From an uncultured Clostridia bacterium (GTDB lineage Bacteria; Bacillota; Clostridia; Oscillospirales; Acutalibacteraceae): 42,337 nt of DNA. The stretch spans positions 1-42,337 of the forward strand of contig CAMHMN010000017.1 in NCBI GenBank assembly GCA_946186245.1, given 5' to 3'. Positions within the stretch are counted from its first letter, which is position 1, and every line of letters starts with the position of its first letter. The notes under the pieces were generated by a model, which did no database searches, had not been told where the DNA came from, and was given only the letters and a program-made list of their open reading frames with translations. Below are positions 1 through 42,337 of this stretch, piece by piece. The position numbers and the translations under genes were made by a program.

Positions 1-128
1 TTGTCGCCGGGGTTGAGATCGGGGTGGTATTTCTTTGCCATCTGGCGGTATGCTTTTTTTATTTCATCTTCCGAAGCTCCCTTTTGCAGTCCGAGAACCT
101 CATAATAATCTCTTTTTGTATCTGCCAA
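1..128 (-). CDS. dnaJ: Chaperone DnaJ, N-terminal fragment (cut by window edge)
   Basis: Only the first 42 codons are present; the gene runs off the left edge. The reading frame gives [13 protein letters not shown], then [19 protein letters not shown], which is a J-domain with its helix II lysines and arginines and the HPD motif that stimulates DnaK ATPase. The start is a TTG at 126-128, preceded by an AAAGGACG ribosome binding site; no ATG lies at the right place. DnaJ is the Hsp40 co-chaperone that delivers unfolded clients to DnaK in the cytosol. It is the last visible gene of the hrcA-grpE-dnaK-dnaJ operon, 158 bp downstream of dnaK. The zinc-finger and C-terminal domains are outside the window. 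The call is firm, the extent is not. Confidence 0.93.
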
Positions 129-210
129 AGCAATTCGTCCTTTCGACGCTCAATAAGTGTGGAATATGAAATGACAGAGCACTTCACACTGGAATGTATT
201 TATTGATTCA

Positions 211-285
211 GCGCGAAGCGCTCCTTCATTATACTCTATTCATTATTCTCTATTCTCTATTCATTCAGCGAACGAACGAGAGCGC
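211..285. repeat. Dispersed intergenic element, copy 1 (dnaK 3' end)
   Basis: A GC-rich end (GCGCGAAGCGCTCC), a 40-bp AT-rich core built of repeated CTATTC/ATTCTC words, and a second GC-rich end (GCGAACGAACGAGAGCGC). GCGCTC near one end can pair with GAGCGC at the other. It ends 1 bp from the dnaK stop codon. Similar elements lie at 2924-2985 and 29455-29536, with a degenerate relative at 4339-4396. It may be an RNA 3' structure or a miniature repeat; no coding role is seen. Confidence 0.6.
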
Positions 286-286
286 A

Positions 287-2107
<1,821 letters not shown>

Positions 2108-2228
2108 AATGAATTCCTCCTGTAATAATGCCCTTTTTGGGGATCGATTGTCAGTTTGTTGATAAAAAAATATATGTCAAACAGATTGCCTTCGCGGTTC
2201 ATCCGGAATGACCGCGTAAAGTTCTCCG

Positions 2229-2843
2229 TCAGTTTGCCACCTGTACCATGGCGGGACGGATGACCTTGTCGCCCAGCTTATAGCCCTTCTGGAGCACCAG
2301 AGCGATGGCGCCGGATTCCACGCCTTCCGCGTCGACGGTGCCGACGCAGTGATGTATATTGGGGTCAAATGCCTCTCCGACAGCGCCGAATGACGAAACG
2401 CCCAGCTTTTCAAAGACCTGCAGCGCCTGTGTGCTGATCATTTCAACGCCCTTCCGCATATCCTCGGCGGAAGCGTTCTGGGCTGCGAGCGCACGCTCGA
2501 CATTGTCGATAACAGGCAGCAGCGCAACGATGGCGGAGGCGGTTGCGTCGGAATAGATCGCGTCCTTCTCACGCTGTGAACGCTTGCGGAAGTTGTCGTA
2601 CTCGGCAGCCAGTCTGAGCTTGACGTCATTGAGCTGGTCAAAATCGGCTTTGAGCTTATCCGCCTCGGTCTTTGCGGCTTCCAGAGCCTTCTGCAAAGCG
2701 GGAACGTCAACCGGCTCCTTTTCAGTGGTTTCGGGGGATTCAGCCTTTGCCGTCTCTTCCTTTGCGTCTGCGGTTGCAGCTTCGGATGTCTTCCTGACGT
2801 CTTCTGCCGCGGGATCTTCTGCTTTTTTTCTACTGTTGAACAA
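2229..2843 (-). CDS. grpE: Nucleotide exchange factor GrpE
   Basis: This 204-residue GrpE has an N-terminal 50 residues that are charged and disordered (rich in Glu, Ala and Lys). A long helix follows, including the LAAEYDNFRKRSQREK stretch typical of the GrpE dimer helix. The C-terminal beta domain contains the signature with FDPNIHHCVGTV and ends VIRPAMVQVAN. GrpE releases ADP from DnaK and acts as a thermosensor in the cytosol. It lies between hrcA and dnaK in the heat-shock operon, 142 bp after hrcA; that spacer holds a copy of the dispersed element. The start follows a GGGGCTGCTG stretch that is only a weak ribosome binding site, but it is the only ATG matching the family N-terminus. Confidence 0.97.
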   Translation of the reverse strand: MFNSRKKAEDPAAEDVRKTSEAATADAKEETAKAESPETTEKEPVDVPALQKALEAAKTEADKLKADFDQLNDVKLRLAAEYDNFRKRSQREKDAIYSDATASAIVALLPVIDNVERALAAQNASAEDMRKGVEMISTQALQVFEKLGVSSFGAVGEAFDPNIHHCVGTVDAEGVESGAIALVLQKGYKLGDKVIRPAMVQVAN

Positions 2844-2923
2844 AATCAGCAGCCCCTTTCTGTCTTAGTGATTAGTGTTTAGTGGTCAGCTGTCAGATAA
2901 CGAATCATCGGAATATATTCCAA

Positions 2924-2985
2924 GCGCGAAGCGCTTCCTTCACTATTCTTTATTCTCTTAGCGAGACGCGGATGCGGCTCGCGCT
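2924..2985. repeat. Dispersed intergenic element, copy 2 (hrcA 3' end)
   Basis: Same layout as copy 1: GCGCGAAGCGCTTCC, a short AT-rich core with CTATTC/TTCTC words, then a GC-rich end finishing GGCTCGCGCT. On the transcribed (minus) strand GCGCGA at the 5' end can pair with TCGCGC at the 3' end. It abuts the hrcA stop codon (2986-2988). The neighbouring 2868-2900 stretch has AT-rich words (GTGATTAGTGTTTAGTG) that are not part of the match. Confidence 0.55.
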
Positions 2986-4032
2986 TCAGTCTCCCAGAAC
3001 TTCCCGGAGCATGTTCCCGACAGCACCCGCGAAATAGTCGATGTAGGGAATCAGCTTTGCGTAATTCATGCGGGTAGGGCCGACAACGCCGATCCAGCCG
3101 GCTGTCTGACCGCCGCCGTAATAGCGTTCGGTAATCATGCCCGTTCCTTCCAGCTCGGGTCGGTGGGATTCGTTGCCGATGAGAATACACGTTCTGCCGC
3201 TGTTGGCAAATCCGTTGCCTTCTCCCAGCAGGTCGGCAATCGCACCGCGTTTTTCCATGAAGTCCATAATGCCCGCGAGCTGCCATTCGGCGAATACGCC
3301 GCGTGCCAGCATGCTGGACTGCCCCTCCATGATGACCTGCATTTCGCCCGATTCCTCAATGCATTCGCGCGCCGCCGCAAAGAGCGGTTCCAGCAGCTCC
3401 CACAGCCCTCCGTACAGAACAGCCGTTTCGGTGAAGAACTGTTCGTTCATGTTCTCGGTGGGAACATCCAGCAGTCTTTCGCGAATGATCCTGCGCAGCT
3501 TTTCCACAAGCTCGGGCGTAAGCTCCGGCTTGAGCCGGCAGACGCGGGTTTTCAGCGTGGCGGGAGAAGTCATGATGAGCAGCATGACGGAATGCGTGCC
3601 GATCAGCATCAGCTCGGCGTTGGTCACCTTGGGGTGCTGGTCGGCGGGGTTTGTCACCACCGCGAGAAGTCCGGTCTGTTCCGCAATCAGCGATGCGGTC
3701 ACTTCCAGGAATTTATTGGGGTCGTAGCTGAACGCTGCCAGCCGTCGGTCGATTTCGCCCTGCAATTCAAGCGGAAGCTCGTGATTGCCCATCATCAGAT
3801 GATCGACGTAAAGCCGGTAGCCGCGCTGCGAAGGAATCCTTCCGGAGGAGGTGTGAGGCTGCTCCAGATAGCCGCTTGCCACCAGTTCCGCCATGTCGTT
3901 GCGGATGGTTGCGGATGAAACGGCATTCTGCATGGCTTCGGCAAGCGCCTTGCTTGCAATCGGTTCGCCGGTGAGAACGTAACTTTCGATTATCGAAGCC
4001 AGTATTTTGAGTTTTCTTGCTCTTGGCTCCAT
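2986..4032 (-). CDS. hrcA: Heat-inducible transcription repressor HrcA
   Basis: This 348-residue HrcA starts MEPRARKLKILASIIESYV, a winged-helix N-terminus, followed by the HrcA-typical GEPIASKALAEAM and SSATIRNDMAELVASGYLEQPHTSSGRIPS stretches that recognise DNA. The middle is a GAF-like dimerisation domain, and the C-terminus has GVVGPTRMNYAKLIPYIDYF. HrcA binds CIRCE and represses the groE and dnaK operons until heat shock. I chose the ATG at 4030-4032 rather than the in-frame start 30 bp upstream, because AAAAGGACGG lies about 10 nt before it and family members begin here. It is the first gene of the operon, about 75 bp downstream of a perfect CIRCE, so it represses itself. Confidence 0.98.
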   Translation of the reverse strand: MEPRARKLKILASIIESYVLTGEPIASKALAEAMQNAVSSATIRNDMAELVASGYLEQPHTSSGRIPSQRGYRLYVDHLMMGNHELPLELQGEIDRRLAAFSYDPNKFLEVTASLIAEQTGLLAVVTNPADQHPKVTNAELMLIGTHSVMLLIMTSPATLKTRVCRLKPELTPELVEKLRRIIRERLLDVPTENMNEQFFTETAVLYGGLWELLEPLFAAARECIEESGEMQVIMEGQSSMLARGVFAEWQLAGIMDFMEKRGAIADLLGEGNGFANSGRTCILIGNESHRPELEGTGMITERYYGGGQTAGWIGVVGPTRMNYAKLIPYIDYFAGAVGNMLREVLGD

Positions 4033-4105
4033 TAAATCAGACCGTCCTTTTCTACTTCTCAATCAAGCGATTGAGAGGCTAATAAATCAGCACTCTTTTT
4101 GTGAG

Positions 4106-4132
4106 TTAGCACTCTCGACGTCCGAGTGCTAA
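4106..4132. promoter_or_regulatory. CIRCE operator (HrcA binding site)
   Basis: A perfect match to the established consensus TTAGCACTC-N9-GAGTGCTAA, with spacer TCGACGTCC. It lies just downstream of the -10 box of the hrcA promoter, where bound HrcA would block initiation. An extra half-site reading GAGTGCTGA on the minus strand lies at 4087-4095, 19 bp away. Confidence 0.98.
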
Positions 4133-4143
4133 TTTATGATAAT

Positions 4144-4172
4144 AATTTACCACTTCCAAGCGCGGTTGTCAA
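4144..4172 (-). promoter_or_regulatory. Sigma-A type promoter of the hrcA-grpE-dnaK-dnaJ operon
   Basis: On the minus strand a perfect -35 TTGACA (4167-4172), a 17-bp spacer, and -10 TAAATT (4144-4149, 4 of 6 to consensus). CIRCE follows within 11 bp of the -10 box. Confidence 0.85.
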
Positions 4173-4283
4173 GGGGTATATGTGAATAAACTGTTAATCT
4201 ATCATTATGCTTTTCTGAATAAAAGCGATTTTTGTAAAATATTTATAAGAACTGCTTTGCAATTTATGCATGTTGTTTTCAAT

Positions 4284-4322
4284 CGGCAAAAAGCAAGCCG
4301 GAATCCGCCCCCGAATCCCGGC
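4284..4322 (-). terminator. Rho-independent terminator downstream of the 4400-4888 gene
   Basis: On the minus strand an 11-bp stem (GCCGGGATTCG pairing with CGGATTCCGGC, two G-U pairs) closes a GGGG loop, followed by TTGCTTTTTG. It would end transcripts of the 4400-7430 gene group, converging toward the hrcA promoter. Confidence 0.75.
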
Positions 4323-4338
4323 CTGTATGACAATTCCG

Positions 4339-4396
4339 GCGCGAAGCGCTCCGGAATGATGCATGATTCAGTTTGAAGTCAGCGGGCGAACGCGTG
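4339..4396. repeat. Degenerate copy of the dispersed element
   Basis: It contains GCGCGAAGCGCTCC and a GCGGGCGAACGCGTG end like copies 1 and 2, 3 bp from the stop codon of the 4400-4888 gene, but lacks the CTATTC-rich core. The GCGCGAAGCGCT segment is flanked by ATTCCGG and CCGGAAT, which form a hairpin at 4333-4357. Confidence 0.35.
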
Positions 4397-4399
4397 TGC

Positions 4400-4888
4400 C
4401 TATAGGAATTCCGCCATGGAATCGGCCATGCGTTCCTCGATGTCGATGAGCCTGCCGGTGATTTTCTGCGCCTTGGAATCGGCCAGGGTGTATTCGTTGA
4501 GATAGCCGTTGAGGGACTTGACGCCCATATTGCAGCCGTCGGTCATGAGATCGGCGACCGTCTTGTCGCTGGGGTCCACCATGAGCATGACGTTGGTCTT
4601 GAGCCACGACATGCTTTTTGCGACGGGATGCGGTTCCTTGGTGTCGCAGTCGTATTTGAGAAGCAGCTCGTGGGTTTCGTCGCCGAGATCGGCGTGTTCG
4701 CGGCGGCTGTTTTCGAGAATGCCCTTGAGCTTGCTGTCGTGTACTTTGGGAAGCACCTCATCGATCGAGCTGATGCCCATTTTGATGCCGGCGTTGCATT
4801 CACGCAGCAGTTTTTCGGTGTCGTCGTGCTTTTTGTTTTCCACGTTTTCCAAGCCTTCGGCGGCTTCATTTTTTCCGGTGTATTCCAT
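4400..4888 (-). CDS. Helical protein of unknown function, possible four-helix bundle
   Basis: This 162-residue cytosolic protein has no signal peptide or membrane segment. The sequence is almost all predicted helix in four blocks: residues about 20-50 (EKLLRECNAGIKMG), 55-85, 95-125 (KSMSWLKTNVMLMV, with TVADLMTDGCNMGVKS) and 135-160 (KAQKITGRLIDIEERM). This resembles ferritin-like or DUF2383-type bundles, but I see no clear metal-binding Glu/His set, so the function is unassigned. The ATG follows GAAAGGAG at an unusually long 14-nt distance. It is the last gene before the terminator at 4284-4322 and lies 86 bp downstream of nrdG, so it may be co-transcribed with it. Confidence 0.8.
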   Translation of the reverse strand: MEYTGKNEAAEGLENVENKKHDDTEKLLRECNAGIKMGISSIDEVLPKVHDSKLKGILENSRREHADLGDETHELLLKYDCDTKEPHPVAKSMSWLKTNVMLMVDPSDKTVADLMTDGCNMGVKSLNGYLNEYTLADSKAQKITGRLIDIEERMADSMAEFL

Positions 4889-4974
4889 GATAAAGAAAAA
4901 CGCTCCTTTCAGATGATGTCTTCAAAGATATCATTTGCGGGAGCGGCTGGAATTATTCAGGATAATAATGGAAA

Positions 4975-5484
4975 TCACTCAAATTCAAAGGTCACCACGC
5001 TGCCTTGGGTGAGCGAGCGAGGCACGTCAATCACGCGCTGGTTGTCGGAGCCGCGGAATTTCAGCTCCAGGTTGCGCTGTTCGAGAATGAAGGGGCCGTC
5101 GATGAGTATGTCGGTCTGCCGGAGCAAGGCATCGGTGGCAGGATCGGTTTTTGCCTTTTCGGTCAGCTGTTCAAATGTATAGCCGGTGTAGACCATAATG
5201 TTCTTGCCGGCGGCGTGTGCTCTGGCGGCAAGTCCGGCAAGCGGCGCGGGCTGTTCAAAGGGATCGCCGCCGGAGAAGGTCATTCCGCAAATGAGGGGAT
5301 CCTCCATCATCTCGGCGAAGAGGTCGTCGGTGTCCACGAGCGTTCCGCCGTCAAAGTCGTGTGTCTGGGGATTGTGGCAGCCCTTGCAGCGGTGCCGGCA
5401 TCCCTGTGTGAATATGGTATATCTGAATCCCGGCCCGTCCACTACCGATTCGGGTACAATTCCGGCAATTCTCAGCTTGGCCAT
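4975..5484 (-). CDS. nrdG: Anaerobic ribonucleotide reductase activating protein
   Basis: This 169-residue radical SAM enzyme has the cluster-binding motif CRHRCKGC (Cys29, Cys33, Cys36), with FRYTIFTQG before it and MTFSGGDPFEQP after it. In this family NrdG uses a [4Fe-4S] cluster and S-adenosylmethionine to make the glycyl radical of NrdD, enabling anaerobic dNTP synthesis. The ATG has GGAGGAATCAAC upstream. Its partner nrdD, often adjacent, is not in this window; the genes on each side are a membrane protein (63 bp upstream) and the helical unknown. Activity on a different glycyl-radical enzyme is possible, but the N-terminal VDGPGFRYTIF pattern fits NrdG best. Confidence 0.93.
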   Translation of the reverse strand: MAKLRIAGIVPESVVDGPGFRYTIFTQGCRHRCKGCHNPQTHDFDGGTLVDTDDLFAEMMEDPLICGMTFSGGDPFEQPAPLAGLAARAHAAGKNIMVYTGYTFEQLTEKAKTDPATDALLRQTDILIDGPFILEQRNLELKFRGSDNQRVIDVPRSLTQGSVVTFEFE

Positions 5485-5547
5485 GTTGATTCCTCCAATC
5501 TAAAAGGCAGTAATGAAAAAATGACAGATAAAAAACGCATGCCGTCT

Positions 5548-6324
5548 TCACACGATTTCCAGATGCTGCTCCCCATAACGGTCGCGGGTTATTTCAAGAT
5601 GAAGCTCCTTTGCGGAGGGCAGTCCCTTTTGTCTGAGCAGCTTCTGGGAAAAGTTGAGCCTGCAAAGCGCAGCGACCGATATTCCGCAGAAAAGGGAAAG
5701 GAATTGAAGCCGGAGGATATCGCCGCCGCTGCCCCGGGTGAGTTCCCAGGAGCAGTCCAGCGCGGAAGGCATTCCGGCGCAATTTCCGCTGAGCCACAGA
5801 TATTCCGCGCAGTACAGCCTGGATGACGTGACGAGGGCGAATATCGCACCGCCCGCGGCAAGCAGCATCGAAGCGGCAAGCAGCAGCAGGAAGCCCTTTC
5901 TGTCCGAGCTGAGGGAGTAATAGATAATCCCTCGGCGAAGGCAGAGATAAGCGGGACTGAGCATGACGGCGAATACGGCCCATACGGCTGACAGGGAGGC
6001 AAGTTCTCCCGAAAGCAGCGCAAGGGCGTCTGGCACAGGAATGTCGCCGTCTCTGTCGGTTCTTAGAAATGATGCGGAGAGCAGGTACATTTTTCTGACC
6101 AGTCTTCCCCGCAGATACACGGTGAAAAGAGCTGCCGCGACCGATCCGGCGGCGAGAGCGGTCGCGGCATTGGTGCCGTGTGCTTTCAGGCAAAACCAGA
6201 TCAATCCAAGCGTTACCGGCAATGCAACCAGATACGTCAGGCAGAGAATGGCGTTTTGAATCCGCCGACCCTCTGCCTGACGATAGGTTAATCTGACGAT
6301 GCCCCATATTTCCAAGACCGACAT
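5548..6324 (-). CDS. Multi-pass membrane protein of unknown function
   Basis: This 258-residue protein has about five or six membrane segments, for example around ILCLTYLVALPVTLGLIWFC, ATALAAGSVAAALFTVYL, ASLSAVWAVFAVMLSPAYLC and FLLLLAASMLLAAGGAIFAL. The C-terminal third has ALDCSWELTRGSGGDILRLQ, which faintly recalls DUF975-type proteins. I place the start at ATG 6322-6324 (MSVLEIWGI), preceded by a CCGGGGGTG stretch. A longer frame opens at 6387, but has no ribosome binding site and its extra residues look non-coding. It lies between an L,D-transpeptidase gene and nrdG on the same strand. A transport or envelope role is possible, but no specific function can be assigned. Confidence 0.75.
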   Translation of the reverse strand: MSVLEIWGIVRLTYRQAEGRRIQNAILCLTYLVALPVTLGLIWFCLKAHGTNAATALAAGSVAAALFTVYLRGRLVRKMYLLSASFLRTDRDGDIPVPDALALLSGELASLSAVWAVFAVMLSPAYLCLRRGIIYYSLSSDRKGFLLLLAASMLLAAGGAIFALVTSSRLYCAEYLWLSGNCAGMPSALDCSWELTRGSGGDILRLQFLSLFCGISVAALCRLNFSQKLLRQKGLPSAKELHLEITRDRYGEQHLEIV

Positions 6325-6392
6325 TCCACACACCCCCGGTACAGTACTGCAAATACATTTTCTGTACCTGAAGGATGATTTATGCATGGAAT

Positions 6393-7430
6393 TTATTTAT
6401 TGTAGGGACTGTCGGGAGAATCATCGGTTGGATCCCAGCCGATGTGGGCGGAATCCTTGATGCGCTCCGGAATGATTTCGGGCACCGAGCCAGCCGGCGC
6501 CTTCTCGTCAATGACCCTGACCTTAGTGCCGACGGGGCAGTTGTCGTAGATCCATTTGGAATCGCGGAAGCACAGTCTGATGCATCCCGATGAAGCCGGG
6601 TTTCCGAGTTTGTCATAAGAAGAATTGGACATGGTGCCGGCATTCTTTTTCCCATAGGGAATGGAGTGAAAGAGATATCCGCTGCTGAAGGAAGAAGCGT
6701 ACTGCGTGTAGCAGTTGCCCACCATAAACCGCCAGCGGTATTTGGCTCGGATGGCGTAATCGCCCAGCCTGGTCGGGGTGGCAGCCTTGCCGGATGAACA
6801 GGAGAATATCCTGACGGGGCTTCCTGCGGCGTCGTAAACGATGACGAGCTGACTGGGACGGTAAACGGTGACCGAATAGGGTGAATCGCCCGTATCGGCG
6901 GGTTGATCGGCATCCGTCGCGGCGTTTTCATTGTCGTCCGGCACCGCATTGTCCGGTACCTGGGAAGTCAGGGAATCGTCGTTGTCGGGGAATTCTTCCG
7001 GGTCATCCGGGGAAAAATCCCCGTCGTCGGAGCCGACCGGATCAGACGGGCTTTCGGAAGGAAAATGCTCATCAGCGCCGGTAAAAAAACCGGTTACCCA
7101 TGAAACGGCGGATTCAATTTCCGGAGTGATCTTCTGCCAGAGCTCGTTAAGACTTCCGGCCGGCATGAAAACCAGCCACGCGATTGTTCCGGCGAGCAGA
7201 AGGATCAGGAAAATCCGCAGCGCGGTTCCGATGCAGCCGTTTCCTTCCGACGACACGCCATCCTCATCAAAAAAATCTTCCTGTGGAACATAGGTCACTT
7301 TGGCTTGCTGCTGCATCTGCTGCCTTTTTCTGAGATTCTCCAGATTCCTGGCGTTTTCCTGTTCCAGATCATGATTGGCAAATTCACTGTTGAGCAGCTC
7401 AAAAGCGTCTTTGGTGATTTTGTCTGACAT
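6393..7430 (-). CDS. Membrane-anchored L,D-transpeptidase (YkuD domain)
   Basis: This 345-residue protein has an N-terminal cytosolic helix rich in Gln and Arg (about 20-45), one membrane span (about 66-89), an acidic Pro/Asp/Ser-rich linker (about 118-185), and a C-terminal YkuD domain. The catalytic motif is present: YLFHSIP with the histidine, then SSGCIRLC with the nucleophile Cys283. YkuD enzymes make 3-3 cross-links in peptidoglycan or attach proteins to it, outside the membrane. The ATG follows GGGAGGACTGTATTT. The acidic linker presumably spans the wall. It is 28 bp downstream of an unknown gene, probably in one transcript from the promoter at 8042-8070. Confidence 0.92.
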   Translation of the reverse strand: MSDKITKDAFELLNSEFANHDLEQENARNLENLRKRQQMQQQAKVTYVPQEDFFDEDGVSSEGNGCIGTALRIFLILLLAGTIAWLVFMPAGSLNELWQKITPEIESAVSWVTGFFTGADEHFPSESPSDPVGSDDGDFSPDDPEEFPDNDDSLTSQVPDNAVPDDNENAATDADQPADTGDSPYSVTVYRPSQLVIVYDAAGSPVRIFSCSSGKAATPTRLGDYAIRAKYRWRFMVGNCYTQYASSFSSGYLFHSIPYGKKNAGTMSNSSYDKLGNPASSGCIRLCFRDSKWIYDNCPVGTKVRVIDEKAPAGSVPEIIPERIKDSAHIGWDPTDDSPDSPYNK

Positions 7431-7458
7431 AAATACAGTCCTCCCTGCTTATGGGGAA

Positions 7459-7974
7459 TCATCTGTTATCTGCTTGCACAGACTGAACGAGCGCGCTGAT
7501 AGACTTGCCGAATTCAGCCCATTCGGCAGGGAAACGAGCCTGTCCGGAGGAGTGTTTTTCGCTGCCGTTTCCGGAATAAATATCGACCCGCCAGCTGATG
7601 CCTTCACGCTGGGACGGAAAGCTGTTGCGCCAGCTGAGGATCTCGATCCTTTGCAGTGTGGAGAGAAAGCTGAGCAGGTCAGCGCGGTTGGCCTTGAGAA
7701 AAGGGAGTTCCTCCTCAAAGGAGAAGCTGTCGAAATTGCGTATGGCTTCGCCGTTCTCGTCGTAGGAAATAAGCTCGACGAACCTGCCCCCCTGGGACCG
7801 GAGATTTCTTCTCTCACCGGCGAGATCGCAGACCTCGTCGTGCTGACCGCACATCACCTGTTCGTTTTCAAAATCGACCCAGATATAATTGACAGGAGGA
7901 GATACGTTCCACACAGCAAAGAAAAGTTCAGAAATCCTGCCGTATTCCTTGTTGATGTTTATCGGTTCGGACAA
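7459..7974 (-). CDS. Conserved-looking hypothetical protein
   Basis: I do not recognise this 171-residue protein. It has no signal peptide or membrane segment; the middle is a mix of beta-like (NYIWVDFENEQVMC, GRFVELISYDENG) and helical stretches, and the second half has a possible helix pair around LPFLKANRADLLSFLSTLQR. I start it at TTG 7972-7974, which has GGAG 7 nt upstream; the GTG nine bases further up overlaps that ribosome binding site. It has its own good promoter about 70 bp upstream (8042-8070) and is followed after 28 bp by the L,D-transpeptidase gene, suggesting a shared transcript. Confidence 0.75.
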   Translation of the reverse strand: MSEPININKEYGRISELFFAVWNVSPPVNYIWVDFENEQVMCGQHDEVCDLAGERRNLRSQGGRFVELISYDENGEAIRNFDSFSFEEELPFLKANRADLLSFLSTLQRIEILSWRNSFPSQREGISWRVDIYSGNGSEKHSSGQARFPAEWAEFGKSISALVQSVQADNR

Positions 7975-8041
7975 AATAACCACTCCAAAGAAATAAATTG
8001 ATGTTTCATGGCGAATAAAAAACGAATAGTTCTGATTGTTT

Positions 8042-8070
8042 ATTTTACTCTATTTATTGCAAAATATCAA
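8042..8070 (-). promoter_or_regulatory. Sigma-A type promoter for the 7974-4400 gene group
   Basis: On the minus strand -35 TTGATA (8065-8070), 17-bp spacer, -10 TAAAAT (8042-8047); each box is 5 of 6 to consensus. It lies between the end of the YhaN-like gene and the start of the 7459-7974 gene. Confidence 0.75.
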
Positions 8071-8103
8071 GTCTTTGAAACGACAGAATATTTTAATATA
8101 GTA

Positions 8104-10752
8104 TTAATTTTGCTTTTTCACCCACTGTCCGGAAGCACCCCCGGCCGATCTGGAAGAACTGCATGTGAAGTAAATGACCTGATAGCTTTCGGAAACCGCG
8201 CGCAATAATTCTCTTGACGCTGCCACCTTGTCGTCATCGAGGTTGGTGAAGGGGTCGTCCATAATGAGCACGGGCTTTTCCCCGCGGTACATCGCGTCCG
8301 CCAGAGCCAGCCGGAGGCAAACGCCGGTGAGGTCGCGGTATCCGGCACTGAGGGCGTCGATTTCCCGCTGCTGTCCGAATTCGCTGACCGTCATCCTGAT
8401 ATCCGCGTCAATGCGGTACCGGTCTTCGGGAAGCTCCTCGATCAGCCGGTAGTAACGCATGAATCCGTCGCTGACCGGGCGGATGTATCTGGCCGTCATG
8501 GATTCCTTGGCGCGTCGGAGAAGCTCCTTTGCCTTGACAAGGCGGTCGTATTTCAGCCTGTCCGAGGACTGACGCAGGGTTTTCGCGGTCAGGTCGCACC
8601 TGTCGCTTTCCCACTCGGTCAATTGTCTTTGAAGGTCGTCCCGCTGCTGACAGAGCGAAAGGAGAGCGGCGGAGAGATTCTCTATCTCATCCGAGCAGCG
8701 GCGAATTTCCTCTGCGGCTTCCTCAAGCGAAGGAACCGCGATGTTGTCCGCACCCTCCAGCGCCGCAAGATCGCTGCCGTTTTCAAACACGCGCAGCTCG
8801 TTCTTGGCCAGGATATACTGCCGATGCGATGTGTTGTACGCGGCGAGATCGTCGCGGACGCGTTCCAGCGCCTCCTGAAGATCCGGCCTGTCGCTCAGCC
8901 CGAATGAAGCAAGGAATTCCTTCGCCTGCCGTGACAGGGAAAGGTATTTTTCCTGTGCGTTGTCAAATTTTTCCTTTTTACCGGTCAGCGAACCGTATTC
9001 CGAGACGGTTTCCTTCAGTTCAAAAAGCTGCTCCGACATTTTGTCGTCGTCGGGAATGATTCCGTATCCGATCAGAAAATCCCTGACGCTTTTGTCGAGC
9101 TGGATATAGTCACTGCCGGATAAATAATGCTCTGCGACGTCGGCTTTATTGACCAGGGCATCGAGGTCACGCCGGTCCCCGCAAAGCTCCTGCAGCATGG
9201 TGAGGACAAAGCGCTCGTTGAATTTCAAACCGTGTGCCTCCAGATACCGAACGACCGTGTCGTCGGTTGCGCCGATGAATTCCCCGTCGGCTTCAATTTC
9301 GCTTTGAAGCCGCTGCAGCTGCTCGGGAGGTTGCTGCATATGCAGGATCACAGCGAAGAATATTCCGCCGGCGAGAAAAAGGAAGCCAGTGACGGAGACG
9401 CAGAAATACCACGGATTGGAATACCGGATGAACAGCGCGACGCCGAGAATGATCAGCGCAACGCCCAAAACGGCAGCCAATGCCGAACGCCTTCTGGAGG
9501 AGGAAAGAGACTTGTGATAGGCGGTGTCGACCGCGTGGAATGCCGCTCGCTTTGAGCTGAGGGCGTTTTTCCGGGAACAGCGTTCATTCCATGCCTCGGT
9601 CAGCTCGGAGGGCGAAATGTCGTCGTCGGAAAAGTCGGCGAGCAGTCTGTCCAGTCTGGTCCGTTCGTCGGCAGTCGGCCGGAGACGCCCGTATTTTCCG
9701 AGAATCTGGCGGAGTTCCTGCTCCTCATGCAGATGAAGGTCGATTGCATCGGGGGAGGGAGGATGGCCCTGCCATTTTGCCTGCAGCCGGCCGAGCGTTT
9801 CTTCTTCATCCGCCGAAAGCTGGAAGGAGGCCATCAGACACTCCGCGCTTTTGATTCCGACCGCGGAGCGAAGGACCTCTCTGACGGAAGGATCGTCCGG
9901 AATGCCGCCGGGGAATTTCTCTTTGGCGCGGTCCAGAGCGCCTTGCGTGTCGGCCAACGCGTTTTTCAGCCGATCCCATTCCCTGCGCTGAAGACTCAGC
10001 TGCTGCAGGCGGATCGCCTGTTTCTGCTTTTGTTCCGCTTCTGCTTTTGCCGTGATGACCGCGCGCCTTTCGGATTCCTTCCGCGCGATTTCATTTTCAC
10101 ACGCCGCGATCTTTTCGCTCAGGCCGTTTCCTTCGGCGACCCTCCGCCGCAGCACGGCAATTTCTTCCCCCAGCGCGTAAAGCGAACCGGTGGTGCGCTT
10201 GGGGTTGAGCCGGTTGATCTGCCTGGTGAGTCTGGCCTCGGCGGATTCGAAGCTGTTCATATCGTCGGTGTTGTCGGAAAGGTTGCCGATCCTGGCGTGG
10301 ATGTCGTCGGTGGAGGAAGTCCGGCAGTCGCTCTGACCGATGAATATGCTCCGGCAGAAGGAGGCGCTGTTGATCCTGAAAAGCTCCTCGCCCAGCCGCT
10401 CGGAATAATCGTGCGAAATGAGATTGGTTTCGCTGTCCCGCAGCTCAAAGGTGTCCTTTGCGGCCGTGTCGCCGAAGGTGCGTGTGACGGTGTATTTTCT
10501 GCCGTTCGTCTCAAATTCCATCCGTCCGCCGAAAACGCCGCCCTGCCACGGCTTGTACCGTTTGCGCTCGTTCTCGTCGAGACCGTGCCTGCGGTCGCCG
10601 TCAAGCCCGTAGAGCATAGCCTTGATGAATGTGGCCAGTGTGCTTTTGCCCCAGCCGTTTTCCCGTCGGATGACGGTGAGTTCCTCCGGAAAGGTGATGT
10701 CAAAATCGTGCAGCTTTCCGAAATTTTCTATGTGGCAAGCGTGAAGCCGCAT
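8104..10752 (-). CDS. YhaN/SbcC-like SMC-type ATPase with central membrane hairpin
   Basis: This 882-residue protein has an N-terminal half ATPase (MRLHACHIENFGKL, Walker A NGWGKST) and a C-terminal half with the signature region LSAGYRDLTGVCLRLALADA and Walker B VLIMDDPF, separated by long coiled coils. Near the middle are two hydrophobic segments, SALAAVLGVALIILGVALFI and FCVSVTGFLFLAGGIFFAVI, that would form a membrane hairpin. This layout matches the YhaN family more than classical SbcC, which has a zinc hook instead. The start is the ATG at 10750-10752 with GGAGGCGG upstream, inside the end of the previous frame. It is directly downstream of the YhaO-like nuclease gene (2-bp gap), so the two likely form an Mre11-Rad50-like complex, here tethered to the membrane. 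Confidence 0.88.
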   Translation of the reverse strand: MRLHACHIENFGKLHDFDITFPEELTVIRRENGWGKSTLATFIKAMLYGLDGDRRHGLDENERKRYKPWQGGVFGGRMEFETNGRKYTVTRTFGDTAAKDTFELRDSETNLISHDYSERLGEELFRINSASFCRSIFIGQSDCRTSSTDDIHARIGNLSDNTDDMNSFESAEARLTRQINRLNPKRTTGSLYALGEEIAVLRRRVAEGNGLSEKIAACENEIARKESERRAVITAKAEAEQKQKQAIRLQQLSLQRREWDRLKNALADTQGALDRAKEKFPGGIPDDPSVREVLRSAVGIKSAECLMASFQLSADEEETLGRLQAKWQGHPPSPDAIDLHLHEEQELRQILGKYGRLRPTADERTRLDRLLADFSDDDISPSELTEAWNERCSRKNALSSKRAAFHAVDTAYHKSLSSSRRRSALAAVLGVALIILGVALFIRYSNPWYFCVSVTGFLFLAGGIFFAVILHMQQPPEQLQRLQSEIEADGEFIGATDDTVVRYLEAHGLKFNERFVLTMLQELCGDRRDLDALVNKADVAEHYLSGSDYIQLDKSVRDFLIGYGIIPDDDKMSEQLFELKETVSEYGSLTGKKEKFDNAQEKYLSLSRQAKEFLASFGLSDRPDLQEALERVRDDLAAYNTSHRQYILAKNELRVFENGSDLAALEGADNIAVPSLEEAAEEIRRCSDEIENLSAALLSLCQQRDDLQRQLTEWESDRCDLTAKTLRQSSDRLKYDRLVKAKELLRRAKESMTARYIRPVSDGFMRYYRLIEELPEDRYRIDADIRMTVSEFGQQREIDALSAGYRDLTGVCLRLALADAMYRGEKPVLIMDDPFTNLDDDKVAASRELLRAVSESYQVIYFTCSSSRSAGGASGQWVKKQN

Positions 10753-10754
10753 GT

Positions 10755-11849
10755 TCAGTCCGCCTCCTCTCCGGCAAGCGCTTTTAATCCGTATCTGACA
10801 ATGAATGCCTTGTCCTCGTCGGAAAGGGAGTCGTCGCCGCAAACCGTCCTGACAAATTCCCCCTTGAGCGATTCGTCGAGAAGATAGTCGTCGAGATTGA
10901 TTTTGAGACGGGTTTCATCGGCGATCTCGAAGAAATAATATCTCTCCGAAAAAGCCGCGGACAGATACTGCAAATCCTTTTCGCATTCCGCGTCAAGCTC
11001 GCCCGAAAGAATCAGCCTTACCATGGAGGATGGTTCGCAGCCTGCGTCGGCAAGCGCCTCGGCGGACTTCATGATCATCTCGCGGGAAGACCGGCAGCCG
11101 GTGACATCGGCGGTGACGGAAAAAATCAGCCGGGACGCGAAGGGAATGAATTCGCGGCTGATACTGCGGTTTTTCTCGTCGATATCCAGCAGCACGAATC
11201 CCCGCGGCCCGCATTCGTCAAAGCCGCGTCCTTCAAGGCAGCCGGGGTAGCAGTACACGCCCCTGTCGTCAAGCCTGCCTTCGCTGAAGGAATGAATGTG
11301 TCCCAGCGCGAGATAATCAATGTTTTTCCCGCGGAGCTTTTTCAGTTCAATGGCGTGTTCGGCTCCGTCAGGGGATTCGCTGATCTGTCCGTGAAGCATC
11401 ACAATGTTGATCTTATCCGGGTCAGGCTGAAGACCGTCGTAAAAACCTTCTGTTCCTTCGCTCAATTCCGCGCCGTAGATGGCGACGTCGCCGCATTCGT
11501 AGCAGCTCCATTCGGGGCCGAAGAGCATGAGATTGACAGGCCGTTCATCCTGTCCTGCGAGGTCTTTCAACAAATAATCGTCGTGATTGCCTTTGAGGTA
11601 AAAGAAGGCGAGGGAAGGATCGGAGCGGATGCAGTGAAGCAGCGTATTCCTGGTGAGTTCACGCGTTTCGGGGGCGTCGAACATATCGCCTGCGATGAGA
11701 ATTGCGCTGACTCCCTCATCGCAGGCGAATGCAACCATTCTTTCAAATGTGCGCAGCAGCTCGTCCCGTCTGGTCCTAGCGGTGTCGGGATCAAAGTGAG
11801 CTGTCATCGCCGGATCCAGGTGAAGATCGGCAGTGTGGATAATTTTCAT
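10755..11849 (-). CDS. YhaO/SbcD-like metallophosphoesterase (DNA repair exonuclease)
   Basis: This 364-residue protein starts MKIIHTADLHLD, the first metal-binding motif of SbcD/Mre11 enzymes, followed by AILIAGDMFD, FFYLKGNHDD and YLALGHIHSFS, which carry the other Asp, Asn and His metal ligands. It should be a Mn-dependent nuclease working with the ATPase encoded next to it. The ATG is 3 bp from the stop of the dehydrogenase gene; GAGAAAGA in that gene's end is a weak ribosome binding site, so translation may be coupled. The C-terminal 120 residues, rich in Ser and acidic residues, are less conserved. No missing motif was noticed. Confidence 0.9.
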   Translation of the reverse strand: MKIIHTADLHLDPAMTAHFDPDTARTRRDELLRTFERMVAFACDEGVSAILIAGDMFDAPETRELTRNTLLHCIRSDPSLAFFYLKGNHDDYLLKDLAGQDERPVNLMLFGPEWSCYECGDVAIYGAELSEGTEGFYDGLQPDPDKINIVMLHGQISESPDGAEHAIELKKLRGKNIDYLALGHIHSFSEGRLDDRGVYCYPGCLEGRGFDECGPRGFVLLDIDEKNRSISREFIPFASRLIFSVTADVTGCRSSREMIMKSAEALADAGCEPSSMVRLILSGELDAECEKDLQYLSAAFSERYYFFEIADETRLKINLDDYLLDESLKGEFVRTVCGDDSLSDEDKAFIVRYGLKALAGEEAD

Positions 11850-11852
11850 GCG

Positions 11853-12965
11853 TTATTCTTTCTCAAACGGGAAGGTGTAATCCAGACCGCATTCGTTGCG
11901 CAGGGCGATGAATTCCTTCTGGATTGCTTCGCCCACAGGAACGCCCTTGTCCCTGCGCTCCTGCCAGGCGAGGTATTCCTTTTCGCCCGCGGTGTAAATG
12001 CGTTCAGCGCCGGGAGCCTTTTCCGCCTTGCGGAGTTCGCGGCAGATTTCGCCGGCGGTGTGCCTGAAGGTATCCAGACCCATGAAGAATTCCGGATTGA
12101 TGACGAAGAAGAAATGCCCCAGGCGGAACATCTTATTGCTGCCGTCGGGATTCTTGCCGGTGAGGTCTTTCATGAAGGGACCGCCCGCAAGCGCAGCGGA
12201 GAGGATCTCCACAATGGCGGTGAAGCCGTAGCCCTTGTAGCCGCCGGTTTCCTCGCCCATGCCTCCCAGCGGAAGGAGGGAACACTTGCCGGCGCGCATG
12301 TCCTTGAGAATCTGGGCGGAATCGGTCATGGTGCCGCCGTCCTTGGTCACGACAAGGCCGGCCGGAGTGGGCTTGCCGGAACGCATGTAATACTCGATCT
12401 TGCCGTTCTGGACGATGGAAGTGGCACAGTCGAAATTGAAGGCGAATTCCTCGTCGGTAGGCAGCGAGAAGGTCATGGGATTGGTGCCCATCATGGGTTC
12501 CACGCCGAAGGTCGGCGCGACGGAAGGACGCGCGTTAGTGCCGGTAATGCCGATCATTCCCGCCTTTTCCGCCATGCTGGTCCAATAGCCGGCAATGCCG
12601 TAGTGGGTGGAATTGAATATCGTACCGCCCGCCATGCCGTAGGTTCTGGCTTTTTCGATGAGCAGGTTCATCATGCGGTAGCTTGCCACCATGCCCATGC
12701 CGTTGTTCGCGTCCATGACGACGGTGGTAGGGGTTTCCTTGACGATCTCGGTTTTGGTGACGGGAAGAAGCGTTCCCGCCTTGATGCGGTCGAGGTAGAT
12801 GGGCTTGAAGCGGTTGCAGCCGTGGCTTTCAATGCCTCTGCGGTCGGACTCCAGCAGCACGTCGGTGCAGATCTTGGCGTCCTCCTCCGGCACGCCGTAT
12901 GCCACAAAGACGTCGGTCATGAATTTGCTTATTAATTCCCACGGAACATAAGGTCTGGTTTCCAT
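11853..12965 (-). CDS. Ldh-family (malate/L-sulfolactate type) NAD(P)-dependent dehydrogenase
   Basis: This 370-residue protein has the features of the Ldh2/MDG1-type oxidoreductase family: DRRGIESHGCNRFKPIY near the start, STHYGIAGYW in the middle (the catalytic His lies in this STHYG segment in the family), and GTNPMTFSLPTDEE. The family uses NAD(P)H on 2-oxo acids such as malate, sulfolactate, ureidoglycolate or delta-1-piperideine-2-carboxylate; the substrate cannot be read from the sequence. The ATG at 12963-12965 follows AGGAGGGTATTCT. It is the first gene of an operon with a YhaO-like nuclease and YhaN-like ATPase, an odd pairing of metabolism and DNA repair. The promoter at 13048-13076 is nearly perfect. 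Confidence 0.88.
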   Translation of the reverse strand: METRPYVPWELISKFMTDVFVAYGVPEEDAKICTDVLLESDRRGIESHGCNRFKPIYLDRIKAGTLLPVTKTEIVKETPTTVVMDANNGMGMVASYRMMNLLIEKARTYGMAGGTIFNSTHYGIAGYWTSMAEKAGMIGITGTNARPSVAPTFGVEPMMGTNPMTFSLPTDEEFAFNFDCATSIVQNGKIEYYMRSGKPTPAGLVVTKDGGTMTDSAQILKDMRAGKCSLLPLGGMGEETGGYKGYGFTAIVEILSAALAGGPFMKDLTGKNPDGSNKMFRLGHFFFVINPEFFMGLDTFRHTAGEICRELRKAEKAPGAERIYTAGEKEYLAWQERRDKGVPVGEAIQKEFIALRNECGLDYTFPFEKE

Positions 12966-13047
12966 AGAATACCCTCCTGTATCACTTGACAATATGAAAA
13001 AAGCGATAAAAAATACTTATAAAAAATATAAATATTTGTCTATACTT

Positions 13048-13076
13048 ATTATAATTCAACTTCACATCAAAGTCAA
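13048..13076 (-). promoter_or_regulatory. Sigma-A type promoter of the Ldh-YhaO-YhaN operon
   Basis: On the minus strand -35 TTGACT (13071-13076), 17-bp spacer, perfect -10 TATAAT (13048-13053), about 85 bp upstream of the Ldh-family start. Confidence 0.85.
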
Positions 13077-13142
13077 TAGTCTGACGCAATGTAATGCGGA
13101 ATCCCGTGTGCCGGGCAGTTCCGGAAAAGCCGCAGAATCAGA

Positions 13143-13188
13143 ATCCCCGCCTGCTCCGGGTCGGATTCTGCCGGGAGCGGGCGGGGAT
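13143..13188 (-). terminator. Probable terminator hairpin after the deacetylase gene
   Basis: A long GC-rich stem: ATCCCCGCC and GCTCC on one side pair with GGAGC and GGCGGGGAT on the other, around a ten-base loop, with one C-A mismatch. On the minus strand it is followed by TTCTGATTCTGCGGCTTTT, which is only moderately U-rich. It would close the CotH operon 10 bp downstream of its last stop codon. Confidence 0.55.
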
Positions 13189-13197
13189 GGAGATGCT

Positions 13198-14250
13198 TCA
13201 GGATTTGTTCCTTTTGTGCTGGATGACAACCGAGTCCTCGGTCAGGGCTTCAAAGCGGTAGCCTTGTTTCCTGAGGTATTGGATGATGGAGGGAAGGGCT
13301 TCCACCGTGGTTTTTTTGCTCTTGCCGGTGTCGTGCATGAGGACATTGATGGTCTTTTTCCTGCCTGCGCCGGCCTGGACTTTGGCCAGGAGCAGAGAAG
13401 CCTTGCGGTTGCGGCCGGAGGCGTCGGTGCTGTCCACATTCCAGTCGTGGAAATAGTAGCCCTTGTCCTCGACGCTCCTGGTCAGCTTTTTCATGATGCC
13501 CTTGCTGTATTTGTTGCTGACCGTGTTGCTGGAACCGCCGGGGAATCGGACGATTTTACTGTCCACGCCGGTGACGTCCTCGATATAATCGTGGATTTTC
13601 TTGAGATCGGCAAAATACGCCTTTTCACTCTTGTAGATCTTGCTGTAATTGTGGCTGTAGGAGTGGAGTGCGATGGTATGACCCCGTTTGACGATTTCCT
13701 TGTACCTGCTCTTCATGTTCCGGTGATAGATGACAAAGAAAGTCGCCTTTACATCGTACTTGTCCAGAATATCGAGAATCCTGACGGTATTGGCGGAAGG
13801 CCCGTCGTCAAAGGTCAGATACGCCACCTTGCCGTTGCTCTTTTTCTTCGTGGGAGGATTGCCTTCCCCCTCGATGTAGGCCAGCGAAGCCATCACCCAG
13901 CCGGTCTGGGAAGAAGTGTACTCGATCTTGTACCATTTTTTCCCTGCGGAATCATTCTCGGTGCCGAGCAGCGCGAACTTTTTCCCCCGTGACGTGCGGC
14001 CGATCTTGGCGTAAGAAGAACCCGCGCCGGAACGGACATTGACAGGGTTTCCGCTGATAATCACATATTTCCTGGCCTTGGTGGGCGAACGGTCTTCGGT
14101 GGGCGAACCGTCCTCGACAAAGCTTTCAGAGCCGGAAGTCAGGTCATTTGCATTCTCCGGCGCAGGCATGGCGCATGCGCCGAGAGCAACCGTCGCCGCA
14201 ACTGCCAACCCAAAGCACAGTATCTTCTTGATAACGGATTCAGGTTTCAT
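13198..14250 (-). CDS. Lipoprotein polysaccharide deacetylase with SH3b domain
   Basis: This 350-residue protein has a lipoprotein signal peptide (lipobox around ALGAC, Cys26), an acidic linker, a bacterial SH3b domain (about 62-130, ISGNPVNVRSGAGSSYAKIG) and a NodB deacetylase domain. Its motifs are LTFDDGPS, HSYSH for metal binding, RFPGGSS, and VLMHD near the C-terminus. It should remove acetyl groups from a surface polysaccharide or peptidoglycan outside the membrane. SD AAGGAG precedes the ATG, 36 bp after the DUF4956 gene, so it is probably the last gene of the CotH-VTC operon. Its SH3b domain closely resembles the repeats of the secreted protein at 39319-40824, suggesting a common binding target. 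Confidence 0.93.
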   Translation of the reverse strand: MKPESVIKKILCFGLAVAATVALGACAMPAPENANDLTSGSESFVEDGSPTEDRSPTKARKYVIISGNPVNVRSGAGSSYAKIGRTSRGKKFALLGTENDSAGKKWYKIEYTSSQTGWVMASLAYIEGEGNPPTKKKSNGKVAYLTFDDGPSANTVRILDILDKYDVKATFFVIYHRNMKSRYKEIVKRGHTIALHSYSHNYSKIYKSEKAYFADLKKIHDYIEDVTGVDSKIVRFPGGSSNTVSNKYSKGIMKKLTRSVEDKGYYFHDWNVDSTDASGRNRKASLLLAKVQAGAGRKKTINVLMHDTGKSKKTTVEALPSIIQYLRKQGYRFEALTEDSVVIQHKRNKS

Positions 14251-14286
14251 TTGATACGGACTCCTTGTGGGAATAGCTTGACGGGA

Positions 14287-14958
14287 TTAAAAAATCTCGC
14301 TGTCGTTTTCGACCAGGGAAGCGTCGCTGACGCATTCCAGCTTGATCAGCCTGTCGATCAGTTCGGAAGGCTTGGAAGTCTTGACTTCCACCGCGATATT
14401 CATGCCGGTCTTGGAGACGTTTCTGGCTCTGGTTCTGCTGTATCGGCAGAATTCCTTGACGACCTTCATGATGAGCTCCTCATTCGAGTGTGAATCGGCG
14501 TTGACCACCAGCACCATCGTGCTTCCCGATTTGAAGGAAGCCGAGAAGAGGATAATCAGCAGGGTGACGAAGAGGGAAGCGACCACGGCAATGCCCGCAA
14601 AGCCGGCGCCGCAGATGATGCCGGCGCTGATGGACCAGAAGAGGAAGGCAAGATCCATGGGATCCTTGATGGCGGTGCGGAAACGGACGATGGAAAGCGC
14701 GCCCACCATGCCGAGCGACACGACGATATTGGACTGAATGGTGAGAATGATAGCGGCGGTGATGACGGCGATGATCACCAGCGAGATGTTGAATCCCTTG
14801 TTGTAGAAGGAATTGCGGTTGACGATTTTGTAAATGCAATAGATGTAGACAGCGATCGCCATGGTGCATCCGATGCACACAAGCACCGTGCCGATGGTGA
14901 TGCTGCTGGTAGCGTAACCTTCCATAAATGCCTTTTTGAGCAGATCAATAAGTCCCAT
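14287..14958 (-). CDS. DUF4956 membrane protein
   Basis: This 223-residue protein has four predicted membrane helices in its first 150 residues (around IGTVLVCIGCTMAIAVYIYC, ISLVIIAVITAAIILTIQS, DLAFLFWSISAGIICGAGF and GIAVVASLFVTLLIILFS). Between helices 2 and 3 is the family's hallmark GMVGALSIVRFRTAIKDP. The C-terminal 80 residues form a soluble alpha/beta domain. DUF4956 genes are commonly found next to VTC-domain genes, and here it is 57 bp downstream of one. Its function is not established; I infer that it may form the membrane part of a polyphosphate-making complex. The ATG has GGAGGTAATTCAACA upstream. Confidence 0.9.
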   Translation of the reverse strand: MGLIDLLKKAFMEGYATSSITIGTVLVCIGCTMAIAVYIYCIYKIVNRNSFYNKGFNISLVIIAVITAAIILTIQSNIVVSLGMVGALSIVRFRTAIKDPMDLAFLFWSISAGIICGAGFAGIAVVASLFVTLLIILFSASFKSGSTMVLVVNADSHSNEELIMKVVKEFCRYSRTRARNVSKTGMNIAVEVKTSKPSELIDRLIKLECVSDASLVENDSEIF

Positions 14959-15015
14959 TGTTGAATTACCTCCGAATTAAAATAGTGTGAAATATGCAGA
15001 TATGCCTTCTGCCGC

Positions 15016-15699
15016 CTACCTGACCACAAGCCGGCAGGTGTAGTATTTGGAAAATGTACTCCACTGCAGGGTATCGAGCTGCATCATGCTTTTGATGTGG
15101 ATGGGAAGCAGCTCGTCCCACTTGACCTCGAGAATGCTTTTCCCGTCGGGCAGCACCGGGTATTCCCGGTAGCCGCGGCTGAGGAATTTCTTCGTATCGT
15201 CGGAAGCCGTGATGTTCCCGTCAAAGGTGACGCGCACGTTCCCGGCGGGATAGATGAAGGGAATGCGGCTGTAGGTGACAATGACCTTGGGCATCAGCCT
15301 GCGGGAAACCAATTCGGTGAGAAGCCGGCGTTTTTCCTCTGGCATTTCGGCCGTGATCTCGGGAAAGCCGCCGGCGCAAAGGACCTCCGCTTCGGTCTCC
15401 GTCAGTGCGCAGGAACGTTTGAGGGTCATACCGCGCCGTTTGATTTTCTTCTCCAGCCGGATGAAGGATGTGTCGTCGTCGTAATAGCGGATGCGGTATT
15501 TGGCTCTGGGGTCACAGCCCGATTCGTTCTGATAGAAGCAGGTGTCGGCAGCGTCGTCGAAGTAAAGACTGCGGATGACATAGCTGCCGTCCTCGCCCGT
15601 ATGCGGATCGGGTTTCATCAGGGGTCTAGCCTTCATGAGCAGAATCTGACGCTGCCCCCGGTCGATGAGGTATTTGTATTCGTGCCTGTATTTATCCAT
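15016..15699 (-). CDS. VTC-domain polyphosphate polymerase
   Basis: This 227-residue protein is a stand-alone VTC catalytic domain in the triphosphate tunnel fold. The charged tunnel residues known from yeast Vtc4 appear conserved: HEYKYLI (Lys9), VIRSLYFDD (Arg43), KYRIRYY (Arg69, Arg71), IRLEKKIKRRG (Glu83, Lys84-85), VTYSRIPF, VRVTFDG, and ILEVKWDELLP (Glu191, Lys193). It would make polyphosphate from ATP on the cytosolic face. It has no membrane segment, in contrast to the eukaryotic VTC complex. Its ATG overlaps the stop of the DUF4353 lipoprotein gene by 8 bp, indicating coupled translation, and the DUF4956 membrane protein follows. Activity is inferred from motifs only. Confidence 0.92.
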   Translation of the reverse strand: MDKYRHEYKYLIDRGQRQILLMKARPLMKPDPHTGEDGSYVIRSLYFDDAADTCFYQNESGCDPRAKYRIRYYDDDTSFIRLEKKIKRRGMTLKRSCALTETEAEVLCAGGFPEITAEMPEEKRRLLTELVSRRLMPKVIVTYSRIPFIYPAGNVRVTFDGNITASDDTKKFLSRGYREYPVLPDGKSILEVKWDELLPIHIKSMMQLDTLQWSTFSKYYTCRLVVR

Positions 15700-16552
15700 T
15701 GGTCAGACACCCTTCCTCGATGAAGATATCGTGCTCCGCCTTGGTGTTGGACATAACGCCCTTGAGGAACGCCCTGCTGGAAACCATATAGATGCTGCGC
15801 GAAGCGTTGAGGGCGTGTTCTCCGGCAATGACCGAGAGCTTTGTGTCGGATATTTCTATGTTGCCCTTGCGCACCTTGCCGGCTTTGGTGGTGCGGATGC
15901 CGCATTTCTCAGCCTCCACGGAAACATCCGCGCCGCAGATCAGAATGCCGTCATTGCCGTGAAGCGCGTCGTCCTTTGCCCTTGCAAAGAGGGTGACGTC
16001 GGAGATCCTGAGATAATCCTTGGTGTGAATCGCGTCCTTGTAATAGCCGGAAACGGAGAGACTGCCTCCGCCGTTTATGGTGAGGTCGCACATGCTGAAG
16101 ATACAGCCGTCGCAGACGTCGCTGATATACTTGCTGCCGTCCGCCAATGTGTTTTCACTTCCGGATTCCACCGTGATGACGACCTTGCCGGCAGATTCAA
16201 TATGGATAGCCGGAGCGGTGACGGATTTGACCTTCACACCGTTGAGAAAGAGATGCACGATCTGTTCCTCGGCATTGATGTGAATGCTGCCGTTCATCTC
16301 CCCGCGCAGCCGGTAATCGCCCGCGTCGGTAATGAGCAGTTCCTCTCCCGCCGCGCCCAGGTCAATCTCCTTTGCGCTGCCGGAGGAAGTGCGTCTGTCT
16401 TCCCGCGTCATTTCAATGACCGGTTTGACGACGTTTTCGCCTTTTTCGGCGTCGGTTCCCGACTGAAACAGCGAACAGCCCGTGAGAGCGCCTGCCGCGA
16501 CGAAGGCAGCCATCAGCAGCGCGACCGGCTTAATCCTTTTCAAAAATCGCAT
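15692..16552 (-). CDS. DUF4353 carbohydrate-binding-type lipoprotein
   Basis: This 286-residue exported lipoprotein has a signal peptide with lipobox ALTGC (Cys near residue 26). The rest is a repetitive beta-rich domain, with short turns such as INGGGSLSVSG, KDAIHTKDYLRIS and KDDALHGNDGIL, that matches the DUF4353 'carbohydrate-binding domain-containing' family and probably forms a right-handed beta-helix. The ATG at 16550-16552 has GGAGG upstream; an in-frame GTG 12 bases earlier overlaps that site. It overlaps the end of the CotH-type gene by 23 bp and the start of the VTC gene by 8 bp, so the three are tightly coupled. The ligand is unknown. Confidence 0.88.
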   Translation of the reverse strand: MRFLKRIKPVALLMAAFVAAGALTGCSLFQSGTDAEKGENVVKPVIEMTREDRRTSSGSAKEIDLGAAGEELLITDAGDYRLRGEMNGSIHINAEEQIVHLFLNGVKVKSVTAPAIHIESAGKVVITVESGSENTLADGSKYISDVCDGCIFSMCDLTINGGGSLSVSGYYKDAIHTKDYLRISDVTLFARAKDDALHGNDGILICGADVSVEAEKCGIRTTKAGKVRKGNIEISDTKLSVIAGEHALNASRSIYMVSSRAFLKGVMSNTKAEHDIFIEEGCLTNG

Positions 16553-19079
16553 TGAGTGTAACACCTCCGTTTACTGAAATATCTATGGCAGCGTCGGTTT
16601 TTCCGTCCGACCAGCCTGCGAAATGATAGCCCGGATGGGGGATCGCGGTGACGGACACGTCGTATTCGGTGAAGTACCTGCCCGTCCAGCTTCCGTCCGA
16701 GAGATCGATCACCGACGTATTGACCCGGACGCTGCCGGCTTCGGGCTGATCCGTGGTAATTGTCAGCTCGTCCGTGCTGTTTTTCAGGCCGAATTCCTTG
16801 GCGGTGAAGGCAATCATGTTATCGGGACGGTCGCGGAAGAAATACTGATGCCAGCTGATGTCCTGCCCGTATTTTTCCAGAAGGGCGGACATGCGTTCTT
16901 CGGTAAAATCGGTGTTGATCATGTCCATCATGGAAAGGACGAACTGCCTGCGGAATCCGGGATTGGCCTTGAGTGCGCAGTAGATCACCCGTTCGTTGAC
17001 GGGCGGATCCCAGTCGCACACGATATTGAATGTATCGAGCTGCGCGTCGGTGATATTGGTCAGCCCGTAATTGTAGCGGCAGCCGGCGGTCTGGAGATCC
17101 ATGTCGTAGAAAGCCCAGCGCCAGCGACCGTCGCCGTAGGAATCGTTTTCCTTGGTGGTGGTACGCCACATGGCGGTATTGGCAATTTCGTTGTAGTCGG
17201 TGTTGCCGAGATAGACGTTGGAACAGATATAGTCGATGTAGCTCTGGATATCCACCATCTTATCGAATTGATCATAGTTCTCCTGTACCGAAAGATCGTG
17301 GCTGTCGAGGAAATCCCTGATTTCATCGGTAATGCCGACCTTGAGGAATTCGACATTTTCCACGCCGAAGGTCTGGCGGAAGTAGGTGTTGTTGTATTTT
17401 TCCTGCATAAAGGTGTCGTACCAGTATTCGCCGTTGAGATAGACCTTGACGGGAAGGCTTTCCAGCACAGCCACATCCCTGTCGGGAACGGTGTACATGC
17501 TGAGCGCGTTTTCCAATCCGTCGCGCAGCATGACGGAATGAGTGGCCTTTCCCTTGAAGAATTGGGTGGGGAAGGTGCTGCGTCCGCTGTATTCCTTGCG
17601 GGAGAATACCGAGAAGCGTTTGAGGGGCAGCCAGCGGGTGGAACCGCCCTGAATTCTCAGCCCTCCGTCCTGGCAGAAGGTGAGCTTCCTGCCGTCGGCG
17701 AAGTATTCGACGCTGACGGGACATTCGGTGCCCTTGATGTCGAAATTGGCGGTAGGCCGGTCGCCGCTGCCGCCTCCGAGGTACCAATCGTCGTACTGCT
17801 TGCCGGTGACGTACATGCCGTTTTCGCCAAAGAGCGCTTCATCGTCCGCCGCAAGCGAGATGACCGCGACGTCGGTGTCAAATCGCTCCCCCACAAAATA
17901 GGAAGCGCAGGCCTGTTCGCTCACGGCGCCGTGGGAATCCGTTGCCACCGCCCTGACCAGGAACGCCTTATCGACCGGCTCGGTGAAGGGCTGGTAATTC
18001 TTCCAGTCGTACACGATGTTCTGGAGGGAACGTCTGGTATTGGGCTGGCTGCTCCTGTCGGTCACGCGGATGGGTTTGTCATATACGGGAGAATCCTTTG
18101 TGGGGAGCGTGCCGTCGGTGGTGTAATGAATTTCGGTTCCCTCCTCCGCAGTGAGCGTGAGGTCGAATTCGTCCGCATAGTAACCCGCCTCGACCGAGAA
18201 AACCGGCTTTTGCACAATGGCGGCTGAAGCGGCGTTGTTTTCGCCGGGCGTCGGGTGCATATAATTCCAGCTGTCTGTATTGTCCACACGGCAGTAGGAA
18301 TAGCTGCCGTCGCGCGGTTTGTCTGCCACGACCCTGTCAATGATCCTGCCGGTGCCGTCGGAGAGAATCACCACGCTGCCGCCGGATTTGCTGAGGGTGA
18401 AAACTTCCTTGTTGAGGGGAATCAGCAGCAGTTCACCGGCGCCGGCCAGGTTGTCCGGCAGTGCGTATTTTTTGAGGTTGTCCTCCTCGTTGCTGAGGAA
18501 AAGTCCCCTTGTGCGGCAGGGAAGGGAAGCCTCGTTGAAGAGCTCGATGTAACCGCCGTCGGACACCCTGCCCACTTTGGCGTCACAGACCTCGTTGAAC
18601 TTCAGGTGTCTGACGCCGCTTGTGCAGAAGGCCATGGAAGCGATGATGACGATTCCGAGAAGGCACAGGTCAAACGTCATCATAACGCCCATGGAACGGC
18701 GTTTTTCCGGAGGAATAAAGGGCTTGTCGTCCCCCAGACGGGAAAGCACCGTCGCTCTGATGGCAAAGCCCATGGCGGCGGCAAGGGGAATCCAGAGCAG
18801 CAGAATGCCGTAGATAAATTCCAGCGACTGATAGCTCAGCTGCCTGTTCACCGTCATTCTCAGGGTTCTGAGAATATCTCCGCTCCCTCTGAAAATCAGA
18901 TGAAGCAGCCATAGGAAAGCGGCATTGCAGAGAAGGCCTGCCGCAATGACCGCCAGTCTGATCATCCGTGCTCTTCTGGGGTCGTCGGGACAATAGGGCA
19001 GATCCGCGATCAGGATACTGATAGCGGATACCGCAATAAGAATTGCTGTCATGGACACAAGGGCAATTGTGAATGCCAT
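16530..19079 (-). CDS. CotH-type kinase with membrane, lamin-tail and chitobiase-like domains
   Basis: This 849-residue protein has four N-terminal membrane segments (within residues 1-155). A lamin-tail domain follows (about 158-275, FNEVCDAKVG and GGYIELFN), then a chitobiase-type beta domain (about 300-375, IHYTTDGTLPT) and a CotH kinase domain (about 395-745) with LRIQGGSTRWLPLKRFS and the metal-binding WAFYDMDLQTAG. The C-terminus is an InlB-like repeat (YHFAGWSDG). CotH proteins are atypical protein kinases, best known from Bacillus spore coats. The kinase domain would lie outside the membrane here. The start has only a weak ribosome binding site. It is the first gene of a five-gene operon and has a consensus promoter at 19128-19156. 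Confidence 0.9.
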   Translation of the reverse strand: MAFTIALVSMTAILIAVSAISILIADLPYCPDDPRRARMIRLAVIAAGLLCNAAFLWLLHLIFRGSGDILRTLRMTVNRQLSYQSLEFIYGILLLWIPLAAAMGFAIRATVLSRLGDDKPFIPPEKRRSMGVMMTFDLCLLGIVIIASMAFCTSGVRHLKFNEVCDAKVGRVSDGGYIELFNEASLPCRTRGLFLSNEEDNLKKYALPDNLAGAGELLLIPLNKEVFTLSKSGGSVVILSDGTGRIIDRVVADKPRDGSYSYCRVDNTDSWNYMHPTPGENNAASAAIVQKPVFSVEAGYYADEFDLTLTAEEGTEIHYTTDGTLPTKDSPVYDKPIRVTDRSSQPNTRRSLQNIVYDWKNYQPFTEPVDKAFLVRAVATDSHGAVSEQACASYFVGERFDTDVAVISLAADDEALFGENGMYVTGKQYDDWYLGGGSGDRPTANFDIKGTECPVSVEYFADGRKLTFCQDGGLRIQGGSTRWLPLKRFSVFSRKEYSGRSTFPTQFFKGKATHSVMLRDGLENALSMYTVPDRDVAVLESLPVKVYLNGEYWYDTFMQEKYNNTYFRQTFGVENVEFLKVGITDEIRDFLDSHDLSVQENYDQFDKMVDIQSYIDYICSNVYLGNTDYNEIANTAMWRTTTKENDSYGDGRWRWAFYDMDLQTAGCRYNYGLTNITDAQLDTFNIVCDWDPPVNERVIYCALKANPGFRRQFVLSMMDMINTDFTEERMSALLEKYGQDISWHQYFFRDRPDNMIAFTAKEFGLKNSTDELTITTDQPEAGSVRVNTSVIDLSDGSWTGRYFTEYDVSVTAIPHPGYHFAGWSDGKTDAAIDISVNGGVTLNAIFEKD

Positions 19080-19127
19080 ATTTCACATCACATCATTTCG
19101 CAAAAAAATCAGAATGTATCTTATATA

Positions 19128-19156
19128 ATTATAGGTACTATTTATAAAAAAGTCAA
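19128..19156 (-). promoter_or_regulatory. Sigma-A type promoter of the CotH-DUF4353-VTC-DUF4956-deacetylase operon
   Basis: On the minus strand -35 TTGACT (19151-19156), 17-bp spacer, perfect -10 TATAAT (19128-19133), about 50 bp before the CotH-type start. The vegetative-type promoter argues against strictly sporulation-specific expression. Confidence 0.85.
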
Positions 19157-19181
19157 TATGGAAGAGGAAATGATCGGTATC

Positions 19182-19230
19182 AAAAAAAACGCGGCAAGAC
19201 TCCGGAATTCGCACCGGGGATCCTGCCGCG
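19182..19230 (-). terminator. Rho-independent terminator of the lipoprotein pair
   Basis: On the minus strand CGCGGCAGGA pairs with TCTTGCCGCG, with an inner CCGG/CCGG stem, followed by eight T residues (19182-19189). It lies 12 bp after the stop of the 19242-19715 gene. Confidence 0.93.
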
Positions 19231-19241
19231 TGATAGGATGA

Positions 19242-19715
19242 TTAATATTTGAATTTATTCAGGAACTTGTCGATGATTTCTTTGTTTTCTTCGTCCGTGG
19301 GAGGAACGTAAACCATTGTATTTTCAATATAGGACACCATGAGATACTTGCCGTTGGTCACGACGGTACGCCTTGCGTAATTCTTGCCGTTGGAACTCGT
19401 GCCGGTATAGTCTGCGTTCTTATATCCGTCGACGACCTCGCTCTGAGCCAGATAAAGATTCTTAGCGTTATCCCTGTCGGTGATCACATAGAATTCGATC
19501 TGAAACTCACGGCCGGAAGGCGCCACGACGGTTGCTTCCCTGATCTGAGGAGCGTTGATGTACTGCTCGGTTATGTCGTATATCTCAAAGTCAAACTCCT
19601 TGGCAACCTGTTTGAATGCCGCCGTATCGGAGGGAGTCTTATTACACGACGTCAGAACCGCAGCCAGCATGATGACAGCCAGCACAACGGCTGTCAACCG
19701 GACTGTTTTTCTCAT
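19242..19715 (-). CDS. Small lipoprotein, paralogue of the upstream gene
   Basis: This 157-residue lipoprotein has a signal peptide ending in lipobox VLTSC (Cys24). The mature domain is a small alpha/beta fold; it shares with the 19758-20237 product the core pattern FQIEFYVITDRDNAKNLY, the late VSYIENTMVYVPPTDEENK, and the C-terminal FLNKFKY. This recalls proteins annotated only as 'hypothetical lipoprotein' in clostridia. RBS AAAGGGAATG precedes the ATG. It is 42 bp downstream of its paralogue and ends in a strong terminator. Its function is unknown; a surface or stress role is only a guess. Confidence 0.85.
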   Translation of the reverse strand: MRKTVRLTAVVLAVIMLAAVLTSCNKTPSDTAAFKQVAKEFDFEIYDITEQYINAPQIREATVVAPSGREFQIEFYVITDRDNAKNLYLAQSEVVDGYKNADYTGTSSNGKNYARRTVVTNGKYLMVSYIENTMVYVPPTDEENKEIIDKFLNKFKY

Positions 19716-19757
19716 AGAACCATTCCCTTTTTCCGTAATGAAGAAACCGTATCGCGC

Positions 19758-20237
19758 TTAGTACTTCAGCTCGTTCAAAAAGCTCTCAATCGAAGTCTTA
19801 TTGGTGCTGTCGGTTGAAGGAACATAGACGACGGTATTCTGCACGCGTTCAATCATCATGAACTTCCCGTACACTTCCAGCTTATAGAGGTCAAAGTTGC
19901 TCCCCGAGTCGGATTTGTCGATGGAGTCTTCACCCTTCATCATGACAAAATTATTCTTGTTGCTGTTATAGAAAGACTTGGCGGTATCTTCGCTGTTCAG
20001 CTCATAGAATTCAATCTGAAAAGCCTTATCCTGGGGCGCGGCAAGGGTGACAAGTTTGATGTAATCATAATCCTTGAAATAATCCGTGCCATCCTGCACA
20101 ATATAGCCCTTCTGCGCGGCGGTTGCTTCGAAATCAACCGTTGAAACAGGATCTTTGCTGCCACAGGCTGTGAGCAGTGAAGCAGTCAATGCAACGGCAG
20201 CAAGCAGACAAGCCGCTTTTATTCTAAAAGATTTCAT
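19758..20237 (-). CDS. Small lipoprotein, first of a paralogous pair
   Basis: This 159-residue lipoprotein has lipobox LLTAC (Cys25). It aligns with the next gene along its whole length: FQIEFYELNSEDTAKSFY, MMIERVQNTVVYVPSTDSTN and a C-terminal FLNELKY. The pair therefore comes from a local duplication that has diverged. I know no function for the family. It has its own promoter at 20283-20311, and AGAGGAAGCGCTGAAT upstream of the ATG provides a ribosome binding site. Together the two genes form a two-gene operon ending at the 19182-19230 terminator. Confidence 0.87.
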   Translation of the reverse strand: MKSFRIKAACLLAAVALTASLLTACGSKDPVSTVDFEATAAQKGYIVQDGTDYFKDYDYIKLVTLAAPQDKAFQIEFYELNSEDTAKSFYNSNKNNFVMMKGEDSIDKSDSGSNFDLYKLEVYGKFMMIERVQNTVVYVPSTDSTNKTSIESFLNELKY

Positions 20238-20282
20238 ATTCAGCGCTTCCTCTCAGATCATAATAAAAAACTGTCTGAATAC

Positions 20283-20311
20283 ATTTTAACAAAACAAAAG
20301 ATAATTGTCAA
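20283..20311 (-). promoter_or_regulatory. Sigma-A type promoter of the lipoprotein pair
   Basis: On the minus strand perfect -35 TTGACA (20306-20311), 17-bp spacer, -10 TAAAAT (20283-20288). It starts only 20 bp after the glyA stop; no terminator for glyA is seen between them. Confidence 0.83.
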
Positions 20312-20330
20312 GAATAAATAGAATAAATAA

Positions 20331-21584
20331 TTACTGATACAGCGGATAGGCTTCGAGCAGCTGGGTGACGCCTGCGCGGATCGCGTCGGCGCTTCCCTCG
20401 AAGTCCCTGATGGCGAGGGTTATGTACTCGGCGATCTTCTTCATATCCTTCTCGACCAGACCTCTTGTGGTGACGGCAGGGGTACCGAGACGCACGCCGC
20501 TGGTCACGAAGGGGCTGAGCGGCTCGTTGGGAATGGTGTTCTTGTTGGCGGTGATGTAAACGTCGTCCAGTCTGTGCTCCAGCTCCTTGCCGGTGATGCC
20601 GGTATCGCGGAGGTCGAGCAGAATCAGGTGGTTGTCGGTGCCGCCGGAAACCATCTTGATGCCGCGGGCGTCGAATTCCTCCGCCATTGCGGCTGCGTTG
20701 GCGACGATCTGCTTGCCGTACGCCTTGAATTCAGGCTTGAGCGCCTCGCCGAAGCAGACAGCCTTGCCGGCGATGGTGTGCATGAGAGGACCGCCCTGCG
20801 TGCCGGGGAAGATGGCCTTGTCGATGGCCTTGGCGAATTCCTCGCGGCAGAGGATCATGCCGCCTCTGGGACCGCGGAGGGTCTTGTGGGTGGTGGTGGT
20901 CACGATGTCGGCGTATTCGACGGGATTCTGATGAACGCCGGCGGCGACCAGACCCGCGATGTGTGCCATATCGACCATCAGCAGAGCGCCGACGGACTTG
21001 GCGATCTCGCTGAATTTTGCGAAATCAATGGCTCTGGGATAAGCGCTTGCGCCCGCGACGATCATCTTGGGCTTGACCTGGGAGGCGATCTCGTACACCT
21101 TTTCGTAGTCGATTCTGCCGGTCTCTCCGTCAACGCCGTAGGGAACGAAGTTGTAGAATTTGCCCGACATATTGACAGGTGAACCGTGGGTCAGGTGACC
21201 GCCCTCGGCAAGATTCATGCCCATGACGGTGTCGCCGGGCTGGAGCAGGGCAAAGTAAACGGCGGTGTTGGCCTGTGCGCCGGAATGAGGCTGCACGTTG
21301 GCATGTTCCGCGCCGAAAAGCTCGCAGGCTCTGTTGCGGGCGATATCCTCCACGACGTCCACGCACTGGCAGCCGCCGTAATAGCGCTTGCCGGGATATC
21401 CCTCGGCGTATTTGTTGGTGAGCACGCTGCCCATAGCCGCCAGAACGGCGGGAGAAACGAGGTTTTCGGAAGCGATGAGTTCGAGATTTCTTCTCTGTCT
21501 GGCGAGCTCGTCGCCCATAGCGGCGGCGACATCGCTGTCATAAGACCGGAGGAAACCGATGGAATCAAGCATATCTGCGTACAT
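20331..21584 (-). CDS. glyA: Serine hydroxymethyltransferase
   Basis: This enzyme of about 417 residues interconverts serine and glycine, charging tetrahydrofolate with a one-carbon unit. Family motifs are complete: [52 protein letters not shown], and the PLP-binding lysine in [14 protein letters not shown] (about residue 230). I prefer the ATG at 21582-21584 ([12 protein letters not shown]), because an ATG four codons upstream (21594-21596) is part of the AAAGGATG ribosome binding site; either is possible. It is monocistronic, between comF and the lipoprotein pair, with a promoter whose -10 region lies in a perfect palindrome, so it may be regulated. Confidence 0.98.
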
Positions 21585-21622
21585 TGGCTTAAACATCCTT
21601 TCAAAGAAAAGTAATAAAACAA

Positions 21623-21639
21623 CTGCTATATTATAGCAG
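21623..21639. promoter_or_regulatory. Perfect palindrome over the glyA -10 box (possible operator)
   Basis: CTGCTATA-T-TATAGCAG is a perfect 8-bp inverted repeat around one base and includes the TATAAT -10 hexamer of the glyA promoter. A dimeric repressor bound here would block initiation. The identity of any regulator is unknown. Confidence 0.5.
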
Positions 21640-21658
21640 AAACGAAAGCGTCCTGCAA
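21630..21658 (-). promoter_or_regulatory. Sigma-A type promoter of glyA
   Basis: On the minus strand perfect -10 TATAAT (21630-21635), 17-bp spacer and weak -35 TTGCAG (21653-21658), about 45 bp before the glyA start. Confidence 0.65.
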
Positions 21659-21728
21659 CAATTTAATGAGCAAAAATATGTAAAAATTTAATCGGCAATT
21701 CACTCATATTCTATTGGAATAGCATTAT

Positions 21729-22484
21729 TTACCAGCCCGTTCCGAAGGCGGCTGCCTTGATCGCGGGCATTTCGGACATGACGGCAACGGCGGCAGTCAC
21801 ACAGTATACCGCCCTCGCGCCGGCGTCGAGAAGGGTGATCGCGCACTCGTTGAGGGTGATGCCGGAAGTGGTGACGTCGTCGCAGAGCAGCACAGTCTTT
21901 CCCCGGATCATTTCGGAACGCGGCACACGGAAGACGCCCTTGACATTGCGCTGGCGTTCCATGAAGGAAAGGGTGTGCTGCGGGCGGTTCCTGACCTGCT
22001 TAATCAGCGCCTTGGAGAGAAGCGGCGCCTCAATTTCCTCGGCGACGGTCCTGGCGAGAAGCATCGCCTGGTTGTAGCCGCGTGTCATGAAGTCGTCCTT
22101 GTGCATCGGGACGCCGATCACGCAGTCAATATGAACGCCGCTGTCAAGATATTCCGTTCTGACGATATTCGCCATCAGCTTGCCGAAATAGATGCAGGAA
22201 TAAGGCGAGTTGTTGAATTTCATGCGGTGGATGCCCTTTTTGGCGGCCTTGGTATAGACCAGCGGAGAAACATTGCGCACGAAGGCATAGTCGCCTTTTC
22301 TGCATGTGCAGGAGTAGAGCGGCCTGCCGCAAATCCGGCAGATCGGACGGTGGATGAATTCCACGTCCCGGGAGCACCTGCTGCAAATGCGTTCATTGCT
22401 GTTGATCATAGCGCCGCAGAGCGGACACCTGCGCGGATAGACCGCTTCCGAGAATCTCTCCTTTATTCTGTCCAGCATTCCCAT
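21729..22484 (-). CDS. comF: ComF-family phosphoribosyltransferase-like protein
   Basis: This 251-residue protein has N-terminal zinc-finger cysteines (CPLCGAMINSNERICSRC and CRICGRPLYSCTC) and a phosphoribosyltransferase domain. Its PRPP-binding loop is VLLCDDVTTSGITL, preceded by IGVPMHKDD and RGYNQAMLLAR, typical of ComFC/GntX. In competent Firmicutes ComF helps DNA uptake, probably by acting with the ComFA helicase; the cofA partner is not in the window. RBS GGGAGGAAC lies 5 nt before the ATG. It is 69 bp downstream of recD2, so they are probably one transcript, coupling two DNA-processing functions. Confidence 0.93.
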   Translation of the reverse strand: MGMLDRIKERFSEAVYPRRCPLCGAMINSNERICSRCSRDVEFIHRPICRICGRPLYSCTCRKGDYAFVRNVSPLVYTKAAKKGIHRMKFNNSPYSCIYFGKLMANIVRTEYLDSGVHIDCVIGVPMHKDDFMTRGYNQAMLLARTVAEEIEAPLLSKALIKQVRNRPQHTLSFMERQRNVKGVFRVPRSEMIRGKTVLLCDDVTTSGITLNECAITLLDAGARAVYCVTAAVAVMSEMPAIKAAAFGTGW

Positions 22485-22553
22485 TAATTGTTCCTCCCAA
22501 AATAAACTGTATGAGCCGATGCAAACCTGATGCAGCGAACGGATGTGATTGCC

Positions 22554-24776
22554 CTACATCGTGTCCCGCCGCAGGAATACGTCCAGCGCGGAATAACGCA
22601 GGGTCTTTTTCTGATTCTGCACCATGCGGTAGACCATCTGCCTGTGACCCACCATGATGAGAATGGACCGCGCGCGGGTGACGGCGGTGTATAAAAGATT
22701 GCGGTAGCAGAGCTGGGGCGCCATGGGGTACATCGGAATGATGACCGCGGGGAATTCGCTGCCCTGGCTTTTGTGCACCGTAATGGCGTAGGCGTGCTCG
22801 AGCTCGTCGGCGTTGTCGATGGAATAGGTGGCCGTGCGGTCGTCAAAACGCACCCTGAGAAAGCCGTGCAGCTTGTCTATTTCCTCCAGCATTCCCACAT
22901 CGCCGTTGAAGATACCGGTTCCCTCGGTGCCGTCGTCCTTGGTCCATTCGACGTTGTAGTTGTTCTTGACCTGCATGATCTTGTCGCCCTGGCGGAAGGT
23001 CACGCCGCCGATCTTGATTTCGGGACGCTTCTGGTGCTGGGGATTGAACCGCTGCTGCAGGATGCGGTTAAGCTCGGTCGTGCCGAGTTCTCCCTTGCGT
23101 CCGGGACAGAGCACCTGAATGTCTTTCAGGGGATTGAAGCCGTAGGCGTCGGGCAGCCTTTTAAAGCAGAGGTCGCTGACGGTCTGGGCAATTCTGTCGC
23201 TTTCCCGCATGGGCAGGAAGAAGAAATCGTTGTCCCGCAGGTCGAGCTGCGGCAGTTCTCCGCTGACAATGCGGTGGGCGTTCATGATGATGGCACTTTT
23301 CTGCGCCTGACGGAAGACCTCGGTGAGCGCGACCACCGGCACGCGTCCGGATTTGATGAGATCGCCCAGCACATTCCCCGCGCCGACGCTGGGCAGCTGG
23401 TCGCTGTCCCCGACAAGCACCAGACGGCAGCCGAATTTCACCGCCCGCAGCAGACTCTGGAAGAGCAGTATGTCGGTCATGGACAGCTCGTCCACGATCA
23501 GCGCGTCGCAGTCGAGGGGATTCTTTTCGTTGCGGGCGAAGGACTGGGTGTCGTTCTCGCCCCATTCCACCTCCAGCAGGCGGTGAATGGTCTTGGCCTC
23601 ATGCCCGGTGATTTCGGTGATGCGTTTGGCGGCGCGTCCCGTCGGCGCGGCGATGGCGACCTTGTGACCGTATATTTCCAGCAGTTGAATGATGGCGTTG
23701 AGGGTGGTGGTCTTGCCGGTGCCGGGACCTCCGGTCAGCACAAGCAGCCCCTTGTTCATCGCGGCGTCGATGGCTTCGGTCTGGTGTCCGTCGTAGGCAA
23801 TGCCGGTCATGCTTTCGATGAGTTCCATCTGCCGGACGTAATTCCTGATGGGTTCGGCGGGACACATCGCCATGGTGGCGATTCTGCCGGCGCAATAGAG
23901 TTCCGCCTCGTAGACGTACGGCAGGAAGATGAATTCGTCGCCCCTGATCTCGTCCTGCATGAATTCGCTGTCGTCGAGCGCCTCTTCCAATTGCTCGGCG
24001 ACGGCGGCGCGGTCGATTTCCAGCAGCGAAGAAGCCACGTCGAGCAGCTTGCCCTTCGGCAGACAGGTGTGACCGTTGCCGAGATTGTGAGTCAGCACAT
24101 ATGTAAGCCCGGCGGCAATTCTCCTGCCGCTGTCGGGGGATTTTTCCATGCTCATGGCGATGGCGTCCGCCCGTTCGAAGCCGATATTCAGCTCATCGGC
24201 GCAAAGCACATAGGGGTCGTCCTTGATCAGCTCGATGCAGCCCACGCCGAACCGCTTCCAGACGGCGAGCGCCTGATTGGGGTTGATGTGGTACTGCCCG
24301 AGGAAGGCCATTGCCTCCCGCAGCCCGAAGTGAGAACGGAAGTCCTGCGAAATCTGCTCGGCCTTGCTCTTGGAAATGCCGCGTATTTCGGCGAGTCGTG
24401 CGGGCTGGTTCTCGATGATTTCCAGCGTGCGGTCGCCGAAGGCTTCCACGATCTTGGTGGCGGTGGAAGGGCCGATTCCCTTGACCGCGCCGGAAGACAG
24501 GTAGCGCAGGATGGCCGAAGCGCCGGAAGGCATTTTGCTCTCGCAGCTCTCGGCGGAGAACTGCCTGCCGAATTTGGGATGCGTGGTCCAATGCCCGTAC
24601 ATATGCACTTCCTCGCCGGAATTGACCGGCGGCAGCACGCCGACAGCGATCACAAGGTCGTCGTCCACGTACAGTTCCAGCACGGTGAATCCGCTTTGCT
24701 CATTGCGGAAGGAGATATCCTCGACCACCCCGGAAATTTCATCGAGTTTTTTTCCGGTATTTTCCATGGCGGACAT
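22554..24776 (-). CDS. recD2: RecD2-type ATP-dependent DNA helicase
   Basis: This 740-residue protein has an N-terminal OB-like region (ISGVVEDISFRNEQSGFTVL), helix-hairpin-helix segments (VKGIGPSTATKIVEAFGDR, ARLAEIRGISKSKAEQI), and a superfamily 1B helicase core. Core motifs are Walker A TGGPGTGKTT, DALIVDELSMTD (motif II), LVLVGDSDQLPSVGAGN (motif III), and AITVHKSQGSEF with LYTAVTRARSILI (motifs V and VI). RecD2 is a 5'-3' helicase acting in replication-fork repair without RecBC. The start is ATG 24774-24776 with GGGAGGTG upstream; an in-frame GTG is part of that site. Promoter TTGGCA-17-TAAAAT lies just upstream. comF follows in the same operon. Confidence 0.96.
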   Translation of the reverse strand: MSAMENTGKKLDEISGVVEDISFRNEQSGFTVLELYVDDDLVIAVGVLPPVNSGEEVHMYGHWTTHPKFGRQFSAESCESKMPSGASAILRYLSSGAVKGIGPSTATKIVEAFGDRTLEIIENQPARLAEIRGISKSKAEQISQDFRSHFGLREAMAFLGQYHINPNQALAVWKRFGVGCIELIKDDPYVLCADELNIGFERADAIAMSMEKSPDSGRRIAAGLTYVLTHNLGNGHTCLPKGKLLDVASSLLEIDRAAVAEQLEEALDDSEFMQDEIRGDEFIFLPYVYEAELYCAGRIATMAMCPAEPIRNYVRQMELIESMTGIAYDGHQTEAIDAAMNKGLLVLTGGPGTGKTTTLNAIIQLLEIYGHKVAIAAPTGRAAKRITEITGHEAKTIHRLLEVEWGENDTQSFARNEKNPLDCDALIVDELSMTDILLFQSLLRAVKFGCRLVLVGDSDQLPSVGAGNVLGDLIKSGRVPVVALTEVFRQAQKSAIIMNAHRIVSGELPQLDLRDNDFFFLPMRESDRIAQTVSDLCFKRLPDAYGFNPLKDIQVLCPGRKGELGTTELNRILQQRFNPQHQKRPEIKIGGVTFRQGDKIMQVKNNYNVEWTKDDGTEGTGIFNGDVGMLEEIDKLHGFLRVRFDDRTATYSIDNADELEHAYAITVHKSQGSEFPAVIIPMYPMAPQLCYRNLLYTAVTRARSILIMVGHRQMVYRMVQNQKKTLRYSALDVFLRRDTM

Positions 24777-24822
24777 CAGAATCACCTCCCCGCTTCATAA
24801 TGCATTCAATGCCTATCTTATT

Positions 24823-24851
24823 ATTTTATCACACAAATTTCCAAATGCCAA
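24823..24851 (-). promoter_or_regulatory. Sigma-A type promoter of recD2-comF
   Basis: On the minus strand -35 TTGGCA (24846-24851), 17-bp spacer, -10 TAAAAT (24823-24828), each 5 of 6 to consensus, about 47 bp before the recD2 start. Confidence 0.75.
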
Positions 24852-24958
24852 CAGGAAATCATAATTTATGCAAAATAGACAAAAGCGCAGCGCGACGCAG
24901 CTTCTTCGGGCAAGAATGGAAAACGACACGATGAAGTCCGGAAGTAACGTAACAGGAC

Positions 24959-25018
24959 GTTTCTGCTGCAATAACCTGCGTTTCTGCTGCAATAACCTGC
25001 GTTTCTGCTGCGGATTGC
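24959..25018. repeat. Tandem 21-bp repeat array 1
   Basis: Two identical 21-bp units, starting GTTTCTGCTGCAATAACC, at 24959-24979 and 24980-25000, and a third truncated unit to about 25018. Each resembles the units of array 2. There are no spacers between units, so it is not a CRISPR array. Confidence 0.85.
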
Positions 25019-25108
25019 ATGCCTTTCTGCCTGACTGAAAAGAGAGCAGAAATGTCCTGCAATGTGACATCACTGCTGCGAAAAAACGGCAATTACCCGG
25101 GGAAACGA

Positions 25109-25171
25109 GGGTTTTTGCAGTAAAAACCCGGGTTTCTGCTGCAAAAACCCCCGTTTATGCAGCAGAAATCC
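25109..25171. repeat. Tandem 21-bp palindromic repeat array 2
   Basis: Three diverged 21-bp units at 25109, 25130 and 25151. The first is a near-perfect hairpin (GGGTTTTT, loop GCAGT, AAAAACCC); the second keeps GGGTTT and AAACCC arms. They share the TGCWGC core with array 1, about 90 bp away. Confidence 0.8.
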
Positions 25172-25340
25172 CACAAAGAAAAGCAAATAAAAGCAAATAA
25201 AACAAAAGTAAACAAAATCAAAGCAAAAGCAAAGCAAAGCTGCCGATGCTTTTTCCGCGGAAAAAACAATGCCTTCCTGCTTTTGCGCGATTGCCGAAAA
25301 TGACAAAAAAACGATGACGGATGATGATGGACGATGAATA

Positions 25341-25523
25341 TCAGCAGACAAACTGGATGAAAAACAGCGCGATTGCCGTGAAAAGGCATGCCGTGCCGCC
25401 GTATTTAGCGATGGCACGCTCGGTGGAATACTGTTCGCCCTGCATTCCTCTGTAGAGCCTTACCTGCCCAAGCCAGGCTGCCAACAGCAGCACGATGACA
25501 GCCGTAGGTAATTCCAGCTTCAT
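25341..25523 (-). CDS. Small two-helix membrane protein of the ger operon (D-subunit-like)
   Basis: This 60-residue protein has two hydrophobic helices (about 5-21, TAVIVLLLAAWLGQV, and 41-60, YGGTACLFTAIALFFIQFVC) joined by a short polar loop with RLYRGMQGEQYS. Its ATG overlaps the stop of gerC as ATGA and has GGGAGG 12 nt upstream, so it is the fourth gene of the operon. Small two-helix proteins encoded beside some gerA-type operons of Bacillus ('D' subunits) modulate germination; this is a candidate by size and position only. Confidence 0.72.
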   Translation of the reverse strand: MKLELPTAVIVLLLAAWLGQVRLYRGMQGEQYSTERAIAKYGGTACLFTAIALFFIQFVC

Positions 25524-26662
25524 TTTGTGATTCCGCCTCCCGCCGCAGTGCAATTGACTGTGATAGTGATTTCCGATGCCGGATAAATGCGTTCCCAATC
25601 CTTCTGGTGAAGTGCGTACCAGTCGGGCTGACGCTGCCGGATAACGTCCTGCAGTCCCAGAACCGACGAGCCAAGGGAATCACGGCTTCTGTCGGCGAGC
25701 GCCTGCAGCCGTTTTTTCACCGTATCCTCGGCACTCTGCTCGATAGATGTCTGCGCGTCGTCGGAATGTCCGAAGCCTTTTCCGCTTTCCGTGTCAAGCG
25801 GAAGGATCACCAGCTCCAGCTTCATCCGGAATTCCGGCGTACCGTCGGCGATTGTGCATTTCACCGAGCAATCCGACTGTCTGACCTGACAGCAATACCG
25901 GTTGCCGCTGCCGTCCTGCACGGTAAGGGAACCGCCTGTTCCGGAACCGCGTGTCAGCCGCAGCAGCTCCAGTTCCTCCTCGCTGAGATCGCCGCGGAAT
26001 TGTCCTTCCCTTCCGTATGCCGAAGCGCCGGACAGCGTCAGCAATGCCTTGCCGCCGGCGTCTTCCGCGGCAGCCGAGATTTTGGGGAGGAAGAATTCAT
26101 CGCGGTTGACAAGGATTCTGTAGAGCAGGAAGAGATTCATGGCAATGCCTCCGCTGCCCGCGTCGTAGCTCTGCAATGCGCTTGCCGCCTCGGTGGAAAT
26201 CGCTTTGTCGGTGGCCGAAGAGCCGAAGAATGCCTCCGCGCTGCCGCTGCAAACCGCAATGCAGCTCTGTCTTCGCACCGAAGCACGCCGGAAGAAGTAA
26301 TCGGTAAGCCCGGTAAAATCCTTCCGCGAAAGTCTCTCGCCGATGACAATCAGGCTGAGCTGTTCAAAATTGATCTGCCTGCCGAGATCCTTTTCCAGCG
26401 TCCGGACGGCAGCGGCAGGCGTGCGTCCTTCCACCGTGCGGGAGGTGTATTGAATCGAGCCGGAGGAATCGCTTTCGCCGCTGACCGGAATCGCCAGCTG
26501 GAAGGTGAATCGGTATGCCTCGCCGCCGCTGTCCGCGCCGAAGCCGAGTACGAAGGCACGGCCGTTGATCTCCGCGTCGTCCCAGCAGCCCGTCATTGTC
26601 AGGAGGGCGAAGATTCCCGCCGCCGCCATCAGAATTCCTGTGAAGCGTTTTATGAAATACAT
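25520..26662 (-). CDS. gerC: Spore germination lipoprotein, GerC subunit
   Basis: This 380-residue protein starts MYFIKRFTGILMAAAG and has lipobox LTMTGC followed by WDDAEINGRAFVLGFG, the hallmark of GerAC proteins. The rest follows the family: RTLEKDLGRQINFEQLSLIVIG, FFRRASVRRQ, then the C-terminal domain with ALADRSRDSLGSSVLGLQDV. GerC is an outer-leaflet lipoprotein of the germinant receptor in the spore inner membrane. The start at 26660-26662 is preceded by GGGAGGAACGCGC. A longer open frame reaching 27703 is only a shadow of gerB. The start overlaps the end of gerB by 13 bp. Confidence 0.93.
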   Translation of the reverse strand: MYFIKRFTGILMAAAGIFALLTMTGCWDDAEINGRAFVLGFGADSGGEAYRFTFQLAIPVSGESDSSGSIQYTSRTVEGRTPAAAVRTLEKDLGRQINFEQLSLIVIGERLSRKDFTGLTDYFFRRASVRRQSCIAVCSGSAEAFFGSSATDKAISTEAASALQSYDAGSGGIAMNLFLLYRILVNRDEFFLPKISAAAEDAGGKALLTLSGASAYGREGQFRGDLSEEELELLRLTRGSGTGGSLTVQDGSGNRYCCQVRQSDCSVKCTIADGTPEFRMKLELVILPLDTESGKGFGHSDDAQTSIEQSAEDTVKKRLQALADRSRDSLGSSVLGLQDVIRQRQPDWYALHQKDWERIYPASEITITVNCTAAGGGITK

Positions 26663-27765
26663 GCGCGTTCCTCCCGTCGCTTTCTGAATGTCGCCGCGAT
26701 AAAGACCATGGGAATCAGTCCGAATAAAAACAGCAGCTTGCCCCAATCGGCGATGAAAAGGGCGATTCTGCCGTCCGACAGGCTGAGATAGGAGAGGGTG
26801 TAGACGACCGGCAGCAGCAGGAAGTTGAAAACGCTGTGGCTTCGGACGCCGCAGACGCCGCAGAGCGAAATGCAGCAGCAGTAGAGCAGAATGCCGGCCG
26901 AAAGCAGGGTGACGGCGTTGTAGATCATGATATAGAGAATGTCGAAACGGTGGTTGAGCGAAATATTGCCGATGCTGACCACGCGGGAAAGCTCGGTGAG
27001 GGGGAAGGCGAGGTGCTTGATCCCTTCGATGGAGAAGACGCCGACGCAGCAGACCAGCACGCCGACGCACAGCGCCGCCAGCAGGAGCGAACCCGAAAGC
27101 AGGCAGCGCCGCAGCCTCCGTTTCTCGTAGTAGCCCGCGAAGAAGGCAGCCGCCGTGATTCCTCCCCAGGGTGAGAGCCATTCGGAAAGGGAAGCAACCG
27201 GCAGCCCGTCGGGACGCAGCAGGGGAAGCAGCTCGCCGTAATCCAGCGAAAAAAGCCCCATCGCCAGCACAAAAAGCAGCGGAATGACCACCGCCGGAAA
27301 AAGCAGCTCGGCAGCGCGTGCCACCTGCCGGATGCCCGACGTGATGAGGAAGCAGACAGTGAGCAGCGTGACTGCCGGAATGACCTGCGGCGGGGTCTTT
27401 TCCAACAGAAACAGCCCGGTCATGCGGGTCTGCTTGACCGTCACGCAGCAGATTTCGGCGGCGAAATAGACCGCCGCTGCCGCCAGAATGATCCGCGCCG
27501 GAATCAGGCCAAGATTTTCCCGCAGCAGCTCCGGGAAGGAAACGCTCTGGCTGAGGGAGAAGCATCTGGCCAGCATTCCCATAGAAAGCAGCACCAGTCC
27601 CGCGGTCAGAGCGAAGGAAATTCCCGACCACCTGCCGAAGCTCCGGGGATAGAAATACATGCCGCCCATTCCGGCGACAATGACGAGCACGGTGAGCTGC
27701 CATTCGGAAAAGGTGGATTTGGATTGGATGGATTCCTGCATGACTTTGACTTGTCGCCTCCTCAT
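26650..27765 (-). CDS. gerB: Spore germination permease, GerB subunit
   Basis: This 371-residue protein has about ten membrane helices and the GerAB/amino-acid-permease pattern. It opens FSEWQLTVLVIVAGMGGMYFYPRSFGR; later are ITSGIRQVARAAELLFPAVVIPLLF and FPLTELSRVVSIGNI. In germinant receptors this subunit binds the amino acid or nucleoside germinant in the spore inner membrane. Its first ATG overlaps the gerA stop as ATGA with no upstream ribosome binding site, so translation is probably coupled. An AGGAGG lies just after it and could instead serve the ATG nine codons in (27741), though at a long 15-nt distance. The C-terminus overlaps gerC. Confidence 0.92.
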   Translation of the reverse strand: MRRRQVKVMQESIQSKSTFSEWQLTVLVIVAGMGGMYFYPRSFGRWSGISFALTAGLVLLSMGMLARCFSLSQSVSFPELLRENLGLIPARIILAAAAVYFAAEICCVTVKQTRMTGLFLLEKTPPQVIPAVTLLTVCFLITSGIRQVARAAELLFPAVVIPLLFVLAMGLFSLDYGELLPLLRPDGLPVASLSEWLSPWGGITAAAFFAGYYEKRRLRRCLLSGSLLLAALCVGVLVCCVGVFSIEGIKHLAFPLTELSRVVSIGNISLNHRFDILYIMIYNAVTLLSAGILLYCCCISLCGVCGVRSHSVFNFLLLPVVYTLSYLSLSDGRIALFIADWGKLLFLFGLIPMVFIAATFRKRREERACIS

Positions 27766-29363
27766 TTCATCCGGATCAGGTCGATCGGCTCGTAGTATTC
27801 CGGCCGGGTGTCCCGTCGGAAGATCGGCAGTTCGATCAGGCTTTCCACAAAGCCCTTGCGGTAGGCAGGGGAGAAGGGGGCGGTGAATTCCGTGCCGTAG
27901 GAATAGAGCGCACAGAGCTGCGATACGAAGAGCACCAGACCCACGGTCAGTCCGAATATCCCGAACACCGCCGAAAGCGCCAGCAGGAAATACTTCACCA
28001 GCCGCAGCGAGGAGGCCAGTTCATAGGACGGAATGACAAAGGATGTCAGGGAAGTCAGACCGATGATGATGATCAGCAGGGGACTCACCAGTCCCGCGCG
28101 GATGGCGGCGTCGCCGACGATCAGACCGCCGACGATGGACATGGCGGAGCTGATGCTGCCCGGCAGGCGGATGCTTGCCTCCCGCAGCAGCTCAATGAAG
28201 AATTCCATGATGATGACCTCCGTCACCGCGCTGAATGGCACGTTGATGCGGTTGGCAGCCGAGAGCAGCAGCAGATCGACCGGCAGCAGTCCGGGATTGT
28301 AGGCCACCACCGCGACGTAAAGGGACGGCGCGGTAATGGCGATGAAAAACGCGACCCAGCGCAGTATTTTGAGAAAGGTTGAATAGGTCCAGCGCTGGTA
28401 CCTGTCTTCCGTGACCTGCATCATGGAAGACAGCGTCGCCGGCGCGAGAAGCACAAAGGGACTGCCGTTGACAATGATCGCCGCGCGTCCCTGGCAGATT
28501 TCCGCGGCCGCCGTGTCCGGCTTTTCGGTGCCGTCGATCTGCGGGAAGGGGCTGAGCGGGTACTGCTCGATGAGCTGGGCCAGCTCCCCGGAATCGCCCA
28601 GAAGGTCGACCGAAATGGATTGCATATCCCTGCGCAGCCTGTCGGTGAGCTGCGGATTGGTGACGCCGTTGATGTAGCACAGGGCGACGGCCGTGTGGGA
28701 GCGAAGCCCGATCTGCAGCATTTCAATGGTCAGATTGGGGTCGGAAATTCGCCGACGGATCAGCGCGGTGTTGGTGCGGAGGTTTTCGGTGAAGCCTTCG
28801 TGCGGTCCTGCCACCGAACCGGTGGTTTCGCTGGGCGACACCGAACGGGATTCGATGCTCCTCGCGCCGATGACGAAGCCGACATTCAGCCCCTCGATGC
28901 AGAGAAAGAGGTCGCCTGTCAGCGCGGCGATATACCCCTTGGAAAGGCTGGGCTGCTCGCTCAGTTCGGTGTTGAGGATAAGGGAAGAAATCTGCCTGAG
29001 CGGCGGAATGCTGTCCGGGCTGCCGCCCAGTTTCAGCTGCATGGCGGGGAGAATGAGATTCTGTTCCGCGCTCTGTTTGGAGCAAAGTCCGTCCACCAGC
29101 AGCAGGAAGCTGCGCCTGCCGTCCGCGAGCGTGAATTCACGGATGAGCAGATCGGCGTTCTTCCCCTTGAGTCCTTTGCAGTAATCCAGATTGCTCTGGT
29201 AATCGGGCGACACCGGCCAGTCGAATGCCGGGCTGATGTCAAAGAGTCCGGGCGGTTCGCAGCTCGGCGAGGCATCCGGCAACTCCCCGCCGTTCTGCGC
29301 ACCGTCCTGCCAATCCTTCGGCTGCGAAAAGCCGATCAGGTCAAACAACAGATTTCCTGGCAA
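27762..29363 (-). CDS. gerA: Spore germination protein, GerA subunit
   Basis: This 533-residue protein has a soluble N-terminal half (about 1-300, with INGVTNPQLTDRLRRDMQSI, and GEPA-like FPQIDGTEKPDTAAAEICQGRAAIIVNG) and about five membrane helices in the second half (for example WVAFFIAITAPSLYVAVVAY and FFLALSAVFGIFGLTVGLVL). This matches the GerAA/SpoVAF family; it oligomerises as an ion channel in germinant receptors. The order gerA-gerB-gerC argues for a receptor rather than SpoVAF. I start it at TTG 29361-29363, which has AAAGGAGG 7 nt upstream; the ATG at 29385-29387 opens a frame in which that site would be coding sequence. Confidence 0.92.
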   Translation of the reverse strand: MPGNLLFDLIGFSQPKDWQDGAQNGGELPDASPSCEPPGLFDISPAFDWPVSPDYQSNLDYCKGLKGKNADLLIREFTLADGRRSFLLLVDGLCSKQSAEQNLILPAMQLKLGGSPDSIPPLRQISSLILNTELSEQPSLSKGYIAALTGDLFLCIEGLNVGFVIGARSIESRSVSPSETTGSVAGPHEGFTENLRTNTALIRRRISDPNLTIEMLQIGLRSHTAVALCYINGVTNPQLTDRLRRDMQSISVDLLGDSGELAQLIEQYPLSPFPQIDGTEKPDTAAAEICQGRAAIIVNGSPFVLLAPATLSSMMQVTEDRYQRWTYSTFLKILRWVAFFIAITAPSLYVAVVAYNPGLLPVDLLLLSAANRINVPFSAVTEVIIMEFFIELLREASIRLPGSISSAMSIVGGLIVGDAAIRAGLVSPLLIIIIGLTSLTSFVIPSYELASSLRLVKYFLLALSAVFGIFGLTVGLVLFVSQLCALYSYGTEFTAPFSPAYRKGFVESLIELPIFRRDTRPEYYEPIDLIRMK

Positions 29364-29454
29364 GGCAAGGCCTCCTTTTTGGTTCATGGATAAGATAACA
29401 GAGAAGACAGAACAGCTGACAGAGAATGAGCCCTGCGCGCTGAATCAATATTGC

Positions 29455-29536
29455 AAGGCGCTTTGTGCCTTCCGTCTGTCTTTTCGTTATTCTTTCTAAT
29501 CTATAATCTATTCTCTAAGCGAACGAATGCGAGCGC
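29455..29536. repeat. Dispersed intergenic element, copy 3 (downstream of typA)
   Basis: AAGGCGCTTTGTGCCTTCC at one end, an AT-rich core with CTAATCTATAATCTATTCTC, and GCGAACGAATGCGAGCGC at the other. The last end is nearly the same as in copy 1. It lies between the typA terminator and gerA, not directly at a stop codon. Confidence 0.5.
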
Positions 29537-29582
29537 TTTTTTATTACCTTTCCCCAAAATGCCGGAAAAATCCGTCCTGACG

Positions 29583-29626
29583 CAAAAAATCCGGCTCATC
29601 AAAGCATTTCTGCTTCCATGAACCGG
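29583..29626 (-). terminator. Rho-independent terminator of typA
   Basis: On the minus strand CCGGTTCATG pairs with GATGAGCCGG and continues into AGCA/TGCT closing a GAAA tetraloop, followed by ATTTTTTG. It lies 19 bp after the typA stop. Confidence 0.92.
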
Positions 29627-29644
29627 AAAAATCTGTTGAAGAGC

Positions 29645-31471
<1,827 letters not shown>

Positions 31472-31509
31472 TCAAAGAACCTTCTTTTAGCATACATTTT
31501 TTACCATGT

Positions 31510-31538
31510 ATTATAGCACAGTTTTTCTCCGTTTTGAA
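31510..31538 (-). promoter_or_regulatory. Sigma-A type promoter of typA
   Basis: On the minus strand -35 TTCAAA (31533-31538), 17-bp spacer, perfect -10 TATAAT (31510-31515), about 39 bp before the typA start. Confidence 0.75.
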
Positions 31539-31893
31539 CCACATCGGACAAAAAATCCGGCTCCCGCGTGAAGAAATGGAGAGTCTTATCTTAAAATTTT
31601 TTGTAAATAATTTATGAGGAAGCGGCTGATTTCAGAATGCACGCTTGCGGATGGAAGGACGCCCGCCCCGAAAGCAGCGCATGAACCAGCGGCGAACTGC
31701 CCGGCAGCGTCGACGGGCAACACGAATCATGCCTGTGCTTGCGCCAATTCACAAAAAAAAATCGCCCGTGCGCACTTCCTTTGTTTCGGGAGAATGCGCA
31801 CGGGCTTTTTATGTAAAATAATAACAGAATATGATGAAATCCATGCCGTAATACGGAAGAAACGAATTATCCGCTTTTTCTTCCTTTATTGCC
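31539..31893. other. Divergent intergenic region between typA and the exopolysaccharide operon
   Basis: This 355-bp stretch has no gene I can support. It holds a bidirectional hairpin (31752-31810) that isolates typA from the exopolysaccharide operon. A weak plus-strand frame (31614-31955) runs through the hairpin and the wzc promoter, so it is not a gene. The 31614-31750 stretch is GC-rich compared with its flanks; I cannot match it to a known RNA family. Confidence 0.5.
31752..31810. terminator. Bidirectional terminator between typA and wzc
   Basis: GCCCGTGCGCA (31764-31774) pairs with TGCGCACGGGC (31795-31805). TTTTT follows on the plus strand and a run of nine A residues precedes it, which reads as U on the minus strand. 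It lies between two divergent promoters, so no transcript that it should end is known. Confidence 0.82.
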
Positions 31894-31922
31894 TTGAAAA
31901 GAATGAGTGTTTATGTTATAAT
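31894..31922 (+). promoter_or_regulatory. Sigma-A type promoter of the exopolysaccharide operon
   Basis: -35 TTGAAA (31894-31899), 17-bp spacer, perfect -10 TATAAT (31917-31922), about 40 bp before the first gene. Confidence 0.82.
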
Positions 31923-31962
31923 GGAATAAGTTCATATGAGCAATTTGTGAGGTAAAAATCGA

Positions 31963-33402
31963 ATGGAAAAAAAGATCTCCTTTAACAGTGTCGTCAATGT
32001 CGTCTTCGGCAGGTACCAAATGGTCATACTCTGCACCGTATTGTGCGGAATTCTGATGTTTATTGCGTCGGAATTCATTTTGCCGAAGAAGTATGAATCC
32101 TATACGACCCTGTACGTCAAGAACAGCAGCGAGTCGTACAACACCGAAAATGTCAACATCAACGACATCAACGCATCCAAATCCCTGGCCGAAACCTACA
32201 TCGAGGTTCTGGGCAGCAACGCCGTCATGAACCAGGTGGTCGAAGGCCTGGGCAGCACGCACAAAAAGAGCGAGCTTGTCCGGATTTTCGGCAAAGAGGA
32301 AGGCAGAATCGACATCGAGGCAGTGAAAAAGTGCTTTACCATGTCCGCCTCCAACAAGACCGAAGTGCTCAAAGTGTCCGCCCGGACAAAGGATCCGGAA
32401 ATCTCCGCCGAAATGTGCAACATTGTCGCGGGTTTTGCCCCTGAATTCCTCGAGCGTATCGTCGGAGCCGGCTCCGTGGAAGTGATCGACGTGGCAGTGC
32501 CGAAGAATGACCCCATTGAGCCGAACGTCGCCGCTTACAGTCTGGCGGGTCTGATTCTGGGCTTCTTCCTATCCTGCGGAACCATCTATCTCTTCGACCT
32601 TTTCGACAACACCATCAAGGATAAGGAAGCCATTGCGGAAATCTTCAAAAAACCGGTTCTAGGCACCGTTCAGCATCTCAGTGCGTCCGGCAGGGGCAAG
32701 AAGCAGGCGGAAAAGGGCGACGGCAGCCAGCTGATTCTCAACAAGGACATGCCCTTCCACTACACCGAGAGCTACAAGACCATCCGGACCAACGTCGTCT
32801 TTTCGTTCAGCACCAACGAGAACAAGATACTGGTGGTATCCAGCCCGAATCCCGACGAAGGCAAATCCACCGTATCGGTCAACCTGGCCACAGCGCTTGC
32901 CCAGAACCGCGAAAAGGTGCTGCTGATCGACGCGGATATGCGCAAGCCGGTGATTCATAAGATGTTCAAGGTGCCGAACAAGAGCGGTCTTTCCACCGCG
33001 ATCATCCGAATAACGCCCTTTGAACAGGCGATCCAGAAGAACGTCGTGCCGAATCTCGACATCCTCACGTCCGGGCCGATGCCCCCCAATCCCTCCGAGC
33101 TGATCGCTTCCAGATACTTCCATGATCTGCTTGTCATGGTGGAAAAGGAGTATGATTACATCATCGTGGATACGCCTCCGCTCAATGTGGTCAGTGACGG
33201 GCTGGTTTTCACGGATGTCCTCAACGGCATCCTGCTGGTAGTCAGACACCGCAAGACCTCCTACGGGGAGATTTCCGAAGCGATCAACGCCATAGAGCTT
33301 TCCAACGCGAATCTTCTCGGCTTTATTCTCAACGACTACAGGCAAAAGGGAGCGGGCTACTATTACCGTTCCAAGGACGCCTATTATGCCAGAAAAATAT
33401 GA
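31963..33402 (+). CDS. Fused Wzz chain-length regulator and tyrosine autokinase (BY-kinase)
   Basis: This 479-residue protein joins a Wzz domain (membrane spans about 19-39 and 188-213, periplasm-like loop between) to a bacterial tyrosine kinase domain. The kinase has Walker A SSPNPDEGKST (about 296), Walker A' LLIDADMRKP (about 320), Walker B YIIVDTPP (about 398) and a C-terminal tyrosine cluster YYYRSKDAYYARKI, the autophosphorylation tail. Many Firmicutes split these functions over two proteins (CapA/CapB, EpsA/EpsB); here they are fused, as in Gram-negative Wzc. It controls the chain length and export of surface polysaccharide. RBS GAGGTAAAAATCGA precedes the ATG. It is the first gene of the operon, followed by an unusual 350-bp spacer. 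Confidence 0.95.
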   Translation: MEKKISFNSVVNVVFGRYQMVILCTVLCGILMFIASEFILPKKYESYTTLYVKNSSESYNTENVNINDINASKSLAETYIEVLGSNAVMNQVVEGLGSTHKKSELVRIFGKEEGRIDIEAVKKCFTMSASNKTEVLKVSARTKDPEISAEMCNIVAGFAPEFLERIVGAGSVEVIDVAVPKNDPIEPNVAAYSLAGLILGFFLSCGTIYLFDLFDNTIKDKEAIAEIFKKPVLGTVQHLSASGRGKKQAEKGDGSQLILNKDMPFHYTESYKTIRTNVVFSFSTNENKILVVSSPNPDEGKSTVSVNLATALAQNREKVLLIDADMRKPVIHKMFKVPNKSGLSTAIIRITPFEQAIQKNVVPNLDILTSGPMPPNPSELIASRYFHDLLVMVEKEYDYIIVDTPPLNVVSDGLVFTDVLNGILLVVRHRKTSYGEISEAINAIELSNANLLGFILNDYRQKGAGYYYRSKDAYYARKI

Positions 33403-33752
33403 TCTGCGGGTTTTTCCTTCATGCGATGGGTAGCGTAACAGGGGGTTGATCAAATCGCAGCCGGACTGTTCAATCCGGACAGGGAAAATCGGCTTTTTGA
33501 ACATACGGTGATATTGAAAAATGATACAAAGGTATGATGAATGATTAATGAGTGAAGAGAAACAGATGGTGCGAAAGATGTGCAGACAGGCTCTCCGACA
33601 AAAGAATCGGCCTGCCTGCACGGATGATTCTCTCTTCCTTCCTGCTTTTTTCGGCCTGCCCGTGAAGCTCACCTCCGAAGGCCCTGCGCATTGCATCGAC
33701 GAAAGGGCGCAAGGCAATTCTCTGAAAAACAAACGGATTTTGAGGTGAGAGC
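33403..33752 (+). other. 350-bp non-coding spacer inside the exopolysaccharide operon
   Basis: No convincing gene lies here; a 66-codon frame (33548-33748) has no family resemblance. Two structures are visible. At 33459-33498, AGCCG can pair with CGGCT ahead of TTTTT, but the same CCG can instead pair in a CCGGA/TCCGG hairpin. At 33580-33621 lies a strong hairpin. The remaining operon genes are packed with overlaps or short gaps, so this spacer stands out. Confidence 0.6.
33580..33621 (+). other. Strong RNA hairpin in the spacer after wzc
   Basis: GTGCAGACAGG pairs with CCTGCCTGCAC (10 of 11 pairs), then a 4-base bulge and CCGA/TCGG. It is followed by the pyrimidine-rich TCTCTCTTCCTTCC and, 25 bases later, a T-run. 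Processing, attenuation or stability control are possible. Confidence 0.5.
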
Positions 33753-34511
33753 ATGGGACAGATTTATATTGCCGCTCATAAAGCATTTACAGCGCCGAAG
33801 GATCCGGTCTATCTTCCGATATTCCTCGGGAAAGCAGCCGATAAGGGATATGACGGCGCGGCGGACAATACCGGAGACAACATTTCCGGAAAGAATCCCT
33901 GCTATTGCGAACTGACCGGCCTCTACTGGGCGTGGAAGAATGCCCCCAGGTCGGATTTTGTCGGTCTGGTGCATTACCGCAGGTATTTGAGTGAAGCAGG
34001 AAGCAAACAGATACTGTCAGGGGACAGTGCAAAGCAATTGATGTCGGAATATGACATTGTTCTGCCGAAAAAGCGGAATTATTATATAGAAACATGTTAT
34101 TCGCAGTACAAGCATGCCCATAATATTGCCGATCTGGACAGGGCGAGGCAAATCGTCTGCGAAATGTACCCTGTATACGCGGATTCGTTCGACAGGGTGA
34201 TGGCACAGCGCAGCATTTATATACACAATATGTTCATTATGAAGCAGAGGCTTTTTGAGGATTACTGTCAGTGGCTCTTTCCCGTTCTCTTTGAACTGGA
34301 AAAGAGCATTGATATTTCCAATTACAACACATACAACAAGCGGGTTTTCGGATTCATCGCCGAGCGTTTGTTCAATGTCTGGCTTGATTACCGTCAGCTG
34401 AAATACTGTGAGCTTTCCGTTGTTTTCACGGAAAAGCAGCATCTGATCTGGAAATGCCTCTGTTTCATAGGGAGAAAAATCGTGGGTGGCAGACGATATG
34501 AAAAGAAATAG
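33753..34511 (+). CDS. DUF4422 glycosyltransferase-like protein
   Basis: This 252-residue protein begins with IYIAAHKAF and contains LTGLYWAWKNAPRSDFVGLVHYRRYLS, the pattern of DUF4422 proteins found in capsule and exopolysaccharide clusters. They are thought to transfer a hexose to a lipid-linked sugar, but the donor and acceptor are unknown here. No membrane segment is seen. A GAGGTGAGAGC ribosome binding site lies directly before the ATG. The C-terminus overlaps the following glycosyltransferase gene by 14 bp, supporting one transcript. Confidence 0.88.
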   Translation: MGQIYIAAHKAFTAPKDPVYLPIFLGKAADKGYDGAADNTGDNISGKNPCYCELTGLYWAWKNAPRSDFVGLVHYRRYLSEAGSKQILSGDSAKQLMSEYDIVLPKKRNYYIETCYSQYKHAHNIADLDRARQIVCEMYPVYADSFDRVMAQRSIYIHNMFIMKQRLFEDYCQWLFPVLFELEKSIDISNYNTYNKRVFGFIAERLFNVWLDYRQLKYCELSVVFTEKQHLIWKCLCFIGRKIVGGRRYEKK

Positions 34512-35631
34512 ACCCATTAAGGTATTGATGGTATCCCCCCGGCTGGAGATCTGCGGGGGAGTGGAAAGCTACATTATGTCGTATTACAGAAACATCGACC
34601 GGCATCATGTCACCGTCGACTTTGCGGCTCACAGAGCGGACGAGCCTTCCTACAGGAAGGATATCGAGCAGGCAGGGGGCAAGGTCTTCATCATACCCGA
34701 AAAGGAGCTGAAAAATCCCTTTGGCATGATGAAGAAGCTGGACGCTTTTTTCAAAGAGCACGGCGATTACGATGTGGTGCACTGCAACATGCCCAACGGC
34801 GGATTTTATTATCTCCGCGCGGCCAAGAAGGCCGGTGTGCCGGTGAGAATTCTCCATGCGCACCAGACGAAATACGCCGATATATGGCTCCATTCCGTGA
34901 GGAATTACCCTCTCATCAAGCTGGGAAAGCTCTATGCCAACGAGCGCTGCGCCTGTTCGGAGGCGGCGGGAAAATTCCTTTTCGGCAAGCACTTCCATGT
35001 GATCAAAAACGCGCTTCCATGCGAGCGCTTCTTTTTCCGTCAGGAGGACCGTGCCGGCCTGCGTAAGGAGATGGGGCTGGAGGGCAAGCTGGTAGTCTGC
35101 CATGTGGGAAGGTTCTGCAATCAGAAAAATCAGCTGTTTCTGCTGGATATTTTCAGGTGTCTGCTGGCCAGGCAGCCCGACGCGGTGCTGATGATGGTAG
35201 GCGACGGCGAACAGAAAGCCGACGCCGAGGCGAAGATCAGACAGCTCGGGATAGGCGGCAGCGTCATTCTTGCGGGAGTGCGGAAAGACATTCCCGCTTA
35301 TCTTATGGTATCGGATGTAATGGCGATACCGTCGCTGTATGAAGGCCTGCCCTTCGTGGGACTGGAGGCGCAGGCTTCGGGACTGCCCTGTGTGGTTTCG
35401 GACACCGTGACGCCGGAACTGAACATAACGGGCAACGTGACATTCTGCTCCTTGAAGGCAGGCCCGGAACAGTGGGCGGACGTCATTCTGGAATGTGCCG
35501 GGCGGGAGAGAATGCCGCAGGATGAAATACTGCAAAAAATGCGCCGAGGCGGGTACGACATTCACATTGAAGCCCGCAAACTGGAGCAGCTATATGAAAA
35601 AATGCTGAGTGCAGATGGTGATGGATATTGA
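34498..35631 (+). CDS. Family 4 glycosyltransferase (EpsF/EpsD-like)
   Basis: This 377-residue protein has the GT-B fold of GT4 enzymes: an N-terminal MKRNRPIKVLMVSPRLEICG with GGVES, then C-terminal KLVVCHVGRFCNQKNQ and the E-x7-E motif in YEGLPFVGLEAQASGLP. It adds a sugar from an NDP donor to the growing repeat unit at the inner face of the membrane. I start it at the ATG 34498; a GTG four codons earlier with AGGGAG upstream is also possible. It overlaps the previous gene by 14 bp and the next by 4 bp. Which sugar is used cannot be told. Confidence 0.93.
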   Translation: MKRNRPIKVLMVSPRLEICGGVESYIMSYYRNIDRHHVTVDFAAHRADEPSYRKDIEQAGGKVFIIPEKELKNPFGMMKKLDAFFKEHGDYDVVHCNMPNGGFYYLRAAKKAGVPVRILHAHQTKYADIWLHSVRNYPLIKLGKLYANERCACSEAAGKFLFGKHFHVIKNALPCERFFFRQEDRAGLRKEMGLEGKLVVCHVGRFCNQKNQLFLLDIFRCLLARQPDAVLMMVGDGEQKADAEAKIRQLGIGGSVILAGVRKDIPAYLMVSDVMAIPSLYEGLPFVGLEAQASGLPCVVSDTVTPELNITGNVTFCSLKAGPEQWADVILECAGRERMPQDEILQKMRRGGYDIHIEARKLEQLYEKMLSADGDGY

Positions 35632-36713
35632 TCTATTTGTTCATGACTCTTTTATCAGTCATTCTGGCTGTGATTTATAAAGAATATGATGACCGATATT
35701 CCCTGAAACGGCGTGAGGGGGACTTTCGCAAAAGCAGGACAGCGGCGGTCCTTTCCGTTTTGCCCTTCATCGCCGTGGCGGGATTCCGCTACGATGTGGG
35801 AACGGACTATCTGTACACGTATGTTCCGAATTTCAAAGAAATCGCCAACGGGCAGGACAGCTATTTTGAATGGGGATTTTACCTGCTCAACAAGGTGATT
35901 CAGCTTTACACGCTGGATTATTTCTGGCTTTTCCTGGTATGCGCCGCCATCACCTATATTATGGTGTTTGACTGCATTTACCGGTATATCAAGGATCCCG
36001 CGTTCGGCATATTTCTATTTGTGGCCACCACGTCTTTTTTTGTTTCGCTCAACACGACCAGACAGTATATGGCCATTGCCTTCTTCCTCTGGGCACTGCG
36101 GTATATCAAGAGAAAAGAGCTTGGGAAGTATGTCGTCGCGATCCTGCTGGGAAGCCTCTTCCATTACAGCATCCTGATCATGCTGCCGCTTTATTTTTTC
36201 TGCCGGATCAGATACCGTCCGGTTGCGGGATTTGTCATTGTCGGCCTTTCGTATGCCGTCACCAGCCTGCTGCGTGTGATTCTGACGGGTTTCTTTGCCC
36301 AACGCCGTTACGGGGCGTACTTTGATTCCTCCTACGATTCACATGAAACGGCGGTACGGTTTCTGCTCATCAACGCGGCTGTGCTACTTTTCGGCACGCT
36401 GTGTGCCGGAAGCTCTGCCGGCAAGTCCGCCGATGACGACGAAACCATGAATATCTACATGCAGATACAGCTTGCGTCAACGGTCGTGTGCGCGTGTTCC
36501 GGTGCGCTGCCGCTTGCCTACAGGATCATATGGAACTTCTCGTCCATCCAGATCCTACTGATTCCCGAAGCGCTGAACCGCATTGAATCCGACGGATGGA
36601 GGCGGTTTTGGAAGGCGGCGGTGATCCTTTCCTTTGGGCTGCTGACCGTTGTCACCGTCTTCATTCTGGGCGAGCATCAAGTCATTCCCTACCGGACCGT
36701 TTTTGAAAAATGA
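35628..36713 (+). CDS. EpsG-family membrane polymerase
   Basis: This 361-residue protein has about nine or ten membrane helices. It carries the EpsG pattern: VAGFRYDVGTDYLYTYVPNF in the first loop and SLNTTRQYMAIAFFLWALRYI later, as in Wzy-type polymerases of Bacillus exopolysaccharide operons. It likely joins repeat units outside the membrane. It starts at TTG 35628, overlapping the previous stop (TTGA), with GGTGATGG upstream. The next gene begins 12 bp after its stop. A role in polymerisation is inferred from the family. Confidence 0.9.
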   Translation: MIYLFMTLLSVILAVIYKEYDDRYSLKRREGDFRKSRTAAVLSVLPFIAVAGFRYDVGTDYLYTYVPNFKEIANGQDSYFEWGFYLLNKVIQLYTLDYFWLFLVCAAITYIMVFDCIYRYIKDPAFGIFLFVATTSFFVSLNTTRQYMAIAFFLWALRYIKRKELGKYVVAILLGSLFHYSILIMLPLYFFCRIRYRPVAGFVIVGLSYAVTSLLRVILTGFFAQRRYGAYFDSSYDSHETAVRFLLINAAVLLFGTLCAGSSAGKSADDDETMNIYMQIQLASTVVCACSGALPLAYRIIWNFSSIQILLIPEALNRIESDGWRRFWKAAVILSFGLLTVVTVFILGEHQVIPYRTVFEK

Positions 36714-36724
36714 GGTGGCCGCAG

Positions 36725-37714
36725 ATGATATCAGTGATTGTTCCGGTCTATCGGGTGGAGCATTATCTGGAGGAATGCCTTGACAGCATCGCGAAACAGA
36801 CCTATACGGAATTCGAGGTGCTGATGGTGGACGACTGTTCGCCGGACAATTCCCGCGCCATATGCGGGCAGTATGCCGCGAAGGACAGCCGGTTCCTTCT
36901 TCTTTCACGCGAAAGCAACGGCGGACCCAGCGCCGCCAGGAATACCGGACTGCGCGAGGCCAGGGGAGCGTATATCGCCTTTGTCGATTCCGACGACAGG
37001 ATCGCGCCCGATTACCTGGAAGTGCTTCTGGAATCCATGATCGCAAACGGCTCGGACATCGCGGTCTGCGGCATTTCGCAGGTGCTTCTCAACGGAAAGG
37101 TGCTGCGCCGCCGTGCGGAAAGCAGGTGCTTTGAGAGGGAGGAAGCCATTGTGGAAATGCTCTGCCAGCGCAGCTTTGACACAAGCGCGTGGGGCAAGCT
37201 CTACAGCCGGAAGGCACTCGAAGGCGTTTTTTTCACCGAGGGCATCCTCTACGAAGATCTGGATATCATGTATCTTGTCTTTGAAAGGTGCCGGAAAATA
37301 TCCTATACCGACGACACCTCCTATTATTATCTCCATCACAAAAACTCCATTCTGCGCGGCGGCTTCAGCGAGCGCCAATTTGACGCGCTGAAGGCGGCGC
37401 AGCGCATCATGGATCATTATTCTGAACGGGGCGGATCCCTGTACCAGGCGGCTGTCAGGCGGTATGTCTATTCCAACTTCATGCTGCTGAATATGCTGCT
37501 GGATGACGGGTCGGATGGCGGGGGCAGGGAAAGGCGGTATTACCGCATGCTCAGAAGCAACATCATCCGATATCGCCCCGAAATTCTGCGTTCGGAATGC
37601 GCGAAGAGATCGGACAGGCTGGGTGTGATTTGCATCTCTGCCGGAAGGGTGCCTTTTCGCGTCGGAATGGCCATATTCCGCCGGTTGAGAGGAGTGTCCC
37701 ATGAACAAGACTAA
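36725..37714 (+). CDS. Family 2 glycosyltransferase
   Basis: This 329-residue protein has the GT-A fold: MISVIVPVYRVEHYLEECLDSI, VLMVDDCSPDNSRAI and AYIAFVDSDDRI, which holds the metal-binding DxD-type motif, then YEDLDIMYLVFERC. The C-terminal 150 residues are less conserved. It should transfer a sugar to the lipid-linked repeat unit. I start at ATG 36725 with GAGGTGGCCGCAG before it; an earlier in-frame ATG overlaps the end of epsG without a good ribosome binding site. It overlaps the flippase gene by 14 bp. Confidence 0.95.
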   Translation: MISVIVPVYRVEHYLEECLDSIAKQTYTEFEVLMVDDCSPDNSRAICGQYAAKDSRFLLLSRESNGGPSAARNTGLREARGAYIAFVDSDDRIAPDYLEVLLESMIANGSDIAVCGISQVLLNGKVLRRRAESRCFEREEAIVEMLCQRSFDTSAWGKLYSRKALEGVFFTEGILYEDLDIMYLVFERCRKISYTDDTSYYYLHHKNSILRGGFSERQFDALKAAQRIMDHYSERGGSLYQAAVRRYVYSNFMLLNMLLDDGSDGGGRERRYYRMLRSNIIRYRPEILRSECAKRSDRLGVICISAGRVPFRVGMAIFRRLRGVSHEQD

Positions 37715-39125
37715 GCAGAACTTCTTCAAATCGTCGATATGCTATCTGCTGGGCAACATTCTTTCCAAAGTCGTCATTGTCTTTTTGCTGCCCCTGTATA
37801 CCCATTTTATCAGCCCGGAGGATTACGGACGTTACGATCTGTATGTGGCCTTCTGCAATTTTTTTTCCTCGGTGCTGTTCGGTGAAATCTGGATCGGCAC
37901 CATGCGGTTCATGATCGAAGAAAAGGAAATACGCAGGAAATACGCGGTGGTCAGCAGTTCGCTGGCGGTCTACAGTGTATCGGTGCTGCTCTATCTGGCG
38001 ACATTCAGCCTGTTCAATCTGTTCATGGACATCCGATGCTTCCCGCTGGTGCTCACCTTCGGACTGATGATCACGGTGCAGAATTTCTTTCTCTTCCCGG
38101 CGAGGGCACTGGGAAAGAATATACTGGTGGCGGTCAGCGGTTTTGTTTCCACCTGCGTGATGGTACTGATGAACGTGATTCTCATCACGGTCTTTCATAT
38201 GGGCTACAGCAGCCTGTTTATCGGGTCGATATCCGGCATGCTGGTGCAGACGGTGATTCTGGAGCGGAGCGTCAGGTTCTTCAGGCATCTTTCCTTCAGG
38301 CTGACAGACCGGACCACCGTCAGAAAGCTGGTCTTCTACTGCCTGCCCTACTGCCTGAATTCGGCGGCGTACTGGTTTCTGACCGGCTTCAACAGCGTCA
38401 CCGTCACCGGATGGATCAGTCCGGAACAAAACGGATATTACGCCATAGCCAATAAATTCTCGGCGGCAGTCAATCTGGTGGGAACCTGCTTCTCACTGGC
38501 GTGGCAGGAAGCCGCGTTCGCCAAAAGCAGCGAAAGCAGTTCTCAAGGCAGGTTTTATTCCAGAGCAACCGATCTGTATATCAAGTTGGTGCTCTGCGGT
38601 CTGACGGTGATAGTGCCGGCTGCGGCTGTCGCCTTTCCTGTGCTTGTCGGCAGCGAATATACCTTTGCCAGGCGGATCGTTCCTCTGTCGCTGATGGGAG
38701 CGGCGGCCAATCTGTTCAGCCTGTTCCTGGGCAATATCTTCGGCGCCGTCAAGCAAACGAAATACATCTTCGTGTCGACGGCGGTTTCATGCGTGGTGAA
38801 TGTGGGGCTGCTGCTCGCCCTGATCGATCCGCTGAAGGCGCAGGCTGCCGCGCTTTCGCTGACAGTCGGCTTTTCCGTAAGCTCCGTGATCCGCATGGTG
38901 CTGCTGCATAAACTCATCGGGCTGAAGGTGGATCTGCTCCGGCTGGGGCTGTACAGTCTTCCGCTGGTTGCAGTCTGCGTGATCTACTATCTGTTCGGTA
39001 CGGCCATCAACGCTGTCGCGCTGTCGGCAGCGGTGGCGTATGTCTGCATTGTCTGCAGGCACCTGATCAGGGACCTGTTCCGCATGGTGAAGGGCAGGCT
39101 GTTCAGACCTGCTGTCCGTGCGTGA
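37701..39125 (+). CDS. Wzx-type oligosaccharide flippase
   Basis: This 474-residue protein has about 12-14 membrane helices and the N-terminal pattern of Wzx/MATE-like flippases: FFKSSICYLLGNILSKVVIVFLLPLYTHFISPEDYGRYDLY. It moves lipid-linked repeat units across the cell membrane for polymerisation. It is the last gene of the tightly packed exopolysaccharide operon, which therefore has a Wzx/Wzy-type pathway plus a Wzz-kinase. RBS AGAGGAGTGTCCC precedes the ATG. An initiating phosphoglycosyltransferase and sugar-nucleotide genes are not in the window and must lie elsewhere. Confidence 0.95.
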   Translation: MNKTKQNFFKSSICYLLGNILSKVVIVFLLPLYTHFISPEDYGRYDLYVAFCNFFSSVLFGEIWIGTMRFMIEEKEIRRKYAVVSSSLAVYSVSVLLYLATFSLFNLFMDIRCFPLVLTFGLMITVQNFFLFPARALGKNILVAVSGFVSTCVMVLMNVILITVFHMGYSSLFIGSISGMLVQTVILERSVRFFRHLSFRLTDRTTVRKLVFYCLPYCLNSAAYWFLTGFNSVTVTGWISPEQNGYYAIANKFSAAVNLVGTCFSLAWQEAAFAKSSESSSQGRFYSRATDLYIKLVLCGLTVIVPAAAVAFPVLVGSEYTFARRIVPLSLMGAAANLFSLFLGNIFGAVKQTKYIFVSTAVSCVVNVGLLLALIDPLKAQAAALSLTVGFSVSSVIRMVLLHKLIGLKVDLLRLGLYSLPLVAVCVIYYLFGTAINAVALSAAVAYVCIVCRHLIRDLFRMVKGRLFRPAVRA

Positions 39126-39256
39126 ATCCCGTGAAGGCTTGACCGTTCGCCCGCAGAGGGGCAGAAATGACGGCTCCGTTCCGCCGTCCAAATCCGATGC
39201 GGCGGCGTGATAGATTTAATAAAACATAAAAAAATCAGTGAATTTTGCATTTGTGG

Positions 39257-39285
39257 TTGAATTATTCATAATCATTTGTTATACT
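39257..39285 (+). promoter_or_regulatory. Sigma-A type promoter of the SH3b protein gene
   Basis: -35 TTGAAT (39257-39262), 17-bp spacer, -10 TATACT (39280-39285), 33 bp before the start. A CCGCCG/CGGCGG hairpin at about 39180-39207 may end the exopolysaccharide transcript, but has no T-run. Confidence 0.7.
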
Positions 39286-39318
39286 TTATTCCATCAAACT
39301 GTTGAAGGGAAAAAGAAT

Positions 39319-40824
39319 ATGAACAAAAATATCAAAAAATTCATTGTTGCGGTACTGGCAGGCGCGACGTTTTCGTGCATGGGCGTCATGGAGGTGTTGG
39401 CAGCTCCCCAATACGTCCAGATCACGGGCGATCCTGTGGCGGTGCGTGACAATGCCGGCACAACGGCGACATTCATCAAACAGGTGCGTTACGGCAACCG
39501 TCTGGTTTATCTCAGCGAAAAGAACGATGCCAACGGCACCCGCTGGTATCAGGTGAAGCTGACAGGCGGCAAGAAAGGCTGGGTTACTTCGGTCTTTGCC
39601 GATACGGTGGATGAAAAATACGTCGGACGGGTAGAGGTGGATACCAATCTCCTCAATGTACGTGCAGGCGCCAGTCTGACAAGCGAAATACTCGGCACCA
39701 CCCGGGTGGGCACACAGTACGATTACTTTTCCACAAAGAAGGACGACAGCAATCAGTTATGGTACCTTGTTCATTATAATGATGAACAGACCGCGTGGCT
39801 TCTCGGCACCTACTGCAAGGTTGTGAGCAAGCCCGGTTCCTCCGGCAAGACCGACAGCAAAACCGGTACCAAGACCGTTGAGAGGATGGTCGAGCTGACC
39901 GGCAGTTCGGTGGTCGTCCGTTCAAAGGCGAGTGCGAAGGGCGAAAAGATCGCAACCGCCGCAAAGGGCAAAAAGTTTGAATATCTGGCGACAGGCACCG
40001 ACGAAAAACAACAGACATGGTATAAGATACAGTATACGTCTGACAAGTCGGGCTGGGTTCCCGGTTCGGACAGTAAGATCGTAAAAGCCGCGGATAAGAC
40101 GGAGAGCAAGACGGTGAAGAAAACGACCGTCAAGCAGGTGCAGATTACAGCGAGCAAAGTGGTGGTGCGGAAGTCTGCAAGCAAAACCAGCAAGAGTCTG
40201 GGAACAACCGCAAAGGGCAAAAAGTTCAACTATCTTGCCTCCAAAAAAGGCACGGACGGCAAGACATGGTATCAGATACAGTACAATTCCAAGACCAAGG
40301 GCTGGGTCATCAGCACCTATTCAAAAATAATCACCACGGAAACGACAAAGAAAGAAGAAAAGACGGGTAAAAAGATAGTGGAGATTATTGAGTCCCCGGT
40401 CAATGTGCGAGCTTCGGCAAGCCTGAATGGTAAAAAGATCGGAATTACCTCCAAAGGGAAAAAATTCGCTTATCTTGCCACCAAGAAGGATTCTGCGGGC
40501 AAGACATGGTATCAGATACAGTACAATTCCAAGACAAAGGGCTGGGTGCTCGGTTCGCTCAGCAGAATTGTGATGGAGGAAGTCAAAGCAGATTCAAAGA
40601 CCGACGGCAAGACGACTGTAAAACAGATCGTCATAACCGGAAACCCCGTCAATGTGCGGGCTTCGGCAAGTGAAACCGGCAAGAAGCTGGGAACGGTATC
40701 CCCGGGAAAGAAGTTTAAGCTCCTCTCCACGAAAAAGGATAATAAAGACAGAACATGGTATCAGATACAGTATGATTCCAAGACAAAGGGCTGGGTGCTT
40801 GGCGCATTTGCCGAGATCGTCTGA
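39319..40824 (+). CDS. Secreted protein with six tandem SH3b domains
   Basis: This 501-residue protein has a signal peptide (MNKNIKKFIVAVLAGATFSC, cleavage near VLAAPQ) followed by six bacterial SH3 domains of about 70 residues. The first two are diverged; domains 3-6 are very similar, each with a VxVRxxAS turn, KGKKFxYLA and TWYxIQYxSKxKGWV. Lys/Thr-rich linkers separate domains 3-6. There is no catalytic domain or sortase motif, so it is probably a wall- or polysaccharide-binding protein. The ATG at 39319 has AAGGG upstream; a frame opening at 39238 includes the promoter and is not used. The high similarity of domains 3-6 suggests recent duplications, so assembly of this gene should be checked. 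Confidence 0.92.
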   Translation: MNKNIKKFIVAVLAGATFSCMGVMEVLAAPQYVQITGDPVAVRDNAGTTATFIKQVRYGNRLVYLSEKNDANGTRWYQVKLTGGKKGWVTSVFADTVDEKYVGRVEVDTNLLNVRAGASLTSEILGTTRVGTQYDYFSTKKDDSNQLWYLVHYNDEQTAWLLGTYCKVVSKPGSSGKTDSKTGTKTVERMVELTGSSVVVRSKASAKGEKIATAAKGKKFEYLATGTDEKQQTWYKIQYTSDKSGWVPGSDSKIVKAADKTESKTVKKTTVKQVQITASKVVVRKSASKTSKSLGTTAKGKKFNYLASKKGTDGKTWYQIQYNSKTKGWVISTYSKIITTETTKKEEKTGKKIVEIIESPVNVRASASLNGKKIGITSKGKKFAYLATKKDSAGKTWYQIQYNSKTKGWVLGSLSRIVMEEVKADSKTDGKTTVKQIVITGNPVNVRASASETGKKLGTVSPGKKFKLLSTKKDNKDRTWYQIQYDSKTKGWVLGAFAEIV

Positions 40825-40861
40825 CCGTGCGTGCTGCCGGAAGATTCCCCGTGATACAATA

Positions 40862-40918
40862 AAATAAAAAAAAATTCCCCATATGAGAGATGACCGGAGT
40901 CACTCTCATATGGGGAAT
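40862..40918. terminator. Long bidirectional terminator hairpin between the SH3b and holin genes
   Basis: ATTCCCCATATGAGAG (40874-40889) pairs perfectly with CTCTCATATGGGGAAT (40903-40918), extended by TGAC/GTCA after a bulged A, with a CGGA loop. The A-rich left flank gives a strong U-run on the minus strand, so it best terminates the lysis cassette; on the plus strand the T-run is weak but it lies 37 bp after the SH3b stop. Confidence 0.88.
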
Positions 40919-41004
40919 CGTCATTTTATGCATGTGAAAAGGTGATGATTGCCTGTGAAGCAGAACGGAATAAACCCGGATGAACAGCATTGGAAAACGC
41001 GGGT

Positions 41005-41220
41005 CTACCTCTGTTTGTTCTGGGTTCCGTTACGTTCCGCGTCGATCATTCCCTCTCCGAGAATATAAGCCATGAGTGAGCCTCCGGACATAATGAGAGC
41101 CGTCACCTGCGTGGCCGTGCTGTCCGTCACGCCGAAAGCAAGAAGCATCGGCGTGACAAACCCCGCAACCGCAGCCCAGAATTTGCGGCTGCTCAGTTTT
41201 TGTTTCCAATTGATTTTCAA
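41005..41220 (-). CDS. Phage-type holin
   Basis: This 71-residue protein has the pattern of phage holins of the phi-LC3-like group: MKINWKQKLSSRKFWAAVAGF, then a hydrophobic helix (FVTPMLLAFGV), a loop DSTATQVTAL, a second helix (ALIMSGGSLMAYIL), and a polar C-terminus. Holins form membrane holes that let endolysin reach the wall. It is the last gene of a three-gene lysis cassette, 20 bp from its neighbour; GAGAACAAAGGTTG precedes its start. A toxin-like role or a domesticated function cannot be excluded. Confidence 0.85.
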   Translation of the reverse strand: MKINWKQKLSSRKFWAAVAGFVTPMLLAFGVTDSTATQVTALIMSGGSLMAYILGEGMIDAERNGTQNKQR

Positions 41221-41240
41221 CCTTTGTTCTCCTTTTTCGG

Positions 41241-41483
41241 TTATCTGGCTTGATGTTCGAGATCGTCAATCCTTTGGGTTACGGCCCGGATTTTTTCCTC
41301 CTGCAGTTTCACGGATTCTTCCAGCCTGTAGGTGCGTTCGATCACGGCGTTGTGCTTGTCCTGTTTCTTTTCCAGCTGTTCAATGCGATACGCTGTCAAT
41401 TTGCTGTTGACAAAAATGCCTCCGAAGGTGCCAAGCGCACTGCCGAGCAGCGTGATAATGGATATTACAATTTCGGATTCCAT
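41241..41483 (-). CDS. Small XhlA-like phage protein with coiled coil
   Basis: This 80-residue protein has one N-terminal membrane helix (VISIITLLGSALGTFGGIFV) and a long heptad-rich coiled coil (YRIEQLEKKQDKHNAVIER, LEESVKLQEEKIRAVTQRI). This is the layout of the small hemolysin XhlA-type proteins next to phage endolysins in Firmicutes. It is 3 bp after the endolysin stop and 20 bp before the holin gene, so they are probably translated together. Its exact role in lysis is unknown. Confidence 0.8.
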   Translation of the reverse strand: MESEIVISIITLLGSALGTFGGIFVNSKLTAYRIEQLEKKQDKHNAVIERTYRLEESVKLQEEKIRAVTQRIDDLEHQAR

Positions 41484-41486
41484 CGT

Positions 41487-42281
41487 TTACTTCACCACCT
41501 TCTTCAACGCTGCCCGCGTCTTAGGACCCACAATGCCGTCCTGCACGAGCTTCTGCTTCCTCTGGAAGCGCAGCACCGCCGCCTTGGTCAGCGGTCCGAA
41601 GCTGCCGTCCACCTTCAGTTTCTCGCCGATTGTGGAAGAATTCAGATGCCACTGCACCCAGCGGACGCCGTTGCCGGAAGATCCTCTCCGCAATGCCTTC
41701 TCCGGCTCCGCGTAAGGGCATTTTGCTTTCGGCTTCGGCGCGGGAGCCGCTTCCGGTTTCGCCTTGCTTGCATAATCCGGCAGGCCATAACCCCTGATAT
41801 ATCTACCGTTGACGGTCACCGTGCGGAAGGCGACAGCGTCGTTCTTGTTTCCTTCAATCACCGAGATAATGCCGCCCGAAACTCCGGTCACAATGCCGAC
41901 ATGCTCCGGGCTGCCTTTGTTGTCGGAGGCGGCATAATCTGTGCCGTCCTGCCAATCATAAAAAATCACGTCGCCTGCCTTCGGAATGTAGGAATCCTTC
42001 TCCTGCCAGCGCCCCAGCTTCTTGTACAATGCAATCATGTAAGCGCAGCCGCATTCGATGGGCATGATATCCGTCAGCCCGCATTCAATGGCAATTGCCG
42101 AGACGAAGGTCGCGCACCACGCGGCGGAATAGGTCATCCGGTGATTCCGCGGCAAAGGGCTGAATGAATTGTAACGGTCGATGAATTGCCAGTGGCTGCC
42201 GTCGGATTCCTTGCAGCCGAGGTATTTCTTGGCGGTTGCAACCACCTTCTGTCTGATTTCCTTTTCAGTCATGATAAACAA
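41487..42281 (-). CDS. Endolysin: CHAP-like amidase with peptidoglycan-binding domain
   Basis: This 264-residue protein has an N-terminal CHAP/NlpC-type cysteine peptidase-like domain (SAAWCATFVSAIAIECG with the nucleophile Cys, then SPEHVGIVTGV with the His) and a Lys/Pro/Ala-rich linker (about 172-190). The C-terminal PG_binding_1 domain (GSSGNGVRWVQWHLNS, VDGSFGPLTKAAVLRFQRKQ, DGIVGPKTRAAL) completes it. It cleaves cell-wall peptidoglycan. It starts at TTG 42281, which has AGGAG 6 nt upstream; ATG three codons later is less well placed. It is the first visible gene of the lysis cassette; nothing else phage-like appears in the 56 bases to the window edge. Confidence 0.9.
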   Translation of the reverse strand: MFIMTEKEIRQKVVATAKKYLGCKESDGSHWQFIDRYNSFSPLPRNHRMTYSAAWCATFVSAIAIECGLTDIMPIECGCAYMIALYKKLGRWQEKDSYIPKAGDVIFYDWQDGTDYAASDNKGSPEHVGIVTGVSGGIISVIEGNKNDAVAFRTVTVNGRYIRGYGLPDYASKAKPEAAPAPKPKAKCPYAEPEKALRRGSSGNGVRWVQWHLNSSTIGEKLKVDGSFGPLTKAAVLRFQRKQKLVQDGIVGPKTRAALKKVVK

Positions 42282-42337
42282 TTCACGCTCCTCTCTAAAG
42301 TAAATGTATCGATTTCCGTCAAGAAACCGACATTGCC

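Follow-up and report, generated by a model that had tools for sequence, protein, structure and literature searches.

The window, a 42,337-nucleotide stretch of DNA from an uncultured Clostridia bacterium, carries on its minus strand one row of five genes encoding, in order, a CotH-like protein, a Cthe_2159 lipoprotein, a VTC polymerase-type protein, a DUF4956 protein, and an SH3-deacetylase (Table 1). The host of this operon is a gut-type bacterium. Overlaps occur at two of the four gene junctions, and the remaining two are gaps of 57 and 36 nt containing the Shine-Dalgarno-like motifs GGAGG / AAGGAG, in agreement with a sequence-only reading of the window that had described the genes as overlapping or closely spaced. 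The same reading had placed all five genes behind one promoter. That promoter is present at 19156-19128, sister locus L143 keeps it at the corresponding place as TTGACA-17-TATAAT (12/12), and the promoter scan of the window listed no minus-strand promoter-like site within the five genes. Four promoter-like sites matching at least 11/12 positions were found in the whole window, compared with 0 or 1 in each of ten mononucleotide shuffles (2 in total). Judged from this arrangement, the five genes appear to share a single transcript.

Table 1. Features of the five-gene operon and its flanks, in window coordinates.
Feature	Position	Strand	Basis or remark
Terminator-type hairpin 19231-19189 with U8	19181..19231	-	Between upstream lipoprotein gene and operon
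Sigma-A-type promoter TTGACT-N17-TATAAT	19128..19156	-	Promoter scan; matching site in sister L143
CotH-family membrane protein, 849 aa	16530..19079	-	Pfam, predicted helices, alignment
Cthe_2159 (old DUF4353) lipoprotein, 290 aa	15692..16564	-	PF14262
VTC polyphosphate-polymerase-type protein, 227 aa	15016..15699	-	PF09359
DUF4956, 223 aa	14287..14958	-	PF16316, AlphaFold2 model, hhalign
SH3_3 + polysaccharide deacetylase lipoprotein, 350 aa	13198..14250	-	Pfam; co-directional, no conserved member
GC-rich hairpin 3' of last stop, weak terminator candidate	13143..13188	-	Fold vs shuffles

The hairpin upstream of the operon folds at -27.9 kcal/mol (z -4.5), and none of 200 shuffles was equally stable. 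The terminator-like hairpin proposed after the last stop is indeed stable (-37.1 kcal/mol, z -2.3), but 6/200 shuffles fold equally well and a clear U-tract is absent. Neither flanking hairpin was listed by a simple terminator scan of the window, in which terminator-like sites are not in excess (6 vs 7.6 expected).

The CotH-family protein has four predicted N-terminal helices, the domains CHB_HEX_C_1 (297-341), Fn3_assoc (307-387), and Flg_new_2 (796-848), and a lamin-tail-like stretch that was recognized by eye and has no Pfam match. Its PF08757 match (60.6 bits, above the cut-off) covers profile positions 155-285 of 322 only and lies at residues 594-742; alignment suggests a domain of about 400-780. 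N626, D628, D659, and D661 are catalytic-type residues. D628 and D659 form the catalytic-type Asp pair and align with D228 and D251 of Bacillus subtilis CotH, residues whose mutation inactivates that protein according to the available excerpt of PMC7821199. Both Asp residues are present in 19/19 close relatives, and the two positions hold Asp in 16 and 18 of a wider set of 18. As a lone query the protein found no CotH structure in the PDB at E values up to 1, and a profile of 18 CotH sequences including it matched 5jd9 at 1.3e-39. An N-terminal signal/TM segment was found in 102/107 complete CotH partners (the signal/TM counts cover genes that lie entirely within their locus). A spore-coat reading is not favored, given that most CotH partners bear export signals and that the promoter is of vegetative type; the promoter had earlier been taken to argue beyond a spore coat alone, and a site of the same type is present in the sister locus.

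The Cthe_2159 gene starts with GTG, with an ATG at 16552 as an alternative, and its product has a lipobox (LTGC, spotted by eye). The PF14262 match scored 168 bits (cut-off 25.8), and 4peu was matched at E 2.4e-20 over residues 16-287; the assignment also draws on ten relatives encoded at loci with both partners. According to the accessible part of PMC6712302, proteins of this family have a beta-helix fold and bind cellulose as well as polygalacturonic acid.

The VTC-type protein matched PF09359 at 129.6 bits (cut-off 23). It has no transmembrane segment, and 166/167 VTC proteins lack an N-terminal signal/TM segment. K9, R69, R71, and K85 align with Vtc4 K200, R264, R266, and K281, and K94, Y143, R145, and R156 with K294, Y359, R361, and R373. 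Within the aligned region all eight of these tunnel-type residues are kept, with no variation in 40 sequences. Besides R264 and R266, we take the other six Vtc4 residues to be catalytic. E7, K67, and K87 are also invariant in the 40 bacterial sequences and are missing from Vtc4. Yeast polyphosphate synthesis requires R264 and R266, as stated in the available text of PMC8749416. With the window protein as a lone query, a PDB search up to E 1 gave no VTC structure; such a structure was matched only by a profile of VTC relatives. Replacement of PPK1 by VTC is unsupported, as PPK1 is present in the window genome and shows no anticorrelation with VTC (28/76 genomes with VTC vs 18/72 without; p 0.16).

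DUF4956 was assigned by PF16316 (46.5 bits, cut-off 30.6). An AlphaFold2 model (mean pLDDT 85.2, pTM 0.71) predicts an N-terminal helix, five membrane helices, and a C-terminal ACT-like domain. hhalign aligned DUF4956 with MgtC at 97% over 193 columns including the ACT-like part, with 16% identity, the MgtC side consisting of 14 extracts of which four are short fragments. Since its PF02308 (MgtC/SapB) match is below the cut-off (20.2 vs 31.4 bits), the protein is a relative of MgtC outside the MgtC/SapB family proper. In the phage search, three unannotated records of human-faecal origin match DUF4956 at 34-41% identity.

The last gene product carries a deacetylase domain (102.3 bits, above the Pfam cut-off) and is closest, among solved structures, to a peptidoglycan GlcNAc deacetylase. 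Its gene comes immediately after DUF4956 in the window and at 1/80 named loci, the sister locus, and the domain occurs at nine places in the window genome; a five-gene unit that includes it was therefore rejected. Neighbor labels came from home-made profiles; those built from one sequence are insensitive, so the absence of a deacetylase or polysaccharide label carries little weight. The first four genes were found in window order at 9 of the 80 named loci, which belong to the nearest relatives of DUF4956.

The conserved core is VTC and DUF4956, not five genes. Among 148 genomes of the class, 76 carry VTC and 72 carry both; VTC occurs alone in four and DUF4956 alone in one. DUF4956 lies within 1 kb of VTC on the same strand at 87/98 VTC places, so the co-occurrence reaches far beyond this strain, and in 14 control genomes both were matched in the same three. 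CotH is the third member at 41/98 VTC places and Cthe_2159 at 26/98; both are present at one place only, the window. The linkage count drew on all listed VTC and DUF4956 matches and on 110 CotH and 80 Cthe_2159 matches, further stretches of the same gene in the latter two being left out. Linkage of the module genes spans many genomes and more than one phylum, and no natural VTC-DUF4956 fusion was noticed in the gene maps examined.

The window genome has three more VTC-DUF4956 pairs besides the operon. Tree comparison (166/167 pairs, after dropping those at least 1.5 kb apart centre to centre, which excluded L143) indicated that paralogous pairs each retain their own partner. For 32 pairs in 14 genomes, the tree-distance correlation was 0.933, compared with 0.167 on average when partners were swapped within genomes; none of 2000 swaps was as high. 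Physical linkage alone would yield much of this match between the trees.

The sequence-only reading knew of no assigned joint function for CotH, VTC, and DUF4956, and thereby overlooked published work on Pel polysaccharide loci. The available text of PMC7112168 assigns cotH, polyphosphate polymerase, and DUF4956 to the accessory genes of Pel loci, where they accompany an epimerase-type PelD. The accessible sections of PMC12345266 report knock-outs of the trio genes in Streptococcus intermedius. Loss of the CotH or DUF4956 homologue altered Pel levels and, in artificial sputum, cut aggregation to less than half, the DUF4956 knock-out having more Pel yet less aggregation; no aggregation change is reported there for the VTC deletion, and Pel was still produced without any accessory gene. 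The authors of the published trio state that it was not found outside Pel loci. This disagrees with our survey, in which 32/39 CotH + VTC + DUF4956 loci are in genomes without a PelG match; the module thus does not require Pel. The window holds the trio in one gene row that is not contiguous with pelDEADAFG: the operon is inside contig C17, and the PelG matches are on C16 and C78.

Pel genes and GT2 clusters adjoin some surveyed loci, a nucleotidyltransferase and an ABC exporter lie alongside L127, and an exopolysaccharide cluster is beside the module on a Pseudobutyrivibrio plasmid. As a general rule, the idea of polysaccharide genes as neighbors was only partly true, as two-component genes lead and glycosyltransferases are few. 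In the tally for class loci (139 of 166 near genes and 149 of 454 far genes), 15 response regulators and 14 kinases were found in the same run near the loci, compared with five of each far from them. Pfam was used for naming at three loci only: L072 (Pel genes), L063 (NELoc-2-like genes), and L127 (downstream genes). Like genes at sister loci take their names from shared sequence clusters or from similar length and first residues.

We consider it likely that VTC and DUF4956 are the working pair of a surface-polymer module, and give about an even chance to the fuller reading that the operon stands on its own as an expanded form of a widespread surface module with this core. As related gene sets lie beside sticky-polysaccharide genes in some other bacteria, its probable role is to tune the cell surface. 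VTC, soluble and cytoplasmic, would use ATP to build polyphosphate on the inner side of the membrane, and DUF4956, its fixed partner of MgtC type with an ACT-like domain, would anchor, gate, or pass the product. Outside the cell, the exported kinase-fold protein CotH and the lipoprotein Cthe_2159 would work on surface polysaccharide or on its proteins, and the amount and stickiness of surface polymer would thereby be tuned. We infer polyphosphate as the VTC product, its passage via DUF4956, and the phosphorylation target of CotH. The surface direction suggested earlier holds, with VTC lacking membrane segments, DUF4956 in the membrane, and most CotH partners bearing an export signal or N-terminal helix; of the single surface-modifying system, the conserved surface-directed set and the vegetative-type promoter stand, and the five genes as a unit do not. 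Counting against the preferred reading, DUF4956 is present with CotH and Cthe_2159 absent within 5 kb at 23/98 VTC places, nine places have none of the three, L130 keeps CotH, Cthe_2159, and DUF4956 with no VTC match, and the four predicted N-terminal helices leave the membrane side of the window CotH domain ambiguous. The lone-query PDB searches, the presence of PPK1, the scarcity of polysaccharide genes beside most class loci, and the known regulatory role of MgtC weigh in the same direction.

That the pair both makes polyphosphate and moves it outward is possible, at well below an even chance; the S. intermedius VTC knock-out, which still aggregated, counts against it (PMC12345266, as available). 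A bolder version, which we consider unlikely, is that VTC-DUF4956 is a machine that makes polyphosphate and passes it across the membrane, as a split counterpart of the eukaryotic VTC complex, to the exported product of the third gene as an outside receiver. The receiver would then be CotH, as a kinase fed by polyphosphate in place of ATP, or Cthe_2159, as a calcium/polyanion-binding scaffold. These proposed receivers alternate over the 98 places and are united in the window's lineage.

About as probable as polyphosphate export is a sensor-regulator role, in which VTC-DUF4956 would read phosphate, ATP, or polyphosphate and set the rate of polysaccharide synthesis, with no exporter. The alignment with MgtC and the modelled helices and ACT-like domain are consistent with this, as are the commoner two-component genes beside the loci and the DUF4956 knock-out phenotype; the same paper, in its available part, treats MgtC as a known regulator and not a polymer channel, with ATP synthase and PhoR as Salmonella targets (PMC12345266). 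Such a role alone, however, leaves unaccounted for the near-constant polymerase partner with kept catalytic residues and the frequent exported kinase or beta-helix third gene. Slightly less probable is that the VTC-containing operon serves in trans as the accessory set of the genome's own Pel-like cluster. PelG matches lie at the ends of C78, preceded by DUF2194- and PelF-type genes, and of C16, followed by two GT8-like, SDR-domain PelD-like, and PelE-like genes named by eye; CotH, VTC, and DUF4956 matches are absent from both stretches, the published association of epimerase-type PelD with the trio fits, and VTC occurs in 6/6 genomes with PelG over the cut-off. The loci in genomes without PelG weigh against this account, and the three further VTC-DUF4956 pairs of the genome could serve Pel.

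Unlikely, too, is a different product of the VTC-like enzyme, such as phosphate transfer to a glycan or lipid carrier with the tunnel fold reused. E7, K67, and K87, the presence of PPK1, and the VTC knock-out without a reported aggregation phenotype point that way, but all eight aligned Vtc4 tunnel-type residues are kept. Chance neighbors sharing one promoter without joint function would describe the deacetylase; for VTC, DUF4956, CotH, and Cthe_2159 their linkage in many genomes and in over one phylum and the partner fidelity of the core pair make this extremely improbable.

Half of the sampled class genomes thus carry VTC, mostly beside DUF4956. The literature covered, with most subscription journals outside its scope, contained no biochemical work on VTC or DUF4956 from bacteria, and the papers found assign the pair no biochemical function. 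The survey recasts the Pel accessory genes as a portable module of general occurrence, in which the core is fixed and the partners can be exchanged, and makes two questions testable: the product of bacterial VTC and the phosphate source of the exported kinase.

Compared with known systems, the operon shares with S. intermedius SIR_1594-1591 (cotH, PPP, DUF4956, DUF4832) contiguous CotH, VTC-type polymerase, and DUF4956 genes; the available description of that Pel accessory set also gives a secreted CotH and an MgtC-like DUF4956 with an ACT domain. It differs from Gram-positive Pel accessory loci in having no adjoining Pel gene and no DUF4832 among the five, and in having a Cthe_2159 lipoprotein and a CotH with four N-terminal helices, CHB_HEX, and InlB-like parts. 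The NELoc-2 cluster of Clostridium perfringens likewise groups VTC and CotH with a membrane protein similar in size to DUF4956, and NELoc-2-like loci were found here (L063, L065, L071, L074, and L081). In those clusters the genes after CotH encode a protein of 685-729 aa, one with HEAT repeats, and a glycosyltransferase; the window's five genes include no counterpart. The lipoprotein is homologous to Clostridium thermocellum Cthe_2159 (4peu, 4phb), but is encoded in an operon with VTC, DUF4956, and CotH. Bacillus spore-coat CotH belongs to the same kinase-fold family with the Asp pair kept, whereas the window CotH is membrane-tied and multidomain, with a vegetative-type promoter and partial Pfam coverage. 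With the eukaryotic VTC complex (Vtc4 with Vtc1/2/3), the operon shares the polymerase residues and a membrane part accompanying the polymerase; it differs in that VTC has no SPX domain and polymerase and membrane part are separate proteins, the latter MgtC-like in the bacterial pair and a Vtc1-type domain in the eukaryotic complex.

The five co-directional genes claimed by the sequence-only reading were found in the window, with the first three overlapping and ribosome-binding-site-like sequences in the remaining two gaps of 57 and 36 nt. The single promoter claimed for the operon was also present ahead of the five genes, and a counterpart scoring 12/12 lies at the matching position of L143, a locus of Clostridiales RUG198. 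L143 (85% identity) and L123 (Clostridia; 80%), both from uncultured assemblies, were the closest named relatives by DUF4956 among the matches listed; the assembly carrying the operon comprises 2.6 Mb in 107 contigs and is 87% complete. A hairpin with a U-tract ends the lipoprotein gene upstream of the operon. The hairpin claimed after the last stop was also present; this structure, 3' of the deacetylase gene, is only terminator-like, and a simple terminator scan of the window listed neither hairpin. Two small lipoproteins in tandem ahead of the operon had no significant Pfam match. A similar pair occurs in L143, and in the same genome as the operon a relative adjoins an unpaired DUF4956 that shares 46% identity with the window DUF4956.

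Coordinates of the operon genes and of related features (own genome, the assembly that carries the operon)
Feature	Sequence	Coordinates	Strand
Operon gene 1, CotH-like membrane protein	window		minus
Operon gene 2, Cthe_2159 (formerly DUF4353) lipoprotein	window		minus
Operon gene 3, VTC	window		minus
Operon gene 4, DUF4956	window		minus
Operon gene 5, SH3-deacetylase lipoprotein	window		minus
Small lipoprotein, 157 aa	window	19242-19715	
Small lipoprotein, 159 aa	window	19758-20237	
Relative of the small lipoproteins	L120 (own genome, contig C7)	6539-7057	
Adjacent CotH, Cthe_2159 and DUF4956	L130	5597-9675	
Pel-like cluster, part	L208 (own genome, end of contig C78)	4055-7731	
Pel-like cluster, part	L207 (own genome, end of contig C16)	1481-10561	

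The core of the operon is the VTC and DUF4956 pair. Among 148 Clostridia genomes, VTC was found in 76, DUF4956 in 73 and both in 72; 87 of the 98 VTC places have a same-strand DUF4956 gene no more than 1 kb away, and VTC lies within 5 kb at 88 of the 96 DUF4956 places. In the controls, scored for presence in the genome rather than adjacency, the identical three of 14 genomes matched both families (Bacteroides, Corynebacterium and Methanosarcina). Outside the class, neighbouring VTC and DUF4956 genes are followed by CotH in Planococcus and the actinomycete Nonomuraea and by Cthe_2159 in Paenibacillus, where two-component genes lie on the opposite strand. The VTC and DUF4956 trees were concordant (r 0.937, 166 pairs). 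Because some hosts hold several pairs, partner fidelity could be controlled independently of the host by 2000 partner swaps within 14 such genomes (32 pairs): r was 0.933 as found compared to a mean of 0.167 after swapping, and none of the swaps reached the observed value. What this test shows is that the two genes are inherited together; it does not show that their products touch. The genome carrying the operon holds three more pairs, with Cthe_2159 on contig C49 (L062), with a lipoprotein-type CotH on C53 (L115) and with neither on C18 (L116).

Of the 98 VTC places, 41 have a same-strand CotH gene no more than 5 kb away and 26 have Cthe_2159 in that range, so the proposed co-occurrence extends beyond the window strain; DUF4956 alone was found at 23 and none of the three at nine. 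The third-partner type tracks the VTC/DUF4956 subfamily, with 33 partner-label changes on the VTC tree and 32 on the DUF4956 tree compared to about 67 in shuffles (minimum 60). The window alone among the 98 places has both CotH and Cthe_2159. A scan of named genomes returned at least 584 stretches encoding a DUF4956 relative, and nine of the best 80, kept for locus comparison, have the order CotH, Cthe_2159, VTC, DUF4956 as in the window (L123, L124, L126-L129, L131, L132 and L143), with L125 holding all four in a different order. The five-gene unit that had been proposed was supported for these four genes but not for the deacetylase, whose profile matched near DUF4956 in L143 only among these 80 loci, directly after that gene. 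The ten both-partner loci included in the trees fell into a single 11-tip clade in each (support 0.77 and 0.97), and the window thus stands for a lineage uniting the two partner types. At L130, no VTC match lies between the adjacent genes, and this locus appears from its gene content to be a natural version of the set without VTC.

A profile of 18 CotH sequences matched the solved Bacillus CotH 5jd9 (E 1.3e-39); the window sequence alone gave no match to it. Window residues D628 and D659 were taken as counterparts of D228 and D251, with numbering inferred from equal spacing, and Asp occupies these positions in 19/19 close relatives and in 16/18 and 18/18 of a wider set. Mutation of either Asp is reported to inactivate B. 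subtilis CotH (PMC7821199). An N-terminal signal or membrane segment was present in 102 of 107 complete CotH partners and a lipobox-like motif in 13, including the CotH on contig C53. The window Cthe_2159 matched 4peu with 76 bits, and its family is described as cellulose- and polygalacturonic acid-binding (PMC6712302).

VTC lacks a membrane segment in 166 of 167 sequences, and a PDB search with the window VTC alone gave no match with an E value of 1 or lower. Its residues K9, R69, R71, K85, K94, Y143, R145 and R156 align with K200, R264, R266, K281, K294, Y359, R361 and R373 of yeast Vtc4, respectively, and all eight are invariant across 40 sequences. Six of these Vtc4 residues (K200, K281, K294, Y359, R361 and R373) are taken to be catalytic. 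In yeast, both R264 and R266 are reported to be indispensable for making polyphosphate (PMC8749416). The AlphaFold2 model of DUF4956 (mean pLDDT 85.2, pTM 0.71) predicts five helices in the membrane together with a beta-alpha-beta-beta-alpha-beta domain. DUF4956 scored below the Pfam MgtC cut-off but, by hhalign, aligned at 97% to an MgtC profile along 193 columns. The positions of R92 and R94 are basic and that of D102 acidic in 35/35 sequences; these residues sit in helices 3 and 4, the best conserved.

The operon is likely to have a role in a surface polymer. Downstream of the four genes, L127 encodes a nucleotidyltransferase, a GH25 protein, an ABC-2 exporter and a Wzt-type ATPase, and the first genes after the set look similar in L129 and L131. 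On Pseudobutyrivibrio plasmid pNP95, CotH-VTC-DUF4956 lies amid glycosyl-, acyl- and pyruvyltransferases. Glycosyltransferases are a minority among the 139 class-locus neighbours, and two-component genes stand out instead (response regulators, 15/139 vs. 5/149 far genes; kinases, 14/139 vs. 5/149). The boldest candidate reading is polyphosphate export combined with a polyphosphate-fed kinase. The main result against it is a VTC deletion in S. intermedius, for which the available text does not describe an altered aggregation (PMC12345266). The genome carrying the operon encodes PPK1 on contig C20, and its 87% complete assembly gave no Ppx-GppA match.

In streptococci and clostridia, cotH, polyphosphate polymerase, DUF4956 and DUF4832 genes are reported to be contiguous with pelDEADAFG (PMC7112168), and each homologue has been deleted in S. 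intermedius (PMC12345266). Pel production persisted in these mutants, being higher without the DUF4956 homologue and lower without the CotH homologue, and loss of either reduced aggregation in artificial sputum by more than half (PMC12345266). In the available text, the authors state that they did not find the three-gene arrangement outside the Pel locus (PMC12345266). In our survey, CotH+VTC+DUF4956 was found at 39 loci in 31 genomes; 26 of these genomes, holding 32 of the loci, gave no PelG match, and 24 of these 26 have a listed completeness of at least 94%. PelG scored above the cut-off in six of the 148 genomes, all with VTC, and below it in a seventh. The genome carrying the operon has a Pel-like cluster split between contigs C78 and C16. 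Its genes are of the DUF2194, PelF and PelG types, and inspection by eye added two that resemble GT8, one PelD-like gene that includes an SDR domain and one PelE-like gene; the 18.3 kb covered on these contigs gave no CotH, VTC or DUF4956 match.

In L072, DUF2194, PelF and PelG (named by Pfam) precede CotH-VTC-DUF4956, and genes of the same sequence clusters lie upstream of the trio in L089 and L106. In L063, the genes after the trio encode a protein of 723 aa, another with HEAT repeats and a GT2; L065, L071, L074 and L081 have genes of the same sequence clusters, and the arrangement is comparable to the Clostridium perfringens cluster NELoc-2 (PMC2879425; PMC11677781). NELoc-2 is reported to encode two small membrane proteins (226 and 222 aa) annotated as tubulin/FtsZ GTPase, each after a VTC gene (PMC2879425); from their size and place, these may be DUF4956 proteins. 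As a four-gene operon, this set represents a conserved variant of an already known, poorly understood module.
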